Source of the DNA: Aequorivita echinoideorum
Lineage (GTDB): Bacteria; Bacteroidota; Bacteroidia; Flavobacteriales; Flavobacteriaceae
NCBI RefSeq assembly: GCF_018476645.1
Contig: NZ_JAHCTB010000004.1
Span: 124,001 to 188,000 of the forward strand
Reading direction: 5' to 3'
DNA: 64,000 bases
Shown here: positions 1 through 64,000 of the stretch, one piece after another
Position numbering within the stretch: position 1 is the stretch's first letter
Layout: each line of letters opens with the position of its first letter
Program-made: the position numbers and the translations under genes
The notes under the pieces: generated by a model
The model's database searches: none
The model's input: the letters and a program-made list of their open reading frames with translations, nothing else
What the model was told of the DNA's origin: nothing

Positions 1-951
1 AATACCACCCACATCGATGGTTAGCATTCCGCCAAATCCATATTCTTCATTCATCATTCGTTTAAATAATTGATGTCCGCTATGTGAGGGCAAGCCGGGA
101 TATGCGGTTTTTAATCCATCAGCCTCAAACTTTTCAGCCAGATAAAGTGCATTTTCGCTATGCTGCTTTATTCTGATGTGAAGCGTTCGTAAATTTTTGA
201 GAATGGAAGCCGCCCGCAGGCTGTCCATTGCAGGGCCCAAAAGCATATTGGCTCCGTCGTTTACATTCCGCAACGTATCAATAAATTCTTGGGTCCCGCA
301 GGTCACGCCGCCCATGGTGTCGCTACTTCCGTTTATGAATTTTGTCAAACTATGCAAAACAACATCTGCCCCCAGGGTTGCTGGCGAAATGCTGAGGGGA
401 GAAAATGTATTGTCTACCAAGAGTTGCAGGTTGTGTTTTTTGGCAATTTGGGACAAGCCTTCAATATCCGCAACTTCAAGAAGCGGATTGCTTACTGTTT
501 CGCAATAAATAATTTTGGTTTTTTCTGAAATTGCTTCCTCCACGCTTTGAAGATTGGTAATATCTACAAAGGAGGTTTCAATGTTCAACCTTGGGGCAAA
601 ATTCTTTAGAAAAGCATAGGTTCCACCATAAATCGTCCTGCTGCTAACAATGTGTTCCCCAGCCTTGCAGAGTTGTAAAATTGCAGGGGTTATGGCTCCC
701 ATACCGCTGGCCGCAACATTTGCAGTCTCGGTGCCTTCCATTGCTGCCAAGGCTTGGCCTAAGTATAAATTAGATGGTGTGGAGTGGCGAGAGTACAGAT
801 AGCAGCCATCCGCATTACCCTCAAATGTGTCGAACATGGTTTTGGCTGAAAGAAAAGTATACGTAGAGGAATCTGAAATGGAAGGATTCACGCCTCCAAA
901 TTCCCCAAAATATTGTAAATCCTGAATTTTGTCTGCTGGTTTATAAGCCAT
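1..951 (-). CDS. Cys/Met-metabolism PLP-dependent enzyme (methionine gamma-lyase / cystathionine gamma-synthase family), C-terminus cut off
   Basis: The reading frame is open from an ATG at 951 to the left edge, giving 317 residues of an enzyme family usually near 400. It has the fold-type I PLP trans-sulfuration signature: VDNTF around residues 179-183, whose Asp pairs with the PLP ring nitrogen, and SLTKFINGSSDTMGG around 201-215, where Lys204 should form the Schiff base. The family performs beta/gamma-elimination or replacement on cysteine, homocysteine, cystathionine or methionine; which one cannot be told from the visible part. The gene is divergent from lpdA. Confidence 0.85.
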   Translation of the reverse strand, partial: MAYKPADKIQDLQYFGEFGGVNPSISDSSTYTFLSAKTMFDTFEGNADGCYLYSRHSTPSNLYLGQALAAMEGTETANVAASGMGAITPAILQLCKAGEHIVSSRTIYGGTYAFLKNFAPRLNIETSFVDITNLQSVEEAISEKTKIIYCETVSNPLLEVADIEGLSQIAKKHNLQLLVDNTFSPLSISPATLGADVVLHSLTKFINGSSDTMGGVTCGTQEFIDTLRNVNDGANMLLGPAMDSLRAASILKNLRTLHIRIKQHSENALYLAEKFEADGLKTAYPGLPSHSGHQLFKRMMNEEYGFGGMLTIDVGGI

Positions 952-1096
952 TTTTTAAGTTTTCTGGTTTTCGGCAAAAATGCAAAAATTAAAAGGAAGA
1001 GTAAAATAATAATTGGTTTCATTTATCCTAATAACAGCTGTTTTATATAGCATCCAACTTCAAAGAAATAAACTTTTAAACTCCTATGCAGTATTG

Positions 1097-1104
1097 TACC
1101 TTTG
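1097..1104 (+). promoter_or_regulatory. -7 promoter box of lpdA
   Basis: TACCTTTG matches the Bacteroidota -7 consensus TAnnTTTG exactly. It lies 28 nt before the ATG at 1133, and no clear -33 TTG was seen at the usual distance. It also shows that the longer frame beginning at 1013 cannot be the protein start, because that start would lie upstream of transcription. Confidence 0.6.
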
Positions 1105-1132
1105 TAATTCCATTTTTAAAAATTCTTATTTT

Positions 1133-2533
1133 ATGAGCAAATATGATGTAGCAGTAATAGGTTCTGGGCCTGGAGGATATGTAGCGGCAATCCGTTGCGC
1201 GCAGTTGGGTCTAAAAACCGCAATCATTGAAAAATATAGCGTATTGGGTGGCACATGCTTAAATGTGGGTTGCATTCCCAGTAAGGCACTCTTGGATTCT
1301 TCGCACCATTACGAGGATGCACTTAAGCATTTTGAGGAGCATGGAATTGAAATTCCAGGCGATATAAAATTGAATTTTAAAAAAATGATTGATCGAAAAG
1401 CATCCGTAGTCGAGCAAACTACTAAAGGAATTGCATTTTTGATGGATAAAAACAAAATTGATGTCTATACCGGAACGGGAGCTTTTAAGGACGCCACGCA
1501 CATTGATATTTCCGGCGAAAAGAATCAGACGATTGAAGCAAAAAATACCATTATTGCTACGGGAAGTAAGCCCGCCTCATTGCCATTCATAAAATTGGAT
1601 AAGGATAGAATCATAACTTCAACCGAAGCATTGAGCCTAAAAGAAATTCCAAAACATTTAATTGTAATTGGGGGAGGGGTAATAGGTCTGGAATTGGGAC
1701 AAGTGTACCGCCGTCTGGGCGCCGAAGTTTCTGTGGTGGAATTTATGGACAGAATTATCCCCACAATGGATGGGGCGCAAAGCAAGGAATTAATGAAAGT
1801 TATGAAAAAGCAAGGTGTAAAATTTTATGTTTCGCATAAGGTTTCGGCAGTCTCAAAAAAGGGAAAAAAGATTACCGTAACAGCTACGGATAAAAATGGT
1901 AAAGAAGTTTCATTTGAAGGTGATTATTGCCTTGTTTCGGTAGGAAGAAAGCCATTTACCGATGGTTTGAAGGCCGAAAACGCAGGGGTAAAAATAACCG
2001 AACGAGGGATGATAGATGTTAATGATCATCTTCAAACGAATATTAAAAATATCTACGCGATAGGCGATGTGGTACGAGGGGCAATGCTTGCACATAAAGC
2101 TTCTGAAGAAGGAACTCTGGTAGCTGAAATTATTGCAGGTCAAAAACCGCATATCGATTACAATTTAATTCCCGGTGTGGTCTATACTTGGCCTGAAGTA
2201 GCTTCTGTTGGCAAAACGGAAGAGCAATTGAAGGAAGCAAAAGTAGAATATAAAAGCGGACAATTCCCAATGCGCGCTTTGGGAAGAAGCAGGGCCAGTG
2301 GAGATACCGATGGATTTGTGAAAATTTTATCCGATAAAAATACGGATGAAGTACTTGGCGTACATATGGTTGGCGCCCGAGTGGCAGATTTAATTGCCGA
2401 AGCCGTGGTTGCCATGGAATATCGCGCAAGCGCTGAAGATATTGCCAGAATGAGCCATGCGCATCCTACATACGCCGAAGCAGTTAAGGAAGCCGCCCTT
2501 TCCGCTACAGAGGATAGAGCTCTGCACGTCTAA
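1133..2533 (+). CDS. lpdA: Dihydrolipoyl dehydrogenase (E3)
   Basis: This flavoprotein reoxidises the lipoyl arms of 2-oxoacid dehydrogenase and glycine-cleavage complexes with NAD+. The N-terminal FAD motif GSGPGG (residues 10-15) is followed by the redox-active disulfide GGTCLNVGC (Cys42, Cys47), a central NAD-binding GGGVIGLELG, the second FAD motif YAIGDV, and the C-terminal HAHPTYAE, whose His and Glu form the catalytic pair. The length of 466 residues is normal. The ATG at 1133 is chosen over an upstream in-frame start because the protein begins canonically there and the promoter box lies just before it. A terminator follows. Confidence 0.95.
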   Translation: MSKYDVAVIGSGPGGYVAAIRCAQLGLKTAIIEKYSVLGGTCLNVGCIPSKALLDSSHHYEDALKHFEEHGIEIPGDIKLNFKKMIDRKASVVEQTTKGIAFLMDKNKIDVYTGTGAFKDATHIDISGEKNQTIEAKNTIIATGSKPASLPFIKLDKDRIITSTEALSLKEIPKHLIVIGGGVIGLELGQVYRRLGAEVSVVEFMDRIIPTMDGAQSKELMKVMKKQGVKFYVSHKVSAVSKKGKKITVTATDKNGKEVSFEGDYCLVSVGRKPFTDGLKAENAGVKITERGMIDVNDHLQTNIKNIYAIGDVVRGAMLAHKASEEGTLVAEIIAGQKPHIDYNLIPGVVYTWPEVASVGKTEEQLKEAKVEYKSGQFPMRALGRSRASGDTDGFVKILSDKNTDEVLGVHMVGARVADLIAEAVVAMEYRASAEDIARMSHAHPTYAEAVKEAALSATEDRALHV

Positions 2534-2554
2534 ATTAAAAAGTAATAAAAAATC

Positions 2555-2586
2555 AAAAGCCGATGAGAATTTCATCGGCTTTTTTA
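2555..2586 (+). terminator. Rho-independent terminator of lpdA
   Basis: A 12-bp stem (AAAAGCCGATGA / TCATCGGCTTTT) with a 5-nt loop runs into a T-tract, 22 nt after the lpdA stop. The A-tract on the 5' side could let it also serve the convergent sodC gene. Confidence 0.8.
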
Positions 2587-2603
2587 TTGTATGTAATGAA
2601 ATA

Positions 2604-3203
2604 TTATCTTTTAATAATTCCGCCACAACTTACTCTGCTGCCGGCATCTCCACTTGGCTGAGATACAAAATCATCAGTTCCTTCATGTACAATTACTCCT
2701 TTACCGGTAATATCTTTACTCGCATCTCCGCAACCAATGCACCATTCATCCGTTTGCATTGCTACACTTCCGTTGCCATTTTCATCAGCCTCAAAATTTC
2801 CTATGTCTCCTTTATGATATCCTTCGCTATCACCCCATTTTCCGTGCTTCTCATTTGTGGGGTTCCAATGTCCACCAGCAGATGAACCATCATCGGCGCT
2901 ACAATCTGCTTTTTCGTGAAGATGGATTGCGTGCGAGCCTGGCTTTAGACCACTCAATTTAGCCTCCATCATAACGGTTCCATCTTTTTCAGTAAATACA
3001 ACTTCTCCTTTCGCGGTACTTCCACTTTTTGATTCCAATGGAACGGATAAGACATTTGCTTTAATAGTTTCTTCTTGCATATTCATTTCAGTAGTGTCAG
3101 ACGAATTCATATTTTCGTCCATATCCTTTTTTTCATTTTTGCAACCTACAAATACGGTCATAGCAAAAAACGTACATAATAAACTTAATCTTTTCATAAT
3201 CAT
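2604..3203 (-). CDS. sodC: Superoxide dismutase [Cu-Zn], lipoprotein
   Basis: It converts superoxide to O2 and H2O2 outside the cytoplasm. A lipoprotein signal ends in a VGC lipobox (Cys21), followed by an acidic Met-rich linker and the SOD barrel from about residue 47. The ligands are visible by family alignment: His94 and His96 (HLH), His112 (GGHWNP), His120, His130, Asp133 and His173, plus the structural Cys101/Cys193 pair, the latter in GDAGSRVSCGGI. All metal ligands appear intact. Translation could instead begin at the Met two codons in (3197). The gene is convergent with lpdA. Confidence 0.92.
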   Translation of the reverse strand: MIMKRLSLLCTFFAMTVFVGCKNEKKDMDENMNSSDTTEMNMQEETIKANVLSVPLESKSGSTAKGEVVFTEKDGTVMMEAKLSGLKPGSHAIHLHEKADCSADDGSSAGGHWNPTNEKHGKWGDSEGYHKGDIGNFEADENGNGSVAMQTDEWCIGCGDASKDITGKGVIVHEGTDDFVSQPSGDAGSRVSCGGIIKR

Positions 3204-3599
3204 TGTTTTTAGATTGGTTTTTATAATTTTTGATATTTAAATTTACAATACTTTGGAAGGCACAACAAGGAATTAAGAAATATTTAGAAAAGTGAGGTTA
3301 TGCATCCTGTATTACTATCAGCAAATTATTTGTTGACAAGCTTAATATTTAAAAATAAATTTTGAACTGTTTATTGTTGTTTTGAAAGTCTAATAAAATG
3401 AAATTATTTTCAAAATGAGAATAATTATTAACTTACAATGATATTTCAAGATTGGGTATAGCAATTTCAGGAGGTTTGATATTCCTTCGATACTATAAGT
3501 CAAAGTATGCATAGTGTATGAAGAATGTATGAATTCTATTAATAAGTCATCCCCATAGCTTTTTTGGCCAAAAGTTTCAAAAGCAATAAAATATAAAAA
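3204..3599. other. Intergenic stretch without a recognisable gene
   Basis: About 400 bp of very AT-rich DNA between the start of sodC and the stop of the DUF4105 gene. Only very short ORFs are present. The one structure seen is a 12-bp palindrome TTTTGGCCAAAA at 3562-3573, which has no T-tract behind it. No TAnnTTTG box for sodC was found. Confidence 0.5.
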
Positions 3600-4781
3600 T
3601 TATTTCTTTCTAAAATAACCAAACAAAAAGATATACCGGACTGCCAACCCAATCAGTAATGGCAATAATCCTATTGCAAAAATTTGTACACCCGTAATCC
3701 AGTGTATCGCTAAAAGGGAAAGAAGCAGCAAAAGAAGAAATAGGTACTTGCTTAAATTCTGCGAAAAATTTCTTTTGCTTATAGCAATCACCATCAAAAT
3801 GGAAATAGGAAAGGCCCATAACAAATTGTAGTTATTTGCCGTAGCGGTGTGGTCCGTTGCAAACCATAATAACAATAAAAACACACCAATTAATCCCGTA
3901 ACAAAAAATATCACACCATCCAAAAATCGGCTTCTGCGCTCAGCTTTATAATCTTTTATGGTAACGTATATCAGCAATAAGCCCAAAATGCCGAATACAA
4001 ATAATGGACTGAATATGAAACCTCCTGAATTTGCTACAGGCTTATTTTCAAAGAGAATTTCAGTTGTTTTTACTAACTTTTCATCAGTTCCATTTCTATG
4101 TATTACCGCATTTTCTGCGCCTTCAAAAATATAATCGGGCAAAAATTGATATTCAATTGGCTTTGCTTGTTTATCGATTACAGCCCCCAATGCAACATCA
4201 ATTCCCAAACTTCCCCAAGAGTTTGCCTGTAATCGCTGTTGTATCAAATCCCGAAACGTATAGGATTCTGTTATGTGATCTTCCTTATATTCCAATTTAT
4301 TCCCCAAAACCTCAATCAATACGTCCCGAATCTTGGTGGCGCAATTGTCATAAAAGAAATCGTATTTGTATTTTTTATTTTCCGGGCGATAATTGTTCCA
4401 AAGAAAATCTGACACCGCTTGTTTTTCCGCAGCATTCAAATTTAAAATCTGGGATTTTATCCATCGATTTTGTGAAACATATCGGTTGTAAAACGAAGTA
4501 TAATATTCTACCGAAAGCTCATAAAGCAATTTTCCTTGTGCAAATTTTGTGTAGAAATTTGGCGTGTCAAAATCGTACGTTCCGTAATTGAAAACTACGT
4601 CCACACCCGTATCCGGATCTTGAATCCTGAAAGCGCTGTGGCCAAATTTATCGTATAGCTCAGCACCGGGACCAATAGTTAGGATACTTATTTCAGCTTT
4701 TTGTGAAAGTGGCTCAAATTGAGCTTTTGCCGATGACGTAAGTATTATTGCAAGAAAAAGTAGGAAGAAATTTCTGATCAT
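3600..4781 (-). CDS. DUF4105 (Lnb N-terminal periplasmic domain) membrane protein
   Basis: A signal peptide (residues 1-20, ending AKA) precedes a periplasmic domain of about 220 residues with GHSAFRI (His48) and YDNCATKI (Asn146, Cys147). This His plus Asn-Cys arrangement is characteristic of DUF4105/Lnb_N and recalls a papain-like/NlpC-type active site. From about residue 255 there are four to five hydrophobic spans, so the domain is probably tethered in the inner membrane. The substrate is unknown. It lies 62 bp downstream of the PorV-like gene on the same strand and may be co-transcribed with it. Confidence 0.8.
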   Translation of the reverse strand: MIRNFFLLFLAIILTSSAKAQFEPLSQKAEISILTIGPGAELYDKFGHSAFRIQDPDTGVDVVFNYGTYDFDTPNFYTKFAQGKLLYELSVEYYTSFYNRYVSQNRWIKSQILNLNAAEKQAVSDFLWNNYRPENKKYKYDFFYDNCATKIRDVLIEVLGNKLEYKEDHITESYTFRDLIQQRLQANSWGSLGIDVALGAVIDKQAKPIEYQFLPDYIFEGAENAVIHRNGTDEKLVKTTEILFENKPVANSGGFIFSPLFVFGILGLLLIYVTIKDYKAERRSRFLDGVIFFVTGLIGVFLLLLWFATDHTATANNYNLLWAFPISILMVIAISKRNFSQNLSKYLFLLLLLLSLLAIHWITGVQIFAIGLLPLLIGLAVRYIFLFGYFRKK

Positions 4782-4843
4782 TTTGAAATTGATTTCAGCG
4801 CTAAAATATTACAATTTCAGCGTACTTGGCAGATCATTAAAGA

Positions 4844-5938
4844 TTATCTGAAAATGCTCCAATCCAATTTCAACGAAAATATATTTGAATAAAGTGCCGC
4901 GCTTTGGTCGCCAATGTCGGTAAGCGCATAGTCCACCTGAATTCCTTTATATTTAAAGCCAACGCCTATATTTGGTTGAAAACCTACGGAATCGCTCCCG
5001 TCTAGCTGTTGTATATTTTGGAAATTACCCACGCCGGCACGTACATAAACCAAATCTATATAACCAAATTCCAGTCCCGCCGAAGGTGTAATACTCGCCA
5101 AGGAAGAGGAAATAACATCATTGGTTTCAGCAAATCTAAAATTGAGATCCACTTCTGCCAACAATGAATAATCGTAGTGAAATATGAATTGGCGGGCTAC
5201 CCCCAGTTGTAATTTTGGAATGGTAATCTCCGTACTTTCCGGCAATTCTTGGTTCTGTCCTTCCACGGCACCTTGAATTTCTGCAAACTTATCCTCATCA
5301 ATACTCCACGCATTGAAGGTGGTCGTAATATCGCGCGCCATTAAACCAAAATTCCAATTTCCCCTAGTAAATTGAAGCCCCGCGTCGAGCCCAAAACCCC
5401 ATGAAGAAGCAAAGTCACCAATAATCCTGCGGATTACCTTCGCGTTGACGCCCACATTTAAACCATCCAGCGGCAATTCTCGTGCGTAGGAAAATGTAAA
5501 TCCATAATCTGCAGTAGAAAATAAGCTGATATTATTGTAGTCAATATTTCCCTGCTCATCAATAAGTTGTGTGGTATTTAAAATATCATCAACCCCAAAT
5601 CGAATAACCGAAAGTCCTACCGCACTTTTATCATCAAGAGGCATAGCAAAGGCTCCGTAATCGTAATTTGCAATATTTGCAAAATACGAAGCGTGCATCA
5701 GCGAAATCTGCTTGTCCTCAAGATTTACCAAACCCGCTGGATTCCAATAGCCAGAATTTACATCTTTGGAAGAAGCAACCACGGCATTTCCCATACCAAA
5801 GGAGGCTGCATCTACACCAATATTCATAAATTCATTGGAATATTTACGCACGGTCTGTGCGCCGGAAACCAAGGTAGAGAGTAAAAAAAGGATAAAAAGA
5901 TTTCTTTTCAAGCTTAAAAATTTGGACAAATATGGCAT
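4844..5938 (-). CDS. PorV/PorQ-family outer-membrane beta-barrel protein
   Basis: The 364 residues begin with a signal peptide (cleavage likely after SGA, about residue 27). A conserved N-terminal block follows: FMNIGVDAASFGMGNA, then SGYWNPAGL and the alternating strand pattern of a FadL-type barrel. These motifs define the PorV/PorQ family; PorV is a type IX secretion outer-membrane component in Bacteroidota. Several paralogs usually exist, so assignment to PorV itself is not safe. The gene is divergent from pssA. Confidence 0.8.
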   Translation of the reverse strand: MPYLSKFLSLKRNLFILFLLSTLVSGAQTVRKYSNEFMNIGVDAASFGMGNAVVASSKDVNSGYWNPAGLVNLEDKQISLMHASYFANIANYDYGAFAMPLDDKSAVGLSVIRFGVDDILNTTQLIDEQGNIDYNNISLFSTADYGFTFSYARELPLDGLNVGVNAKVIRRIIGDFASSWGFGLDAGLQFTRGNWNFGLMARDITTTFNAWSIDEDKFAEIQGAVEGQNQELPESTEITIPKLQLGVARQFIFHYDYSLLAEVDLNFRFAETNDVISSSLASITPSAGLEFGYIDLVYVRAGVGNFQNIQQLDGSDSVGFQPNIGVGFKYKGIQVDYALTDIGDQSAALYSNIFSLKLDWSIFR

Positions 5939-6020
5939 TATTTTACAGAATACTAAACTTTAAATTTATATACATATTGTGTCAATAAGCGTTTAGTCGA
6001 AAATACTTTCTATTTTTACA

Positions 6021-6054
6021 TTTCACTTGAATTTTCTTTAATTCACAAGTGAAA
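6021..6054. repeat. Inverted repeat upstream of pssA
   Basis: TTTCACTTG at 6021-6029 is perfectly repeated in inverse at 6046-6054 (CAAGTGAAA), with further AATT/AATT pairing inside. The left arm overlaps a weak -7-like box TACATTTC (6017-6024). Neither strand has a T-tract after the hairpin, so it looks more like an operator or 5' leader hairpin than a terminator. Confidence 0.55.
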
Positions 6055-6074
6055 AAACTAATCAACTCATTAAA

Positions 6075-6830
6075 ATGAAAAAGCAGATCCCCAACATTAT
6101 AACTTCTCTGAATATCCTTTGTGGCTGCGTGGCCGTGCTGTTTGCAGTTTCAGGCGATTTGATTACGGCTTCATTTTTTGTTTTTTCAGGTATATTCTTT
6201 GATTTCTTTGATGGATTGGCGGCTCGATTGTTAAAAGCGCAAAGCGAAATTGGCTTACAGTTGGATTCCCTTGCCGATGTCATCACCAGTGGCGTGGCCC
6301 CGGGCGTAGTACTTTTCCAATTGCTGAATCTCTCAATCTTTGGGAGTATGCAGACCTTGACCGAAACATTTTCAACGGAGGGTTGGAATCTGGGATTCAA
6401 AAATTATTTGCCGTTAATTGGGTTGCTCGTAATTGTAGCCTCTGCGTACCGATTGGCAAAATTCAATGTAGATACACGGCAGACATCCAGTTTTATTGGG
6501 CTTCCAACCCCGGCAAATGCAATACTCATTTTAAGTTTGCCCCTTATTCTTCAATTTCAATATTCTGAAATTGCTGAAACCATAATCTTGAACAAATGGT
6601 TTTTGTTTGTTCTTACCGGAATAAGCTGTTTCTTATTAAATGCCGAAGTACCGCTCTTTGCGTTGAAATTTAAAACTTGGGATTTCAAGAACAATGCGTT
6701 GCGATACATTTTCATTTTGCTAAGCGTGCTACTTATAGTTCTTCTGAAATACGTTGCAATCCCGCTTATAATTGTGCTTTACATTCTTCTGTCGCTTTTT
6801 TGGAAGGAAAAACCAAAAAATTCCTATTGA
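6075..6830 (+). CDS. pssA: CDP-diacylglycerol--serine O-phosphatidyltransferase
   Basis: It makes phosphatidylserine, the precursor of phosphatidylethanolamine, at the inner membrane. The CDP-alcohol phosphotransferase signature is complete: Asp43, Asp46, Gly47, Ala50, Arg51, Gly60, Asp64 and Asp68, in DFFDGLAAR followed by GLQLDSLAD. Several hydrophobic spans cover the rest of the 251 residues. Its last 7 bases overlap the convergent lptB gene. Confidence 0.93.
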
Positions 6831-7564
6831 AATAATTTCTTGGTACGCAATTCAAAATTCTGGCCTAGATAAACCTTGCGCACCATTTCATCTGCGGCAA
6901 GTTCTTCGGGGATACCGTGCTTCAAAATACTTCCTTCAAACATAAGGTACGTTCTATCCGTAATGGCCAAAGTTTCCTGTACATTGTGATCGGTGATAAG
7001 AATACCGATATTTTTATTTTTGAGTTGTGCCACAATACGCTGAATATCTTCCACGGCTACTGGATCCACGCCAGCAAAGGGCTCATCAAGTAAAATAAAA
7101 TGGGGATCTGTGGCAAGGGCGCGGGCAATTTCGGTCCTTCTGCGTTCGCCACCGCTCAAAAGATCGCCGCGGTTGGTTCGAATGTGCCCAAGGCCAAATT
7201 CCTCAATCAATGATTCCATTTTTGCCCGTTGTTCTTTCTTTGAAAGTTTTGTGAGCTGCAAAACGCTCAAAATATTATCCTCCACGCTCAACTTTCTAAA
7301 AACCGAAGCCTCTTGCGCCAAATAACCAATTCCGTTTTGCGCGCGTTTGTACATGGGGTATTTGGTAATATCCGTCCCTTCCAGATGGATGGTGCCGCCA
7401 TTGGGTTTTATAAGGCCCACAATCATATAGAACGAAGTGGTCTTACCAGCACCGTTTGGCCCCAGCAGCCCCACAATTTCGCCCTGGTTAACCTCTACGG
7501 TTATCCCTTTTACAACCTTTCGGCCTTTATATGATTTTATTAAAGAATCGGCTTTTAGCTTCAT
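6824..7564 (-). CDS. lptB: LPS export ABC transporter ATP-binding protein
   Basis: This is the ATPase that powers extraction of lipopolysaccharide from the inner membrane with LptFG. It shows Walker A GPNGAGKT (35-42), Q-loop Gln84, signature LSGGE (136-140) and Walker B FILLDEP (156-162), followed by the D-loop GVDP and a switch His in ITDHNV. The 246-residue length and motif context [13 protein letters not shown] are typical of LptB rather than of amino-acid transport ATPases. It ends convergently into pssA, 81 bp downstream of the AhpD-like gene. Confidence 0.92.
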
Positions 7565-7645
7565 AAAAAATGTTTTTTGTCATCTGGATTCGTTTTTGAC
7601 CGATACCCAAATTTTGAAACGCGGCTGCTAATTTTATACCAAAGA

Positions 7646-7996
7646 TTAGTTATCCTGCTCTTCCAGCGCTTCCCAATATTCAAAAGCGCGGCGTAGGTGT
7701 GGTATTACAATCGTTCCACCAATTAGCAAAGAGATGCTCATTCCCTCAACTACCTCTTCTTTTGAAATACCTAACTTATAGCATTCCTCCAAATGATAGC
7801 GCACGCAATCATCACAGCGCAACACCAGCGAATTGCCAAGACCCAAGAGCTCTTTGGTTTTCTTTGGGAGCACACCTTCCATATAGGCGTTTGTATCCAG
7901 ATTAAAAATTCGCTTGAGAATTTTATTGTTATCCTCCAGCATTTTTTCGTTCATTTTTGAACGGTATGCATTAAATTCCTCAACTACGTTTGGCAT
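7646..7996 (-). CDS. Carboxymuconolactone decarboxylase / AhpD-like family protein
   Basis: A 116-residue all-helical protein with the AhpD-type motif CDDCVRYHLEECYKLGIS: two Cys separated by two residues and a downstream His. Such proteins act as alkylhydroperoxidase partners or as decarboxylases; the CxxC suggests redox chemistry. The ATG at 7996 (MPNVVEEF) is preferred over an upstream in-frame ATG at 8032 that would extend further into tatC. Even so the gene overlaps the tatC end by 17 bp, suggesting translational coupling. Confidence 0.8.
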   Translation of the reverse strand: MPNVVEEFNAYRSKMNEKMLEDNNKILKRIFNLDTNAYMEGVLPKKTKELLGLGNSLVLRCDDCVRYHLEECYKLGISKEEVVEGMSISLLIGGTIVIPHLRRAFEYWEALEEQDN

Positions 7997-8825
7997 CTCG
8001 TATTTCCTTTCTTTTTTGGTTTCTAAGAACAACTTTTGAAATATAGATACTTACCTCATAAAGTATAAGTATTGGGATGGTTACAATAACCTGGCTCGCA
8101 ATGTCCGGTGGGGTAATTACTGCCGAAACTATAAGTACTATTATCAACGCGAATTTTCGATATTTCCGAAGAATTTCAGGTGTTACCAATCCTATTTTGG
8201 TGAATATGTACATAAGGATGGGCAATTCAAAAATGAGTCCGCTCGCAATTACCGATGATCTCACCAATGAAATATAACTGTCCACATCAAATTCGTTCAA
8301 AACCTGTTCACTTACTTGATATGTTCCCAAGAAATTGATGGAAAGCGGCGTAATAATATAGTACCCAAAAAGTACCCCCAAAAAGAACAGCAAAGAGGCA
8401 ATTAGAATAAATCCACGGCTGGAGTTGCGCTCTTCTTCCTTTAACCCCGGACTGATGAATTTCCAGAATTCGTATAAAATATAAGGAAAGGCTACTATTA
8501 CACCCGCAAGAATCGCCGTCCATATATGTACGGAAAACTGTCCACCCATCGTTCTACTCTGTATGGTAAAGGGTAGTTCAGTAAAACAGAAACTATTCAT
8601 CCCAATTTCCTGCGCGGCTCGACACAATAATTTATAGGTGGGGAAATCTGCTTGCTTAGGGCCAAATATAAGGGTGTCAAAAATAAAATCCTTCATTATA
8701 AAGGCTACAACCGCCAGAATAACTACTGCTATGGTTGACCGGATTAAATGCCAGCGCAATTCCTCTAAATGATCCAGAAAGGACATCTCTTTTTCGGGAG
8801 ATGGGTTTGTTTTTTCGTTTTTCAT
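7980..8825 (-). CDS. tatC: Sec-independent protein translocase subunit TatC
   Basis: TatC is the twin-arginine signal receptor and core of the Tat translocon. The N-terminal family motif SFLDHLEELR (15-24) precedes six predicted membrane spans, including FPYILYEFWKFISPGL, the conserved loop region. No tatA/B is in the window. The start overlaps the kdsD stop (TAATG), and the 3' end overlaps the AhpD-like gene, so the three form one transcription unit. Confidence 0.95.
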   Translation of the reverse strand: MKNEKTNPSPEKEMSFLDHLEELRWHLIRSTIAVVILAVVAFIMKDFIFDTLIFGPKQADFPTYKLLCRAAQEIGMNSFCFTELPFTIQSRTMGGQFSVHIWTAILAGVIVAFPYILYEFWKFISPGLKEEERNSSRGFILIASLLFFLGVLFGYYIITPLSINFLGTYQVSEQVLNEFDVDSYISLVRSSVIASGLIFELPILMYIFTKIGLVTPEILRKYRKFALIIVLIVSAVITPPDIASQVIVTIPILILYEVSIYISKVVLRNQKRKEIRDAKRS

Positions 8826-9790
8826 TAAATAATTCCCTCTTTTGTAAGATTATGTATGTGCACCACGCCGCTGTATCTCCCTTTTTCCTCTGCCAAAATC
8901 TGCGTAATACCGTATTTTTCCATCATGTCCATCGCTTCCACGGCCATTGCGTTGTTTGCTATTTTCTTCGGGTTTTCCGTCATAATATCCTTTGCGGTAA
9001 GGCCATTAAAACTATCGGCCTTTGTTAACATGCGCCTTAGATCGCCATCGGTGATAATACCCACAATTTTTTCATCTTCCACCACTGCAGTAACTCCCAG
9101 CATTTTCTCTGAAATCTCCACAATAACTTTTTTCACATCGGTATCAGGACTTACCTGTGGTTTCTCGTTGAGCGATGTAAGATTGCTTACCCTAAGATAT
9201 AGTTTTTTGCCCAAGGCTCCACCGGGATGGTATTTCGCAAAATCCTTGCTTGAAAATCCGCGTAGGTCCAGCAAGCACATAGCGAGCGCGTCACCAATTA
9301 CCAGCTGTGCCGTGGTACTGGTTGTGGGGGCGAGGTTGTTCGGGCACGCCTCCTTTTCCACATAGGCGTTCAAAACGTAATCTGCTTCTTTCGCAAGAAA
9401 GGAATCTGTATTGCCAGTTATGGCTATCAATTTATTTTCAGCAGCTTGTATTAAAGGAACCAGTACCTTTATTTCTGGCGTATTGCCGCTTTTCGAAATA
9501 CATATTACCGTATCATTTTCTTGGATGGTTCCCAAATCGCCGTGAATGGCATCTGCAGCGTGCATAAAGATCGCGGGCGTACCAGTAGAATTAAGCGTTG
9601 CTACAATTTTTGTGGCAATATTTGCACTTTTCCCTATTCCTGTTACAATGACCCGCCCTTTACTCTGGTAAATATATTCCACCGCACCAGCAAATTCATC
9701 ATTTACTAACGGAACTAAATTCGCAATGGCTTTGCTTTCTATTTCAATAGTTTCGCGGGCAACGGAGATGATCTTGTCTTTATGGGTCAA
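8825..9790 (-). CDS. kdsD: Arabinose-5-phosphate isomerase (KpsF/GutQ/KdsD family)
   Basis: It interconverts ribulose-5-phosphate and arabinose-5-phosphate, the first step to Kdo for lipopolysaccharide. A SIS domain (GIGKSA at 51-56, HGDLG near 83) is followed by two CBS domains from about residue 205 to the end. The 321-residue length is normal. The frame begins with TTG at 9790; no in-frame ATG lies nearby. The stop overlaps the tatC start by one base. The location fits the envelope theme (LptB, LOS block). Confidence 0.9.
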   Translation of the reverse strand: MTHKDKIISVARETIEIESKAIANLVPLVNDEFAGAVEYIYQSKGRVIVTGIGKSANIATKIVATLNSTGTPAIFMHAADAIHGDLGTIQENDTVICISKSGNTPEIKVLVPLIQAAENKLIAITGNTDSFLAKEADYVLNAYVEKEACPNNLAPTTSTTAQLVIGDALAMCLLDLRGFSSKDFAKYHPGGALGKKLYLRVSNLTSLNEKPQVSPDTDVKKVIVEISEKMLGVTAVVEDEKIVGIITDGDLRRMLTKADSFNGLTAKDIMTENPKKIANNAMAVEAMDMMEKYGITQILAEEKGRYSGVVHIHNLTKEGII

Positions 9791-9992
9791 AACTTTAACG
9801 CGTTTGATAATTTGTAACTCTTTCAGAAATTAGTATATTTAGAATAGAATAATAAAAATTAGACGTTCTAAATCTCTATACTTTATTTTAAAGTGCAATC
9901 TATACAATAAAGTTGCAAAATTACGATTGTTAGGTTGTAAAACAATTTATTGTTGATTAAAACTGATTATCACCCCTAAAAATCTACATAGC

Positions 9993-12185
9993 GTGGCAGA
10001 AACTGACATTTATGCAGCCCTAAAGAAATATTTCGGATTCACCCGTTTCAAAGGTTTACAAGAAGAAGTTGTAAAGAGTATTTTAAATAGGCAAAATACA
10101 TTCGTGATTATGCCTACCGGAGGTGGGAAGTCACTCTGTTACCAGTTGCCGGCACTTATGCAGGAAGGCACAGCCATTGTGGTTTCACCGCTCATTGCTC
10201 TTATGAAAAACCAAGTGGATGCGCTGCGTTCCCTTTCTTCGGAAGAAGGCATCGCGCACGTCTTAAATTCTTCCCTCAATAAAACCGAAGTAAAGCAAGT
10301 GAAGAGCGATATCGTCAACGGTATTACCAAACTTCTATACGTAGCCCCGGAATCCCTGACCAAAGACGAATATGTTGAATTTCTTCAATCGGTAAAAATA
10401 TCCTTCGTGGCTATTGATGAAGCGCATTGCATCAGCGAATGGGGGCACGACTTTAGACCGGAATATCGTAATCTCCGCACCATTATTCAGCGCATCGGCA
10501 ATGATATTCCCATTATTGGCCTTACGGCAACCGCCACCCCCAAGGTGCAGGAAGATATTCTTAAAAATTTAGGGATGCAGGATGCCAATACCTTCAAAGC
10601 GTCCTTCAACAGGCCCAATCTGTATTATGAAATTAGGCCAAAAACAAAAAATGTCGATTCAGACATCATCCGCTTCGTAAAACAGAACGAGGGCAAGAGC
10701 GGGATTATCTATTGCCTAAGCCGAAAAAGAGTAGAGGAATTGGCACAGACCCTTCAGGTAAACGGCGTCAAGGCCGTTCCGTATCACGCTGGGCTAGATG
10801 GCAAGACACGCGTTAAGCATCAAGATATGTTCTTGATGGAAGACGTGGATGTGGTGGTGGCAACCATTGCATTCGGGATGGGCATTGATAAGCCAGATGT
10901 GCGTTTCGTAATACATAACGACATCCCAAAAAGTATTGAAAGCTACTACCAAGAGACTGGTCGTGCCGGTAGGGATGGGGGAGAAGGCCATTGCCTCGCC
11001 TTTTACAGCTATAAGGATGTTGAAAAATTAGAGAAATTTATGAGCGGCAAGCCCGTGGCAGAACAGGAAATTGGCCACGCCCTATTGCAGGAAATCGTTG
11101 GTTTCGCCGAAACTTCCATTTCACGTAGAAAATTTATCCTCCATTATTTCGGTGAGGAATTTGACAATGCAACGGGCGAGGGCGGAATGATGGACGACAA
11201 CATGCGCCACCCAAAAAACAAGCACGAAGCGCAGGACGATGCCAAATTGCTGCTGGAAATTGTCCAAAAGACCAACCAACAGTACAAAAGCAAGGAAATT
11301 GTAAACGTACTGGTGGGCAAGGTAAACGCACTCATAAAATCCCACCGTACAGATTCCCAAACTTATTTCGGTACGGGTCAGGCGCACGATTCCTCCTACT
11401 GGATGGCCCTGTTGCGGCAGCTCTTGGTAGCCGGATATCTTAAAAAGGATATTGAAACCTACGGAATAATCAAGATTACGGACCAGGGGAAGGCGTTTAT
11501 AAAAAATCCGGTCTCTTTCATGATGGCGGAAGACCATTCCTTCAAGGATGCGAATGATGATGCCATTGTATCCGTCCAGAAGGGGGGGGACACGGCAGAT
11601 GAGAATCTGTTCAAATTGCTAAAAGCGGAACTGAAAAAAGTAGCGCACGATCTGGATTTGCCTCCATTCGTTATTTTTCAGGAACCATCCCTGGAAGATA
11701 TGGCGCTTAAATATCCAGTTACCTTAGAGGAGCTTTCCAATGTTCACGGAGTGGGCGAGGGCAAGGCAAAAAAGTACGGAAAATCATTCGTGAAATTGAT
11801 CCAGCGGTATGTGGAGGAAAACGACATCATCCGCCCAGAGGACTTCGTAGTAAAATCTACAGGGACTAATAGTTCTTTAAAACTTTACATAATCCAAAGT
11901 GTGGACCGCAAACTCTCCCTGCCAGATATTGCCGGGGCCAAGGGGCTCGAAATGCCTGAATTCATTAAGGAAATGGAAGCCATAGTCTACAGCGGTACCA
12001 AGCTGAATATCAATTATTGGATTGATGAAGTGCTTGATGAAGACCAACAAGAAGAAATCCACGACTATTTTCTGGAGGCCAAAACAGATAAAATTGAAGA
12101 AGCCTTGGAAGAATTTGATGGCGATTATGATGAAGAAGAATTACGGTTATACCGAATTAAATTCATCAGTGAAGTGGGTAATTAG
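9993..12185 (+). CDS. recQ: ATP-dependent DNA helicase RecQ
   Basis: A 3'-5' helicase for recombination and fork repair. It shows TGGGKS (42-47), DEAH (142-145) with CISEWGHDFR, motif VI QETGRAGRDG, then the RQC winged-helix region and an HRDC domain (LSNVHGVGEGKAKKYG). It ends in an acidic tail. The 730-residue length suits the Bacteroidota form. The start is GTG at 9993. The stop codon lies inside a heptad repeat. Confidence 0.95.
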   Translation: MAETDIYAALKKYFGFTRFKGLQEEVVKSILNRQNTFVIMPTGGGKSLCYQLPALMQEGTAIVVSPLIALMKNQVDALRSLSSEEGIAHVLNSSLNKTEVKQVKSDIVNGITKLLYVAPESLTKDEYVEFLQSVKISFVAIDEAHCISEWGHDFRPEYRNLRTIIQRIGNDIPIIGLTATATPKVQEDILKNLGMQDANTFKASFNRPNLYYEIRPKTKNVDSDIIRFVKQNEGKSGIIYCLSRKRVEELAQTLQVNGVKAVPYHAGLDGKTRVKHQDMFLMEDVDVVVATIAFGMGIDKPDVRFVIHNDIPKSIESYYQETGRAGRDGGEGHCLAFYSYKDVEKLEKFMSGKPVAEQEIGHALLQEIVGFAETSISRRKFILHYFGEEFDNATGEGGMMDDNMRHPKNKHEAQDDAKLLLEIVQKTNQQYKSKEIVNVLVGKVNALIKSHRTDSQTYFGTGQAHDSSYWMALLRQLLVAGYLKKDIETYGIIKITDQGKAFIKNPVSFMMAEDHSFKDANDDAIVSVQKGGDTADENLFKLLKAELKKVAHDLDLPPFVIFQEPSLEDMALKYPVTLEELSNVHGVGEGKAKKYGKSFVKLIQRYVEENDIIRPEDFVVKSTGTNSSLKLYIIQSVDRKLSLPDIAGAKGLEMPEFIKEMEAIVYSGTKLNINYWIDEVLDEDQQEEIHDYFLEAKTDKIEEALEEFDGDYDEEELRLYRIKFISEVGN

Positions 12186-12220
12186 CGATTAACAATTAGC
12201 AATTAGCAATTAACAATTAG
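12179..12220. repeat. Heptad repeat at the recQ stop codon
   Basis: Six consecutive 7-bp units: TAATTAG, CGATTAA, CAATTAG, CAATTAG, CAATTAA, CAATTAG. The first unit contains the recQ stop TAG (12183-12185). Confidence 0.8.
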
Positions 12221-12235
12221 TAAATTGTATATATT

Positions 12236-12256
12236 CATTACTCATTACTAATTACT
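12236..12256. repeat. Second heptad repeat in the recQ-YejK gap
   Basis: Three units CATTACT, CATTACT, AATTACT just before the stop of the convergent YejK-like gene at 12263. Confidence 0.65.
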
Positions 12257-12262
12257 CATCTT

Positions 12263-13321
12263 TTAACTCTTCTGCTCTTTATTAAAATACACCAAGTAGT
12301 AATACATCTGTTTCTCCTCATCCCAGCCCTTTTCCACAAACTTTTCAGCACTTTCCGGATTAATGAAATCCATCTTTATCTGAATATTTGTATCAAGGTT
12401 AATGATGTTCTTTATCTTCTTCCGCGCCGCGGTAACCGCGGTATTGGCAATTGGGAAGGTGGTTAAGTCCTCGATACTGTATTTGGGCGCCTTCTCACTT
12501 TTATAATGCCTAAACTCCGGAATCAAATCTGGGTTGTCAATTACTTCATTCACAAAAGCGGTTTCCTCAAAACTATCATTCTTTGCAAAATGGTTCACCG
12601 CTCGGTTCATAAACATAACCTCTTGTTTTTTGTCCTCAGCGGGCAAAACCACATCCTTCGCAAAATCCTGGCAGAATTTCAAATACTTTTTGGTATAAAA
12701 ATTATCATCCGCAAAGGCCTCAACACCAAGGAAACTTTCCAGCCAATACCGCGTATCGTATCTATTGCTATCCACCGAAAGAATTTTGTACCCCTCCTCT
12801 TTTTTTGAATTGAAAATAATACAGCCTTTATCGAGTTTGTTCAAATTTACCCCTTGTTGCAGCATCGCCTCCAGCTGGTTTTCTTCCTCAGAAAACTGAA
12901 GAAAATCTTGCTTCAATTCGCTCTTAAAAATACCGATGGCATCCATTTTTACATTATCCAACTGCACATTTTCCAGATACGCCACGTAAACCTCCCCACT
13001 CTTAATATGCGGATGCTCGGATTGATTGTACAAGCGTGATGCAATTTTCCTACTCTTCTCGTGTATCTCCTGCGGGTTTCCAAAAACTTCGGAAACAATG
13101 GTGAAAAGCTCGTGAAACTCCAAATCTGCTTCGTGTGCAAACTGAAAATAATTCTCCTCCTTATCCCGAAATGGCTTCAAAAAAAATTCCTTTAGCAATG
13201 GGGTAATCTCATCATCCATTTTATAAGGTTTTTCAGAAAGAAACAGAGCCTCATTCCGGCTCTTATTACCAACCCTATGAATGGAAAGCGATGCGATATG
13301 TGTGGAAAATAAATTGATCAT
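12263..13321 (-). CDS. Nucleoid-associated protein (YejK/NdpA family)
   Basis: 352 residues with the family N-terminus (INLFSTHIASLSIHRVGNKS) and KSGEVYVAYLENV in the first half. Escherichia coli YejK is a 37-kDa nucleoid-associated protein; the Bacteroidota members are more distant and their role is untested. The gene is convergent with recQ across a repeat-containing gap, and a CAGT-type repeat lies between its start and the next gene upstream. Confidence 0.75.
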   Translation of the reverse strand: MINLFSTHIASLSIHRVGNKSRNEALFLSEKPYKMDDEITPLLKEFFLKPFRDKEENYFQFAHEADLEFHELFTIVSEVFGNPQEIHEKSRKIASRLYNQSEHPHIKSGEVYVAYLENVQLDNVKMDAIGIFKSELKQDFLQFSEEENQLEAMLQQGVNLNKLDKGCIIFNSKKEEGYKILSVDSNRYDTRYWLESFLGVEAFADDNFYTKKYLKFCQDFAKDVVLPAEDKKQEVMFMNRAVNHFAKNDSFEETAFVNEVIDNPDLIPEFRHYKSEKAPKYSIEDLTTFPIANTAVTAARKKIKNIINLDTNIQIKMDFINPESAEKFVEKGWDEEKQMYYYLVYFNKEQKS

Positions 13322-13359
13322 TCTTTAAAATATAAGTAGGTGAATATGTAAAGGAATAT

Positions 13360-13385
13360 ACTGAAAACTGCAACTGAAGACTGCA
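13360..13385 (-). repeat. CAGT-phased repeat after the pRiA4b ORF-3-like gene
   Basis: Two 13-bp units ACTGAAAACTGCA and ACTGAAGACTGCA in tandem. Read on the minus strand this is four CAGT boxes spaced 7, 6 and 7 nt, about 10 nt after the stop of the gene at 13395. The same spacing recurs at 31173-31196 after mazG. Confidence 0.7.
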
Positions 13386-13394
13386 ATCTAAAAA

Positions 13395-13910
13395 TTAATT
13401 CCAGTTCTCATCGAAATCGAGGTTGTCGTAATCTTCAGGGTCTAGGTCAAAATCTTCCTCAAAATCATCCTCGGTTTCAATTTCTTCAGAAATAAATTCT
13501 TTCTCCGGCGCTTCTTCTGGAATTTCACCGTGCGCGAACATCAAATTAGGGTACATTCTACCTTCCTCACGTTCGCCAATATCGGCCAGCTCTACCATAA
13601 AAGTCCACATGCTCAAAAAATCATAAACATACAGCAGCCTCGTGTTTTCCTCATCCAGCACGTCTTCAAGGATGGTTTCCCCCATAATTTTTACGCCACC
13701 GGGCTCATCGCTAACATCAAATAGGGAAATTTCCTCGCCTTCTTCCCATAAATCATTACTTACATAAAATGAGGCCATCTCCTGCCCATCAAACCCAAAA
13801 GCTTGGGTAATTGCGTTGTGGAGATCCTCCAGATTGTTGTCTGCCTCAATCTCTATATCGCGAAAAACATCTTCGTGCGTGTCAAGTATAATTCTGAAAC
13901 GGTAAATCAT
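13395..13910 (-). CDS. Plasmid pRiA4b ORF-3-like family protein
   Basis: About 170 residues. The first part resembles the pRiA4b ORF-3/IS1096 passenger (TnpR-like) fold: MIYRFRIILDT, then LHNAITQAFGFDGQEMASFY and the DLWEEGEEISL region. The last 35 residues are almost wholly acidic. No transposon ends were seen nearby, so it appears to be a resident gene. The function of the family is unknown. The ATG at 13910 is preferred to one seven codons upstream because the conserved fold begins there. Confidence 0.7.
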   Translation of the reverse strand: MIYRFRIILDTHEDVFRDIEIEADNNLEDLHNAITQAFGFDGQEMASFYVSNDLWEEGEEISLFDVSDEPGGVKIMGETILEDVLDEENTRLLYVYDFLSMWTFMVELADIGEREEGRMYPNLMFAHGEIPEEAPEKEFISEEIETEDDFEEDFDLDPEDYDNLDFDENWN

Positions 13911-13933
13911 TCTTTTAAAATTTGAGGGCAAAG

Positions 13934-14974
13934 TTACAAACTTTTGGGCTCCCGAGTGCCATTAGGATTGTGTGATTGGAATGCTTCCAATAAAATATAA
14001 AATTGAAGACCGAAGAATAAGGATGCAAGAATTAAATGCAAAGGTTGCGAAAGAAACGGAAAATCAAAATAATACATGGCAATCCCAGTGAATGCCTCTG
14101 CAAATAATAATAAGATTAGGAGATTCAATTTCCGGAAACCGAATTTTTTATTTCTGTTTAAATACCAAAGCAATAAATTAATCAATACCACAATTACCGA
14201 AAAAGAACGGTGCAGGTAAAATTCCAGCGTGGGATTTTCAAGCCATAGCGAACGAGCCGTGTACCCTATAATATCTATTTGTGTATCTACAAATTCACGC
14301 ACTTGCGTTCCCAAAACTACCTGAATTAGCGTAAGTATTAAAGCGACTAAAAGCAGTATTTTAAATTTTGTTGAAGCGAAATAAATCTCGTGATGCTCTT
14401 TTGAAAAATACAATAGATACAAAAGAACAGCCACGATAACCAAGGCCATAACCATGTGAATGGTGATTTTTATCGGGTCAAGCACGGAGTACACCACAGT
14501 GGCACCAAGCCAAGCTTGAAAGCCGAGAAGAAAAACGCTGAGCCAAGAAAGTAGGGTTACCCGATTGCTTGTTCTCCACTTTTTAATTGAAAATAGCGCC
14601 ATTATGAAGATGGCAACCCCCGCCAGCGCACCAAACAATCTATTAATATATTCTATCCATGTATGCCAAACATTGAATGTTGCATAATCGTGTTTGGTGT
14701 AGGGTTGCCAATTTGAAGGGTTATAGGATTGGGAGGTTTTAAAATCAGTTTTTGCTACTTGCAGCGCCTGCTCGTGAATTATTACTTGCCCTTTTTTAAA
14801 ATTCCTTCCCGGTTCCCATTCCAGTTCAGTGGCGGTTGTAGGCGGAATGTAATATCCAAAACATTTGGGCCAATCGGGACAGCCCATTCCTGAACCCGTC
14901 ATCCGTACCATCGCCCCGGCTATGATGACAAGGTAAACAAGAACAAGTGAAATTTTTACGAATCTTCTATACAT
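13934..14974 (-). CDS. ctaA: Heme A synthase (COX15/CtaA family)
   Basis: It oxidises the C8 methyl of heme O to give heme A for aa3-type cytochrome oxidase. A first membrane span is followed by the diagnostic MVRMTGSGMGCPDWPKCFG region, about eight spans in total, and conserved His residues such as those in WHTWIEYINR and LHRSFSV. The 346-residue length is typical for Bacteroidota. The upstream 260 bp consist largely of two tandem repeat arrays. Confidence 0.92.
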   Translation of the reverse strand: MYRRFVKISLVLVYLVIIAGAMVRMTGSGMGCPDWPKCFGYYIPPTTATELEWEPGRNFKKGQVIIHEQALQVAKTDFKTSQSYNPSNWQPYTKHDYATFNVWHTWIEYINRLFGALAGVAIFIMALFSIKKWRTSNRVTLLSWLSVFLLGFQAWLGATVVYSVLDPIKITIHMVMALVIVAVLLYLLYFSKEHHEIYFASTKFKILLLVALILTLIQVVLGTQVREFVDTQIDIIGYTARSLWLENPTLEFYLHRSFSVIVVLINLLLWYLNRNKKFGFRKLNLLILLLFAEAFTGIAMYYFDFPFLSQPLHLILASLFFGLQFYILLEAFQSHNPNGTREPKSL

Positions 14975-15003
14975 TATTAATCCAGAAACCTTTTTTGAAT
15001 TTT

Positions 15004-15094
15004 GAATTATGAATTATGAATTATGAATTATGAATTATGAATTATGAATTATGAATTATGAATTATGAATTATGAATTATGAATTATGAATTAT
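15004..15094. repeat. Tandem array of GAATTAT, 13 perfect copies
   Basis: Thirteen uninterrupted 7-bp units, followed by a degenerate GAATAT. It begins about 30 bp upstream of the ctaA start codon. Confidence 0.95.
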
Positions 15095-15156
15095 GAATAT
15101 TCACTTTTAAGTATCAAACTTTGAATTTTAAATCTTTAACCTTAAATTCATCATAT

Positions 15157-15233
15157 CACACATCACACATCACACATCACACATCACACATCACACATCA
15201 CACACCACACATCACACACCACACATCACGCAT
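15157..15233. repeat. Tandem array of CACACAT, 11 copies
   Basis: Eleven 7-bp units; the first six are perfect. The remainder alternate CACACAC and CACACAT and the last is CACGCAT. The array ends 2 bp from the stop codon of the CCA nucleotidyltransferase gene. Confidence 0.93.
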
Positions 15234-15235
15234 TA

Positions 15236-16666
15236 CTAATTGTTCATTGGTTTTAAACCGATTGCCACTCCTTTTTTGAGCATAAAAGCTTTTGCGGCTT
15301 CATATTCATTTGGAATTTCCCCTTCCAGAATTGCTTCTTTTATGGCATCCTTAATAATCCCGATTTCCCGCGATGGTTTCAGATTGAAAGTTTCCATAAT
15401 TTCCTCGCCAGTTACGGGTGGCTGAAAATTTCTGATTTGGTCACGTTCTTCAACTTCAGCAATTTTATCACGAACCAATTGAAAATTAGCGTGGTATTTT
15501 CTAAATTTCTTCGGGTTTTTAGTCGTGATATCAGCTTCGCAGAGGGTCATCAAATCATCTACGTATTCCCCGGCATCAAAAATTAATCTACGCACGGCGC
15601 TGTCCGTTACTTCTTCCGAAGCCAGCCCAACGGGTCGTGAACTCATCAAAACCATTTTTTGTACAAACTTCATTTTGTCGTTCAATGGCATTTTCAGCCT
15701 TTTGAAAAGTTTGTAAACCATTTTTGAACCCACAAATTCGTGCGCGTGGAAAGTCCATCCCAATTTTTTATCAAACTTTTTCGTGGGCGCTTTGCCAATA
15801 TCGTGCAGGAGAGCCGCCCAGCGCAACCATAAGTCGTTCGTCGTTTCGGAAATATTGTCCACTACTTCCAGCGTATGCCAAAAATTGTCTTTATGTGTTT
15901 GGCCTTCCTTTTCATCGATTCCTTGTAACGCTACCAATTCTGGTAAAATATGCGGTAACAGTCCCGTTTTATGAAGTAGCGCAAATCCTTTGGAAGGCGT
16001 ATCGGAAAGCAAAATTTTATGGATTTCGTCCACCACGCGTTCTTTGGAAATAATTTTTATTCTATCTGCATTTTTGGTAATGGATTCCAATGAGGCATCC
16101 TCAATCTTAAAATTTAATTGGGAAGCAAACCGAATGGCTCTAAGCATCCGCAACGGATCATCACTATACGTAACATCTGGGTCTAGAGGTGTTCGTATTA
16201 ATTTATTTTGAAGATCCTCTATTCCGTTGAAGGGGTCCAAAAGCTCACCAAAGTTAGCTTCATTTAAACTTAAAGCGAGCGCATTTATGGTAAAATCGCG
16301 TCTATTTTGGTCGTCTGCAAGCGTTCCGGCTTTTACGTTCGGATTTCGACTTTCAGCGGTGTACGATTCCTTTCTGGCACCTACAAATTCGAGCTCTATC
16401 CCCCCACTTTTCAGCATTGCGGTTCCATAATTCTTGAAAATGGAGACCTGTGGTTTTCCGGGAAGTAATTTTGAAACTTCCTCCGCAAGTTCAATCCCGC
16501 TGCCCACTGCGACAACATCGATATCCTTGGCATCACCGCGTTTTAAAATATAATCGCGTACAAATCCGCCAATGACATAGCTTTCCAATTTAAGATTTTC
16601 TGAAGCTTTTGAAATTTTCCTAAAAATGGGATTTTCTAAAGCGGATGTGTAGGTTTTTTTTGACAC
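15236..16666 (-). CDS. cca: CCA tRNA nucleotidyltransferase with HD domain
   Basis: It adds or repairs the 3' CCA of tRNAs. The class II polymerase head shows GGFVRD (33-38) and the metal-binding DID (48-50), then RRDFTINAL and the DPLRMLRAIRFA helix. An HD domain follows (ALLHDIGK). The 476-residue length fits the Bacteroidota form. The start is GTG at 16666. The inverted-repeat-bounded GxxExxY unit lies immediately upstream. Confidence 0.92.
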   Translation of the reverse strand: MSKKTYTSALENPIFRKISKASENLKLESYVIGGFVRDYILKRGDAKDIDVVAVGSGIELAEEVSKLLPGKPQVSIFKNYGTAMLKSGGIELEFVGARKESYTAESRNPNVKAGTLADDQNRRDFTINALALSLNEANFGELLDPFNGIEDLQNKLIRTPLDPDVTYSDDPLRMLRAIRFASQLNFKIEDASLESITKNADRIKIISKERVVDEIHKILLSDTPSKGFALLHKTGLLPHILPELVALQGIDEKEGQTHKDNFWHTLEVVDNISETTNDLWLRWAALLHDIGKAPTKKFDKKLGWTFHAHEFVGSKMVYKLFKRLKMPLNDKMKFVQKMVLMSSRPVGLASEEVTDSAVRRLIFDAGEYVDDLMTLCEADITTKNPKKFRKYHANFQLVRDKIAEVEERDQIRNFQPPVTGEEIMETFNLKPSREIGIIKDAIKEAILEGEIPNEYEAAKAFMLKKGVAIGLKPMNN

Positions 16667-16695
16667 GTTTTATTTTTCCGAAATGTTGTTATTTT

Positions 16696-17122
16696 ACCAC
16701 GAATTCACGAATATTTTTATAGAACTATTCTTTTGTATTCTAGACCTTCACCCTTGAAATTTGCCAGAATCGCCAATTTATTTTTAGAAATTTTCAAATA
16801 ATTAATGCATTGACCTAAATGCATATCAGTCAGTAATTCTACCGTCTTTACTTCTAAAATTATTTTGTCAAAAATCACAAAATCTGCGTAAAACTTATGC
16901 TTCAGGATAATATCCTTATAATTTATGGAGAACTCCTTTTCTCTTACGAATAAAATATTTCTCAGGTTAAATTCATATTCCAAAGCATCTTTATAAACAA
17001 TTTCAGATAACCCATTTCCTAAATTATTAAATACTTCGTAAAGGCATCCAACTATTTCGTAGCTTTCCTGTTTGTAAATTATATTTGACATTCAAAAAAA
17101 GGTATGTTTGTGTATTCGTGGT
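16696..17122. mobile_element. Putative inverted-repeat-bounded unit carrying a GxxExxY gene
   Basis: ACCACGAATTCACGAATAT at 16696-16714 matches in inverse orientation ACCACGAATACACAAACAT at 17104-17122 (16 of 19 positions). The enclosed 389 bp are filled by one ORF: its stop is 2 bp from one repeat and its start 12 bp from the other. No transposase is encoded, and no target-site duplication was established. Mobility is therefore an inference. Confidence 0.45.
16717..17091 (-). CDS. GxxExxY family protein
   Basis: 124 residues with the naming motif GLSEIVY near residue 28-34. A downstream YADFVIFDKIILEVKTV follows, whose Asp, Glu and Lys resemble a PD-(D/E)xK nuclease core, then a conserved LGQCINYLKISKNKLAILANF. 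The family is widespread in Bacteroidota and Planctomycetes with no established function; nuclease activity is inferred from fold resemblance. It stands between cca and tsaC on the same strand. Confidence 0.82.
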   Translation of the reverse strand: MSNIIYKQESYEIVGCLYEVFNNLGNGLSEIVYKDALEYEFNLRNILFVREKEFSINYKDIILKHKFYADFVIFDKIILEVKTVELLTDMHLGQCINYLKISKNKLAILANFKGEGLEYKRIVL

Positions 17123-17147
17123 TAATTTCATTTAATTTCCATTAACC
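17120..17147. repeat. Hairpin between tsaC and the GxxExxY gene
   Basis: GGTTAAT (17120-17126) pairs with ATTAACC (17141-17147) around a 14-nt loop, overlapping the outer end of the right inverted repeat. There is no T-tract, so a terminator role for tsaC is doubtful. Confidence 0.4.
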
Positions 17148-17151
17148 CATT

Positions 17152-17712
17152 TTATGATCGAATCACTTTTACGCCGCCATCATTGCCAAGCTTAATGATC
17201 GCCGATGGTTTTGCTGATTTTTTCTCGCGGTGCAAATTTACAACATAGTCCACGCCCTCCAAAATTACAGGATCTATTTCAGCGTAGGATTGCGGTGTTT
17301 TTGAGCCGCTCACATTTGCTGAAGTGGAAACAAGTGGTTTTCGTAATTTCTGAATAAGTTTTTTGCAGAATTCATCTTTTGTTACCCGCACGGCAAGAGT
17401 ATTGTCCTCGGCTATCAGGTTTTCTGAAACGTGCAACGGGCGATCGTAGATAATAGTAGTTGGCTTCCGCGCAAATTTTAAGATATCGTATGCCACTTCG
17501 GGCACCTCTTCAATATATTGGTTCAACATTTTAAAATCTTGGACCAAGCAAATCATTGATTTGCTTTCGGCGCGCTGTTTTAACTTGAAAATTTTTTCAA
17601 CGGCTTCAAAGTTGGTGGCGTCGCAGCCTATTCCCCAAACAGTATCCGTTGGGTAAAGGATGATGCCGCCGCGTTTTAAGACCGTAAAGGCTTGTTCAAT
17701 TTGTTCTATCAC
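17152..17712 (-). CDS. tsaC: L-threonylcarbamoyladenylate synthase (TsaC/Sua5 family)
   Basis: It makes threonylcarbamoyl-AMP for t6A37 of ANN-decoding tRNAs. It shows PTDTVWG (21-27), KQR (45-47) and STSANVSG (129-136), all features of the true TsaC branch. The 186-residue length means it lacks the extra Sua5 domain. The start is GTG at 17712 and overlaps the stop of the upstream glycosyltransferase (GTGA). A YciO-type relative lies at 59217. Confidence 0.9.
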   Translation of the reverse strand: MIEQIEQAFTVLKRGGIILYPTDTVWGIGCDATNFEAVEKIFKLKQRAESKSMICLVQDFKMLNQYIEEVPEVAYDILKFARKPTTIIYDRPLHVSENLIAEDNTLAVRVTKDEFCKKLIQKLRKPLVSTSANVSGSKTPQSYAEIDPVILEGVDYVVNLHREKKSAKPSAIIKLGNDGGVKVIRS

Positions 17713-18695
17713 GTTAATTGATTTATTTTATTCTTTTCCTTTGAAAACTCTGGATTTTGCTGATGTAATTTTTTACCGGAAATAACCTTTTCATATAATT
17801 TTAGGTATGCCAAGGTCATTTTTTCAGCATTGAAATTCCTTTTTGCATATTCGTGACAATATTGGGGGTCATACTCAAAAGTGTTGAGCGCTTTTGCCAA
17901 TGTATCATATTCATTTGAAATTAGCCCCACTCTGGGCGATATTAGTTCTGGAAGTGATCCGTTTGAAGTGCCAAAAACGGCACATCCCGCATATAGACTT
18001 TCAATAATGGCAAGGCCAAAAGGCTCATGCCACAGCACAGGAGTAACCAAAGCTTTGGATTTTTCCATCATTTTAATTTTATCTTCATCATTTACCATTC
18101 CCAGAAATTGAATTTTTGGGTCCAGAATATATTTAAATCCACGGAAAAAATTTCGTTTACACCAACGACTTCCCCCGCCAATTTTGAGAACTCCGTTGGC
18201 TTTTCTCACAATTTTTGCAGCCCCAAAAACATTTTTGACCCTCCACGAGGCCTTCCCCAAAAAATGAAAATAATCGCGTTTTTTGTTGAGATTGGGTGTA
18301 TTGTAATCTTCCCAATAAAGACCATTATGTATATATACTTCAGAATTATATCGTTCTGCTTGATTTTTGGAAATAAAAACTGTGTTTTTGTCAATGGAGT
18401 CCATAGCTCCCGGATTTCCGTGCATGGTTATAAGATAGGGCTTATTTATGGATTGCAAGGGATTGTAATTAATATGCACTACATCAATATAATTTGGAAT
18501 TTGAATATTTAAATCCTTGCTTTGATCGAGATATAAGCACTCAGCAAAATCTCCCTTAAATCCACCGGGGACTAAATAGGTTACTTTATGCCCAAGTAAG
18601 TTTAAGCATTTTCCAAGACCCCAGATTACTCGCTCTGTTCCGCCGTATTTTGGAGCTGGTATTGGGCCGGAACGATCAACGATTAATATGTGCAT
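17709..18695 (-). CDS. GT4-family glycosyltransferase
   Basis: A GT-B retaining transferase of 328 residues. The N-terminal motif PAPKYGGTERVIWGLG contains the GGxER acceptor loop. The C-terminal EPFGLAIIE (224-232) is the EX7E signature that binds the nucleotide sugar. The closest broad type is the RfaG/PelF-like group, but donor and acceptor cannot be assigned. It is translationally coupled to tsaC and diverges from the next GT4. Confidence 0.85.
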   Translation of the reverse strand: MHILIVDRSGPIPAPKYGGTERVIWGLGKCLNLLGHKVTYLVPGGFKGDFAECLYLDQSKDLNIQIPNYIDVVHINYNPLQSINKPYLITMHGNPGAMDSIDKNTVFISKNQAERYNSEVYIHNGLYWEDYNTPNLNKKRDYFHFLGKASWRVKNVFGAAKIVRKANGVLKIGGGSRWCKRNFFRGFKYILDPKIQFLGMVNDEDKIKMMEKSKALVTPVLWHEPFGLAIIESLYAGCAVFGTSNGSLPELISPRVGLISNEYDTLAKALNTFEYDPQYCHEYAKRNFNAEKMTLAYLKLYEKVISGKKLHQQNPEFSKEKNKINQLT

Positions 18696-18722
18696 CTAAA
18701 GTATTTGCCAGCTAAATTACTA

Positions 18723-18730
18723 TATATTTG
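18723..18730 (+). promoter_or_regulatory. -7 promoter box of the GT4/GT2 pair
   Basis: TATATTTG is an exact TAnnTTTG, 24 nt before the ATG at 18755. A TTG at 18705-18707 (15-nt spacing) may be the -33 element. Confidence 0.55.
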
Positions 18731-18754
18731 TGAAAATAAAGCGATTTTACAATC

Positions 18755-19864
18755 ATGACAATTCTACATATTAACGGTTCTGGAAGTTGGGGCGGGAACG
18801 AACAACAACTTGCAGATTTAATTCCGGAATTGGAAAAACTTGGCGTAAAAAGTATGGTTATGGGAAGACCGAATGCGCCACTCTACGAATATTGTAAAAA
18901 AAATAATATCCCATTTATAGAAGCTAAGAAGGGAAAATTGAGCAAAAAACCCAATTATCCTTACCTAAAGGAAATCGTAAAATTAGTAAAACCAACTGTT
19001 TTGCATTTACACTCCAGCGATTCCGTTACACTGTTTACAATTGCGGATATTTTGTACAGATTAAAGACTCCAACTGTTTTCTCAAAAAAAGGTATGGGAA
19101 GCAACATGAGTTTTTTGAGCATTTTTAAATACAACTATAAAAATATAAACCGAATTATTTGTGTGTCAAAAGCGGTCAAATTTTTTATGGAAAGAGATGT
19201 GATGAAGGAGAAAAATAAGAAAAAACTGGTTGTTATTTATGATGGGATAAACACTGAAAGGCTTAAACCTTTAAGGCAGGAAAAGATAAAAACATTATTT
19301 AAAATAAAAGAAGAAAAAGTTGTAATCGGCAATATTGCCAACCATACAGCTGCCAAGGATTTACCCACACTGCTCAAAGCAATGCACCATCTTATTTATA
19401 AGCTCAATATGCCAAATGTGCATTTGGTTCAAATTGGTGAATTTAGTGGTCTAACCGCCGAGTTAAAGGAGCTTCAAGAGAAACTAAAACTTACCGATCA
19501 CGTAACCTTTACAGATTTTCAGAAAAATGCCACAGATTTTTTACCACAATTTGAAATATATGTTATGAGTTCTGAACGTGAAGGTCTCCCTTTAACTATT
19601 TATGAGGCTTTTTACAAAAAGGTACCAGTAGTAAGTACTAAAGCTGGTGGAATTCCAGAAGTTATTTCTCATGGTGAAAATGGTTATCTGGCAGAAGTAG
19701 GGGATTATGTGAAACTTGCCGAAGAAATAAAAGCGTTGTTAGGCAATCAAGATTTGAAGAATGAATTCAGCGACAAATCGTATGAATTATTTATGAAGGA
19801 ATATAATGCAAACATAACTGCACAAAAAATGCTTGAATTATATACCGAAGTGGCCAAAAAATAA
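18755..19864 (+). CDS. GT4-family glycosyltransferase
   Basis: 369 residues with an N-terminal GSGSWGGNEQQLADL loop and the C-terminal EX7E in EREGLPLTIYE (274-284, catalytic pair Glu276/Glu284), then TKAGGIPEVI. It is a surface-glycan or LOS-core transferase by context; the sugar is unknown. The following GT2 begins 5 nt after its stop, so the two form an operon. Confidence 0.85.
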   Translation: MTILHINGSGSWGGNEQQLADLIPELEKLGVKSMVMGRPNAPLYEYCKKNNIPFIEAKKGKLSKKPNYPYLKEIVKLVKPTVLHLHSSDSVTLFTIADILYRLKTPTVFSKKGMGSNMSFLSIFKYNYKNINRIICVSKAVKFFMERDVMKEKNKKKLVVIYDGINTERLKPLRQEKIKTLFKIKEEKVVIGNIANHTAAKDLPTLLKAMHHLIYKLNMPNVHLVQIGEFSGLTAELKELQEKLKLTDHVTFTDFQKNATDFLPQFEIYVMSSEREGLPLTIYEAFYKKVPVVSTKAGGIPEVISHGENGYLAEVGDYVKLAEEIKALLGNQDLKNEFSDKSYELFMKEYNANITAQKMLELYTEVAKK

Positions 19865-19869
19865 TAAAT

Positions 19870-20655
19870 ATGATTGTTTCACTTTTAATTTCAACGTACA
19901 ATTGGCCGGAAGCACTGCAATTGGTTTTATTGAGTGTTGTTAATCAAACCCAACTGCCTGATGAAATTCTTATAGCAGATGATGGTTCTAGGGAGGATAC
20001 AAAACAAATGATAGAAAGATTTAAGAAAAAATTGAACATACCCATATATCATTTTTGGCACGAAGACTTGGGCTTTAGAAAAAGCATCATCTTAAACAAA
20101 GCAATTAGTGCGGCACACGGTGACTATATAATACAGGTCGATGGAGACTGTATAATGCACGCAAATTTTATTGAGGACCACTTGTCTCTGGCAAAACACA
20201 ATACTTATCTTTTCGGAAGCAGGGTCAATATAAAAAAAGAGTTTGTACCTAAGCTATTTTCTTCCCAGAAAATATCTTTTGGCTTTTTTCATCGTGGGAT
20301 AAAAAAAAGAACCAGAAATCTTCGTATCCCCTTCTTGAGTGATCGCTCCAAGCCAAGAAAGGAAATGTCCCACAAAATGCGAGGCTGCAATGTCTCATTT
20401 TGGCGAGATGATGTCATTGCAGTAAATGGATATGATGAAGATTTTGAGGGGTGGGGCCGGGAAGATTCTGAAATAATTATCCGGATGATGAATAACGGTG
20501 TGCAAGGAAGAAGGTTACGCTACAAAGCGATAGTATATCATATCTGGCACAAAATAATGGGTCTTGATAGGTTTGAAATTAATGACCAAATTCAAGAAAA
20601 AACCATAGCTGAGAATAAAAAATGGTGCGCAAAAGGTATCGATCAATATCTATAA
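19870..20655 (+). CDS. GT2-family glycosyltransferase with C-terminal galactosyltransferase-like domain
   Basis: 261 residues. The GT-A nucleotide-sugar domain has STYN (8-11), ADDGS (36-40) and the metal-binding DGD (91-93). The C-terminal GYDEDFEGWGREDSE resembles the domain found in chondroitin-polymerase-type GT2 enzymes. It is related to each half of the duplicated transferase at 23489. The product ends 4 bp from the stop of the convergent WaaE-like gene. Confidence 0.85.
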   Translation: MIVSLLISTYNWPEALQLVLLSVVNQTQLPDEILIADDGSREDTKQMIERFKKKLNIPIYHFWHEDLGFRKSIILNKAISAAHGDYIIQVDGDCIMHANFIEDHLSLAKHNTYLFGSRVNIKKEFVPKLFSSQKISFGFFHRGIKKRTRNLRIPFLSDRSKPRKEMSHKMRGCNVSFWRDDVIAVNGYDEDFEGWGREDSEIIIRMMNNGVQGRRLRYKAIVYHIWHKIMGLDRFEINDQIQEKTIAENKKWCAKGIDQYL

Positions 20656-20659
20656 GATC

Positions 20660-21421
20660 CTATTCAATGTTTCGGTACAAAAGCCAAAGGTTCAAATATC
20701 TTTTAAAAACTGAAAATGCGCTAACATATGCCAAAATAAAACCTTCCTTTCCATCCAAAATTCCCAAACGGAAAATAAATTGGTTCCAAAATCTGTAAAA
20801 TGGCCGAAATAAAAAATGATAATAGGTAGGTTTTTTGCCTTTATTATAAAGCATTTCCGCTTGCAATTTACTGTATCTATGGGCTTTTGCAGTATAATCG
20901 TCAAAAGTTTTATAGGTATGGTGCGGCAGATTGCTTTTTAATTTTTCAATATCTCCATTCACTTCAAGCGTTTCGTGGACCAGATTCTTATTATAGCGGC
21001 AATGGTTTTTGTTGAAGAACCGCACCACGTAATCGTTTTGCAGGCCACTGTATTTTATCCGTTTTCCCATAAAATAAAAATCCCGTTTTATGGAATAAGC
21101 CGCAACCACAGGATTTTCTGAAATCTTTTTTATTTCTTCTGAAATGGCAGAGGTAATTTCTTCGTCCGGGTCAAAAAATGTGACCCAATTGTGCGTCGCC
21201 TGTGCTATAGCAAAATTTTTCTGTGCTGAAAAATTATCGAATTTGCGTTGGTACACCGTAACCTTTTCGTTTTGTCTGGCTATTTCCACAGTATCATCAG
21301 TACTAAAGGAATCCACAATAATTATCTCATCTGCAAAATCCAGACTTTTCAAGTAGCGTTCCAGATTTTGCGCTTCATTGAGTGTAATGGCAAGTGCGGA
21401 TATTTTGACGGGGTTTTCCAA
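20660..21421 (-). CDS. GT2-family glycosyltransferase, WaaE/KdtX-like
   Basis: 253 residues: ITLNEAQNLERYL, VDSFSTDDT, FDNFSAQKNFA and the metal site DPDEE (84-88), as in LPS-core beta-glucosyltransferases of the WaaE/KdtX type. Where the family normally has DADE this protein has DPDE. The frame begins with TTG at 21421; no ATG is near. It is a paralog of the gene at 22189. Confidence 0.82.
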   Translation of the reverse strand: MENPVKISALAITLNEAQNLERYLKSLDFADEIIIVDSFSTDDTVEIARQNEKVTVYQRKFDNFSAQKNFAIAQATHNWVTFFDPDEEITSAISEEIKKISENPVVAAYSIKRDFYFMGKRIKYSGLQNDYVVRFFNKNHCRYNKNLVHETLEVNGDIEKLKSNLPHHTYKTFDDYTAKAHRYSKLQAEMLYNKGKKPTYYHFLFRPFYRFWNQFIFRLGILDGKEGFILAYVSAFSVFKRYLNLWLLYRNIE

Positions 21422-21476
21422 AAACGGTTGGTCTTTGGCGTAAAAGTAATAATTTTACGGGTACAATTTTTCTGCA

Positions 21477-22181
21477 ATGGCAAAGCTTCCCATTTTAATG
21501 TATCATCACATAAGTCCCAACGAAAGTAATGGATTGACCTTTTCTTATGAAAAACTGGAAGCCCAATTTGCTTATTTAAAGGAAAACAATTTTAAAACCT
21601 TTCATTTTAAGGAATTGCAGAAAATGAAATCCCTTCCAAAGGGGAAAAGTGCAATCATCACATTTGATGATGGTTATGTGAGCCAAATGAAATTCGCATT
21701 GCCATTGCTGAAGAAATATAATTTGAAAGCCACTTTTTTTATTCCATTGAATTTTTTGGGAAAGAAAGACGGATGGAATACAAATTCCCTGGAAATAATG
21801 ACGGTTTCGCAATTGAATTCGCTGCCGCCTGAAATTATTGAATTGGGTTACCATTCCTTTTACCATAAAAAATACAATGAACTTTCCAACGCCGAAACGG
21901 AAGCAGACACACGCCGTAGCATCGAATTTATTTCTGAAAACGGGCTGGATTTTTCAGCGGTCTTGGCTTATCCCTATGGCAAATTTCCGAAAGATGGGAA
22001 AGAAAACGAAATTTTTAAAAGCACCTTGAAAAATAATGGAATAACTTATGGTTTGCGAATAGGCAATAGGTTAAATTCTTTTCCATTTAAAAAACCATTT
22101 GAAATTCAACGGATTGATGTAAAAGGCGAATTTTCACTTGAAAAATTCAAACGGAAATTAAGATTTGGTAAATTATTTTGA
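21477..22181 (+). CDS. Polysaccharide deacetylase (NodB-type) family protein
   Basis: 234 residues of carbohydrate esterase family 4. MYHHIS is followed by TFDDGY (62-67), whose first Asp is the catalytic base and second binds metal. The zinc pair HSFYH (His126, His130) and AYPYGKF (motif 3) follow. Family members remove N- or O-acetyl groups from glycans; here the target is probably a sugar of the neighbouring glycan pathway. There is no signal peptide, so action in the cytoplasm on a precursor is likely. Confidence 0.85.
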   Translation: MAKLPILMYHHISPNESNGLTFSYEKLEAQFAYLKENNFKTFHFKELQKMKSLPKGKSAIITFDDGYVSQMKFALPLLKKYNLKATFFIPLNFLGKKDGWNTNSLEIMTVSQLNSLPPEIIELGYHSFYHKKYNELSNAETEADTRRSIEFISENGLDFSAVLAYPYGKFPKDGKENEIFKSTLKNNGITYGLRIGNRLNSFPFKKPFEIQRIDVKGEFSLEKFKRKLRFGKLF

Positions 22182-22188
22182 TGTAAAC

Positions 22189-22926
22189 TCAGCGCATCCC
22201 CTTTTGTAGAAGATGTAACTTCACATAACGCTCGAAAACACCGTAGGCATTAACAGTTGCAACCGATAGGCCTGCAATACCATCACGAAAACCACCTTTC
22301 AAAATATAGGATCGAAAAAATCGATAGCTAGGTTTAAAAAATAGGTGGAACCAAGTTACTTTTTTACCTTTTTTAAATTGCTGTTCAGCTTGAAACCAGG
22401 CGTATTCCTCTTTTTTGGTGATGTAATTTTCCAAACCTTTGTAGGTAAAATGTAGCATTTTATTTTTTAATTTCCCCACGCTTCCGTTGCAGTGCAATTT
22501 TTCGTGGACAGTGCCCGTAAAATGCGCGCCCTCACGTTTTACCAATCGCAATACGTTATCGCTGTGATGGTATAAAAACCGATTCATGTAAAAATGTGGG
22601 AAATTTATCTTGTAGCCGCCGTGTTTTGGTTTTTCAACGGTCTGTTTTATTTCTTCCTCGAGCGAATGCGTAATACGCTCATCTGCGTCCAAAAACAAAA
22701 TCCAATCTCCGGAGGCTTGTTCTAAGGCAAAATTTTTCTGGTTCGAAAAATTATCGAATTTTCGCTGTAAAAATTTTGTGGCAAATTTCTTGGCAATTGT
22801 TGGTGTTGAATCTGTACTGAAAGAGTCTATTACAATAATTTCATCTGCAAAAGATGCTGAATGGAGTGCATCTTCAATATAGGCTTCTTCGTTGAACGTG
22901 GGAATTATAATGGTGAGTTTTGGCAT
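22189..22926 (-). CDS. GT2-family glycosyltransferase, WaaE/KdtX-like
   Basis: 245 residues with PTFNEEAYIEDAL, DSFSTDST, KFDNFSNQKNFAL and a canonical DADER (80-84), followed by the aromatic FKPSYRFFRSYILKGGF near the membrane-facing C-terminus. It aligns along its full length with the protein at 20660, indicating a local duplication separated by the deacetylase. It converges on the deacetylase with a 7-bp gap. Confidence 0.85.
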   Translation of the reverse strand: MPKLTIIIPTFNEEAYIEDALHSASFADEIIVIDSFSTDSTPTIAKKFATKFLQRKFDNFSNQKNFALEQASGDWILFLDADERITHSLEEEIKQTVEKPKHGGYKINFPHFYMNRFLYHHSDNVLRLVKREGAHFTGTVHEKLHCNGSVGKLKNKMLHFTYKGLENYITKKEEYAWFQAEQQFKKGKKVTWFHLFFKPSYRFFRSYILKGGFRDGIAGLSVATVNAYGVFERYVKLHLLQKGMR

Positions 22927-22947
22927 TTAATATATGAGAAATTGATA

Positions 22948-23235
22948 TTATTTAAATCTATTTTGTAAATCCCTAGCACCGTGATGGATCATTAAGATAT
23001 GAATTGTTTTATTGTCTATTATTTCATAAATAATTCGATAATTACCTTCAACTATTTCTCAAATATTTTGATTTGAAATTTCCTCAACATTTTTTCCGAT
23101 TTCTGGAAATGTTTTAAGTTTTTGGCTAGCTTTTTTTATTTTTTCTATTTGTAAGCGGGCATATATTTTGGAATCATGAGAAATATATTCGTAGATTTCC
23201 TTGAGATCAAATTTAGCGTCATTTAACCATTTTAT
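22948..23235 (-). pseudogene. Degraded RelE/ParE-family toxin
   Basis: Conceptual translation from 23235 gives IKWLNDAKFDLKEIYEYIS, then an in-frame TGA at 23059-23061, then EIVEGNYRIIYEI, HILMIHHGARDL and a stop at 22948. This is a full-length RelE/ParE toxin apart from two lesions. The TGA stands where the family has a conserved Arg (CGA to TGA would explain it). The frame also has no ATG/GTG/TTG start: it opens at ATA directly after a TAG. The reading frame overlaps the antitoxin stop, as in intact modules. Confidence 0.75.
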
Positions 23236-23414
23236 CTAAACCATTTCTGTATTTCCTCATCTAGTTGCTCTTCCGATATTGTATCATTATCTGAAGATTT
23301 TTGAATTCTACTTTCTAATTTTTCAATAAATATTATTCGCTCAACCAATTCATCTATAGTAAATTCTTCGGGAAATTTTTCAATTTGCTTCTTCAGTGCG
23401 CTCTTGGTAATCAT
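23232..23414 (-). CDS. Small antitoxin-like protein of a RelE/ParE module
   Basis: 60 residues, highly charged and helical: MITKSALKKQIEKFPEEF, then DELVERIIFIEKLESRI and an acidic EEQLDEEIQKW end. The position directly upstream of, and overlapping, a RelE/ParE toxin frame identifies it as the antitoxin; sequence alone would not. The gene is intact although its partner is broken. Confidence 0.7.
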   Translation of the reverse strand: MITKSALKKQIEKFPEEFTIDELVERIIFIEKLESRIQKSSDNDTISEEQLDEEIQKWFR

Positions 23415-23475
23415 TTTTTATTTTTTTTCTAAATTACAATAATTTCAATTTCTGAGCCCACTTCATAAATAACTT

Positions 23476-23483
23476 TATCTTTG
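23476..23483 (+). promoter_or_regulatory. -7 promoter box of the duplicated GT2 gene
   Basis: TATCTTTG is an exact TAnnTTTG. Only 5 nt separate it from the ATG at 23489, implying a leader of a few nucleotides at most. Confidence 0.55.
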
Positions 23484-23488
23484 CAACA

Positions 23489-25153
23489 ATGAAGCAGCTT
23501 GATACTTCCATAGTTATTAGCACCTATAATTCCCACCTTTGGCTGGAAAAGGTTCTATATGGTTACAACAATCAAACGTACCGTCAGTTCGAAATTGTTA
23601 TCGCCGATGATGGTTCTACCGACGAAACTTTACAGCTATTGGAAAAAATGCGAGCAGCGGTTTTTTATCCAATTGTTCATGTTTGGCATGAGGATATGGG
23701 ATTTCAAAAATCACAGATATTGAACAAAGCCCTGCTTAAATGTAGTACGGAATATATTATTATGAGCGATGGCGATTGCATTCCACGGAAGGATTTTGTG
23801 GAACAGCACGTGAAATATAGGGAAGAAGGGTATTTTCTTTCGGGTGGTTATTTTATGCTACCGATGAATATTTCTGAAGAAATATCGAAGGAAGATATTT
23901 ATTCAGAAAAATGCTTTCAAGTAAAATGGCTCAAAAAGCACGGACTTGAATCCTCATTCAAAAACAACAAACTGTATTCCGGCCCAATAAAGGCCTCGCT
24001 TTTAAACGCATTTACTCCTACAAATGCCAGTTGGAACGGCCATAACGCTTCGGGCTGGAAGAAAGATATTTTAGCCATTAATGGCTTTGACGAGCGCATG
24101 CAATATGGCGGACAGGATAGGGAGCTGGGCGAGCGTTTGATAAATTTGGGAATTAAGAGCAAGCAAATTCGTTATAATGCCGTTGTGCTGCATCTTGACC
24201 ACCCGCGTGGGTACAAAAATCAGGATAGTATTAATAAAAATCTTGCTATACGGAAGCAGACCCGAAATCAAGGAAAAAAATGGACGCCCTTTGGAATCAA
24301 TAAAAGTGGGGACCGTACGCCTTCGGCCTCGGTAATTGTAAGCACATTCAACCAACCCCAATGGCTTAGAAAAGCACTTTGGGGTTTTGAAAATCAATTG
24401 GAGAAAAATTTTGAGATTATCATTGCTGATGATGGTTCGGGGGAAGAAACCGCGGCTTTGATTCGTGAATTTCAAGAAAATTCAAAACTGAAAATTACTC
24501 ACGTTTGGCAGGAGGATCATGGTTTTCAAAAAACAAAGATTTTAAACAAAGCCATAAAAGCAGCCAAAGGGGAATATATGATTTTTACCGATGGGGACTG
24601 TATTCCCCGAAACGATCTGGTTTCTACACATTTTGGGCAGAGCAGACCGGGCTGTTTCCTATCGGCTGGTTATTTTAAGCTTTCACTGGAACTCTCCAAA
24701 AAAATAACTGAAGACGATGTAATTTCGCAACGTTGCTTTGATGCGGCGTGGTTGCTGGAAAATGGCCAAAAGAAAACATTTAAGCTCAACAAATTGACTT
24801 CTTCTGGCTTAAAAGAGGATTTCCTGAATACATTTACAACCACAAGCGCAACGTGGGACGGAAACAACGCCTCGGGTTGGCGAAAGGACATACTCGCTAT
24901 CAACGGTTTTGACGAACGCATGCAGTATGGCGGCGAGGATCGAGAAATGGGGGAGCGGCTAATGAATTATGGAATTAAACCATTACAAATAAGATATAGT
25001 ACGGTCACATTGCATCTTGACCACGAGCGCGGCTACGTGAAAAAAGAAATGATTGTTAAAAATAGAGCCATCCGGAAAATAACCAAAAAAGAAAAACGGG
25101 TTTGGACTAATTATGGAATTGAGCAGCAGATGAATTTATTGCATACTTCATAA
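23489..25153 (+). CDS. Two-domain GT2-family glycosyltransferase (tandem internal duplication)
   Basis: 554 residues made of two complete GT2 units. Unit 1 has STYN (11-14), ADDGS and DGDC (94-97), and GFDERMQYGG at 199-208. Unit 2 has STFN, ADDGS, DGDC (368-371) and GFDERMQYGG at 473-482. Every landmark is offset by exactly 274 residues, so the halves differ by substitutions with almost no net indels. Both keep the DxD metal site, so both may be active, as in bifunctional chondroitin- or hyaluronan-type polymerases. It could equally add two sugars of an LOS core. Confidence 0.88.
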   Translation: MKQLDTSIVISTYNSHLWLEKVLYGYNNQTYRQFEIVIADDGSTDETLQLLEKMRAAVFYPIVHVWHEDMGFQKSQILNKALLKCSTEYIIMSDGDCIPRKDFVEQHVKYREEGYFLSGGYFMLPMNISEEISKEDIYSEKCFQVKWLKKHGLESSFKNNKLYSGPIKASLLNAFTPTNASWNGHNASGWKKDILAINGFDERMQYGGQDRELGERLINLGIKSKQIRYNAVVLHLDHPRGYKNQDSINKNLAIRKQTRNQGKKWTPFGINKSGDRTPSASVIVSTFNQPQWLRKALWGFENQLEKNFEIIIADDGSGEETAALIREFQENSKLKITHVWQEDHGFQKTKILNKAIKAAKGEYMIFTDGDCIPRNDLVSTHFGQSRPGCFLSAGYFKLSLELSKKITEDDVISQRCFDAAWLLENGQKKTFKLNKLTSSGLKEDFLNTFTTTSATWDGNNASGWRKDILAINGFDERMQYGGEDREMGERLMNYGIKPLQIRYSTVTLHLDHERGYVKKEMIVKNRAIRKITKKEKRVWTNYGIEQQMNLLHTS

Positions 25154-25167
25154 ATGGAAGGGAAAAT

Positions 25168-25749
25168 TTAACTTTGTTTGTACACAGCAATTTTCCAGTA
25201 TGTTTTTTCAATTTCGGTAGTTACTCTTTTAAAATCAATTTCTTTCAATTTGGGATTTTCTTTAAAATATTCCCATACTCCAAGTCCTTCTCTGTAAATG
25301 GATACTATGATAATTGCTTTATCTGATAAATTTTTACAAATTCTGTTTAGAACATTCCTCTTTTCGTTCTCGTGTATATAATAAAAAACTTCATTAAACA
25401 CCACCACATCAAAAATTTGCTCTGGTTGATATTTCACGATGTCTGATACCAAGAATTCTGATTTAGGAAAATTTTCCGCTTTTGCTTTTTTTATGGAAAC
25501 ATCTGAATAATCAACACCTACGAAATTTTCAAAATTGAACTTATCCATTCTTTTGTTTAAAACGCCATCTCCACAGCCCAAATCCAAAATCCTAGGATTT
25601 TCAACTGCATACTTTTTCATAAAATCGATTATCTGGTAATAGCGTTTCGATTCTATTTCACTCTTTAGGCTATCCCAACGGCCGGTTTTATATTGTTTGT
25701 TCCAGCGTCTTTTGCGCCGCCAATTATGGAATTTATCGAGAATGTTCAT
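25168..25749 (-). CDS. Class I SAM-dependent methyltransferase
   Basis: 193 residues with the SAM-binding motif ILDLGCGDG (54-62), GVDYSDVSIKKA and FDVVVFNEVFYYI (motif IV region). The N-terminus is basic. The first 17 bp overlap the end of the GT9 gene, so it is co-expressed with glycan assembly. Methylation of a sugar or lipid-linked intermediate is an inference from context. Confidence 0.82.
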   Translation of the reverse strand: MNILDKFHNWRRKRRWNKQYKTGRWDSLKSEIESKRYYQIIDFMKKYAVENPRILDLGCGDGVLNKRMDKFNFENFVGVDYSDVSIKKAKAENFPKSEFLVSDIVKYQPEQIFDVVVFNEVFYYIHENEKRNVLNRICKNLSDKAIIIVSIYREGLGVWEYFKENPKLKEIDFKRVTTEIEKTYWKIAVYKQS

Positions 25750-26824
25750 ATTTATTTATAGTGGAATTTAAATGGTGGTCTAAAAATGGTTTTAATTTTT
25801 GAAATATCATTTCTGGGGTCAATTGTTGGTACAAAAACTGGGGATCTTCCTCTATTTTTCGTCTTTCCTCTAATGTGAAACTATTGAAAAGATCAGGTTT
25901 TTCTTCCAAAAGGTGGATAGAATCGTGCCTATCCCCATCTTCAAAACTGCACCAATGTTCCTTATTTACGTAAGGCGAATAAATTGTGAACGTAGGCCGG
26001 TCCAGTGCTTTTGTAATGTGCACGCTACCGCCCTCATTGCTCACCAACATATCACATTTGTTCATCAACTGTATAAAACCGCGAATTGAATTCTCGTATA
26101 TATCCAGATTTATACGGTCTTTATTTTTGCACATTTCATAAATTTTTTGCGCTTCCGGTTTTTGGTGCGGCGCATAGTTGAAAAGTATAGTTCCGTTGTA
26201 GTTTGATGTAATAAAATCGATAATTTCAACCATATAATGATATGGCATGGATTTTTGGGGCGTGCTTCCCAAAATGCCCAGCATAATAATGGGTCTCTGG
26301 ATTTTTTCAATTTTTGGGTAATTCTTTTCTTTTTCCGTCAAAAATATTTTGGGTGCATATCCTGCATCTTCCAGTTGAAAAACTAAGGCAATCATATTTA
26401 TTCTGTCCTCAATTGCTTTTCCGCAATTTTTGCTTCGGTGTTCCAAAAAACTGATGGGATGTGTGTAGAAAGGAAATTTTAATTCTTTATGGGCGCGCTT
26501 TAGCCCAATTCTATATTTGGCCCCAGAAAAAAGACAAATCAATCTGCTTTGGAATTTTGAATACGGATCAAAAATAATATCATATTTCTCCTTTCTAATT
26601 TTCGCAACAGTTGCCAAAAGATTGCTGAATTTTTTCAATTTCTTTTCCTTAACCGAAATAATCCTGTCAATATTTGGATTGTTTTCCAGTACTCCGGCCG
26701 TGTAATCATAAACAAAATAGGTAACCTCGCTCTGCGGGAAAACTTTCTTTATATTATTGGCAATCACTGAGCTTATGAGCACATCGCCAATTCTTTTGTT
26801 CTGTATTACAAGTATTTTCTTCAT
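25733..26824 (-). CDS. GT9-family glycosyltransferase (heptosyltransferase-like)
   Basis: 363 residues. KRIGDVLISS near the N-terminus is the GT9 acceptor-side motif, and CDMLVSNEGGSVHITKALD near residue 270-290 is the family donor-binding segment (usual form xxNDTGxxHxAxA; here NEGG replaces NDTG). The family transfers heptose or other sugars to the LPS inner core. The gene diverges from the kinase gene with 48 bp between start codons. Confidence 0.85.
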   Translation of the reverse strand: MKKILVIQNKRIGDVLISSVIANNIKKVFPQSEVTYFVYDYTAGVLENNPNIDRIISVKEKKLKKFSNLLATVAKIRKEKYDIIFDPYSKFQSRLICLFSGAKYRIGLKRAHKELKFPFYTHPISFLEHRSKNCGKAIEDRINMIALVFQLEDAGYAPKIFLTEKEKNYPKIEKIQRPIIMLGILGSTPQKSMPYHYMVEIIDFITSNYNGTILFNYAPHQKPEAQKIYEMCKNKDRINLDIYENSIRGFIQLMNKCDMLVSNEGGSVHITKALDRPTFTIYSPYVNKEHWCSFEDGDRHDSIHLLEEKPDLFNSFTLEERRKIEEDPQFLYQQLTPEMIFQKLKPFLDHHLNSTINKYEHSR

Positions 26825-26830
26825 AAAGTT

Positions 26831-26838
26831 TACCTTCG
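26831..26838 (+). promoter_or_regulatory. Weak -7 box of the LPS kinase gene
   Basis: TACCTTCG matches TAnnTTTG at all but one position, 34 nt before the ATG at 26873 in the divergent gap with the GT9 gene. Confidence 0.3.
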
Positions 26839-26872
26839 CAAAATACTTTTTTTGAATGTATATTTTTTAAAA

Positions 26873-27619
26873 ATGAAGGAGAATTTTAACGTGCATCCCC
26901 AATTTTCGCAGTTAGCTAAAATGCTAATGCAAAATTTGCGTCATTTTACTGAAAATGGTGAATATGTGACCAAGGGCGATCGAAACGTTATAAAGAAATT
27001 TGAAATCGACGGCAAAATCTTTAATGTGAAAAAGTTCAAAACGCCGAACGCCATACAATCTCTCGTATATCAATATCTTCGGAAAAGTAAGGCGAAACGT
27101 TCTTTTGAATATGCTTCAAAATTGAGGGATTTCGAGATAAAAACACCATTTCCGGTAGCATATTATGAAGCATTTTCTAGCGGCTTGAAGGAAAGTTTTT
27201 ACATAAGCCAACACGTGGATTACGATTTTGATTTCCGCGAACTTATCCACAATCCAAAATTTCCGAACCGTAACGAAATACTTAGGCAGTTCACAAAATT
27301 CACTTTTCAACTTCACGAAAACGGAATCAATTTTCTGGACCATTCCCCCGGTAATACGTTGATTGTAAAAAGGGGAGAGGACCAATATGATTTTTATTTG
27401 ATTGATTTGAACAGGATGCGTTTTGAAACGATGGATTTTGAAAAGAGAATGCGCAACTTCCGCAGGCTTTGGCTTTCAAAAACAATGATAAAAACTATGG
27501 CGAAAGAATACGCGGTCCTTTCCCATAAATCCTTTAAAGAAATCCATACCAATATGCTGAAGCACAGCCGTGCATTCCAGAAGAAGGTGAATAGTAAAAA
27601 ACTGAGGAGGAGGAAATGA
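26873..27619 (+). CDS. Lipopolysaccharide kinase (Kdo/WaaP/InaA family)
   Basis: 248 residues with a protein-kinase-like fold. NVKKFK carries the ATP-binding Lys (about 53-54), HENGINFLDHSPGN has the catalytic Asp156 and Asn161, and LIDLNRM supplies the DFG-equivalent Asp178. The family phosphorylates Kdo or heptose of the LPS inner core, which is consistent with the adjacent GT9 and GT genes. The ATG at 26873 is chosen; the upstream in-frame start is only a TTG. Confidence 0.85.
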   Translation: MKENFNVHPQFSQLAKMLMQNLRHFTENGEYVTKGDRNVIKKFEIDGKIFNVKKFKTPNAIQSLVYQYLRKSKAKRSFEYASKLRDFEIKTPFPVAYYEAFSSGLKESFYISQHVDYDFDFRELIHNPKFPNRNEILRQFTKFTFQLHENGINFLDHSPGNTLIVKRGEDQYDFYLIDLNRMRFETMDFEKRMRNFRRLWLSKTMIKTMAKEYAVLSHKSFKEIHTNMLKHSRAFQKKVNSKKLRRRK

Positions 27620-27667
27620 AAATTAAAATCTTTCCAAGTAAATAACCATCCGTTATTGAAAACTTTA

Positions 27668-28483
27668 TTAAACGGCTACATCATACTCACGAAGTGCGTC
27701 ATTCAGTGACGTTTTAAGATTGGTACTTTCTTTCCTTTTGCCAATTATCAACGCGCACGGAACTTGAAATTCCCCAGCAGCAAATTTTTTGGTATAACTA
27801 CCCGGAATAACCACTGAGCGCGCCGGAACCACGCCTTTTGTTTCAATTGGGGTATCGCCAGTAACGTCAATAATTTTTGTGGAAGCGGTCAACACTACGT
27901 TTGCGCCAAGTACAGCTTCCCTGCCCACACGAACTCCTTCTACCACAATGCAACGAGAGCCGATAAAAGCATTATCCTCTATAATCACGGGGGCTGCCTG
28001 TAATGGTTCAAGTACGCCGCCAATGCCCACACCGCCACTTAAATGTACGTGTTTGCCAATTTGCGCACAGCTGCCCACAGTTGCCCAGGTATCTACCATG
28101 GTCCCTTCATCTACGTAGGCGCCAATGTTTACATAGCTTGGCATCAAAATAACACCTTTTGAAATATAGGCGCCGTGACGTGCAACCGCATGCGGCACAA
28201 CACGAATTCCTTTGGCCTCGTAGCCAGATTTCAATGGGATTTTATCGTGATATTCAAAAATGCCCGCTTCCAAGGTTTTCATTTTTTGGATAGGGAAATA
28301 AAGAACGATTGCCTTTTTCACCCATTCATTTACTTGCCAGCCATTTTCAGTAGGTTCCGCGCAGCGCAATTTCCCTTCATCACATAAATTTACCACTTCA
28401 CGAATGGCTACTATTGTTTCTGTTTCTATCGATAGGGTTCTGTCTTCCCAGGCTTTTTCAATGATTTGTTTAAGTTCGTTCAT
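27668..28483 (-). CDS. dapD: 2,3,4,5-tetrahydropyridine-2,6-dicarboxylate N-succinyltransferase
   Basis: This is the succinylase step of lysine and meso-diaminopimelate synthesis. It has 271 residues: an N-terminal helical domain (FPIQKMKTLEAGIFEYHDKI) followed by a left-handed beta-helix of hexapeptide repeats (about 105-220), with GVGIGGVLEPLQAAPVIIED and GANVVLTASTKI. Its length and the MVDTWATVGSCAQIGK segment are diagnostic. It is divergent from ruvX. Confidence 0.95.
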   Translation of the reverse strand: MNELKQIIEKAWEDRTLSIETETIVAIREVVNLCDEGKLRCAEPTENGWQVNEWVKKAIVLYFPIQKMKTLEAGIFEYHDKIPLKSGYEAKGIRVVPHAVARHGAYISKGVILMPSYVNIGAYVDEGTMVDTWATVGSCAQIGKHVHLSGGVGIGGVLEPLQAAPVIIEDNAFIGSRCIVVEGVRVGREAVLGANVVLTASTKIIDVTGDTPIETKGVVPARSVVIPGSYTKKFAAGEFQVPCALIIGKRKESTNLKTSLNDALREYDVAV

Positions 28484-28565
28484 TATAGTATTATTTCTTT
28501 ATGTAGTTTTTCTTTTAATTTTACGACTTCGTTTTTTGAAAATATCAGCGTCCAGCTTTATTTCA

Positions 28566-28573
28566 CAAATATA
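28566..28573 (-). promoter_or_regulatory. -7 promoter box of dapD
   Basis: TATATTTG on the minus strand is an exact TAnnTTTG about 80 nt upstream of the dapD start. Confidence 0.5.
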
Positions 28574-28626
28574 AACCCTCGCGCGCAAATTGGGGAACAT
28601 TTTTAGCATACTATTCCATAAACTCC

Positions 28627-28634
28627 TACTTTTG
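28627..28634 (+). promoter_or_regulatory. -7 promoter box of ruvX
   Basis: TACTTTTG is an exact TAnnTTTG ending 6 nt before the ATG at 28641, so the transcript would be almost leaderless. It argues against a longer ruvX frame from 28590. Confidence 0.55.
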
Positions 28635-28640
28635 CAGGAT

Positions 28641-29051
28641 ATGGCGAGAATTTTGGCGATAGATTATGGAAGCAAGCGTACGGGACTGGCCGTTACCGAT
28701 GAATTACAGCTCATAGCTTCTGGACTTACCACAGTAAATACGCCAGCGTTAATGGGTTTTTTGAAAACATATATTGAAGAGGAAAACGTGGAACTGATTT
28801 TAGTGGGCGAACCAAAGCAGAAGGATGGCACGCATTCTTCCATTGAAACTGAAATTCAAAAATTTCTGAAAAGTTTTTCTGAAGAATTTCCAGCGTTGAA
28901 AATTCTTCGCGTAGATGAGCGATACACCAGTAAAATGGCGTTTCAATCGATGATAGACAGCGGATTAAAAAAGAAACAGCGGCAAAACAAAGCGTTGATT
29001 GATGAAATAAGTGCCACCATACTTCTACAACAATATTTATATAAAAAATAA
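28641..29051 (+). CDS. ruvX: Holliday junction resolvase-like protein (YqgF/RuvX)
   Basis: 136 residues with an RNase H-like fold: IDYGSKRTGLAVTD at the N-terminus, LVGEPKQKDG in the middle, and RVDERYTS near the C-terminus supplying the last acidic residue. The family is implicated in 16S rRNA 5' processing or junction resolution. The start at 28641 matches the canonical MARILAIDYG. The def gene follows after 3 nt. Confidence 0.92.
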   Translation: MARILAIDYGSKRTGLAVTDELQLIASGLTTVNTPALMGFLKTYIEEENVELILVGEPKQKDGTHSSIETEIQKFLKSFSEEFPALKILRVDERYTSKMAFQSMIDSGLKKKQRQNKALIDEISATILLQQYLYKK

Positions 29052-29054
29052 TTG

Positions 29055-29645
29055 ATGATACTACCCATAGTTGCATACGGTGACCCCGTATTGAGAAAGG
29101 AAACGGAAGAAATATCTAGTGAATATCCAAATCTGGCTGAGCTTATTGCCAATATGTTTGAAACTATGTACGATGCTCGTGGGGTAGGTCTCGCCGCACC
29201 ACAAATTGGGCTGCCCATCCGGCTATTTGTTGTTGATGCCTCTCCGTTTGGGGATGATGATGAGCTTTCAGATGAAGAGCAAACGCAATTGGCCGCATTC
29301 AAAAAAACTTTTATAAATCCAAAAATCCTTGAAGAATCGGGGGATGAGTGGGCTTTCAATGAGGGATGCCTTAGTATTCCCGATGTTCGGGAAGATGTTT
29401 TTCGACAGCCAGAAATTGTGATTGAATATTTAGATGAAAATCTTCGGAAGCACAAAGAAACGTTCAAAGGGATTGCCGCTCGAATCATTCAGCATGAATA
29501 TGACCATATTGAGGGTATTCTATTTACGGATAAACTCTCACCACTAAAGAAGCGACTTATAAAAAATAAATTGGCAAATATTTCAAAAGGAAAGGTAAGC
29601 GTAGACTACCGTATGAAATTTCCGAACGCAAAAAAGAAACGTTAA
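29055..29645 (+). CDS. def: Peptide deformylase
   Basis: It removes the N-formyl group from nascent proteins. All three motifs are present: GVGLAAPQIG, EGCLSIP (metal Cys) and QHEYDHIEG (two metal His plus catalytic Glu). It has 196 residues with the Bacteroidota-type acidic insert DDDELSDEEQ after the first motif. The ATG at 29055 is preferred to a TTG one codon earlier. It is co-transcribed with ruvX. Confidence 0.95.
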   Translation: MILPIVAYGDPVLRKETEEISSEYPNLAELIANMFETMYDARGVGLAAPQIGLPIRLFVVDASPFGDDDELSDEEQTQLAAFKKTFINPKILEESGDEWAFNEGCLSIPDVREDVFRQPEIVIEYLDENLRKHKETFKGIAARIIQHEYDHIEGILFTDKLSPLKKRLIKNKLANISKGKVSVDYRMKFPNAKKKR

Positions 29646-29708
29646 CTTGTTTGTTTATATTCGCCAAACCAAAGATATTTGTAACCCTTAAAAAATAAAA
29701 AGTATTTT

Positions 29709-30287
29709 ATGAGCTTAGAAAAAGTGCTTTCCATATCTGGAAAACCTGGATTATATAAACTTAAAACCCAAACGCGTTCCGGTTTTTTAGCTGAATCGCT
29801 TTTGGACGGTAAAACCATAAACGTGAGCGGCCGCCATAACGTGAGCCTGCTTTCGGAAATTGCAATTTACACATTGACCGAAGAAGTCCCGCTTCGAAAA
29901 GTATTCAGTAAAATTTCTGAAAAGGAAAACGGAAAGGAAGCCATAAGCCATAAAGCTTCAAAAGATGAACTGGAAGAATATTTTTTCGGAATATTGCCAG
30001 ATTACGATGAGGATAGAGTGTACGCAAGCGACATAAAAAAAGTGGTGCAGTGGTATAATCTATTAGTGAAAAATGGTATTACTGATTTTTCACAGGAAAA
30101 GGATGAGGAAAAAGCCGAGGCTAAAGAAGAAGAAAATGTTGATTCTGAAAAGCTAAAGACTACAAAAACCGAAAAGCCCAAAAAGACTGCAGCGCCTAAA
30201 AATGCTCCGCCGAAAACGGCTGCGCCAAAAGCTTCTTCCAATAAAAAAGGTGGCACTACAAAAAGTGCTGCTTCCCGTAAGACCTAA
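29709..30287 (+). CDS. DUF5606 domain protein
   Basis: 192 residues. The N-terminal 125 form a conserved Bacteroidota domain (MSLEKVLSISGKPGLYKL, then SEIAIYTLTEEVPLRKVF). The remainder is a low-complexity tail rich in Lys, Ala, Pro and Thr, suggestive of nucleic-acid or surface charge binding. Function is unknown. A terminator follows 24 nt after the stop. Confidence 0.8.
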   Translation: MSLEKVLSISGKPGLYKLKTQTRSGFLAESLLDGKTINVSGRHNVSLLSEIAIYTLTEEVPLRKVFSKISEKENGKEAISHKASKDELEEYFFGILPDYDEDRVYASDIKKVVQWYNLLVKNGITDFSQEKDEEKAEAKEEENVDSEKLKTTKTEKPKKTAAPKNAPPKTAAPKASSNKKGGTTKSAASRKT

Positions 30288-30311
30288 AATAAAATCGTTA
30301 TTGAACGGTAC

Positions 30312-30348
30312 AAAAATCCCAAAGGCTAAAGACTCGAGGGATTTTTTT
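30312..30348 (+). terminator. Rho-independent terminator after the DUF5606 gene
   Basis: AAAAATCCC (30312-30320) pairs with GGGATTTTT (30338-30346) around a 17-nt loop and runs into a T-tract. Confidence 0.7.
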
Positions 30349-30394
30349 GTTGTTTAGATTTCGGAATTAAATTCCTATCATTTAAAATTTGAGA

Positions 30395-31171
30395 ATGAAA
30401 ACTTCACGCGAAAACCAATTAAAAGCTTTTGACAGATTGTTGACCATAATGGACGAGTTGCGCGAGCAATGCCCGTGGGATAAAAAACAGACAATGGAAA
30501 CCCTGCGTCATCTCACCATTGAGGAAACGTATGAATTGGGCGATGCTATTCTTGAAAATGATTTGGATGAAGTTAAAAAAGAACTGGGGGATGTTTTGCT
30601 ACACATCGTTTTTTATGCAAAAATAGGAAGCGAAACCGGCGATTTTGATATCGCGGATGTCTGCAATACCATTAGTGAAAAGTTAATTGCGCGCCATCCT
30701 CATATTTATGGAGATATAAAGGTTGCAGATGAAAAAGAGGTGAAACGCAACTGGGAAAATTTAAAATTGAAAGAAGGAAAAAAAAGTGTTTTGGAAGGCG
30801 TTCCAAACTCCTTGCCCGCGCTAGTAAAGGCTAGCAGGATTCAAGATAAAGTTGCGGGAGTGGGTTTTGATTGGGAAAAACCGGAACAGGTTTTCGAAAA
30901 AGTACAGGAGGAATTGCAGGAACTTCAACACGAAATAGGGGAAAGCAATCAACAGAATATAGAGTCTGAATTTGGTGATGTGCTCTTTTCAATGATAAAT
31001 TATGCGCGCTTTTTAAACGTAAATCCTGAAAACGCGCTTGAAAGGACCAATAAAAAATTCATAAAACGCTTTCAGTATTTGGAAAACAAAGCGAAACAGA
31101 TGAACAAATCATTAAAGGATATGACACTGGCCGAAATGGATGTTTTTTGGAACGAGGCTAAAAAGCAATAA
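30395..31171 (+). CDS. mazG: Nucleoside triphosphate pyrophosphohydrolase MazG
   Basis: 258 residues with two MazG repeats. The first has CPWDKKQTMETLRHL and EETYELGDAI, followed by KKELGDVLLHIVFYA (EExxE plus ExxD metal motif). The second has VQEELQEL and ESEFGDVLFSMINYAR. The protein hydrolyses NTPs/dNTPs to monophosphates and pyrophosphate, clearing aberrant nucleotides. The ATG at 30395 is chosen over a TTG two codons earlier. Confidence 0.93.
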   Translation: MKTSRENQLKAFDRLLTIMDELREQCPWDKKQTMETLRHLTIEETYELGDAILENDLDEVKKELGDVLLHIVFYAKIGSETGDFDIADVCNTISEKLIARHPHIYGDIKVADEKEVKRNWENLKLKEGKKSVLEGVPNSLPALVKASRIQDKVAGVGFDWEKPEQVFEKVQEELQELQHEIGESNQQNIESEFGDVLFSMINYARFLNVNPENALERTNKKFIKRFQYLENKAKQMNKSLKDMTLAEMDVFWNEAKKQ

Positions 31172-31172
31172 T

Positions 31173-31196
31173 CAGTATTCAGTTTCAGTCCGCAGT
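31173..31196 (+). repeat. CAGT-phased repeat after mazG
   Basis: Four CAGT boxes beginning at 31173, 31180, 31186 and 31193 (spacing 7, 6, 7), starting 2 nt after the mazG stop. It closely matches the minus-strand reading of 13360-13385 in both spacing and intervening bases. Confidence 0.7.
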
Positions 31197-31234
31197 TTAA
31201 ACTCCTTAATCTAAAAATCATTAATTAAGATCCT

Positions 31235-33340
31235 TCAATCTTCACGTACTTGCTTTATTTTTGAAAGCTTTGCTTTCCAGACTTCTAACTGTTCCTTGTG
31301 TTTTGCTATATTTTTATGGACTTCTTGCACCAATGGATTGTTTTCATCCACGTGGTGAAAAAACCCTAAATTGTTTTCCAACTGCCGGATTTCATCACGG
31401 GTTTCCTCAATTTTTTTCGAAATAAAGAAATGCTCATTACGCAGCTTACGTTCATCATCTTGGTTTACCAGAGAATTTAGTTTGTTATCAAATTTGATGA
31501 GTTCGCTTTCTTTTTTGCCCATATCCAATTTTCCAAAAATTCCATCGAGCGTTTTATTGAATTTTTGCTCAATATTACGTTTGTTATAAGGAACACGCCC
31601 CACATTTTTCCATTGGAAAATCCGTTCTTTTATTGCTTTTAAGTCATTTTTATGATCGCCAGTAAGCTCAAATGAATTTAGTTCCTCGAGCATCTTTTGC
31701 TTGTTTTCAAAATTTTCCAATTCCTCTTTGTTGGCTTCATTTTTTTGTGCGTGCAAACGATCAAAATAGAAATTACAGGCTTTTTTAAATTGTTTCCAGA
31801 TTTTATCGCTATCCTTCCTCGGAACGTGCCCTATATTCTTCCAGTCATCCTGGATTTTTTTCATTAATGCGGTTGTGGTTTCAAAATCTTCACTTTCCTT
31901 GTTGTCCTCGGCAATTTTAACCAGTTCTCGTTTCTTTTCCAGATTCGCGAACTGCTCCTTTTTTTGGTTTTTATAAAAACTATTTTTTTGATGGTTGAAA
32001 TCGCCCGTGGCATCTTTGAACGATTTCCAGATTTCCTTATTATTGGCACGTGGAACACGCCCAGTATTGAAATAAGAATCCCGAAGTTCCTGAATTTTTT
32101 TAATTGAATGCTGCCAGCCTTGGTGACTCTGTTTTGTTTCTTCGGTAACCTTTTTTATATCTTCAATTAACTGCCTTTTCTTTTCAAAATTATTTTCAAA
32201 TTCTTTTTCAAGCTCTTGTTGTTGTTCTTGACGCTTATCGTGAATAACCTTTGTGGCATCACTAAATTTATCCCAAACTTCATCACGGTATTCCTTCGCA
32301 ACAGGGCCAACTTCTTCCTTCCACATTTTGTGGAGCATCTGCAGTTCGCGGAAGGCCTTATTCACATCTTCCTCTTGTGCCAATTCCTCAGCTCTTGTAA
32401 TCAATTTCAACTTACTGTCCAGATTATGCTTAAAGTCAAGATCTCGAAATTCGCGGTTGAGATGTAAAAAATCATAAAAATTCTCAACGTGATGGTGGTA
32501 GGTATTCCAGACGGTATTGTATTTATCACGTGGAATGGCTCCCGCAACATGCCATTTTTCCTGAATTTCCTTAAAATGCTTGTAAGTGGTGTTGATGTTT
32601 TCCTCCGTATTCAATAAACCTTTAAGCTCTTCAATCAATTCCCAGCGTTTATCGAGATTGCCCTGTAAATCTTTCTTTAGATTTTTATAATGGTTGTTTC
32701 GCTTTTCTTTGTAATCAAAATAAAGCGAATTGAATTCCTTTTTTAGCGGAGTAGTGTAGTGGAAGTCAATAATATTACCGCCATCGGCCAAAAACTCCTC
32801 TTTTTTATGCTCAAGCTCTTCGTTAAATTTTGAATTAAATTCTGAACGAATTTCTTCAACATCGTGCTTTATGTCCTGAATTTTATGATTTTTTAAAAGT
32901 TTGTCCAATTCGCCAATCAATTCCCTATCGCTGAGCTTACTGTAATCTTTCTGCGCTTTTTCCTCTTTCTCGTCATCCTCTTCATCGTCCGATGAGGCAA
33001 CTTCATCCTCATCATCCGTATCAGCTTGCAAAGAATTGCCATCCGTGTGCTCTGCATCGGTGAGATTTTCCTCTGTTGGTGCCGTTTCCACGGCAGACTT
33101 TTCTTCAACCATCGCCTCTTCGATGGAGGCTTCTTCAGATTTTTTTTCTGATAAATCCGTTTCCGAAGAATTTTCAGAAATATCTATTTCTTCTGAAATA
33201 TCTTTTGCATCATTCTCATTTTCAGATTTTTCTGCATCCATCTTTGCTTTGGAAGTAATTTCCTTTGAAGAATTTTCTTTTTCGGAATTTTGATCGTGGT
33301 GCGGGTTTGAAGGATCTTGTGGCAATTTTTCGTCAGACAT
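31235..33340 (-). CDS. DUF349 repeat protein
   Basis: 701 residues. The first 130 are very acidic and low complexity (Glu, Asp, Ser). The rest consists of about six to seven helical DUF349 units, each with a Trp-rich K-x-W-K/H-x-x-G-x-V/I-P-R pattern, for example KWHVAGAIPRDKYNTVW and DWKNIGHVPRKDSDKIW, ending in a coiled coil. The molecular role is unknown. The ATG at 33340 is chosen over a TTG three codons earlier. It lies downstream of aroE on the same strand. Confidence 0.85.
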   Translation of the reverse strand: MSDEKLPQDPSNPHHDQNSEKENSSKEITSKAKMDAEKSENENDAKDISEEIDISENSSETDLSEKKSEEASIEEAMVEEKSAVETAPTEENLTDAEHTDGNSLQADTDDEDEVASSDDEEDDEKEEKAQKDYSKLSDRELIGELDKLLKNHKIQDIKHDVEEIRSEFNSKFNEELEHKKEEFLADGGNIIDFHYTTPLKKEFNSLYFDYKEKRNNHYKNLKKDLQGNLDKRWELIEELKGLLNTEENINTTYKHFKEIQEKWHVAGAIPRDKYNTVWNTYHHHVENFYDFLHLNREFRDLDFKHNLDSKLKLITRAEELAQEEDVNKAFRELQMLHKMWKEEVGPVAKEYRDEVWDKFSDATKVIHDKRQEQQQELEKEFENNFEKKRQLIEDIKKVTEETKQSHQGWQHSIKKIQELRDSYFNTGRVPRANNKEIWKSFKDATGDFNHQKNSFYKNQKKEQFANLEKKRELVKIAEDNKESEDFETTTALMKKIQDDWKNIGHVPRKDSDKIWKQFKKACNFYFDRLHAQKNEANKEELENFENKQKMLEELNSFELTGDHKNDLKAIKERIFQWKNVGRVPYNKRNIEQKFNKTLDGIFGKLDMGKKESELIKFDNKLNSLVNQDDERKLRNEHFFISKKIEETRDEIRQLENNLGFFHHVDENNPLVQEVHKNIAKHKEQLEVWKAKLSKIKQVRED

Positions 33341-33441
33341 CTTTTTCAATGTTAGGTTCGTATTTCTTGAAGGGTCAAGATACTAACAACTCCCGAAATG
33401 GCAAAGAATACAACGGATTTTTGGTGCTTTGGGGTCGAAAA

Positions 33442-34173
33442 TTAGGAATTCCAAATTTCCCAAGCTTTTTCTGCTTGCAATTGAAGCATTTTGAGTCCGT
33501 TGCTCGTCCTTGCGCCATTTTCTTTTCCTTTTTTTAGAAATGCCGTTTCAGAAGGGTTATAAACCAAATCGAAAAGCAAATGATTTTCAGTAAGAAATTG
33601 ATACGGAATGGGAGGGAATTCTTCAATTTTAGGGAACGTACCCAATGGCGTACAGTTAATTATCAGTAGATTATTTTCAATAATATTTTTGCTCAAATCT
33701 GAATAAGCCAAACTTTCCGATCCAGCATTTCTGCTGACGTACGTAAAGCTGAAGCCTAAATTTTCAAGCGCAAAGGCAATCGCTTTTGAAGCGCCGCCGG
33801 TTCCTAAAATAAATGCCGTTTTTTTCTGAAGCGGAAGAAATTCCTCAAGCGATTTTTGAAACCCAAAATAATCGGTATTGTAACCTATCAATTTTCTGGT
33901 TTCAGTTATTTTAATGGTATTTACCGCACCAATTTTTTTTGCAATTTCATCAACGCCATCTAAGTATTGAATAATTTTTTCCTTATACGGAATGGTAACA
34001 TTCAAACCCTTAATATTAGTGTTTTCGGAAAGAATCTGTGGGAAATAATCTATCTGTGCTATGTCAAAATTTTCATAGGAATGCGGTAATTTTTCCTTTT
34101 GGAATTTTTCAGAAAAGTATTTTTTTGAAAAAGAATAGCTGATGTTTTTTCCTATCAAACCAAATTTAGACAC
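33442..34173 (-). CDS. aroE: Shikimate dehydrogenase
   Basis: NADPH-dependent reduction of 3-dehydroshikimate to shikimate. 243 residues: SYSFSKKYF (shikimate-binding Ser pair), NVTIPYKEKI (catalytic Lys), NTDYFGF, the dinucleotide loop GTGGASKAIAFAL and C-terminal NGLKMLQLQAEKAWEIW. The start is GTG at 34173 and overlaps the preceding DUF368 gene by 8 bp, indicating an operon. Confidence 0.93.
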   Translation of the reverse strand: MSKFGLIGKNISYSFSKKYFSEKFQKEKLPHSYENFDIAQIDYFPQILSENTNIKGLNVTIPYKEKIIQYLDGVDEIAKKIGAVNTIKITETRKLIGYNTDYFGFQKSLEEFLPLQKKTAFILGTGGASKAIAFALENLGFSFTYVSRNAGSESLAYSDLSKNIIENNLLIINCTPLGTFPKIEEFPPIPYQFLTENHLLFDLVYNPSETAFLKKGKENGARTSNGLKMLQLQAEKAWEIWNS

Positions 34174-35188
34174 GCTGACCTTTTTTATAATTATCGTACC
34201 AATCTAAACTTAAAACCAATAAAATTCCAACGATTACAAAGAAAATTGCCAACATCGTTTCCGTATTAAATTCTGATGGAAAATAGCGATCATATCCACG
34301 AATAATCTCGCGCCCATTGGCATCATATCGAACTTGACCTAAAGAATCGAGATCATATTTTTTTTCTTTCCAAGGCCAAACTACGCCCAAGGAACCTGCA
34401 ATAAAACCGATGATTACGGCATAGGTGGCTTTTTTGAAACGTTTTAGTACATAAGCAAGCAAATGCGAAAGTGAAACGAGGCCAACGAGTGAACCGAGCG
34501 AAAATACGGCCAACACCTTCAAAAGTTCAATGCGCTCGGGATTGTTTATCCAGCTGAAATCACCTTGGAAAACATTCGCAAAAGTATCAAACAACGCATT
34601 TACGGAATCCACCAATAGCAATACGTAATTTCCCAAAAGTATTAAAATAAATGAGCCCGAAAGTCCTGGCAATGTCATCCCAGAAACGCTTATAATTCCG
34701 CAGAAAAAGACAAAAAATAAATTGCTGTTTTCCTTTGCGGGCTCCAAAAAACTAATGGCAACGCCCGCAATTACACCACACAATAAATAGGCTGCATATT
34801 TTCGGTTCCAATCGCCAAAATCCTTGGCAATAAAATAAATGGAGCCAATAATCATTCCAAAAAAAGCGCTCCAAACGTAGAGTTCGTAATGGTCAATTAA
34901 ATAATCCAGAATTTTTGAAATGCTGAAATAGCTGATTACCATTCCCAAAATCAAGAGGCTTAGAAATTGGCCGTTGGTATATTTATAAAAACTTTTAAAG
35001 CGTTTGCCCAAAAGTAATTTGAATGCTTTTCTATTTATTTTTTGAAGTGAATAAATGAATTCTTCATAAAATCCCGCGACAAAGGCAACCACTCCACCCG
35101 AAACGCCCGGTACTTTATTGGCAGCGCCCATTCCCAGTCCTTTGAGGACCAACCAGACTTTGTCTGAAAATGAACGATTTTCGTACAT
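34166..35188 (-). CDS. DUF368 membrane protein (PopT-type undecaprenyl phosphate translocase family), copy 2
   Basis: 340 residues, polytopic, with the duplicated DUF368 core: GMGAANKVPGVSGGVVAFV near residue 18 and SGMTLPGLSGSFILILLG near 170. DUF368 proteins such as PopT have been linked to returning undecaprenyl phosphate across the membrane for cell-wall and glycan synthesis; extension to this copy is by family. It is separated from copy 1 by 1 nt. Confidence 0.85.
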   Translation of the reverse strand: MYENRSFSDKVWLVLKGLGMGAANKVPGVSGGVVAFVAGFYEEFIYSLQKINRKAFKLLLGKRFKSFYKYTNGQFLSLLILGMVISYFSISKILDYLIDHYELYVWSAFFGMIIGSIYFIAKDFGDWNRKYAAYLLCGVIAGVAISFLEPAKENSNLFFVFFCGIISVSGMTLPGLSGSFILILLGNYVLLLVDSVNALFDTFANVFQGDFSWINNPERIELLKVLAVFSLGSLVGLVSLSHLLAYVLKRFKKATYAVIIGFIAGSLGVVWPWKEKKYDLDSLGQVRYDANGREIIRGYDRYFPSEFNTETMLAIFFVIVGILLVLSLDWYDNYKKGQRV

Positions 35189-35189
35189 A

Positions 35190-36167
35190 TTACAATTGCT
35201 TAACCTGTTTTTTTACGGCAATTCTTTCCAATAAAAATATGGTCAAAAAACCGATGATCGCAAAAATAACGGCATAGAGTATTTGTGGATCTCCCACAAA
35301 ATTTCCGGGTAAAATACTTCTTTCAAGAAATGGAATTTCTTCTCCAGCGTGGTTTGTTCGATATTCAAGTACTTCTTTCCAGGGCCAGATTTTGTTTAAA
35401 GCCCCAACCATAAATCCTGTGAGCACGGAAAGCGTAATATCCTTATAGTGTTTGAACATCCAGTTGAGTACGCGCGAAAACATTTTGAGCCCAAAAATTG
35501 CGCCGATGCCAAACACGGCAAGTTTGCCAAGGGCACCGAGGATGAGCGTACTGTTTAATGATGTAATTCCCTCACTTAATTGCGTTATAATCCCGATTAC
35601 GGTGGTATAGGCACCCAGCAACAGCAAAATAAATGCTCCAGAAATCCCGGGCAAAATCATCGCAATTATAGCAACAAATCCAGCCAGAAATAGAAACCAA
35701 GTGCTTTCCGGTGAACCGACTGGCTCTGCAATTGTGATAAAGTAAGATAGAATTGAAGCTAAAATTAAAGCAACTACAACAATTGCGTTCCATTTTGAAA
35801 TCTGATTGCCTACATAGACAATGCTTGCTATTACCAACCCAAAAAAGAAGGACCAAACCAAAATGGGATGTTCATCCAATAAATACGTTATCAATTTGGC
35901 AAGAGAAATAATACTGATGAAAACTCCACTGAAAAGAGCCAATAAAAATGAAAGATTGTACGCTCTCCAAGCAAGCTTAAAACCTTCTTTTTTCCAGCTT
36001 TTAAAAAAGCCAAAGTCCAAATTGTGGATTGTTTCAATCAATTCTTCATATATGCCAGAAATAAATGCAATGGTTCCTCCGGAAACTCCCGGAACAACAT
36101 CTGCGGCGCCCATTGCGAGGCCTTTGGCAGTTACCAATAAATATTGAAGTGCGTTGCGTTGAGGCAT
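35190..36167 (-). CDS. DUF368 membrane protein (PopT-type family), copy 1
   Basis: 325 residues with GAADVVPGVSGGTIAFISG near residue 20 and IAMILPGISGAFILLLLG near 170, plus about eight hydrophobic spans. It is clearly a paralog of the following gene; the PGxSG motifs occupy the same places. It starts 36 nt after the stop of the TPR gene and begins a TPR-DUF368-DUF368-aroE run. Confidence 0.85.
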   Translation of the reverse strand: MPQRNALQYLLVTAKGLAMGAADVVPGVSGGTIAFISGIYEELIETIHNLDFGFFKSWKKEGFKLAWRAYNLSFLLALFSGVFISIISLAKLITYLLDEHPILVWSFFFGLVIASIVYVGNQISKWNAIVVVALILASILSYFITIAEPVGSPESTWFLFLAGFVAIIAMILPGISGAFILLLLGAYTTVIGIITQLSEGITSLNSTLILGALGKLAVFGIGAIFGLKMFSRVLNWMFKHYKDITLSVLTGFMVGALNKIWPWKEVLEYRTNHAGEEIPFLERSILPGNFVGDPQILYAVIFAIIGFLTIFLLERIAVKKQVKQL

Positions 36168-36203
36168 AGTTTTTTGTTAAGCTACACCCCAAAAGTACAT
36201 AAA

Positions 36204-37604
36204 TTAAAGGGAAGGATTTTCGTGCTTATCTATTATTTCCTTTACGATTTTCATTTCAAAAACGGAGGGAAAAAGTTCCTCTATAATCATAATATAATCG
36301 GGTTCAGCTTTTAATGCATTCTTCAAATGGAAAACTCCTCTTTCATTTTGATTCAGTGTGAAATAAAGGCCTGCCAAGCGATATTCCACCTCTGGATGCT
36401 CTGGATAAAATTCAAGGGATTGATTGAAGTTGTTTATGGCAGCATCATATTCCCCTAAATTTATAAGGATATCGCCGCGTGTAATCCACGATTCTAACTC
36501 GTAATTACCCAATTCCAAAGCTTTTCTGTAACCCACTTCAGCTTCTTCAAAGAGGCTCAATCTATTGTTTATTTTGGCGTAACGCTTCCAGTAAAGCACA
36601 TTTTCGCCATCAATATTAATGGCCTTCTCTATGTAATAAAGTGCTTTTTGGTATTGCTTGCTTTTGAAGTAAAAGTCAGTGATCGCTATCCAACCTTTGT
36701 CCAACAATGAATCCTCTTCCACGCATTTGGTAAAAAATTGAAGCGCCATTTCAGAATTTCCCAATTTTTCATAGCATTTCCCAATACGTAACAAAGCATA
36801 CGAAGTTGGATCATCAAGCCCCAGCGTAATAGAGTAGCTTTCAATGGCTTCTTCATATTTTTTTAGTTTTTCCAGAACCTTTCCTTTTTCTAGATACGCT
36901 CCTATGAAACTGTCGTCACTAATAATGGCGAATTCAAATGCGGCAAGTGCTTTTTTAAAATCCTTTAGCTCAAAATATTGCTTGCCCACTTGGTGCCAAG
37001 CAACTTCGCTGTATGGATTTTTATTTAGAAAATCGTTCAAATAATCTATCGCTGCTTCGTATTCTTCCAAATATTCGAAACAGTAAATAATATTGTACAG
37101 TGCAGAATAATCTTCTTCATCCTGTTCCAAACATTTCATAAAATAATGCTTGGCATTTTCATAATCCTCCATAAAAAGATATTCCATACCCAGCAATGAC
37201 AGTACATCCGCTTCATCATCCGTAATGGCGAGCGCCTGTTCCAAAAGGGTTATAGCCTCTTTGTGCTTGTCACGGCGGGAAAAAATATTTGCTTTTTGAA
37301 TGTAAATTTCCTCGTTGCTCTGTTCAAGGAGATAGAGCGCATCCAACAGTTCGTCCGCAACGTCCAGTTGGTTTTCAAAAATGTACATTTCAATTTGGAA
37401 AAGCTTCAAATTTGTAGAAGTTGGATGTTGTTCCAGCCCCAGTTTGGTAGCTTTTTTGGCCAGTGCCATTTTTCCGTTTTCTAAGTAGTGTTGCACTATT
37501 TCCTCAAATTCCTCAGAGTCAAAGAAAAGAACACTATTGGTCTTAAGCATTGACTCAAATCTGGCGAGAGAAAAGTTGTTGTGCTCGTTTGAACTTAATT
37601 GCAT
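36204..37604 (-). CDS. Tetratricopeptide repeat protein
   Basis: 466 residues composed almost wholly of TPR-like 34-residue helix pairs, for example LEYLEEYEAAIDYLNDFLNK, VLEKLKKYEEAIESYSITL and LINLGEYDAAINNFNQSLE. There is no signal peptide or membrane span, so it is a cytoplasmic scaffold. Partners are unknown. The ATG at 37604 is chosen over a GTG two codons earlier. It is the first gene of the DUF368-aroE run. Confidence 0.85.
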   Translation of the reverse strand: MQLSSNEHNNFSLARFESMLKTNSVLFFDSEEFEEIVQHYLENGKMALAKKATKLGLEQHPTSTNLKLFQIEMYIFENQLDVADELLDALYLLEQSNEEIYIQKANIFSRRDKHKEAITLLEQALAITDDEADVLSLLGMEYLFMEDYENAKHYFMKCLEQDEEDYSALYNIIYCFEYLEEYEAAIDYLNDFLNKNPYSEVAWHQVGKQYFELKDFKKALAAFEFAIISDDSFIGAYLEKGKVLEKLKKYEEAIESYSITLGLDDPTSYALLRIGKCYEKLGNSEMALQFFTKCVEEDSLLDKGWIAITDFYFKSKQYQKALYYIEKAINIDGENVLYWKRYAKINNRLSLFEEAEVGYRKALELGNYELESWITRGDILINLGEYDAAINNFNQSLEFYPEHPEVEYRLAGLYFTLNQNERGVFHLKNALKAEPDYIMIIEELFPSVFEMKIVKEIIDKHENPSL

Positions 37605-37750
37605 ACGCACGGTTTAACGGTTTCTTCTATTTTAAAGATAATAATGTAAATATAAGTTCAATAGTTATGCCGCGTTTATTGTTAACGAACTTATCAACAG
37701 AAATGTAGAGGATAAACTCCTATTAACAAATGTATTGAGTAAAGTGTTCG

Positions 37751-38929
37751 TTATTGAAATTTATTTAAAACATTTATTAGAATATTACATCCTTCCTCAA
37801 TCTCCGCAGGACTTATGGTTAATGGAGGTGTTATACGGAGTGCGCGGCCTTCAAAAAGAAGCCAGAAAAGAATAAGCCCTTGGTTTTTGCATTCAAGTAT
37901 TACTTTGGTAGCCAATTCGTCAGTTTCCAGCATTGCTGCCAGCATCAATCCTCTTCCCCTAACTTCAGTGATTAGTGGGTGTTTCAGCAATTTTCGGAAT
38001 AATTCTTCTTTCTGAAGCGTTTGTTGCACAATATCCGTTTCCGTCAACTCTTGAAGCGTTGCCAAAGCGGCAGCCGCAATCACGGGATTACCGCCAAAAG
38101 TGGTTATGTGGCCAAGTTTTGGGTTGTCCTGGAGCAAAGCCATAACTGTATGTGAAGCTGTGAAAGCTCCAATTGGCAAGCCGCCGCCCATTCCTTTTCC
38201 CATAACCAAAATATCTGGAACAATCTCAAAATGTTCAAATGCGAAAAGTTTACCGGTGCGGCCAAATCCCGGCTGTATTTCGTCAAGAATCAATAACGTT
38301 CCTGTTTCATTGCAGCGAGCCCTTACTTTTTTTAAGTAATCATTTTCCGGTTGAATAAATCCCGCTCCACCCTGAATAGTTTCCAAAATAATGGCAGCGG
38401 TCTGCGATGTTATCTTTTGCAGATCCACATCCTTATTGAAGGTTATGGGATAACAGTCCTGTACCAAAGGTTCAAAGGCAGTTTTGCGCGCCTCAAAACC
38501 CATCACACTCATCGAGCCCATCGTATTTCCGTGGTAGGCGTTATTTGCGTATAGAAGTTGGGTTCTCCCGGTTGCGCGCCGCGCCAGCTTCAATGCGCCT
38601 TCAATAGCTTCGGTGCCACTGTTCACCAAATATGTGGTGTCTAAATTCTTCGGAAGATTTTCTGAAAGTAATCTGGCTAGTTCCACCGCGGGCTGTTGAA
38701 TATATTCGCCATAAACCATTACATGCAAATATTTTTCAGCTTGCATTTTTATTGCCGAAACCACGCGCGGATGGCAGTGACCTAGTGTACACGCAGAAAC
38801 TCCCGCCACAAAATCCAAATGTTTATTTCCCGAAGTATCATAAATATAACTTCCCACTGCGTGCGAGATTTCCAGTGCTAACGGATGCGGAGTGGTCTGT
38901 GCTTGATATTTGAAGAAATCTTCTTTCAT
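37751..38929 (-). CDS. Class-III PLP-dependent aminotransferase (acetylornithine/ornithine aminotransferase family)
   Basis: 392 residues. SGTEAIEGALKLARRATG contacts PLP phosphate, LLILDEIQPGFGRTG carries the PLP Asp, and MGKGMGGGLPIGA carries the Schiff-base Lys. The family uses 2-oxoglutarate to transaminate omega-amino groups. Nothing in the neighbourhood fixes the substrate, so no gene symbol is given. Confidence 0.85.
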   Translation of the reverse strand: MKEDFFKYQAQTTPHPLALEISHAVGSYIYDTSGNKHLDFVAGVSACTLGHCHPRVVSAIKMQAEKYLHVMVYGEYIQQPAVELARLLSENLPKNLDTTYLVNSGTEAIEGALKLARRATGRTQLLYANNAYHGNTMGSMSVMGFEARKTAFEPLVQDCYPITFNKDVDLQKITSQTAAIILETIQGGAGFIQPENDYLKKVRARCNETGTLLILDEIQPGFGRTGKLFAFEHFEIVPDILVMGKGMGGGLPIGAFTASHTVMALLQDNPKLGHITTFGGNPVIAAAALATLQELTETDIVQQTLQKEELFRKLLKHPLITEVRGRGLMLAAMLETDELATKVILECKNQGLILFWLLFEGRALRITPPLTISPAEIEEGCNILINVLNKFQ

Positions 38930-39002
38930 TTAATTGAAATGTGCTTTGAATGAAATTTAAGGATAGTTTTTTAAAAAAGATAAATTTCGCTCAAACGAAA
39001 AA

Positions 39003-40763
39003 TTATTGTGTGTCCTTCGGAATAAAATCATTCACTTTTTGTATTGAATCACGAATAGCCTCGCTTTCCAAGGTCTCTGGCTTGGGATCATCGGGTCTGT
39101 TCAATAAATCTTTTGGGCTTAATTTTGATTCCTGTGGAAGTTCGATATCCTCTTCAGGAATATCCTCAAAAAATTCACCTTCATCCTTCGGCAAAGGAAT
39201 TCCAGTAATTTTTGGGAGCACGGGAGCCGGTTTTCCTTTAAATAGATCTTCAACCGAATATAATCGCTCTTCGCCGCGCCAACCAAAACCGGGTAAGATT
39301 CTCGCATTTTCCGGCAGCATTGATGGTGGATATACTTTTCCGGTCGCTTTTTTTATAAAACGGATTCCCGCCACTTGTTGTTCTTCCAGATACATTTGGA
39401 TGGAACTTGATAGCGTGTTGTTTATCCCCACCAATTCCCCAGCATCGTTCCGCGAATAGTAGATTACTTCAGCATTCCTGTTTATGTTTACGGTATCGAG
39501 CTCGTTATTTGTGAAGAGGCCAATAAGCCGTTCGCCCTTAACCTGATTGAAACCGGTACTCAAGCTGTCCTTTTGAATTAAAAATGCATTGTTGAAAACT
39601 TTAAGCGTATCCAATTGATCTGTAATGGTATCGGATAAAATATGGATTGTGTCGCCCGTCATTTGGTTTTCACCGCTCCAGAGAACAGGATTTCGGAGCA
39701 ATTTGGTAATTCCGGTTTTTTCATAAACATAGATGGAATCACATTTACCGCTGGTAGGTTCGTCACCCAATTTTCCGGGTTTGAAAAGTCGTGCCCTATA
39801 AAATCCTTTTATAACGCGCAATTCTGGTTTTCCCGTTACTTGAAGCGTATCCGCGTGCACGTAGATGGAATCATTATCCCGAACGGTTACCGCAACTGCC
39901 CGCTTTGTTATAAAAACAGAATCTTTTTCCCGAAAAACCTCTGCGTAATGACCGCGAATGATGCTCTGATTTGCCGTATCCAGAACCTTGATATTATTGG
40001 TGGCAGATGCAAAACTTTTATTTCTGTCAAAGTAGATACTGTCGCCATACAGCGTTCGGTTTTCATAATCAACTTTTGAATTTTTTACGAAATATCCAGT
40101 ATCTCCACGCGTATCATAATAACCCCGCTCGCAGTAAACCGTGCTGGTCTCACTTACAATAGTGGAGGGACCGTACAGATATGCGGCTCCAGTTTCAGAA
40201 AAAAAATCGAGTTGGTTGCTATTTACCGTGTATTTGGGATTTACAATTTTCACATCCTGTAAAAATTGATATTTTTTGCTCTCCGCAAAATACCTTCCAG
40301 ATTTGCTGGTGAGCACGCTTGCGGTATCGCGAACGGTACCTCCCGTGCGGTAATATGCTTGCTGTTTAATTCTGTCGAAATAGAGTGTATCTGTAGCCAG
40401 TGTTGTTTTTGGTTCTGTCAAGATTACATTTCCACTTGCGAATGCAAATTGCGTATTTCCATTATATTCAGCGTATTGGCTGTCCATTGAAACAGTATCG
40501 CCCTGCGTAATCCTGACTTTCCCATAAGCTTTTACAAAATTATTTTTCAAATACACAAATGCCTGATCACACCACATTTCCACGCCTTCGTGGATAATGT
40601 ATACTTGTCCCGTTTCATCTTTGGTATAAATAGCCGCATTTGGGAATTCTGGTTTAAGTTCCAAATAACCAGATTGAATATCAACCTTTTGCTTCTCTTG
40701 GGCGGAAATATGTATTCCGAAGAAAAAAAATAGAAGTATAAATATGAAAAATGATATTTTCAA
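39003..40763 (-). CDS. OstA/LptA-like protein
   Basis: 586 residues. A signal peptide (FFFFGIHISAQ) leads into two or more OstA/LptA-type beta-jellyroll stretches with recurrent short strands such as ASGNVILTEPKTTLATDTLYFD and LYGDSIYFDRNKSFASATNNI, then a Pro-rich C-terminal region. In other bacteria such proteins form the periplasmic LPS bridge. Fits with lptB and kdsD earlier in the window. Translation begins at TTG (40763). Confidence 0.78.
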   Translation of the reverse strand: MKISFFIFILLFFFFGIHISAQEKQKVDIQSGYLELKPEFPNAAIYTKDETGQVYIIHEGVEMWCDQAFVYLKNNFVKAYGKVRITQGDTVSMDSQYAEYNGNTQFAFASGNVILTEPKTTLATDTLYFDRIKQQAYYRTGGTVRDTASVLTSKSGRYFAESKKYQFLQDVKIVNPKYTVNSNQLDFFSETGAAYLYGPSTIVSETSTVYCERGYYDTRGDTGYFVKNSKVDYENRTLYGDSIYFDRNKSFASATNNIKVLDTANQSIIRGHYAEVFREKDSVFITKRAVAVTVRDNDSIYVHADTLQVTGKPELRVIKGFYRARLFKPGKLGDEPTSGKCDSIYVYEKTGITKLLRNPVLWSGENQMTGDTIHILSDTITDQLDTLKVFNNAFLIQKDSLSTGFNQVKGERLIGLFTNNELDTVNINRNAEVIYYSRNDAGELVGINNTLSSSIQMYLEEQQVAGIRFIKKATGKVYPPSMLPENARILPGFGWRGEERLYSVEDLFKGKPAPVLPKITGIPLPKDEGEFFEDIPEEDIELPQESKLSPKDLLNRPDDPKPETLESEAIRDSIQKVNDFIPKDTQ

Positions 40764-40811
40764 CTAAAAATTGTTTGTCATTATATAAACGAAAATATCT
40801 GAAAAAAATGA

Positions 40812-42083
40812 TTATCTAATGATAGTCTGCTTTCTGTCAGGTCCCACAGAAACTATTTTGATGGGTACATTCAGTTCCTTTTCAAGATAATCAATGTAAT
40901 CGTTTAGCGCTTTCGGCATTTGTGAAGCTTCGGTCATTTTAGTTAAATCTGCTTCCCAACCTTTCATTTCAGTATAAACAGGAGTTACATTTTCAGCTTC
41001 AATGTTATATGGAAAATGCTGAATGGTTTCGCCTTTATAATTATAGGCAGTGCAAACTTTCAACTTTTCAAATCCGCTCAAAACATCCCCCTTCATCATT
41101 ATAAGTTGTGTAACGCCATTCACTTGCACAGCGTATCGCAATGCCACAAGATCCAACCATCCGCAGCGACGCGGACGCCCTGTGGTTGCTCCGAACTCAT
41201 TACCCACACGACCCATTGTAGCTCCGTCCTCATCAAACAGCTCGGTAGGGAAGGGTCCGCTGCCCACACGAGTGGTGTATGCTTTGAATATACCATAAAC
41301 TTCCTTTATCTTACCCGGTGCTACGCCCAAACCGGTGCAAGCGCCGGCAGCCGTAGTGTTTGAAGAGGTAACGAAAGGATAGGTGCCAAAATCAATATCC
41401 AGCAATGAACCTTGGGCGCCTTCCGCTAAAATCGATTTGCCTTCTTGTTGTGCTTTGTGCAGATATTCCTCACTATCAATGAACGTAAGGGTTTTCAGAA
41501 CTTCAACTGCTCTAAAAAATTCTGCTTCAAGTTCAGAGAGATCATATTGGATTTCAGCATTGTAAAAATCGATCATTGCTTCGTGCTTATCCGCCAAGGA
41601 ACGATATTTTTCCTGCCAGTTATCCATTTCCAAATCGCCGACGCGAATTCCATTTCGGCCTGTTTTATCCATATAGGTGGGACCGATACCTTTTAACGTA
41701 GAACCAATTTTTGCCTTTCCTTTTGAAGCCTCAGAAGCGGCATCAAGCAAACGATGTGTGGGTAAAATAAGATGGGCCTTGCGCGAAATAAGAAGGTTTT
41801 TTTTGAAATCTATATTAAATTTTTCAAGATTGTCCAATTCCCTTTTGAAAATAACAGGATCAATAACTACTCCGTTCCCCACTAAATTTATGGTGCCGTC
41901 ATGGAAAATTCCACTGGGAATGGTGTGCAGCACATGCTTGTGTCCATCAAATTCCAAAGTGTGACCCGCATTTGGTCCGCCTTGGAAACGTGCGATAATA
42001 TCATAGTTTTTTGTGAGAACGTCGACAATTTTTCCCTTGCCTTCATCGCCCCATTGTAATCCAAGTAGTAAGTCTACTGCCAT
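40812..42083 (-). CDS. purA: Adenylosuccinate synthetase
   Basis: First committed step from IMP to AMP, using GTP and aspartate. 423 residues: GLQWGDEGKGKIVD at the N-terminus (catalytic Asp, P-loop), GGPNAGHT, KGIGPTYMDKTGRNGIR, and TTGRPRRCGWLDL near residue 295-310. It begins 6 nt after the Fur-family regulator, so the two are co-transcribed. Confidence 0.96.
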   Translation of the reverse strand: MAVDLLLGLQWGDEGKGKIVDVLTKNYDIIARFQGGPNAGHTLEFDGHKHVLHTIPSGIFHDGTINLVGNGVVIDPVIFKRELDNLEKFNIDFKKNLLISRKAHLILPTHRLLDAASEASKGKAKIGSTLKGIGPTYMDKTGRNGIRVGDLEMDNWQEKYRSLADKHEAMIDFYNAEIQYDLSELEAEFFRAVEVLKTLTFIDSEEYLHKAQQEGKSILAEGAQGSLLDIDFGTYPFVTSSNTTAAGACTGLGVAPGKIKEVYGIFKAYTTRVGSGPFPTELFDEDGATMGRVGNEFGATTGRPRRCGWLDLVALRYAVQVNGVTQLIMMKGDVLSGFEKLKVCTAYNYKGETIQHFPYNIEAENVTPVYTEMKGWEADLTKMTEASQMPKALNDYIDYLEKELNVPIKIVSVGPDRKQTIIR

Positions 42084-42089
42084 AATATA

Positions 42090-42560
42090 TTATTGGTTTT
42101 CCGCCTCAGCGTGCGCGGATGGTTTTCTATTTCCGTAGAAATAAAGTGAATGGTTGGTAATTTCAATATTAAAAACTTCTTCAATCGTTTTTTTTATGCT
42201 TTGTATGCGCGGGTCACAAAATTCTATCACATCACCATCTGCCAATATCACGTGGTCGTGGTTTCTGTCAAAATATGATTTTTCGTAGTGAGCTTGATTT
42301 TGTCCAAATTGATGTTTGCGCACCAGACCGCATTCTAGCAACAATTCAATAGTATTATATAGAGTAGCACGGCTCACGCGATAATTTTTATTCTTCATAT
42401 TTATGTACAATGATTCTATATCAAAATGATCATCGTGGTCATAAATTTCCTGAAGAATAGCGTAACGTTCCGGCGTTTTACGATGCCCCTTTTCCTCTAA
42501 AAAAGAGGTAAAAACATTCTTTACTATTGCTTGATTGTGTATGTCTGTTTTTGTACTCAT
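42090..42560 (-). CDS. Fur-family transcriptional regulator
   Basis: 156 residues with a winged helix ([37 protein letters not shown]) and the His-rich sensing region (NHDHVIL). The structural-zinc CxxC pairs are absent: ILADGD occupies the usual site, and only isolated Cys remain. It could be Fur, Zur or PerR-like; the metal cannot be told. It has its own -7 box in the short gap after the RelA/SpoT gene and is followed by purA. Confidence 0.85.
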
Positions 42561-42573
42561 ATTTTCAAGGTTG

Positions 42574-42581
42574 CAAAGTTA
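42574..42581 (-). promoter_or_regulatory. -7 promoter box of the Fur-family/purA unit
   Basis: TAACTTTG on the minus strand is an exact TAnnTTTG 13 nt upstream of the regulator start, inside the 29-bp gap after the RelA/SpoT gene. Confidence 0.55.
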
Positions 42582-42589
42582 CTTAAATT

Positions 42590-44794
42590 TTATACTCTGG
42601 TAACTTTATCAATTCCGTTTATTTTTTTGATGTTTTCAACAAGATTGTTGAGAATGTTTTTGTTTTTTACAATCACAACGATTTTCCCAGTGAATACCCC
42701 ATCATTACTGTCAAAATGGACACTTTTCATATCAATATGAAGGTTATTTGAAATTACCTTGGTAACGCCATTTACCAATCCTATGGTATCAATTCCCGTG
42801 ATGTTGAGTACCGCTTTAAATTCACGCTGCGTACTGTCTATCCATTTGGCGGGCATAATTCTATAACTGTAATTGCTTTGCAGTTGAAGCGCATTTGGAC
42901 AGTTTGTTTTATGGACTTTTATACCCTCGTTAACCGTTACAAACCCAAAAACATCATCTCCCGGAATGGGATTGCAGCAATTTGCCATTTTATAATCCAG
43001 TTTTTCCTCGTCCCGGCCAAAAACCAATTGGTCAAACTTTTCAGTAATCTCTTCCTTGTTTACATCTTCCGGTTTTTCTGGTTTTCGGATTCTATTTTTG
43101 AAGAACGAAATAAATGCATTGCTTCGGGATGCCGCAAAATCCTTCAATTTTTGGTTATCAATAATTCCAGCGCCCACGCGGTAATATAGATCCAAACTGG
43201 TTTTAACTTTGAAATAAATAACCAATTGGTTTATTAAATTTTCGTCCAAATTCAACTTTAAGGACTTTAATTTTCGAGCCAGGACCATTTTTCCTTCTTC
43301 GGCAATTTCTTTCTTTTCTTCCTTTAGCGATGATTTTATTTTTGAACGAGCGCGTCCTGTTGTGGCGTAATTGAGCCAGTTGGCAGTAGGCTTGGCATTA
43401 TCTGAAGTTATAATTTCTACTTGATCACCACTTTTAAGTTCGTGGCTCAGCGGTACCAGTTTTCCATTCACTTTTGTTCCGCGTGTATGCATCCCTATTT
43501 CTGTATGGATGTGAAATGCGAAGTCTAAAGCCGTGGCACCTTTGGGAAGCGAATAAAGATCACCCTTTGGCGTGAATACAAAAATTTCCTTTGCATAAAG
43601 GTTCAATTTGAATTCTTCAACGAAGTCGACCGCGCTTATCTCAGAATTTTCCAAGGTATCCTGAAGTTTGTTCAGCCAGCTTTCAAGGCCGCCGTCATCT
43701 TTTTCCTTGTTTTTGTATTTATAGTGTGCGGCAAAACCTTTCTCGGCAATTTCATTCATGCGCTCACTGCGAATCTGCACTTCAACCCATCGCCCTTTTG
43801 GCCCCATGACCGTAATGTGAAGTGCTTCATAACCTGTAGATTTTGGTGAAGAAATCCAATCACGAAGCCGTATGGGATTCGGTCTAAAATGATCGGTAAC
43901 TATGGAATATATTTTCCACGCCAGAAATTTTTCATTTTCAGGCGTGCTTTTGTAAATTATGCGTACAGCAAACTTATCATAAACTTCGTCGAAGCTCACG
44001 TTTTGCGCCATCATTTTTCGGCGAATGGAAAAAATGGATTTTGGCCGCCCTTTTATTTCATAATCAAGTGCTTCGGCATCCAGCGAATCTTTTATCACTT
44101 TATTGAATGCTTCAATATAAGCGTCCTGCTCTTCCTTACTTTCCTTTATTCGGCCCAAAATATCTGCATATACATCCGGCTCGGTAAATTTTAATCCTAA
44201 ATCCTCAAGTTCGGTCTTCACATTGTAAAGTCCAATTCTGTGGGCAAGCGGTGCGTAGATATAGAGCGTTTCTGAAGCGATTTTCTGTTGTTTGTGGGCT
44301 GGCATGCTGTCCATAGTCTGCATATTGTGCAGCCTATCCGCAATTTTTATAATGATTACGCGAATATCTTCATTAAGCGTCAAAAGCATTTTTCTGAAGT
44401 TTTCCGCTTGCATGGAAACGTCTTCAGACATGGAAATGTGCGCAATTTTTGTGAGTCCATCTACAATTCTGGCAACAGTGGTGCCGAAACTTTGCTCAAT
44501 ATCCTCCAGTGTATATTTGGTGTCTTCCACGACATCGTGAAGCAGTGCAGCCGCAATGGATGTGGCATCCAGGCCAATTTCTGAAGCCACAATTTTTGCT
44601 ACAGCTATGGGATGAAATATATAGGCTTCCCCGCTTTTTCGGCGTTGGTCCTTGTGTGCTTCCACGGCAAGATCAAAAGCGCTTCTAATCAATTTTTTGT
44701 CTTCCGCACTCAACGTACGGTAACTGATTTTCAGCAACTGTTTGTACTGTTTGGTAAGCTCCTTGTTTTCTTTTTCTAATGCGGCTTCTGTCAT
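42590..44794 (-). CDS. Bifunctional (p)ppGpp synthetase/hydrolase (RelA/SpoT)
   Basis: 734 residues in classic order. The HD hydrolase has AALLHDVVEDT (83-93) and RLHNMQTM. The synthetase has GRPKSIFSIRRKM, STGYEALHITV and WVEVQIRSERMNEIAEKGFA. A TGS domain (IFVFTPKGDLYSLPKGAT), a zinc-finger-type NCCNPIPGD and a C-terminal ACT domain follow. As in most Bacteroidota, both activities appear retained, so it would act as a Rel/SpoT-type stringent-response switch. Confidence 0.94.
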   Translation of the reverse strand: MTEAALEKENKELTKQYKQLLKISYRTLSAEDKKLIRSAFDLAVEAHKDQRRKSGEAYIFHPIAVAKIVASEIGLDATSIAAALLHDVVEDTKYTLEDIEQSFGTTVARIVDGLTKIAHISMSEDVSMQAENFRKMLLTLNEDIRVIIIKIADRLHNMQTMDSMPAHKQQKIASETLYIYAPLAHRIGLYNVKTELEDLGLKFTEPDVYADILGRIKESKEEQDAYIEAFNKVIKDSLDAEALDYEIKGRPKSIFSIRRKMMAQNVSFDEVYDKFAVRIIYKSTPENEKFLAWKIYSIVTDHFRPNPIRLRDWISSPKSTGYEALHITVMGPKGRWVEVQIRSERMNEIAEKGFAAHYKYKNKEKDDGGLESWLNKLQDTLENSEISAVDFVEEFKLNLYAKEIFVFTPKGDLYSLPKGATALDFAFHIHTEIGMHTRGTKVNGKLVPLSHELKSGDQVEIITSDNAKPTANWLNYATTGRARSKIKSSLKEEKKEIAEEGKMVLARKLKSLKLNLDENLINQLVIYFKVKTSLDLYYRVGAGIIDNQKLKDFAASRSNAFISFFKNRIRKPEKPEDVNKEEITEKFDQLVFGRDEEKLDYKMANCCNPIPGDDVFGFVTVNEGIKVHKTNCPNALQLQSNYSYRIMPAKWIDSTQREFKAVLNITGIDTIGLVNGVTKVISNNLHIDMKSVHFDSNDGVFTGKIVVIVKNKNILNNLVENIKKINGIDKVTRV

Positions 44795-44829
44795 AAACTA
44801 AATGTACTGATAAGAATATTAATAAGCAA

Positions 44830-44837
44830 CAAAATTA
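44830..44837 (-). promoter_or_regulatory. -7 promoter box of the RelA/SpoT gene
   Basis: TAATTTTG on the minus strand is an exact TAnnTTTG, 35 nt upstream of the start. Confidence 0.5.
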
Positions 44838-44871
44838 ATGCCGAGCGTGAGTATGTATAGGGAGCTAATAA

Positions 44872-46269
44872 TTAAGGTTGAGACGCAATTTCCCTCAAAA
44901 TAATTTCTGAAAGTTTCTCTGCCTGTGTGCGTATTTCATTTACGGCGGTGCTTTCCCATAATTCACCTTTTAAGTTGGGCCCCAATGTGTAAAGTCGATC
45001 CTGTGGTTTGTTTTCGCGGTCTATTATTTTAAAATTTTCGGTGTTCGTACTTATTCCCAATTTCAGAGCGTCCTGCTTCAAAAGGTCTTTATTTAAACAT
45101 TGGGTCAAGAAATTTCCCTCCAAGCGAAGGAGGTCTGTTTCTGGTCCAGTACAATTAATCACTCTTGAAACAATTATTTCCTGCTCGGTGGATTTCTTTT
45201 TGTCAAAATATCTCACACAAATATGTTCTGGAAATTCGTTCATATTGAGAAGTGTGCCAGATATTATGTGGAGAATGCCGTCATCGCATAATTCTTGAAT
45301 TTTTTTATGCGAATCCATTGGTATTCGGTGGCGGATACTGCCCCACAGATGTCTGAATCTTCGCATAAAGAGTTGTTTTTCATACTCTGAAAAAGACTGC
45401 CAAAACTTTTGCAGATGAGGGCGAAGAGCATCAATGACGGATTCGGGAGGATAACCATTTTTTCGGGCGATTTTTAAATGTTTATTTACAAAACTGAAAA
45501 GATTATGAAGCGAGATTTTCTGGGGAAGTTCTTCAATGATTCTTGTATAATTTTCAAGTTCTGTATGCGGTAAAATTCCGAAGCCATTGGGTGATATACT
45601 ATAAATTTGACCATTGAAATTTTGCTCCCTGAGACCAAAAACGGTATCGACCATAGTTAAACCGTTACCAATAATCAAAACGGGTAAATTTGAATTAAGC
45701 CCCTTAACGGAAGAAAGTTTCCAAGGATTTCTGAAATAGTTGTTGCTTTGGTAAAAATCCATATTTCCAATTTGTGGATTTCTGGGCTCATTGTTTCCGG
45801 TAGCGAGAATGCAGCAATCAATATTTGCAACGGTTTTGCCGTTGGTTTTTAAAGAAATATGATTGTTTGCAACGGAAAGTTCTGTAACAGTTTCGTCAAC
45901 GTTTTTTATGATAATCTGCTTTTCGGCAGCAATTTTTATTGCGTTGTTCCAAATAGATTGCAAATAGTCTCCGTAAATTTTTCTTGGTAGGAAAGAATGT
46001 GCCACGGTTTGCCTATTTTTTTCGGAAAAATCTCTTCGAAGCATTACCCAATTAACAAAATGATCTGGTTTGCTGGGAAATGCGCTCATTTTTTGAGCCG
46101 AAACATTCAGCAAATGAGCATTTGAGTAGGGTTGGTATGCAATTCCACGATTGGGAGATTCGCTATTGTCAAAAATAAATATTTCAACAGCACAATTGGA
46201 TTTTTCAATAAGATGAACCGCGAGCATGGTACCAGAAAACCCACCACCAACAATGCCTATTTTCTTCAT
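44872..46269 (-). CDS. FAD/NAD(P)-binding protein (YdhS/HcpN-type)
   Basis: 465 residues: GIVGGGFSGTMLAVHLI (dinucleotide loop 4-20), RGIAYQPYSNAHLLNVSA, DCCILATGNNEPRNP and NCTGPETDLLR near the C-terminus. It belongs to the NAD_binding_9 group of putative monooxygenase-like flavoproteins whose substrates are unknown. It stands alone, with its own -7 box. Confidence 0.78.
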   Translation of the reverse strand: MKKIGIVGGGFSGTMLAVHLIEKSNCAVEIFIFDNSESPNRGIAYQPYSNAHLLNVSAQKMSAFPSKPDHFVNWVMLRRDFSEKNRQTVAHSFLPRKIYGDYLQSIWNNAIKIAAEKQIIIKNVDETVTELSVANNHISLKTNGKTVANIDCCILATGNNEPRNPQIGNMDFYQSNNYFRNPWKLSSVKGLNSNLPVLIIGNGLTMVDTVFGLREQNFNGQIYSISPNGFGILPHTELENYTRIIEELPQKISLHNLFSFVNKHLKIARKNGYPPESVIDALRPHLQKFWQSFSEYEKQLFMRRFRHLWGSIRHRIPMDSHKKIQELCDDGILHIISGTLLNMNEFPEHICVRYFDKKKSTEQEIIVSRVINCTGPETDLLRLEGNFLTQCLNKDLLKQDALKLGISTNTENFKIIDRENKPQDRLYTLGPNLKGELWESTAVNEIRTQAEKLSEIILREIASQP

Positions 46270-46325
46270 TTTCTTACTAAAATTTTCGCGGATTCTATTC
46301 GTAAATAATTTGATATTTGCGGAAT

Positions 46326-46333
46326 CAAAAGTA
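46326..46333 (-). promoter_or_regulatory. -7 promoter box of the FAD/NAD(P)-binding gene
   Basis: TACTTTTG on the minus strand is an exact TAnnTTTG, about 56 nt upstream of the start. Confidence 0.5.
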
Positions 46334-46461
46334 GTGAAAAGGTTTTCTCTCTAATGTTTAAAATATTTGAAACTTTTGATAAACTATAACAGATATACCT
46401 TTTTCAAAAACATTTAACCATCACTTGCAATTTCTTAAGTCAAATTAACAAACATTGCGCT

Positions 46462-46469
46462 TACATTCG
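46462..46469 (+). promoter_or_regulatory. Weak -7 box of the small hydrophilic gene
   Basis: TACATTCG differs from TAnnTTTG at one position, 27 nt before the ATG at 46497. Confidence 0.3.
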
Positions 46470-46496
46470 TTTGTATCATTCAAATATTTAAGTATT

Positions 46497-46730
46497 ATGA
46501 AAACCAAAGGAAATTCAGAAAAGGAAAAAAATGAAAATGCTCCAAAACCACAAAAGCGTTGGGACGTAAAACCGGGTGAGCGCACAAGCGACCCCAAGGA
46601 GCAACAAATTCAGCGTGTTTGGGAAGAGTCCAAAAAAGAACAGCAAGAAAACGCGGCACGACCAGGAATGGACGCCAAGGATATAAAGCAACACGATGAG
46701 GATGGAAATCCACGCAAAAAGGAAAAGTGA
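46497..46730 (+). CDS. Small hydrophilic protein of unknown function
   Basis: 77 residues, almost all charged or polar: Lys/Glu-rich start, RWDVKPGERTSDPKEQQIQ in the middle, DAKDIKQHDEDGNPRKKEK at the end. It has no Cys and very few hydrophobic residues, so it is probably intrinsically disordered. The ATG at 46497 is chosen because it lies just after the likely promoter; an upstream in-frame start at 46455 precedes it. It was not recognised as a known family. It could be stress-related, as similar small charged proteins are. Confidence 0.6.
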   Translation: MKTKGNSEKEKNENAPKPQKRWDVKPGERTSDPKEQQIQRVWEESKKEQQENAARPGMDAKDIKQHDEDGNPRKKEK

Positions 46731-46775
46731 TGAATGTGAAAATCCTTCTATTGGAAAGCTCGTATTATTGATGTA

Positions 46776-46801
46776 TTTGATTTTTTGATTAAAAAATCAA
46801 A
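46776..46801. repeat. Perfect palindrome over the lipoprotein promoter
   Basis: TTTGATTTTTT (46776-46786) and AAAAAATCAAA (46791-46801) form a perfect 11-bp inverted repeat with a 4-bp centre GATT. It covers the -33 TTG of the next gene. Confidence 0.7.
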
Positions 46802-46813
46802 TCAGTAACTTTG
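46785..46813 (+). promoter_or_regulatory. Promoter of the lipoprotein gene
   Basis: TTG (46785-46787), an 18-nt spacer and TAACTTTG (46806-46813) match both halves of the Bacteroidota promoter, 17 nt before the GTG at 46831. Confidence 0.65.
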
Positions 46814-46830
46814 GTTTCTAATTTTTGTAT

Positions 46831-47379
46831 GTGAAACTATTATTACATATCATTTTAATGTCGTCCTTATTAGCGTTATCAAGCTGCATCCCAATTCGCA
46901 TTGCGCCAAAGATTGAAACCGATAAAGTTGTAAAAGGAAAAAAAATTAAAAGGCAATTTCCCAAAAAATATGTTTTCGTTTTTGAGGATCCAAAAGAAGC
47001 GGATGAATTTTACAATTATATAAATACGAAATACCAACTGCAGCATTTGGATGTGGAGTTTAATGTCCCGTTTAGTGTAAACGGCGAAGATTTCTTTTTT
47101 ACTTTTTATGAGACAGAGATTTCTACCAAAACCATTAATTTACTTCCTATGTTTATAGATGCAACATTGGAATCAAATGATGTGGGCCCAATGCTAGAAG
47201 ACCAATATTTTTATAGAAAAGGAAACTGGTACATTGGCGTTACGGTCTCCAATGATAAATTTGAGGATTGTCTTGCGCCAGAATTTAAATCACGTGAAAA
47301 TGTCTTGAAATTTCTTCGGAAAATGCGCGTTGAGTATCTAACTACACACAATTACGTGGAAGCACTTTTAAGAAAGTAA
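46831..47379 (+). CDS. Lipoprotein of unknown function
   Basis: About 182 residues. A short signal peptide ends in the lipobox ALSSC; the mature part begins IPIRIAPKIETD and is mixed alpha/beta with no recognised domain. The first codon is taken as GTG (46831), because the frame has only TTG two codons earlier and the transcription start is expected near 46816. It is probably anchored in the envelope. The palindrome over its promoter suggests specific regulation. Confidence 0.7.
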   Translation: MKLLLHIILMSSLLALSSCIPIRIAPKIETDKVVKGKKIKRQFPKKYVFVFEDPKEADEFYNYINTKYQLQHLDVEFNVPFSVNGEDFFFTFYETEISTKTINLLPMFIDATLESNDVGPMLEDQYFYRKGNWYIGVTVSNDKFEDCLAPEFKSRENVLKFLRKMRVEYLTTHNYVEALLRK

Positions 47380-47416
47380 AGATTTCCTTTACCTTTAAAG
47401 TATTCTTTTGAAATGT

Positions 47417-49534
47417 TTACGAAATATAGTTCCAAATATTTCGATACTTCACGAGCTGCGAGTATGCTTCCTTAAGAGGAATATTCTCTTCGGAAGAAAG
47501 ATTTGGATCGGCTTTCAATGTTTGCGAGGCATAACTTCTAGCAATTTTCAAAATCTCTGAATCCTTTACAATATCTGCAATCCGAAGATTCAACACCCCG
47601 CTTTGCTGTGTGCCCATTATATCTCCTGGTCCACGAAGTTTTAAATCTACTTCCGCAATCTCAAAGCCGTCACTCGTTCGCACCATAGTTTCAAGTCTCG
47701 TTTTTGCATCTGCCGAAAGTTTGTGGCCGGTCATTAATATACAATAGCTTTGTTCTGCGCCCCTACCCACACGGCCGCGTAATTGGTGCAGTTGCGACAA
47801 CCCGAAACGCTCTGCACTCTCAATGACCATGACGCTTGCGTTTGGAACATTTACGCCCACTTCAATAACTGTGGTCGCTACCATTATTTGCGTTTCACCA
47901 TTAACAAACCGGCTCATTTCATAATCTTTATCTGCGGGTTTCATTTGGCCGTGCACTATGGATACTTGATAATTGGGGCCCGGACCGTGGGGTGGAAATT
48001 CCCGAACAATACTTTCGTAACCATCCATCAAATCTTTGTAATCCATCGTTTCGCTTTCCTGAATTAGCGGATAGACAATGTACACTTGTCTTCCCTTGCT
48101 TATTTCATCCTTGATAAACCGAAATACCTTGAGTCTATTTGAGTCAAATCGATGCACTGTTTTAATGTCCTTTCTGCCCGGCGGAAGTTCGTCAATTACG
48201 CTAATATCCAAATCTCCATAAACGCTCATCGCGAGGGTGCGGGGAATAGGGGTGGCGGTCATCACCAGAACGTGTGGTGGGTATTCATTTTTATGCCATA
48301 ATTTACTGCGTTGTGCTACGCCAAATCGATGCTGTTCGTCAACGATTGCCAGCCCTAAATTTTTAAATTTTACCTTGTCCTCAAGCAGGGCATGGGTTCC
48401 TATCAAAATGTTTAACTCACCATTTTCAAGCTTTTTATGAATTTCTCTTCTTTTTGAAGTTTTTGTTGAACCAGTAAGTAATTCAATGCTGGTATTCAGT
48501 TTTTTACATAATTTGGTAAGACCTTGATAATGCTGAACTGACAAAATTTCAGTTGGAGCCATTAAACAAGCTTGAAAACCGTTGTCAAGTGCTATTAACA
48601 TTGACATCAACGCTACAATGGTCTTGCCTGAACCCACATCACCCTGCAATAATCGGTTCATCTGGGCATTGCTTCCCAAATCATTCCGAATTTCTTTAAT
48701 TACGCGCTTCTGTGCTTCTGTTAAATTGAATGGTAAATGTTCCGAAAAAAAAGTGTTGAAATTATGTCCAATTTTCTCGAAAGTATATCCCTTAATTTTG
48801 GATTTATGGATCAGATTTTTTCGGATCAATTGCAACTGTATGTAAAATAATTCCTCAAATTTCAATCGATATTGCGCACGTGCCAGGTGCGCATGACTTT
48901 TGGGAAAATGAATATTAAAAAGTGCTTCTTTTTTCGAAACCAATTTTAATTCGTTTAAAATCGTTTTCGATAACGATTCTGAAAATGCATTTTTACTTTC
49001 AATGAAAAGTTGCTGCATTAAGGAATTTATCACTCTGTTCGTAATACCACTATTCGTTAACTTTTCGGTGGAAGGGTACACGGGCTGCATCGCTGAACGA
49101 ATGCTTTTTTCGTGCGTTTCAAGCAATTCCATCTCGGGATGTGGCATGCTAAAAGTGTCATTGAAAAAATTCGTTTTCCCGAAAATGACATACGGAACGT
49201 TAATTTTTAAATTTTCGCGAATCCATTTTTGCCCTCGGAACCAAACCAATTCCATCGAGCCAGTTTCATCAACGAACGTTGCCACGAGTCGCTTTCCACG
49301 TTTTTGTTCAACGGTTTTTATGTGCGTGATTTTTCCTATAATTTGGACTTCGGCATTGGTTTGCTGCAATTGCGCGATTTTATAATACTGCGTCCGATCT
49401 AAATATCTATTAGGAAAAAGATTCAGCAAATCCTGAAACGTGTGGATTCCAAGTTCCTTTTTCAGCAAATCTGCCCGATTGGGACCAACGCCTTTCAGGT
49501 AATCTATGGGAGTTTGCAGGAAATTGGCATTCAT
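47417..49534 (-). CDS. recG: ATP-dependent DNA helicase RecG
   Basis: Fork-reversal and junction-migration helicase of 705 residues. The N-terminal wedge/OB domain opens with IDYLKGVGPNRADLL. It is followed by Walker A GDVGSGKT, DEQH in motif II (IVDEQHRFGVAQR), TATPIPRTLA, and the C-terminal QLRGRVGRG and KLRGPGDIMGTQQSG. All features are canonical. A near-match -7 box lies just upstream of the start. Confidence 0.96.
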   Translation of the reverse strand: MNANFLQTPIDYLKGVGPNRADLLKKELGIHTFQDLLNLFPNRYLDRTQYYKIAQLQQTNAEVQIIGKITHIKTVEQKRGKRLVATFVDETGSMELVWFRGQKWIRENLKINVPYVIFGKTNFFNDTFSMPHPEMELLETHEKSIRSAMQPVYPSTEKLTNSGITNRVINSLMQQLFIESKNAFSESLSKTILNELKLVSKKEALFNIHFPKSHAHLARAQYRLKFEELFYIQLQLIRKNLIHKSKIKGYTFEKIGHNFNTFFSEHLPFNLTEAQKRVIKEIRNDLGSNAQMNRLLQGDVGSGKTIVALMSMLIALDNGFQACLMAPTEILSVQHYQGLTKLCKKLNTSIELLTGSTKTSKRREIHKKLENGELNILIGTHALLEDKVKFKNLGLAIVDEQHRFGVAQRSKLWHKNEYPPHVLVMTATPIPRTLAMSVYGDLDISVIDELPPGRKDIKTVHRFDSNRLKVFRFIKDEISKGRQVYIVYPLIQESETMDYKDLMDGYESIVREFPPHGPGPNYQVSIVHGQMKPADKDYEMSRFVNGETQIMVATTVIEVGVNVPNASVMVIESAERFGLSQLHQLRGRVGRGAEQSYCILMTGHKLSADAKTRLETMVRTSDGFEIAEVDLKLRGPGDIMGTQQSGVLNLRIADIVKDSEILKIARSYASQTLKADPNLSSEENIPLKEAYSQLVKYRNIWNYIS

Positions 49535-49538
49535 AAAA

Positions 49539-49546
49539 CGAAAATA
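49539..49546 (-). promoter_or_regulatory. Weak -7 box of recG
   Basis: TATTTTCG on the minus strand differs from TAnnTTTG at one position and lies 4 nt from the start codon, so if used the transcript is nearly leaderless. Confidence 0.3.
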
Positions 49547-49625
49547 CTAATTCCCACGATTGCGGGAAATCCCATTGCCTGAAAATTTGTAATTTGCTGA
49601 CTCATAAAAATTGCTCTTCATTAAA

Positions 49626-51680
49626 ATGAATAAATTCCTCATTGCGCTTTTCTTTTCAAGCTTTCCAGTTTTTTCACAACAGACAGATGTGGTGGATTTT
49701 CAAAAGATTTCCGCAATTGTAGAGCCTTCTTTTGTTGAAAAAAAAGTGGAAGGAAGCGTGAAAATCGATTTTAAAATGTTGAAAAACGTAGATTCCGTTT
49801 TTCTCGATGCGGTAAATTTTGAATTATTTAAGAGTAACGAAAATGGTATTAAAATTTCAGAAAGCGAAAACAAAATATGGTTGGTATCAAATTTTGAAGA
49901 AGGCAAAAAATATAGCGTAGATATTTCATATCAAGTTTTTCCAAAGCAAACAGTCTATTTTTTTGAGGATCAAATTTGGACGCAGGGTCAGGGTAAATAT
50001 ACTTCGCATTGGTTGCCAAGCATCGACGATGTAAATGATAAAATTGAATTCGATTTAACCATTTTAGCCCCAAATGAAAAAAAAGTAATTTCCAACGGAA
50101 AGCTTTTAAAAATCGCCACCAATGCCGAAGTAAATAGTTGGCAATTTGATATGAAAGAATCTATGTCCAGTTATTTGGTAGCTTTCGCAATCGGCAATTT
50201 CGACAAAAAAGAACTCATTTCAAAATCCGGAATTCCAATCGAATTGTATTATAAACCATCAGATTCCCTAAAAGTAGAACCCACGTACCGCTACAGCAAA
50301 AAGATTTTCGACTTTTTGGAAACCGAAATCGGTCTGCCTTTTCCGTGGCAAAATTACAAGCAAGCTCCCGTCCGTGATTTCCTTTATGCGGGAATGGAAA
50401 ATACAACGGCGACCTTTTTTTCTGAAGCGTTTGTGGTGGATTCTACAGGGTTTAATGATAGGAATTATGTAAATGTAAATGCGCACGAGCTGGCCCACCA
50501 GTGGTTTGGGAATTTGGTTACCGAGACCGCGAATGAGGACCATTGGCTGCAGGAAGGTTTCGCCACTTATTATGCGTTATTGGCAGAAAAGGAAATTTTT
50601 GGCGAAGATTATTTTTATTGGCAACTCTACCAAACCGCCGAGCAATTAAAGGCTGCGAGCGATGATGGCAAAGGCGAATCGCTATTGGATCCAAAAGCGA
50701 GTTCGCTTACTTTTTATCAAAAAGGAGCGTGGGCGCTTCATATTTTGCGTGAGAAAATAGGGGATGAAGCATTTAAAGCAGCAATTAAAAATTATTTGGA
50801 AGAATACAAATTCAAGAACGTATCTACCCAAGATTTTTTGAATGAAGTTAAAGCCGTTTCACAAATGGAAATTGCGGATTTTGAAAATAATTGGCTAAAA
50901 CAAAGCGCATTTCAAAGCGAGGAAGCATACCAATCTTTGTTAAAATCGTCATTTATTCAAAAATATTTTGAAATTTCCGCGCTTCGTGGGCTTCCTATTT
51001 CAGAAAAAAAAATCCAGTTGAAAACCGCGCTTACTTTTCCGAATGATTTCATTGGGCAGGAAGCTGTTTTTCAATTGGTTGATGAGCCAGTTTCAGAAAC
51101 GCTTCCCCTCTATAAAAATGCTTTTGAAAGCAACAATCTATACGTGCGGCAAGCGGTAGCGCTTTCACTGCAAACCATTCCGAAGGAACTTCAAAAGGAA
51201 TATGAGAGCCTTTTGAATGATGAATCGTATGTAACGATGGAAGCGGCATTGTACCAACTTTGGTTGCAGTTTCCAGAAAATAGGGCTGAATATCTAAAAA
51301 AAACAAAGGAATTTGAAGGATTTCAGAATAAAAACATTCGGCAATTGTGGCTGGCTTTGGCGCTGCTTACGGATGGATTTGAAAATTCAGAAAAGGAAAA
51401 GTATCTGGCTGAATTACAAAATTATGCCTCCACAAAATGGAGTTTTGAAATTCGTGAGAAAGCTTTTGAATTTGTGAATGAACTTCAACTCTGGAACGAG
51501 GAATCACTTAAAAACCTTGCGGAAGCTGCGGTGCACCCTACTTGGCGTTTTTCAAAATCTTCCAAGGAAATGTTGAAACAACTACTTCAAAATGAGAATT
51601 ATTGGCGACAATTTCAGAATCTGAAAACGGAAATTTCACCCGAAGCATCTCGTTATCTAAATAAAATTCTTCAAGAATGA
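49626..51680 (+). CDS. M1-family metallopeptidase
   Basis: 684 residues. A signal peptide (LIALFFSSFPVFSQ) indicates export. The gluzincin core is intact: GMENTTATFF in place of the GAMEN substrate motif, HELAHQWFG, and the third zinc Glu 18 residues on in HWLQEGFATYYA. A helical C-terminal domain of about 250 residues follows. It removes N-terminal residues from peptides, probably in the periplasm. Its stop overlaps the patatin start (ATGA). Confidence 0.92.
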   Translation: MNKFLIALFFSSFPVFSQQTDVVDFQKISAIVEPSFVEKKVEGSVKIDFKMLKNVDSVFLDAVNFELFKSNENGIKISESENKIWLVSNFEEGKKYSVDISYQVFPKQTVYFFEDQIWTQGQGKYTSHWLPSIDDVNDKIEFDLTILAPNEKKVISNGKLLKIATNAEVNSWQFDMKESMSSYLVAFAIGNFDKKELISKSGIPIELYYKPSDSLKVEPTYRYSKKIFDFLETEIGLPFPWQNYKQAPVRDFLYAGMENTTATFFSEAFVVDSTGFNDRNYVNVNAHELAHQWFGNLVTETANEDHWLQEGFATYYALLAEKEIFGEDYFYWQLYQTAEQLKAASDDGKGESLLDPKASSLTFYQKGAWALHILREKIGDEAFKAAIKNYLEEYKFKNVSTQDFLNEVKAVSQMEIADFENNWLKQSAFQSEEAYQSLLKSSFIQKYFEISALRGLPISEKKIQLKTALTFPNDFIGQEAVFQLVDEPVSETLPLYKNAFESNNLYVRQAVALSLQTIPKELQKEYESLLNDESYVTMEAALYQLWLQFPENRAEYLKKTKEFEGFQNKNIRQLWLALALLTDGFENSEKEKYLAELQNYASTKWSFEIREKAFEFVNELQLWNEESLKNLAEAAVHPTWRFSKSSKEMLKQLLQNENYWRQFQNLKTEISPEASRYLNKILQE

Positions 51681-52591
51681 GGGCGTTGGTTATTTCTGGT
51701 GGCGGAAGCAAGGGCGCATTTGCTGGAGGCGTAGCGCAATATTTAATGGAGGAGCTGCACCACGACTACAATCTCCTTGTGGGTACTTCTACGGGCAGTT
51801 TGCTCATATCGCATCTGGCGCTAAACAAAGTCGAAAAAATTAAAGGCGTTTTTACTTCCGTGAACCAAGACAGCATTTTTAGCAGTAGGCCGTTCACCAT
51901 TAAAAAAGATAAGTTTGGCGGAAAGCAAATTGGCATTGACCATCTTACGGTGCTAAAAAATTTTATTAGGGGAAAAAAAACATTCGGCGAAAGTTTAAAT
52001 CTGAAAAAATTGATTGCTGAAACCTTGACCGAAATTGAATTCAACAATTTAAAAGCATCGGGAAAGGACGTTGTGGTTACTGTTTCCAATCTATCGCTCA
52101 ATCAAGTGGAATACAAGTCTATTAAAGATTTTGAATATAAAGATTTTTGTGATTGGATCTGGATTTCCTCAAATTTTACACCCTTTATGAGTTTGGTTCA
52201 AAAAGAGGGTTGCGAGTATGCCGATGGCGGTTTTGGTAGCATGGTGCCAATTGAGGAAGCTATTAACCGTGGAGCTACTACGGTAGATGTAATTGTCTTG
52301 GAAACGGAAGTTACGTATTACAACCGTCTTCCTTCAAAAAATGTTTTTTCGCTGCTCACAAATATGCACACCTATATGGCAGATAGAATTGAAAAACAGA
52401 ATATTAGGATTGGAAAATTTGTAGCCACAAATAAGGATGCTATCATAAATCTGTACTACACTCCCACGGTTTTGACTACCAATTCCCTAATTTTTGATAA
52501 AGACGAAATGAGCCAGTGGTGGGAGCGTGGGTTTCAGTACGCCCAATTGAAAAACAACGAGGTAAACGAAATAAAAGCGCAGGAATCTTAA
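51677..52591 (+). CDS. Patatin-like phospholipase family protein
   Basis: 304 residues. It has the oxyanion loop SGGGSKGAFAGG, nucleophile elbow GTSTG (Ser), and the catalytic Asp in YADGGFG, as expected of a Ser-Asp dyad lipid acyl hydrolase. There is no signal peptide. It is translationally coupled to the M1 peptidase, and its last 4 bases overlap the next convergent gene. Confidence 0.87.
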   Translation: MRALVISGGGSKGAFAGGVAQYLMEELHHDYNLLVGTSTGSLLISHLALNKVEKIKGVFTSVNQDSIFSSRPFTIKKDKFGGKQIGIDHLTVLKNFIRGKKTFGESLNLKKLIAETLTEIEFNNLKASGKDVVVTVSNLSLNQVEYKSIKDFEYKDFCDWIWISSNFTPFMSLVQKEGCEYADGGFGSMVPIEEAINRGATTVDVIVLETEVTYYNRLPSKNVFSLLTNMHTYMADRIEKQNIRIGKFVATNKDAIINLYYTPTVLTTNSLIFDKDEMSQWWERGFQYAQLKNNEVNEIKAQES

Positions 52592-53112
52592 AAAAGTTCA
52601 CTTACTTCCTTTTTCACGTAGGTCAATGCCTTTTGTGAAGGAGAAATTTCCTCCATAAAACTTTGCAATAAATATTGGCGCATTTTGTCCACATTTCCAT
52701 CTTTCTCGTGCATAACCCCTTGCCTAATTACGTGAATGGTAGCATTTTTGGCAGCATTTACAAGGTTCCAGCATTCCGGCGTAAGATAAATTTGCTGGGT
52801 AAGATTGTGTTCGTATTCCTGCTCAATATTTTTTACCAAAAGATTTTCGTAAACCTCAATTTTATCGCTGAAAGGTTTTACGCGAACCAAGAGACTGTTG
52901 AGGTCTATACGTTCCAGAAAAAGGGTAATTCTTTCATAAGCCTGTAAGCGCAAAGGCAAAATCTGCTTCTGTGCTTCTTTTTGGATTAGATACCTTCTAC
53001 GTCCCTCTTCATTTTTTGTGTGGCTGCTGAAAAAATAATAGGCAACGACTCCTACTACAATCGCTGGCAATAAATAGGCAAAATAACTTAGAACTTGGGT
53101 TGCTTCTTCCAT
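52588..53112 (-). CDS. Membrane-anchored protein of unknown function
   Basis: 174 residues: one N-terminal membrane span (YLLPAIVVGVVAYYFF), then a helical cytoplasmic domain (LRLQAYERITLFLERIDL, QEYEHNLTQQIYLTPECW, AAKNATIHVIRQGV). It appears conserved-looking and was not assigned to a characterised family. Convergent with the patatin gene by a 4-bp overlap. Confidence 0.72.
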   Translation of the reverse strand: MEEATQVLSYFAYLLPAIVVGVVAYYFFSSHTKNEEGRRRYLIQKEAQKQILPLRLQAYERITLFLERIDLNSLLVRVKPFSDKIEVYENLLVKNIEQEYEHNLTQQIYLTPECWNLVNAAKNATIHVIRQGVMHEKDGNVDKMRQYLLQSFMEEISPSQKALTYVKKEVSELF

Positions 53113-53197
53113 TTTAATTAAGATATAAAGTTCACAAACTTAAACTGTTTTTTTAATGGCGACAAAATTTTTTCTGAAACGCCAAGTTCATAAACGC

Positions 53198-54814
53198 TCA
53201 ATAGCGAACCATATTTTCCCTTTTCATTGCCTTTACTTCTTTTTTGGCTTCCTTTTCGTGATAATTTCCGCCCAAATGTGGACATTTTGATAGCGCTTTT
53301 ACACTTTCAAAAGGAACCGGGGATTTATTATACATAAAAGATTCAGACATTTTTTTGATGAGATTTTTGTCGCCTACCGTCATATCCACATCGTCCATCG
53401 TAAATTGGCAGGGGTGTTCATAGCCACAGGCGTGGGTCATTTCCAACAATTCCTTTCTGAAATTTTTGAAATAAAAATGCGCCCGCACAGATTTATCCTG
53501 AATATCAATTCCGCGCTGAAGCCATTTATTTTGTGTAGCCACGCCACTGGGACAGCGATTGGTATGGCACTCTTGCGCTTGAATACAGCCAATGGACAAC
53601 ATAGCCTCACGCGCAACATTTACAAGATCTGCGCCCATGGCAAAAGCCATCACCGTCTTCGCGGGAAAGCCCAATTTTCCACTACCAATGAATACAATAT
53701 GTTCGCACAAATCATGTTTTTTGAAGATTTTATAGATTTCAGCAAAACCAAAAATCCACGGTAACGAAACGTGATCCGCAAAACTAGGTGGCGATGCGCC
53801 GGTGCCTCCTTCGCCACCGTCAATGGTGATAAAGTCTGGTCCCTTACCGGTCTCTTTCATGATTTTGGCGAGCTGCTCCCATTCTCCCAAGCGGCCAACT
53901 GCAGATTTTATTCCCACGGGCAAACCTGTAGCTTGCGCTATTTTTTCAACAAATTGCACTAGACCATCCACGCCTTCAAAAGCCGAATGGCTTGGGGGCG
54001 AAAGCACATCTTTGCCCATAGGTACGTGGCGTATTTCTGAAATTTCCTTTGTTATTTTTGCTCCCGGAAGCACACCACCTTTCCCTGGTTTTGCACCTTG
54101 TGAGATTTTAACTTCAATCGCGCGTATTTGAGGATAATCATTTACAAGTTTTACCAATTTTTCCAAAGAAAACTCACCATTGTCATCACGGACGCCAAAA
54201 TAACCTGTCCCAAAATGAAACATGACATCAGCTCCCGTTTTATGATATGGAGAAAGTCCGCCCTCGCCCGTATTGTGGTAACAGTACGCAAGCTCCGCAC
54301 CTCGGTTCAATGATTCAACTGCTCGCGCGGAAAGGGATCCAAAACTCATCGCCGAGATATTGATTACCGAAGCGGGACGATAGGGCCTGCGCCTTTTGTG
54401 GTAACCGCCCATAAGCTTTGCACAGGGGACAAAATATGGATTTTTATAATTTGGATTATCTTTTTCAACCTTAAAAGGAAGAAGGGAATTATTTATGAAA
54501 ATATAATTGGGTTCATAAATATCCCGGTCTGTGCCGAAACCTTCATAATTATTGGCATTTTTGGCGGAAGCATAAATCCATCCACGCTCAATTCTGTTGA
54601 AAGGAAGCTCTTCGCGATTGTTGGCAACAATATATTGCCGTAACTCCGGCCCAATGCTCTCAAGCATATACCGAATATGCCCTATGACGGGGAAATTATG
54701 GCTGATGGTGTGATGTTTGTTGAAAAATACGTCTCGAATGGCAATTAAAAGAAGAACGAAAAGAATCCACGCCCACCAAGGGATTTGGGACAGGAAATCA
54801 AGAAATGAATCCAT
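53198..54814 (-). CDS. FMN-binding glutamate synthase family protein (GltB-like), membrane-anchored
   Basis: 538 residues. An N-terminal membrane span (WWAWILFVLLLIAIRDVFF) is followed by the GltB-type FMN barrel: SFGSLSARAVESLNRGA, FITIDGGEGGTGASP, and a cluster of Cys in CIQAQECHTNRCPSGVAT matching the 3Fe-4S ligands of glutamate synthase. It lacks the amidotransferase domain, so ammonia or another substrate is likely. The physiological reaction of this short family is not established. Confidence 0.82.
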   Translation of the reverse strand: MDSFLDFLSQIPWWAWILFVLLLIAIRDVFFNKHHTISHNFPVIGHIRYMLESIGPELRQYIVANNREELPFNRIERGWIYASAKNANNYEGFGTDRDIYEPNYIFINNSLLPFKVEKDNPNYKNPYFVPCAKLMGGYHKRRRPYRPASVINISAMSFGSLSARAVESLNRGAELAYCYHNTGEGGLSPYHKTGADVMFHFGTGYFGVRDDNGEFSLEKLVKLVNDYPQIRAIEVKISQGAKPGKGGVLPGAKITKEISEIRHVPMGKDVLSPPSHSAFEGVDGLVQFVEKIAQATGLPVGIKSAVGRLGEWEQLAKIMKETGKGPDFITIDGGEGGTGASPPSFADHVSLPWIFGFAEIYKIFKKHDLCEHIVFIGSGKLGFPAKTVMAFAMGADLVNVAREAMLSIGCIQAQECHTNRCPSGVATQNKWLQRGIDIQDKSVRAHFYFKNFRKELLEMTHACGYEHPCQFTMDDVDMTVGDKNLIKKMSESFMYNKSPVPFESVKALSKCPHLGGNYHEKEAKKEVKAMKRENMVRY

Positions 54815-54910
54815 AGAATGTTTTTTATAAAGGTATTTAAAAATTTATAGTTTTCATTTAAGTTTATTTTTCCATTTAGATGGAATAACAATAATTAGGG
54901 ATATTAATTT

Positions 54911-55516
54911 TTAAAATATATCTTCAAATTTTATTGGGTATTTATCAAGAACCATTTCCTTGCTGTTAATTAAATATTGATTATCAATTCGTATGGATGT
55001 AACTATTTTTAAAAATGTATTAAATTTCTCTACACTATTATAATTTATCGTTTTAAATGTGATATCATAAATTTTATCAGATTTTTCAGTGAAAATTATG
55101 TAATATATTATTTCTTTATCATTAATTTCTTCATATAATTTCAGGAAATATACTTCCTTTGAACTTAACTCTAATTTGTACAAATCATAACCTTTATAGC
55201 TTCTTAAATTTTCCCTTAATCTGGCATAAATTAATTTCATGAAAGATTTTAGATTGTTTATTTTTCCTGACTTTGAATGATTTAATACAACAAAAAATTC
55301 ATCCAATTCATTTTTTGCAAAAAAAAGTTCTTTTTCTTTCAATGGTTGAAGTTTCCAATCTTTTGGATATCCAATCAAAATTTTAGCTCCATTATAATTT
55401 TTAAAATTATTTTGATTTTGAGTACTCTCTTCTTTATTTTCAAAATCATTTTTTGGAATATTATTACAACAAATAATCATTAAGGCACCTAAAAAATATA
55501 ATATTGAATTTTTCAT
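54911..55516 (-). CDS. Putative lipoprotein of unknown function, low GC
   Basis: 201 residues beginning with a hydrophobic segment and lipobox-like IICC (Cys16/17). The mature part is rich in Lys, Asn, Ile and Tyr: the middle reads like a photosystem-PsbP/DUF1795-type domain (ILIGYPKDWKL, SKEVYFLKLYEEI), but this is not certain. Base composition is visibly more AT-rich than that of its neighbours, which suggests a newer arrival. Confidence 0.6.
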   Translation of the reverse strand: MKNSILYFLGALMIICCNNIPKNDFENKEESTQNQNNFKNYNGAKILIGYPKDWKLQPLKEKELFFAKNELDEFFVVLNHSKSGKINNLKSFMKLIYARLRENLRSYKGYDLYKLELSSKEVYFLKLYEEINDKEIIYYIIFTEKSDKIYDITFKTINYNSVEKFNTFLKIVTSIRIDNQYLINSKEMVLDKYPIKFEDIF

Positions 55517-55674
55517 TTTTTTTCTTTATATATTCAACAGAATTCTAATTTACAATTTCAAAATAAATATTTAAGTTTCAAATTTGGAACAATCTTTTGT
55601 TTATAATTTCCCCGAAAACCCTTCCCAAAAAAGTTTCATATTGGTTATTTTCACAGCTTGAAGAAAATGAAGTT

Positions 55675-57993
55675 TTGGAAGAATATTTAGAACAACTTAA
55701 TGACGCACAGCGAGCGCCAGTGCTGCAAAAGAACGGTGCTATGATTGTTATTGCGGGAGCCGGTTCGGGGAAAACACGGGTGCTTACTTTTCGCATTGCG
55801 TATTTGATGAGCCAGGGCGTGGATGCGTTCAATATTTTGGCGCTAACGTTTACCAACAAAGCTGCGCGCGAGATGAAAAACCGAATTTCAAAAATTGTCG
55901 GTGCCAGTGAGGCCAAAAATCTTTGGATGGGAACCTTCCACAGTATTTTCGCGAAAATACTTCGGTTTGAGGCAGATAAACTGGGCTATCCTTCCAACTT
56001 CACTATTTATGACACGCAGGATTCGCAAAGCGTAATTCGTGCCGTTATCAAGGAAATGAACCTCGATAAAGATGTATATAAATACAAGCAGGTCTACTCC
56101 CGAATTTCTTCGTACAAAAATAGCCTTATTACCGTAAAAGCATATTTCAACAATCCCGAATTAATGGAAGCCGATGCCATGGCGAAAATGCCACGTTTGG
56201 GCGATATTTACAAAGCCTATGTAGATAAATGCTTTAAAGCAGGCGCGATGGATTTTGACGATCTTTTGCTGAAAACAAATGAGCTGCTAACGAGGTTTCC
56301 GGATGTTTTGGCGAAATATCAAAATCGGTTTCGCTATATTTTGGTGGATGAGTACCAAGATACCAACCATAGCCAGTATTTGATTGTTCGCGCACTTTCA
56401 GATAAATTTCAGAATATATGCGTTGTGGGCGATGATGCGCAGAGTATTTATGCTTTCCGCGGAGCGAATATCAATAATATCCTGAATTTTCAAAAGGATT
56501 ATGATGAAGTAAAAGTCTTTCGGCTTGAGCAGAATTATCGTTCCACAAAAAACATAGTGAATGCCGCCAACAACATCATCGAAAAGAATAAAACAAGGCT
56601 GGAAAAAGTGGTGTGGACCGCAAATGATGAAGGCAAAAAAATTCTTGTAAACAGAACTATGACCGATGGTGATGAAGGTCGATTTGTTGCAAGTTCCATT
56701 TTTGAAAATAAAATGAACCATCAATTGAGCGATGGTGATTTTGCGATTTTATACCGAACCAATGCGCAAAGTCGCGCGATAGAGGATGCCCTTCGGAAAA
56801 AGGATATTCCTTACAGAATCTACGGTGGGCTCAGTTTTTATCAGCGAAAGGAAATAAAGGATGTGTTGGCGTATTTACGCTTGGTCTTAAATCCTAAAGA
56901 TGAAGAAGCATTAAAACGCGTAATTAATTATCCCTCAAGAGGTATTGGTGAAACAACTATTGAACGTTTGATTGTTGCCGCTAATCATTATAACCGATCC
57001 ATTTTTGAGGTGATGAAAAACATCGAAAAAATTGATTTGAAAATCAATTCCGGAACGAAGGCAAAACTGCAGGATTTTGTGACGATGATCGAAAGTTTTC
57101 AGGTGTTGAATAATGGTTACGATGCGTTTCAAATTTCAGAACATGTTACCAAAAAGACAGGTTTGCTACAAGAACTCAAAAAAGACGGTACTCCCGAAGG
57201 CATTGCCCGAATTGAAAATATTGAGGAATTGCTGAACGGGATGCGCGATTTTGTGGAAGAACAAAAAGAAATTGCCGATGCCACCGGTTCACTTTCTGAA
57301 TTTATGGAAGATGTAGCGCTCGCCACGGATTTGGATAACGACAAAGGCGATGGCGATCGCGTGGCGCTGATGACGGTTCATTTGGCAAAAGGTCTTGAAT
57401 TTCCGTACGTGTATATTGTTGGGATGGAGGAAGACCTTTTCCCCAGCGGAATGAGTATGAATACGCGCAGCGAACTGGAAGAGGAGCGCCGCTTGTTTTA
57501 TGTTGCCTTGACCCGCGCAGAGAAACAAGCGTATTTAACCTACACACAGTCCCGTTACCGTTGGGGAAAATTGATTGATGCTGAACCCAGTAGATTTATT
57601 GGGGAAATAGACGAAAGTTTTTTGGAATACCTCACACCAATCACGGAGAATAGATACAAACCGCTATTGAATGCTGATATTTTTGATGAAGTGGACCACA
57701 GTAAATTACGTTTGCGCAAACCTGTTGCGGGAACTGCGCCAAAAGGCCCCACAGAAGAGCAATTGCGAAAACTAAGAAGGTTAAAGCCGGTTACCAGTGA
57801 AGCCGATAAAAATTTCAGTGCAAAGGATGCAAACCTCGATGTAGGTACGATGGTAGAGCACGTGCGCTTTGGGAAGGGAAAGATTTTAATGATTGAAGGC
57901 GTGGGAGCCGATACAAAAGCTGAAATTGACTTTGAAAATGGCGGAATCAAAAAACTATTGCTTCGCTTCGCAAAATTGAAGGTGCTTTCATAA
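55675..57993 (+). CDS. ATP-dependent DNA helicase of the UvrD/PcrA type
   Basis: About 772 residues. It shows the Q motif YLEQLNDAQ, Walker A AGAGSGKTR, TFTNKAAREMK, LVDEYQDTN, GDDAQSIYAFRGA, LEQNYRSTKNI and the C-terminal VALTRAEK, and ends with a VEHVRFGKG Tudor-like module. These are UvrD/PcrA features and point to nucleotide-excision and replication repair. Translation probably begins at TTG 55675, just before EEYLEQLND where the family normally starts; an in-frame TTG at 55597 would add 26 unusual residues. Its end overlaps the next convergent gene by 6 bp. Confidence 0.9.
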   Translation: MEEYLEQLNDAQRAPVLQKNGAMIVIAGAGSGKTRVLTFRIAYLMSQGVDAFNILALTFTNKAAREMKNRISKIVGASEAKNLWMGTFHSIFAKILRFEADKLGYPSNFTIYDTQDSQSVIRAVIKEMNLDKDVYKYKQVYSRISSYKNSLITVKAYFNNPELMEADAMAKMPRLGDIYKAYVDKCFKAGAMDFDDLLLKTNELLTRFPDVLAKYQNRFRYILVDEYQDTNHSQYLIVRALSDKFQNICVVGDDAQSIYAFRGANINNILNFQKDYDEVKVFRLEQNYRSTKNIVNAANNIIEKNKTRLEKVVWTANDEGKKILVNRTMTDGDEGRFVASSIFENKMNHQLSDGDFAILYRTNAQSRAIEDALRKKDIPYRIYGGLSFYQRKEIKDVLAYLRLVLNPKDEEALKRVINYPSRGIGETTIERLIVAANHYNRSIFEVMKNIEKIDLKINSGTKAKLQDFVTMIESFQVLNNGYDAFQISEHVTKKTGLLQELKKDGTPEGIARIENIEELLNGMRDFVEEQKEIADATGSLSEFMEDVALATDLDNDKGDGDRVALMTVHLAKGLEFPYVYIVGMEEDLFPSGMSMNTRSELEEERRLFYVALTRAEKQAYLTYTQSRYRWGKLIDAEPSRFIGEIDESFLEYLTPITENRYKPLLNADIFDEVDHSKLRLRKPVAGTAPKGPTEEQLRKLRRLKPVTSEADKNFSAKDANLDVGTMVEHVRFGKGKILMIEGVGADTKAEIDFENGGIKKLLLRFAKLKVLS

Positions 57994-58878
57994 TTCCGTA
58001 TTGACTTCTAAATAAGAATTTATATATGAGCTAATCTGGTTTTGAACATCCAGATAATCTGCTTGGCTCCAATTATCTCCATGGCCACCCTCATATACTG
58101 AAAAATTATGTTCAATATTGGCATTTGTCAAAGCCGTATTCAATCTTTCTCCATTTGTCAATGGCACCAATGGGTCTGCATTTCCATAAAATAAAAGGGT
58201 AGGGCTTGTTGTATTTGAAATTTGTAGCGCTGGACTTACTGCCACCGCATAGTCTGTATTAGTAGGATAAGCGCTTTCATCCACGAGCGCGCTCAACAGA
58301 AAACCAAAATTCGGATTTTCCGAATAATAGGGATCGGTAAAATCAGTTGGGCCCACAATATCTACTACCATTTTCACTTTGTCATCTTCATCGTAAACAG
58401 AGTCGTACATCAACGAAAGATGAGCGCCTGCACTCGCACCAATCAAAGCAAATTCAGGATTTATTTGAAGTTCGACCCTTTCATTAAAAAGTTTTGAAAT
58501 AACTGCTTGTATATCTTCAAATTGATTTGGAAAAGCGGGCGTTTGAAGATTGGCCAAAATATAATTCATATTCACAATGGCATGGTTGGGGTGACTACTC
58601 TTCAAAAATGGAATAATATAGTCCATATCTGCCTTATCGCCTTCAGTCCAGCCACCACCGTGTACCAAAATAATTACCTTAGTATATTCTGTACTTCGGT
58701 TTGCTGGTAAGTACAGGTCATACCGCTGTTGATCGTTATCGCCGTAAGGCACATCCATAAAGGTTTCAGCGGCCAGCGGTAATTCAGGGCCATCGTTATT
58801 TTCTGATGAATCTGAGGAACAGGAAGTATTCAGAAAAAATATTCCGAAGAAAATATAGAATAAAAGCATATGTTTCAT
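57988..58878 (-). CDS. Alpha/beta hydrolase (esterase/lipase-like) lipoprotein
   Basis: 296 residues. A lipoprotein signal ends in NTSC (about residue 20) and is followed by a Ser/Asn-rich linker. The hydrolase core has HGGGW (oxyanion hole), IGASAGAHL (nucleophile Ser), NADPLVP (Asp) and GGHGDNW (His), all in the expected order. The group resembles BD-FAE/acetyl-esterase-type enzymes. It is probably on the outer face of a membrane and acts on small esters. Confidence 0.82.
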   Translation of the reverse strand: MKHMLLFYIFFGIFFLNTSCSSDSSENNDGPELPLAAETFMDVPYGDNDQQRYDLYLPANRSTEYTKVIILVHGGGWTEGDKADMDYIIPFLKSSHPNHAIVNMNYILANLQTPAFPNQFEDIQAVISKLFNERVELQINPEFALIGASAGAHLSLMYDSVYDEDDKVKMVVDIVGPTDFTDPYYSENPNFGFLLSALVDESAYPTNTDYAVAVSPALQISNTTSPTLLFYGNADPLVPLTNGERLNTALTNANIEHNFSVYEGGHGDNWSQADYLDVQNQISSYINSYLEVNTEL

Positions 58879-58994
58879 AAGAAGGTTTTAGATAGGGATT
58901 AACGGAAATAATTCGGTTTTATGTTAAGGATTAGTTATTGAATAGAAGTTTTTGGAAAATTCATTTAATTTTAATTACACTAAAATAGTTTTTA

Positions 58995-59210
58995 ATGATA
59001 CGCAAAGGTTCAAAAGTAAGTTGGAAATGGGGCGATGGAACCGCCCAGGGCAAAGTTATCAAAACCTATACCGAAGAAGTTTCAAAAACAATAAAAGGCA
59101 ATAAAGTTACCCGAAAGGGCGAGAAAGGAAATCGCGCGCTGTATATTGAACAGGAAGATGGCGATAAGGTTCTGAAGCTTGAAGATGAAGTAAAACATAT
59201 TAAAAAATAG
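58995..59210 (+). CDS. HVA1/DUF2945 (TUDOR-like) small protein
   Basis: 71 residues with the family pattern KGSKVSWKWGDGTAQGKV, then VTRKGEKGNRALYIEQEDG and VLKLEDEV, a single small beta-barrel. The family is called hypervirulence-associated protein in fungi and is common in bacteria with no clear role. It starts a short operon with the YciO-like gene, which follows 6 nt later. Confidence 0.82.
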   Translation: MIRKGSKVSWKWGDGTAQGKVIKTYTEEVSKTIKGNKVTRKGEKGNRALYIEQEDGDKVLKLEDEVKHIKK

Positions 59211-59216
59211 TACATC

Positions 59217-59834
59217 ATGGCCGAATTTATTAGGATATACGAAGAAAACCCAAATCCAAAAGAAATAAAAAAAGTGGTGGAAATTCTACGGGATGGAGGC
59301 GTTATAATATATCCCAGTGATACGGTTTATGCATTGGGCTGCGACATCAATAACAATAGGGCTTTGGAACGAGTGGCGCAATTGCGGGGAGTTAAGCTTG
59401 AAAAAGCGAATTTTTCATTCGTGTGTGAAGACCTTAGCAATTTAAGCGATTATGTTAAGCAGATTGATTCGCCTACTTTTAAAATCTTAAAGCGGGCGCT
59501 GCCGGGTCCTTATACTTTTATTCTTCCGGGCAACAACAATCTTCCCACTGTTTTTAAAAAGAAGAAAGAAGTAGGTATACGCGTTCCGGACAATAGTATT
59601 ACCAAAGCTATTGTGCATGAACTTGGAAATCCAATTGTGTCAACGTCAATAAAAGATGAGGATGAGGTTATTGAATATACCACAGACCCCGAGCTTATTT
59701 TAGAAAAATGGGATAATTTGGTAGACCTCGTAATTGACGGTGGTTATGGGGGAAATATTCCATCAACGGTAATTGATTTAACTGGCCCTGAACCTTTGGT
59801 AGTAAGGGAAGGGAAGGGAAGTTTGGAGATTTGA
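59217..59834 (+). CDS. YciO-type member of the Sua5/YciO/YrdC family
   Basis: 205 residues. It has the fold landmarks YPSDTVYALGCD and LPGPYTFILPG, but the catalytic motif differs from TsaC: RGVKLEKANF takes the place of K-x-R, and STSIKDED replaces STSANxSG. These substitutions are typical of YciO, which is not considered a full t6A synthase. The true TsaC is at 17152. Its role here is unknown; it shares a unit with the HVA1-like gene. Confidence 0.85.
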   Translation: MAEFIRIYEENPNPKEIKKVVEILRDGGVIIYPSDTVYALGCDINNNRALERVAQLRGVKLEKANFSFVCEDLSNLSDYVKQIDSPTFKILKRALPGPYTFILPGNNNLPTVFKKKKEVGIRVPDNSITKAIVHELGNPIVSTSIKDEDEVIEYTTDPELILEKWDNLVDLVIDGGYGGNIPSTVIDLTGPEPLVVREGKGSLEI

Positions 59835-59839
59835 AATTT

Positions 59840-60331
59840 CTATTTTGAATTTTTTTTCTGAAAATCTGAGAGGAGCAATCTCGCGGTTTTGTTCATTTTA
59901 TTTCTGAAAAATACAGTCCATCCCACCAAAAAGCCTTTCGCCCCAAATGCCTGTCTTGACCAGCGATACAGGCTAAATTTATCAACGTGGTTTATTATTT
60001 TCCCGTCCTTAAATTTGAAAGTTGCATTGATAATATTGTGAACTTTTTTACCTGTTTTTGAAAAAGTATAATATGCCTCCCATCGTGCTTTTCCGGCTTC
60101 AGGAGTGTATTCTATATTTGAAGTTTCAATCTTGAAGTCCTTTCCTTGCTGGGTTTGGCACAGCATCCGCCACATGTTTTTGGCTTCCTCGCCCCGAAGT
60201 ACGCCAAAAACCGGATCCTCAAAAGTAACATCGTCGTGGTACCATTCCAGCATTCGTTCGGCATCCAGATTTTCAAAGGCGTGATAAAATTTTTCAATAA
60301 TGTTATCTTCTGAAAATATCTGGGGTGCCAC
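59840..60331 (-). CDS. NTF2-like/SnoaL-like protein
   Basis: 163 residues. A nuclear-transport-factor-2-type cone fold is indicated by FYHAFENLDAERMLEWYHDD, VTFEDPVFGVLRGEEA and the C-terminal strands NIINATFKFKDGKIINHVDKF. Such proteins bind or isomerise small molecules; no ligand is evident. The start is GTG at 60331. It is transcribed with the gene at 60334 (2-nt gap). Confidence 0.78.
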   Translation of the reverse strand: MAPQIFSEDNIIEKFYHAFENLDAERMLEWYHDDVTFEDPVFGVLRGEEAKNMWRMLCQTQQGKDFKIETSNIEYTPEAGKARWEAYYTFSKTGKKVHNIINATFKFKDGKIINHVDKFSLYRWSRQAFGAKGFLVGWTVFFRNKMNKTARLLLSDFQKKNSK

Positions 60332-60333
60332 GT

Positions 60334-60675
60334 TTATTCCTGTTTTAGTAAATGCTGCAAACCGCGGTAAATGTTTTCTTCCAAAATATCAATTTCTCCA
60401 TCCTGCAAAAACAGCTTTTTAATATTTTGGAACAATCTATCAATTTCATCTTTGGAATAATCAAAGCGTTCTATGCCAGCTTGTATTTTTTGAATTCTTT
60501 GGTAATCGTTATCACGGTCAAATTCCCTATGGACCGATTTATATTTTTCATCGCCCACTTTTTGCTTTATAAAGTCCTTTTCCGCTTTCGTTTCGGTAAA
60601 ATTTGCGTATGCACAGTATAAAAGTATGTAGGCCTTCAATTCTTCGCGGGACCAGTTGGTAGTGAATTCTTCCAT
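60334..60675 (-). CDS. Conserved-looking small helical protein of unknown function
   Basis: 113 residues, mostly helical and charged (ELKAYILLYCAYANFTETKAEK, DNDYQRIQKIQAGIERFDY, GEIDILEENIYRGLQHLL). The helix pattern recalls TerB-like or DUF helical bundles, but no match can be claimed. It lies directly upstream of the NTF2-like gene, suggesting a joint function. Confidence 0.6.
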   Translation of the reverse strand: MEEFTTNWSREELKAYILLYCAYANFTETKAEKDFIKQKVGDEKYKSVHREFDRDNDYQRIQKIQAGIERFDYSKDEIDRLFQNIKKLFLQDGEIDILEENIYRGLQHLLKQE

Positions 60676-60799
60676 TTTTTTTGTGAAATTAATTGCTAAC
60701 TAATATACAAAAGGATTTTAGAATTATAGCTTAAAAATAGGCGTCAAATCTGTGATTATAAATGAAATCTAGATATGATTTTGCCTCTATTTTTTGAAA

Positions 60800-61636
60800 T
60801 TATTCCGAAGTATTCAAATATTCCAATTTTTTAAAGAATTGTTCGGCTTCATTTCTATCGTGTCTGTAATCCAAAAGGGCATTCTCAAAACTTCCATACG
60901 TTGGGTTTGGCAAAATTATCCAGTTTTTTCCCCAGTTTTTCATTTGTTCTTCTGCGAGTTGCTTCCGTTGTACGGGATTTTCCTTTCCCAAAAACACAAA
61001 ATCATTATAATCATCGCCCACTAAAAGTATGATTCTGTATTTTTCTGAAATTAATTTTCTTCGTGATGTCTTGTCTGAAGTCCATTCAGGTTTTTCATTT
61101 TTTAAAAGAATATTTTCAGCTAAGATATTTGGATCAATTTCTTTTTGTAGATTTTCCAAAGTTGGATCTTTAAGTTCCCTGTTTGAAACATAAAATACGG
61201 TAATACCATTCTCTTTAGCCGTTTCCACAAAATCTTTTGCACCGGAGATGGGTTTCGCCTTTTTTTCGTTTACCCAACTTTTCCAAGCAGTATCAGTATA
61301 ACCGGCACCATTTTTTATGGAGCGCGCCTCAAAAGGGGAGTTGTCCAGAATGGTTTCATCTACGTCCACGATTACCGCTGGAGGAAGATTTATAAAATTT
61401 TCTGACTGCTCCAACGCAGCGGAAATTGATTTATCATTCAGGTTTTCAAGCATTTGTGTCGTGGCGAGTTTGTATATCTGTTCGCAAAGCATTTTATATT
61501 CAACGGAAGTCTGCATCCAGAGCGTGGCATTTAGATTTTCGTGGGAATGTAAACTGGAGTTCGCCTTTTCTTTCGTTGTACCACAACTAGCAAGGAAAAA
61601 AATGGCAATGAATAAACTGTATAAAATGGATTTCAT
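60800..61636 (-). CDS. Class C acid phosphatase (lipoprotein e(P4) family, HAD superfamily)
   Basis: 278 residues. A lipoprotein signal ends in FLASCGTTK. The HAD catalytic DxDxT-type motif is VDVDETILDN (nucleophile and proton-donor Asp), followed by YVSNREL (motif II), KPEWTSDKTSRR (motif III Lys) and GDDYNDF (motif IV Asp). Family members dephosphorylate nucleotides and other monophosphates at the outer membrane. The ATG at 61636 is preferred because it opens the signal peptide; the in-frame start at 61717 adds a non-signal extension. Confidence 0.88.
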   Translation of the reverse strand: MKSILYSLFIAIFFLASCGTTKEKANSSLHSHENLNATLWMQTSVEYKMLCEQIYKLATTQMLENLNDKSISAALEQSENFINLPPAVIVDVDETILDNSPFEARSIKNGAGYTDTAWKSWVNEKKAKPISGAKDFVETAKENGITVFYVSNRELKDPTLENLQKEIDPNILAENILLKNEKPEWTSDKTSRRKLISEKYRIILLVGDDYNDFVFLGKENPVQRKQLAEEQMKNWGKNWIILPNPTYGSFENALLDYRHDRNEAEQFFKKLEYLNTSE

Positions 61637-61680
61637 TTTGAGTTGTTTAAAAATGATTTTTAAAGTAAAATTAGAATTCA

Positions 61681-61710
61681 AAAATAAAAAACCCGACACT
61701 GGGCCGGGTT
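61681..61710 (-). terminator. Rho-independent terminator of the OmpA-family gene
   Basis: On the minus strand AACCCG (61710-61705) pairs with CGGGTT (61695-61690) around a 9-nt loop and continues as a run of T. It sits 23 bp downstream of the OmpA-family stop. Confidence 0.72.
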
Positions 61711-61732
61711 CTTTCAAATTTATAATTGGTTA

Positions 61733-62593
61733 CTATCCTTGCGTCTCAAGGTTTTTCATTTCCTTCTCGATCATGTCATAGAACTGATCAATTTTTGGAA
61801 GAACCAAAATACGAGTACGTCTGTTTATAGCTCTATTTTCAGCAGTAGTGTTTGGTACTAAAGGCACATATTCTGAGCGTCCAGCGGCAACCAATCTTGA
61901 TGGAGCCACGCCAAGGTCTTGCAATTCTCTTACAATGGCAGTCGCTCTTTTCACACTAAGATCCCAGTTGTCAAGAAGTTCGCCTCTTTTACCGAATGGA
62001 ACATTATCTGTATGTCCTTCAACCATTGCTTCAAAATCTGGCTTGCCGTTGATTACTTTAGCAACTTTTCCAAGAATTTCGGTCGCTCTGGAAGAAATTT
62101 GATAGCTTCCGCTCTTGAAGATTACTTTGTCTGAAAGTGAAATGTAAACCACACCTTTTTCAACGTTTACTTCGATGTCTGGATCATTTACGCCCACTTC
62201 TCTTTTTAGGCTGGTAACCAATGCAAGGGTAACACTATCCTTTTTGGTCAAAGCATCCTGCAAACGTGAAATTTTAAGATCTTTTTCTTTAAGGCTTTCC
62301 AAGGATTTTTCAAGATTTGTAGCTCCTTTTGAAGTTAACATGGTAAGCTCTTTTGAACTTTGAATCAAATCTGCATTCGTCTTTTTCATGTCCGCAAGAC
62401 GTTCCTCAAGCTCTTTTGCACGAGCTGTGGAAGCCGCTCTTTCAGCTAAACAGTCATTAAGTTTTACAGTTGCCGTATTCAATAAATCCTGTGTTTCCTT
62501 TTGTTGGGCTTCCAATTCAGCATATTTCTTTTTAGAAACACAAGATGTGAAAGCCACGCTTGAACACACCGCTAAAATCAATAGTTTTTTCAT
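61733..62593 (-). CDS. OmpA-family lipoprotein
   Basis: 286 residues. The lipoprotein signal ends in AFTSCV (Cys18), followed by a long coiled coil (about 25-120) and a C-terminal OmpA/MotB peptidoglycan-binding domain with SDKVIFKSGSYQIS, EGHTDNVPFG, NWDLSVKRATAIVREL and GRSEYVPLVPN. It should anchor the outer membrane to peptidoglycan. It has a strong consensus promoter and a clear terminator, so it is probably an abundant, stand-alone product. Confidence 0.92.
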   Translation of the reverse strand: MKKLLILAVCSSVAFTSCVSKKKYAELEAQQKETQDLLNTATVKLNDCLAERAASTARAKELEERLADMKKTNADLIQSSKELTMLTSKGATNLEKSLESLKEKDLKISRLQDALTKKDSVTLALVTSLKREVGVNDPDIEVNVEKGVVYISLSDKVIFKSGSYQISSRATEILGKVAKVINGKPDFEAMVEGHTDNVPFGKRGELLDNWDLSVKRATAIVRELQDLGVAPSRLVAAGRSEYVPLVPNTTAENRAINRRTRILVLPKIDQFYDMIEKEMKNLETQG

Positions 62594-62650
62594 AATTTTT
62601 TGAGTTATTTGAATGTTAATATGATTAGGTCTGCTTTAAAAATTAAAAAC

Positions 62651-62678
62651 CAAAATTATTAAAATGAGCTACAGGCAA
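62651..62678 (-). promoter_or_regulatory. Consensus promoter of the OmpA-family gene
   Basis: On the minus strand TTG (62678-62676), a 17-nt spacer and TAATTTTG (62658-62651) match both halves of the Bacteroidota promoter exactly. The leader would be about 54 nt. Confidence 0.72.
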
Positions 62679-62710
62679 AAAACGATTAACAATACTTTAA
62701 GTAAATAAAT

Positions 62711-63703
62711 CTAAAGCTCATAAAAGTTTTTTATTTTCTTTATAAAGTATTGATATACAATGGATTTAACTGAATAATACCTTTCTTTTGAAGCGTATTT
62801 TTTTCTTTTTGAAAAAAACCTAAAAAACAGGCCATAAAAACTTGCGTGTGCTCGGCCCACTGCTATAAAATGCTTAGGTTTTCCTTGAAACAAAAATTGA
62901 AACGCGGCCAAACCATCCAGCACCATTCTGAAAAATATAACAACAAAAGTTTTGTTGCCCGAACTGTTTTTCAAAATATTCAATAACGAATTTCTGAAAT
63001 TATAAAATGTCTTTTTGGGATTCAAAGTGGCCAAAGTTGCACCGCCAACGTGGTAAATTCGGGAACTTCCCACATAAAGCACGCGCCCGCCGTTGGACTT
63101 TAGACGCCAACAAAGATCAATTTCTTCTTGGTGCGCAAAATAATCCTCGTCAAGTTTTCCAGCCTTTACAAATGCTTCCCTGCGCACAAAGAGACAGGCA
63201 CCGGAGGCCCAAAATATTTCGGAAATATCATCATATTGGCCAGTATCCTTTTCCAAAGTGTCAAAAATGCGCCCTCTACAATATGGATACCCATATTTAT
63301 CAATAAATCCACCCGCAGCACCTGCATATTCAAAAAACTCCTTGTTTTTATAATCCAGAATTTTTGGCTGTGCGGCTACAACTGCTTCATCTTTTTCAAA
63401 TTCTGAAATAATGGGTTTCAGCCAATTTTCGGTAACTTCCACATCGCTATTCAGCAAAACAAAGATATCCTCCTTCAGGTTTTCAAGGGCATCATTGTAC
63501 CCTTTTGCGTACCCGCCATTGACTTTATTTTGAATGATTTTAACGGAGGGAAATTTTTCAGCAACAAACGCTACGGAATTATCCGTCGAAGCATTATCTG
63601 CCAGATAAACTGTAGCTTCCCGGGAATGGAGCATCACTGAAGGCAGAAACCGCTCCAGCAAATCCTTTCCATTCCAATTCAAAATAACTACGGCTACATT
63701 CAC
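62711..63703 (-). CDS. GT2-family glycosyltransferase (rhamnosyltransferase-like)
   Basis: 330 residues. The GT-A domain has VVILNWNGKDLLERFLPS, LADNASTDNS, LLNSDVEVTENWL (the metal-binding SDVE in place of DxD) and ASGACLFVRREAF, followed by DEDYFAHQEEIDLCWRL and a C-terminal membrane-associated segment. Such enzymes add rhamnose or similar sugars in O-antigen or surface polysaccharide. The start is GTG at 63703. It lies immediately downstream of the partial HsdR-N gene, with its own -7 box between. Confidence 0.85.
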   Translation of the reverse strand: MNVAVVILNWNGKDLLERFLPSVMLHSREATVYLADNASTDNSVAFVAEKFPSVKIIQNKVNGGYAKGYNDALENLKEDIFVLLNSDVEVTENWLKPIISEFEKDEAVVAAQPKILDYKNKEFFEYAGAAGGFIDKYGYPYCRGRIFDTLEKDTGQYDDISEIFWASGACLFVRREAFVKAGKLDEDYFAHQEEIDLCWRLKSNGGRVLYVGSSRIYHVGGATLATLNPKKTFYNFRNSLLNILKNSSGNKTFVVIFFRMVLDGLAAFQFLFQGKPKHFIAVGRAHASFYGLFFRFFSKRKKYASKERYYSVKSIVYQYFIKKIKNFYEL

Positions 63704-63708
63704 AATGG

Positions 63709-63716
63709 CAAAGATA
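63709..63716 (-). promoter_or_regulatory. -7 promoter box of the rhamnosyltransferase-like gene
   Basis: TATCTTTG on the minus strand is an exact TAnnTTTG ending 5 nt from the GTG start at 63703, so the transcript would be nearly leaderless. Confidence 0.55.
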
Positions 63717-63724
63717 GATTTTTG

Positions 63725-64000
63725 CTAATTTTTTGAAACTTTATTATAGGAGGGAATTTCTTTCAAAAAATGATAGCATTCTTTTTCAAAATCCATTTGG
63801 CAATAATAGTGTTGCAATCCGTTTGAAACCATTAAATATTGCGCTTCCAAAGCCAAATTATAGCGTGCAATCTGGTCAAACGTATGTTGGGTAATGGGCA
63901 CGGAGGGCGCTTTGCATTCAATGATCAAGAATATGCTGCCATCGTTTTTAAAAAGTACAACATCGTATCGTTTAATAATGCCGTTCAGTTTCAATTGTTT
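63725..64000 (-). CDS. Type I restriction enzyme R N-terminal (HsdR_N) domain protein, N-terminus cut off
   Basis: The frame is open to the right edge; 91 residues are visible, of which the last are the natural C-terminus. KRYDVVLFKNDGSIFLIIECK gives the Asp and Glu-x-Lys of a PD-(D/E)xK core. It is followed by HTFDQIARYNLALEAQYLMV. The size implied by the immediate stop indicates a stand-alone domain protein, common in Bacteroidota, not a full HsdR motor subunit. Confidence 0.8.
   Translation of the reverse strand, partial: KQLKLNGIIKRYDVVLFKNDGSIFLIIECKAPSVPITQHTFDQIARYNLALEAQYLMVSNGLQHYYCQMDFEKECYHFLKEIPSYNKVSKN

Follow-up and report, generated by a model that had tools for sequence, protein, structure and literature searches.

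A 427-bp unit between tsaC and cca of Aequorivita echinoideorum, in which a single GxxExxY gene stands between inverted arrays of heptamers, is best explained as the gene-bearing member of a REPIN/RAYT-like palindromic family whose resident gene is a predicted PD-(D/E)XK nuclease; on the combined analysis, the probability of this reading is put at roughly 0.55. Compared across genomes, the gene and its repeats suggest a mobile hairpin family that occurs in many phyla and that, as far as the open-licence literature goes, seems not to have been described so far.

The unit at the tsaC–cca junction

The unit lies in the window, that is, the whole 64-kb stretch of DNA analysed, and its parts and neighbours are as follows (window positions):

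16696..17122, minus strand: whole unit, GxxExxY gene within inverted heptamer-array arms (defined by sequence and comparison)
16717..17091, minus strand: GxxExxY gene, 124 aa, predicted PD-(D/E)XK protein (profile matches to TIGR04256 and PF13366; model with mean pLDDT 95)
16693..16714, plus strand: arm past the stop codon, with CACGAAT units at 16698-16704 and 16706-16712
17104..17125, minus strand: arm ahead of the start codon, with CACGAAT at 17114-17120 and CACAAAC at 17106-17112, both on the minus strand
17152..17712, minus strand: tsaC (L-threonylcarbamoyladenylate synthase), upstream neighbour (TIGR00057 above its cut-off)
15236..16666, minus strand: cca (tRNA nucleotidyltransferase-like), downstream neighbour (Pfam domains above cut-off, NCBIfam equivalogs below)

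The 19-bp imperfect inverted repeats described in an earlier, sequence-only reading were found as claimed: 16696-16714 (plus) and 17104-17122 (minus) are identical at 16 of 19 positions after reverse complementation, they are located 2 bp from the stop and 12 bp from the start of the open reading frame, and the unit that they delimit measures 427 bp, with tsaC and cca on its two sides. A repeat search extends the pair to 22 nt with 82% complementarity, each arm consisting of two CACGAAT-type heptamers 8 bp apart. Within the window, and allowing up to three mismatches, each arm matches only itself and its partner (0.00–0.01 matches expected from shuffles). The locus gives p=0.025 in the inverted-repeat test with 200-bp flanks and, taken alone, is modest evidence for the inverted repeats; it is the comparison across loci, rather than the window locus alone, that removes chance as the source of the arms.

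The GxxExxY gene of the unit is the sole TIGR04256/PF13366 match in the 2.93-Mb genome. The arm pattern, again with up to three mismatches, is found at 19 places in this genome, the two of the window included, versus 2 for a reversed-pattern control. These sites include five or six short hairpins without a gene, built as ACCACGAATTCACGAATAT, a short loop and ATATTCGTGAATTCGTGGT and decayed to varying degrees; the remaining ones, read by eye, are single arms plus some likely chance matches. Some solo hairpins (L010, L013 and L016) contain, or lie next to, another palindrome, CCTACAAGGTTTTAAAACCTTGTAGG, or a sequence close to it.

Enclosure of GxxExxY genes by heptamer arrays

The host-family set comprised 199 genomes of 198 genera (one per genus); many of all the loci compared come from MAGs. 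A GxxExxY match was present in 41 of the 199, several with many copies, some of them decayed. Seventy-one host-family loci were fetched, of which 60 had a usable frame and 11 lacked an open frame carrying the motif. The other loci were the best 80 relatives from a scan of one genome per species (84,980 species), 4 or 5 of which were removed on account of short flanks. The sequence-only reading had set in advance a search for the arms around GxxExxY genes of relatives; they recur there and are not confined to the window locus. In the flanks of the host-family loci, degenerate heptamers with the pattern C[AG]CN[AG]A[GT] form arrays that point inward, in several flavours (CACGAAT, CACGGAT, CGCAGAT, CACAGAG and CGCAAAG). 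One small GxxExxY clade (L051, L066, L067 and L075) has quite different, TGTCTGAACTATGATT-like arms, and the upstream neighbours are related in L051, L066 and L067.

Enclosure was scored against 200 dinucleotide shuffles of the downstream flank, the control being the same test shifted by 900 bp, with 100 shuffles. This null was preferred to one made from the arms of other loci, which is inflated because different loci share flavours. At p≤0.01, enclosure was detected at 87 of 135 loci (32/60 in the host family and 55/75 of the other loci, drawn from the best 80 listed), versus 2 of 129 shifted controls (0/60 and 2/69, respectively); at p≤0.05, the counts were 42/60 and 59/75 (the latter again from the best 80 listed), with 2/60 and 7/69 in the controls. 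Enclosure did not reach p≤0.01 at the other 48 of the 135 loci (28/60 and 20/75). The significant loci among the family and the best 80 other loci belong to 12 named phyla, several of them represented by one locus only; the single locus tested from Myxococcota was not significant. One phylum entry is doubtful, being a single Rhizobium-titled MAG that groups with Flavobacterium in the protein tree and may be misbinned.

The orientation of the heptamers follows the same arrangement. Counted with a pattern derived from the host-family loci themselves, inward heptamers outnumber outward ones by 127 to 44 upstream and 127 to 35 downstream at 58 host-family loci, with 10 and 21 in the control stretch, and by 154 to 75 upstream and 192 to 65 downstream at 74 other loci, with 24 and 25 in the control (69 loci). 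The own partner arm outscores about 94–95% of foreign arms (median).

Arm flavour and protein clade

The arms and the GxxExxY protein co-vary. On the protein tree, arm flavour requires 25 changes versus 54.1 in shuffles, none of 200 shuffles being as low. The tree contains 132 rows, 108 of them labelled by flavour, after exclusion of 8 of 140 proteins for length or X; its resolution is weak with proteins of 124 residues, 43 of 129 inner branches being well supported. The GGAG flavour is unclustered on this tree (9 changes versus a shuffled mean of 9.7). In four genomes (G013, G061, G088 and G157), copies within one genome differ in flavour along with clade.

Dispersed gene-less hairpins

The exact CACGAAT double heptamer is found in 22 of the 41 GxxExxY-positive host-family genomes versus 13 of the 158 negative ones (p=8e-10), and the CGCAAAG double heptamer in 12 and 9 of them, respectively. 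The mean number of CACGAAT arms per genome, a figure that includes the arms of the GxxExxY genes themselves, is 8.9 in the 11 genomes with a CACGAAT-flavoured gene, 0.93 in the 30 other positives and 0.13 in the 158 negatives. Of the two gene types, eight genomes possess the CACGAAT-flavoured one alone; seven of these contain the CACGAAT arm and three the CGCAAAG arm, one of them (G125) holding just the wrong arm, CGCAAAG; the eight with only the CGCAAAG-flavoured type contain the CGCAAAG arm in six cases and the CACGAAT arm in three. The match between arm and gene within genomes is a tendency and no strict rule. In a congener, six among the copies fetched are hairpins of 44–48 bp.

Outside the host family, the CGCAAAG motif was counted in 23 GxxExxY genomes hand-picked from the best 80 other loci and was found in 16 of them, namely 13 of the 15 chosen for CGCAAAG-like flanks and 3 of the 8 chosen for other flavours, while 7 of the 23 had none. 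An Acidobacteria genome (G229) with one GxxExxY gene contains 265 exact CGCAAAG motifs (control, 0); among the 100 places listed there are 35 pairs 64–66 bp apart and 2 pairs 29–30 bp apart. Eighteen copies were chosen as pairs, 16 of the longer kind and 2 of the shorter. In 15 of the 18, all of the 64–66-bp kind, the two halves resemble the two flanks of the gene, one the upstream and the other the downstream one, above 200 letter shuffles, in a comparison that forces opposite halves; when this is not imposed, both flanks fall on one half in 12 of 16 passing copies. Given this correspondence between halves and flanks, the G229 gene seems to occupy the loop of an element whose many other copies lack a gene. 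The alignment of these copies folds with 40 pairs, 4 of which are changed on both sides, and covariation is slight (term −0.26).

The site of one gene-less hairpin was followed among 28 host-genus genomes and was filled in 7, compact in 15, different in 5 and incomplete in 1. At a junction between convergent genes, a CACGAAT hairpin is present in 11 of the 28, one of them much decayed. At the same junction, eight genomes (L290, L291 and L293–L298) have a different, GAGCGCAGTCGA...TCGACTGCGCTC-like palindrome. Because a CACGAAT hairpin or another palindrome recurs at this place, such hairpins may also be retained as gene ends.

Insertion sites and history

Thirty of the 60 host-family loci fall at four junctions common to several genera, the names of which derive from one locus each:

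Junction A, methionyl aminopeptidase–methyltransferase: 13 genera
Junction B, tsaC–cca: 8 genomes, 7 genera (in L079, cca alone was seen)
Junction C, alaS–GSCFA: 5
Junction D, ABC ATPase–permease pair: 4 genomes

The proteins at junction A belong to two clades that are deeply separated and differ in their arms. At tsaC–cca, the 28 host-genus genomes show an intact GxxExxY gene in 10, a broken one in 4, a compact interval in which the gene is absent in 5, other sequence in its place in 8, and a contig end in 1. This comparison of cca–tsaC intervals had also been proposed by the sequence-only reading: alleles without the gene exist, and the gene is not conserved in place throughout the family. 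Some of the eight genomes with other sequence have CGCAAAG- or CACAAAG-like repeats in it. In L105, L102, L103, L106 and L116, the tsaC–cca interval without the gene contains CACAAAG or CGCAAAG hairpins or their remnants, which gives the impression that this junction has served several flavours.

Close relatives can differ in whether they have a gene unit, and likewise for one gene-less hairpin. Sister species differ in the presence of GxxExxY in both host trees for L094/L095 and L099/L100; L108 and L116 are sisters with and without the gene in the second host tree only, the first one pairing L108 with the gene-bearing L107. Two GxxExxY lineages, about 63–67% identical, are intermixed on the host tree, a weak conflict (AU p 0.040–0.043). 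The compact tsaC–cca alleles have a common cca start, which departs from that of all other alleles over its first 30 bp and, to a small degree, over the following 30 bp, after which there is no difference.

These observations divide the claim that the unit is a compact cassette or MITE-like element. The gene and its arms do form a unit, such arms standing around further GxxExxY genes elsewhere, other phyla included; copies with these ends but no gene are present, and so are tsaC–cca sites that lack the gene; and terminal inverted repeats without a transposase are found together with those gene-less copies. A fresh insertion finds no support in the concentration of half of the host-family loci at four shared junctions or in the difference between compact and occupied alleles over the initial ~30 bp of cca. 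No target duplication was seen by eye at tsaC–cca or at the S262 site, where empty and filled flanks differ, and a recent cassette insertion with target duplication has no support there.

The GxxExxY protein

The protein matches the GxxExxY family TIGR04256 with 123.5 bits (cut-off 35) and PF13366 with 111.3 bits (cut-off 22). In a Foldseek search with the model of the 124-residue chain, the only matches at E≤0.001 were chains of SSO0001 (E 8e-5, TM 0.60), which we take to be a Cas4, followed by lambda exonuclease (E 3e-3) and the Cas4 Pcal_0546. Residues E30, D70, E80 and K82 are invariant, and Q94 and Y98 nearly so, among 55 sequences; 3 of 57 sequences with stops or X were omitted from the structure alignment. 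A Q-x3-Y motif marks RecB-type nucleases. By the D...ExK core and the modelled fold, GxxExxY is assigned to the PD-(D/E)XK superfamily and is a predicted nuclease. The ratio dN/dS is 0.02–0.08 in the 11 of 21 pairs for which dS came out, dS being saturated in the other 10; the ratios are rough, because dS exceeds 1 in 10 of those 11 pairs and is below 1 in one, and they indicate purifying selection on the gene.

No sequence homologue was found in the PDB at E≤1, nor any PADLOC or PHROG match at E≤0.001. At E≤1e-5, relatives of the protein of another host-family member (L041) turned up in 7 of 72,556 plasmid records and in none of 50,697 phage records. A defence or phage gene was rejected on the blank PADLOC and PHROG searches, the few plasmid relatives and the lack of phage ones. 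The open-licence literature yielded no described function for GxxExxY, PF13366, PDDEXK_3 or TIGR04256, apart from one passing mention, and no paper in it matched six repeat strings or, by title, joined GxxExxY to such repeats. In the passages of the FLSHclust paper that were covered, a 23S IVS protein is named in a figure legend and GxxExxY does not appear (PMC10910872).

A parallel architecture around four-helix-bundle genes

Genes of the four-helix-bundle family TIGR02436 are found in 145 of the 199 host-family genomes, with 21 matches in the genome studied here (for example, L348). After 2 of 30 loci were dropped, 13 of 28 host-family loci (L340–L369) proved to be enclosed by inverted arrays of 7–8-mers, a count made without a shifted control; the array units include GTTGATA, TTAGACT and GTTATAA. 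The inverted-array architecture by itself does not require a nuclease. In the excerpt covered of a Flavobacterium columnare paper (PMC5524665), guanylate kinase and a nicotinate-nucleotide adenylyltransferase are listed as the neighbours on either side of a four-helix-bundle gene.

Comparison with known systems

The closest parallel is offered by RAYT genes, which are described, in the part of the paper covered, as lying between two inverted REPs that are also dispersed in the genome, repeats and protein co-evolving (PMC2817692). The GxxExxY system is similar in that a gene is found between inverted repeats, gene-less copies are dispersed, and repeat and protein co-evolve, with the unclustered GGAG label set beside the low number of flavour changes. 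It differs in the protein, which matches only PDDEXK_3/GxxExxY and is predicted to be a PD-(D/E)XK enzyme instead of an HUH/Y1 transposase; in the arms, which are direct heptamer arrays that pair arm to arm instead of a GC-rich palindrome headed by GT(A/G)G; and in its spread over many phyla, with enclosure not significant at the 48 loci given above. With neither an HUH enzyme nor a palindrome headed by GT(A/G)G, the unit stands outside the REPIN/RAYT family itself.

An intervening sequence (IVS) of Coxiella 23S rRNA, a stem-loop of 428 nt that bears an ORF and is cut by RNase III, is reported in the available portion of its source (PMC4990558). The size and one-ORF layout of that element resemble those of the 427-bp unit, and four-helix-bundle genes, the S23p type carried by such sequences, likewise stand within inverted arrays of heptamer-like units elsewhere. 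Unlike it, the present unit encodes an unrelated protein, is inserted at the protein-gene junction tsaC–cca and not in 23S rRNA, and has arms without sign of selection on RNA pairing. Cas4, lambda exonuclease and RecB-type nucleases provide the nearest folds and are alike in the conserved residues (E30, D70, E80 and K82 invariant, Q94 and Y98 nearly so), whereas GxxExxY has 124 residues only, has tsaC and cca as neighbours instead of CRISPR or recombination genes, and has no sequence match among PDB entries.

MITEs are small inverted-repeat elements without a gene, and homing endonuclease genes occur sporadically at fixed junctions. The GxxExxY unit differs from the former in having no recognised ends of a known transposase and no target duplication seen. 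It is like the latter in its sporadic presence at fixed junctions and in the existence of alleles without the gene, and unlike them in its gene-less hairpin population; we know of no such populations for homing genes.

Proposed mechanism and alternative explanations

In the reading that we prefer, one or a few resident copies would carry the gene in a loop flanked by two inverted arms, with gene-less hairpins dispersed elsewhere. The resident gene would encode a minimal Cas4/RecB-like PD-(D/E)XK nuclease, which may recognise its own heptamer array as an extruded cruciform or a single-strand hairpin and may nick or trim it, and this processing would lead to gene-less hairpins being copied in trans to new intergenic sites. 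The gene-bearing unit would mostly spread or be lost in place, in a homing-like manner, by recombination at a conserved operon junction. The broader proposal, that GxxExxY proteins are the mobilising enzymes of an undescribed class of mobile hairpins in about a dozen phyla, with four-helix-bundle genes as a second, parallel class, is tentative, and we give it slightly less than an even chance.

The nuclease may instead be a passenger, since unrelated four-helix-bundle genes have the same build: host processes such as replication slippage or an unrelated transposase would spread the arrays, small genes would ride in them, and the agreement of arm and protein would be linkage. Both the other degenerate arrays around four-helix-bundle genes and the different palindrome at the convergent junction in eight other host-genus genomes fit this explanation, but we regard it as unlikely in view of the dose of CACGAAT arms, which is high where a gene of that flavour resides and low elsewhere, and of the apparent purifying selection on the gene; linkage alone also leaves unexplained that unlinked gene-less copies tend towards the flavour of the resident gene.

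Two further explanations would place the arms at the RNA level or make them secondary. If the arms paired in the operon mRNA, as in the 23S IVS, the segment would be excised or the flanking genes coupled, with selection acting on RNA. The Coxiella element sets a precedent, GxxExxY runs in the same direction as both neighbours in 52 of 56 host-family pairs, and the arms directly adjoin the stop of tsaC and the start of cca, the aligned GTG start of cca lying inside the last arm in several relatives; outside the host-family set, however, only 34 of 55 pairs are codirectional, and gene-less hairpins occur between convergent genes too. RNA-level pairing received no support from wobble asymmetry, G-U-compatible arm differences numbering 76 sense versus 94 antisense at loci with p≤0.01, with no excess (the count of 10 versus 12 in the 13 four-helix-bundle loci is too small to tell). 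A known RNA family was rejected, as none of seven loci gave an Rfam match at the gathering score; one chance-level match fell in the window stretch. We consider the RNA explanation distinctly improbable. A free-standing homing endonuclease would cut the empty tsaC–cca junction, with those of other lineages cutting theirs, and repair from an occupied allele would copy the gene with a short co-converted flank, the arms being secondary. The sporadic presence at junctions A–D, the two deeply split clades at junction A, the sister species that differ and the ~30-bp allele-specific block in cca all agree with such a process, although one short block common to the compact alleles could also be ancestral, and a homing gene would not be expected to have gene-less hairpins with its arms dispersed in the genome. 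We consider this explanation very improbable.

The cognate dispersed palindromes give the widespread GxxExxY family a candidate role. If the reading as a palindromic family with a resident nuclease is true, a nuclease-based system joins the known routes by which bacterial genomes gain repeat populations, and an origin is supplied for intergenic repeats of the CGCAAAG, CACAGAG and CACGAAT types. The question is then raised why IVS-type four-helix-bundle genes share the same build.

Tandem arrays in the window

The window also contains three tandem arrays with a 7-bp unit, TGAATTA (14.7 copies, 14996-15098), ATCACAC (11.3 copies, 15155-15233) and AATTAGC (5.9 copies, 12180-12220). Two of them adjoin the 3′ end of cca, and their 7-bp period resembles that of the arm arrays of the four-helix-bundle elements.
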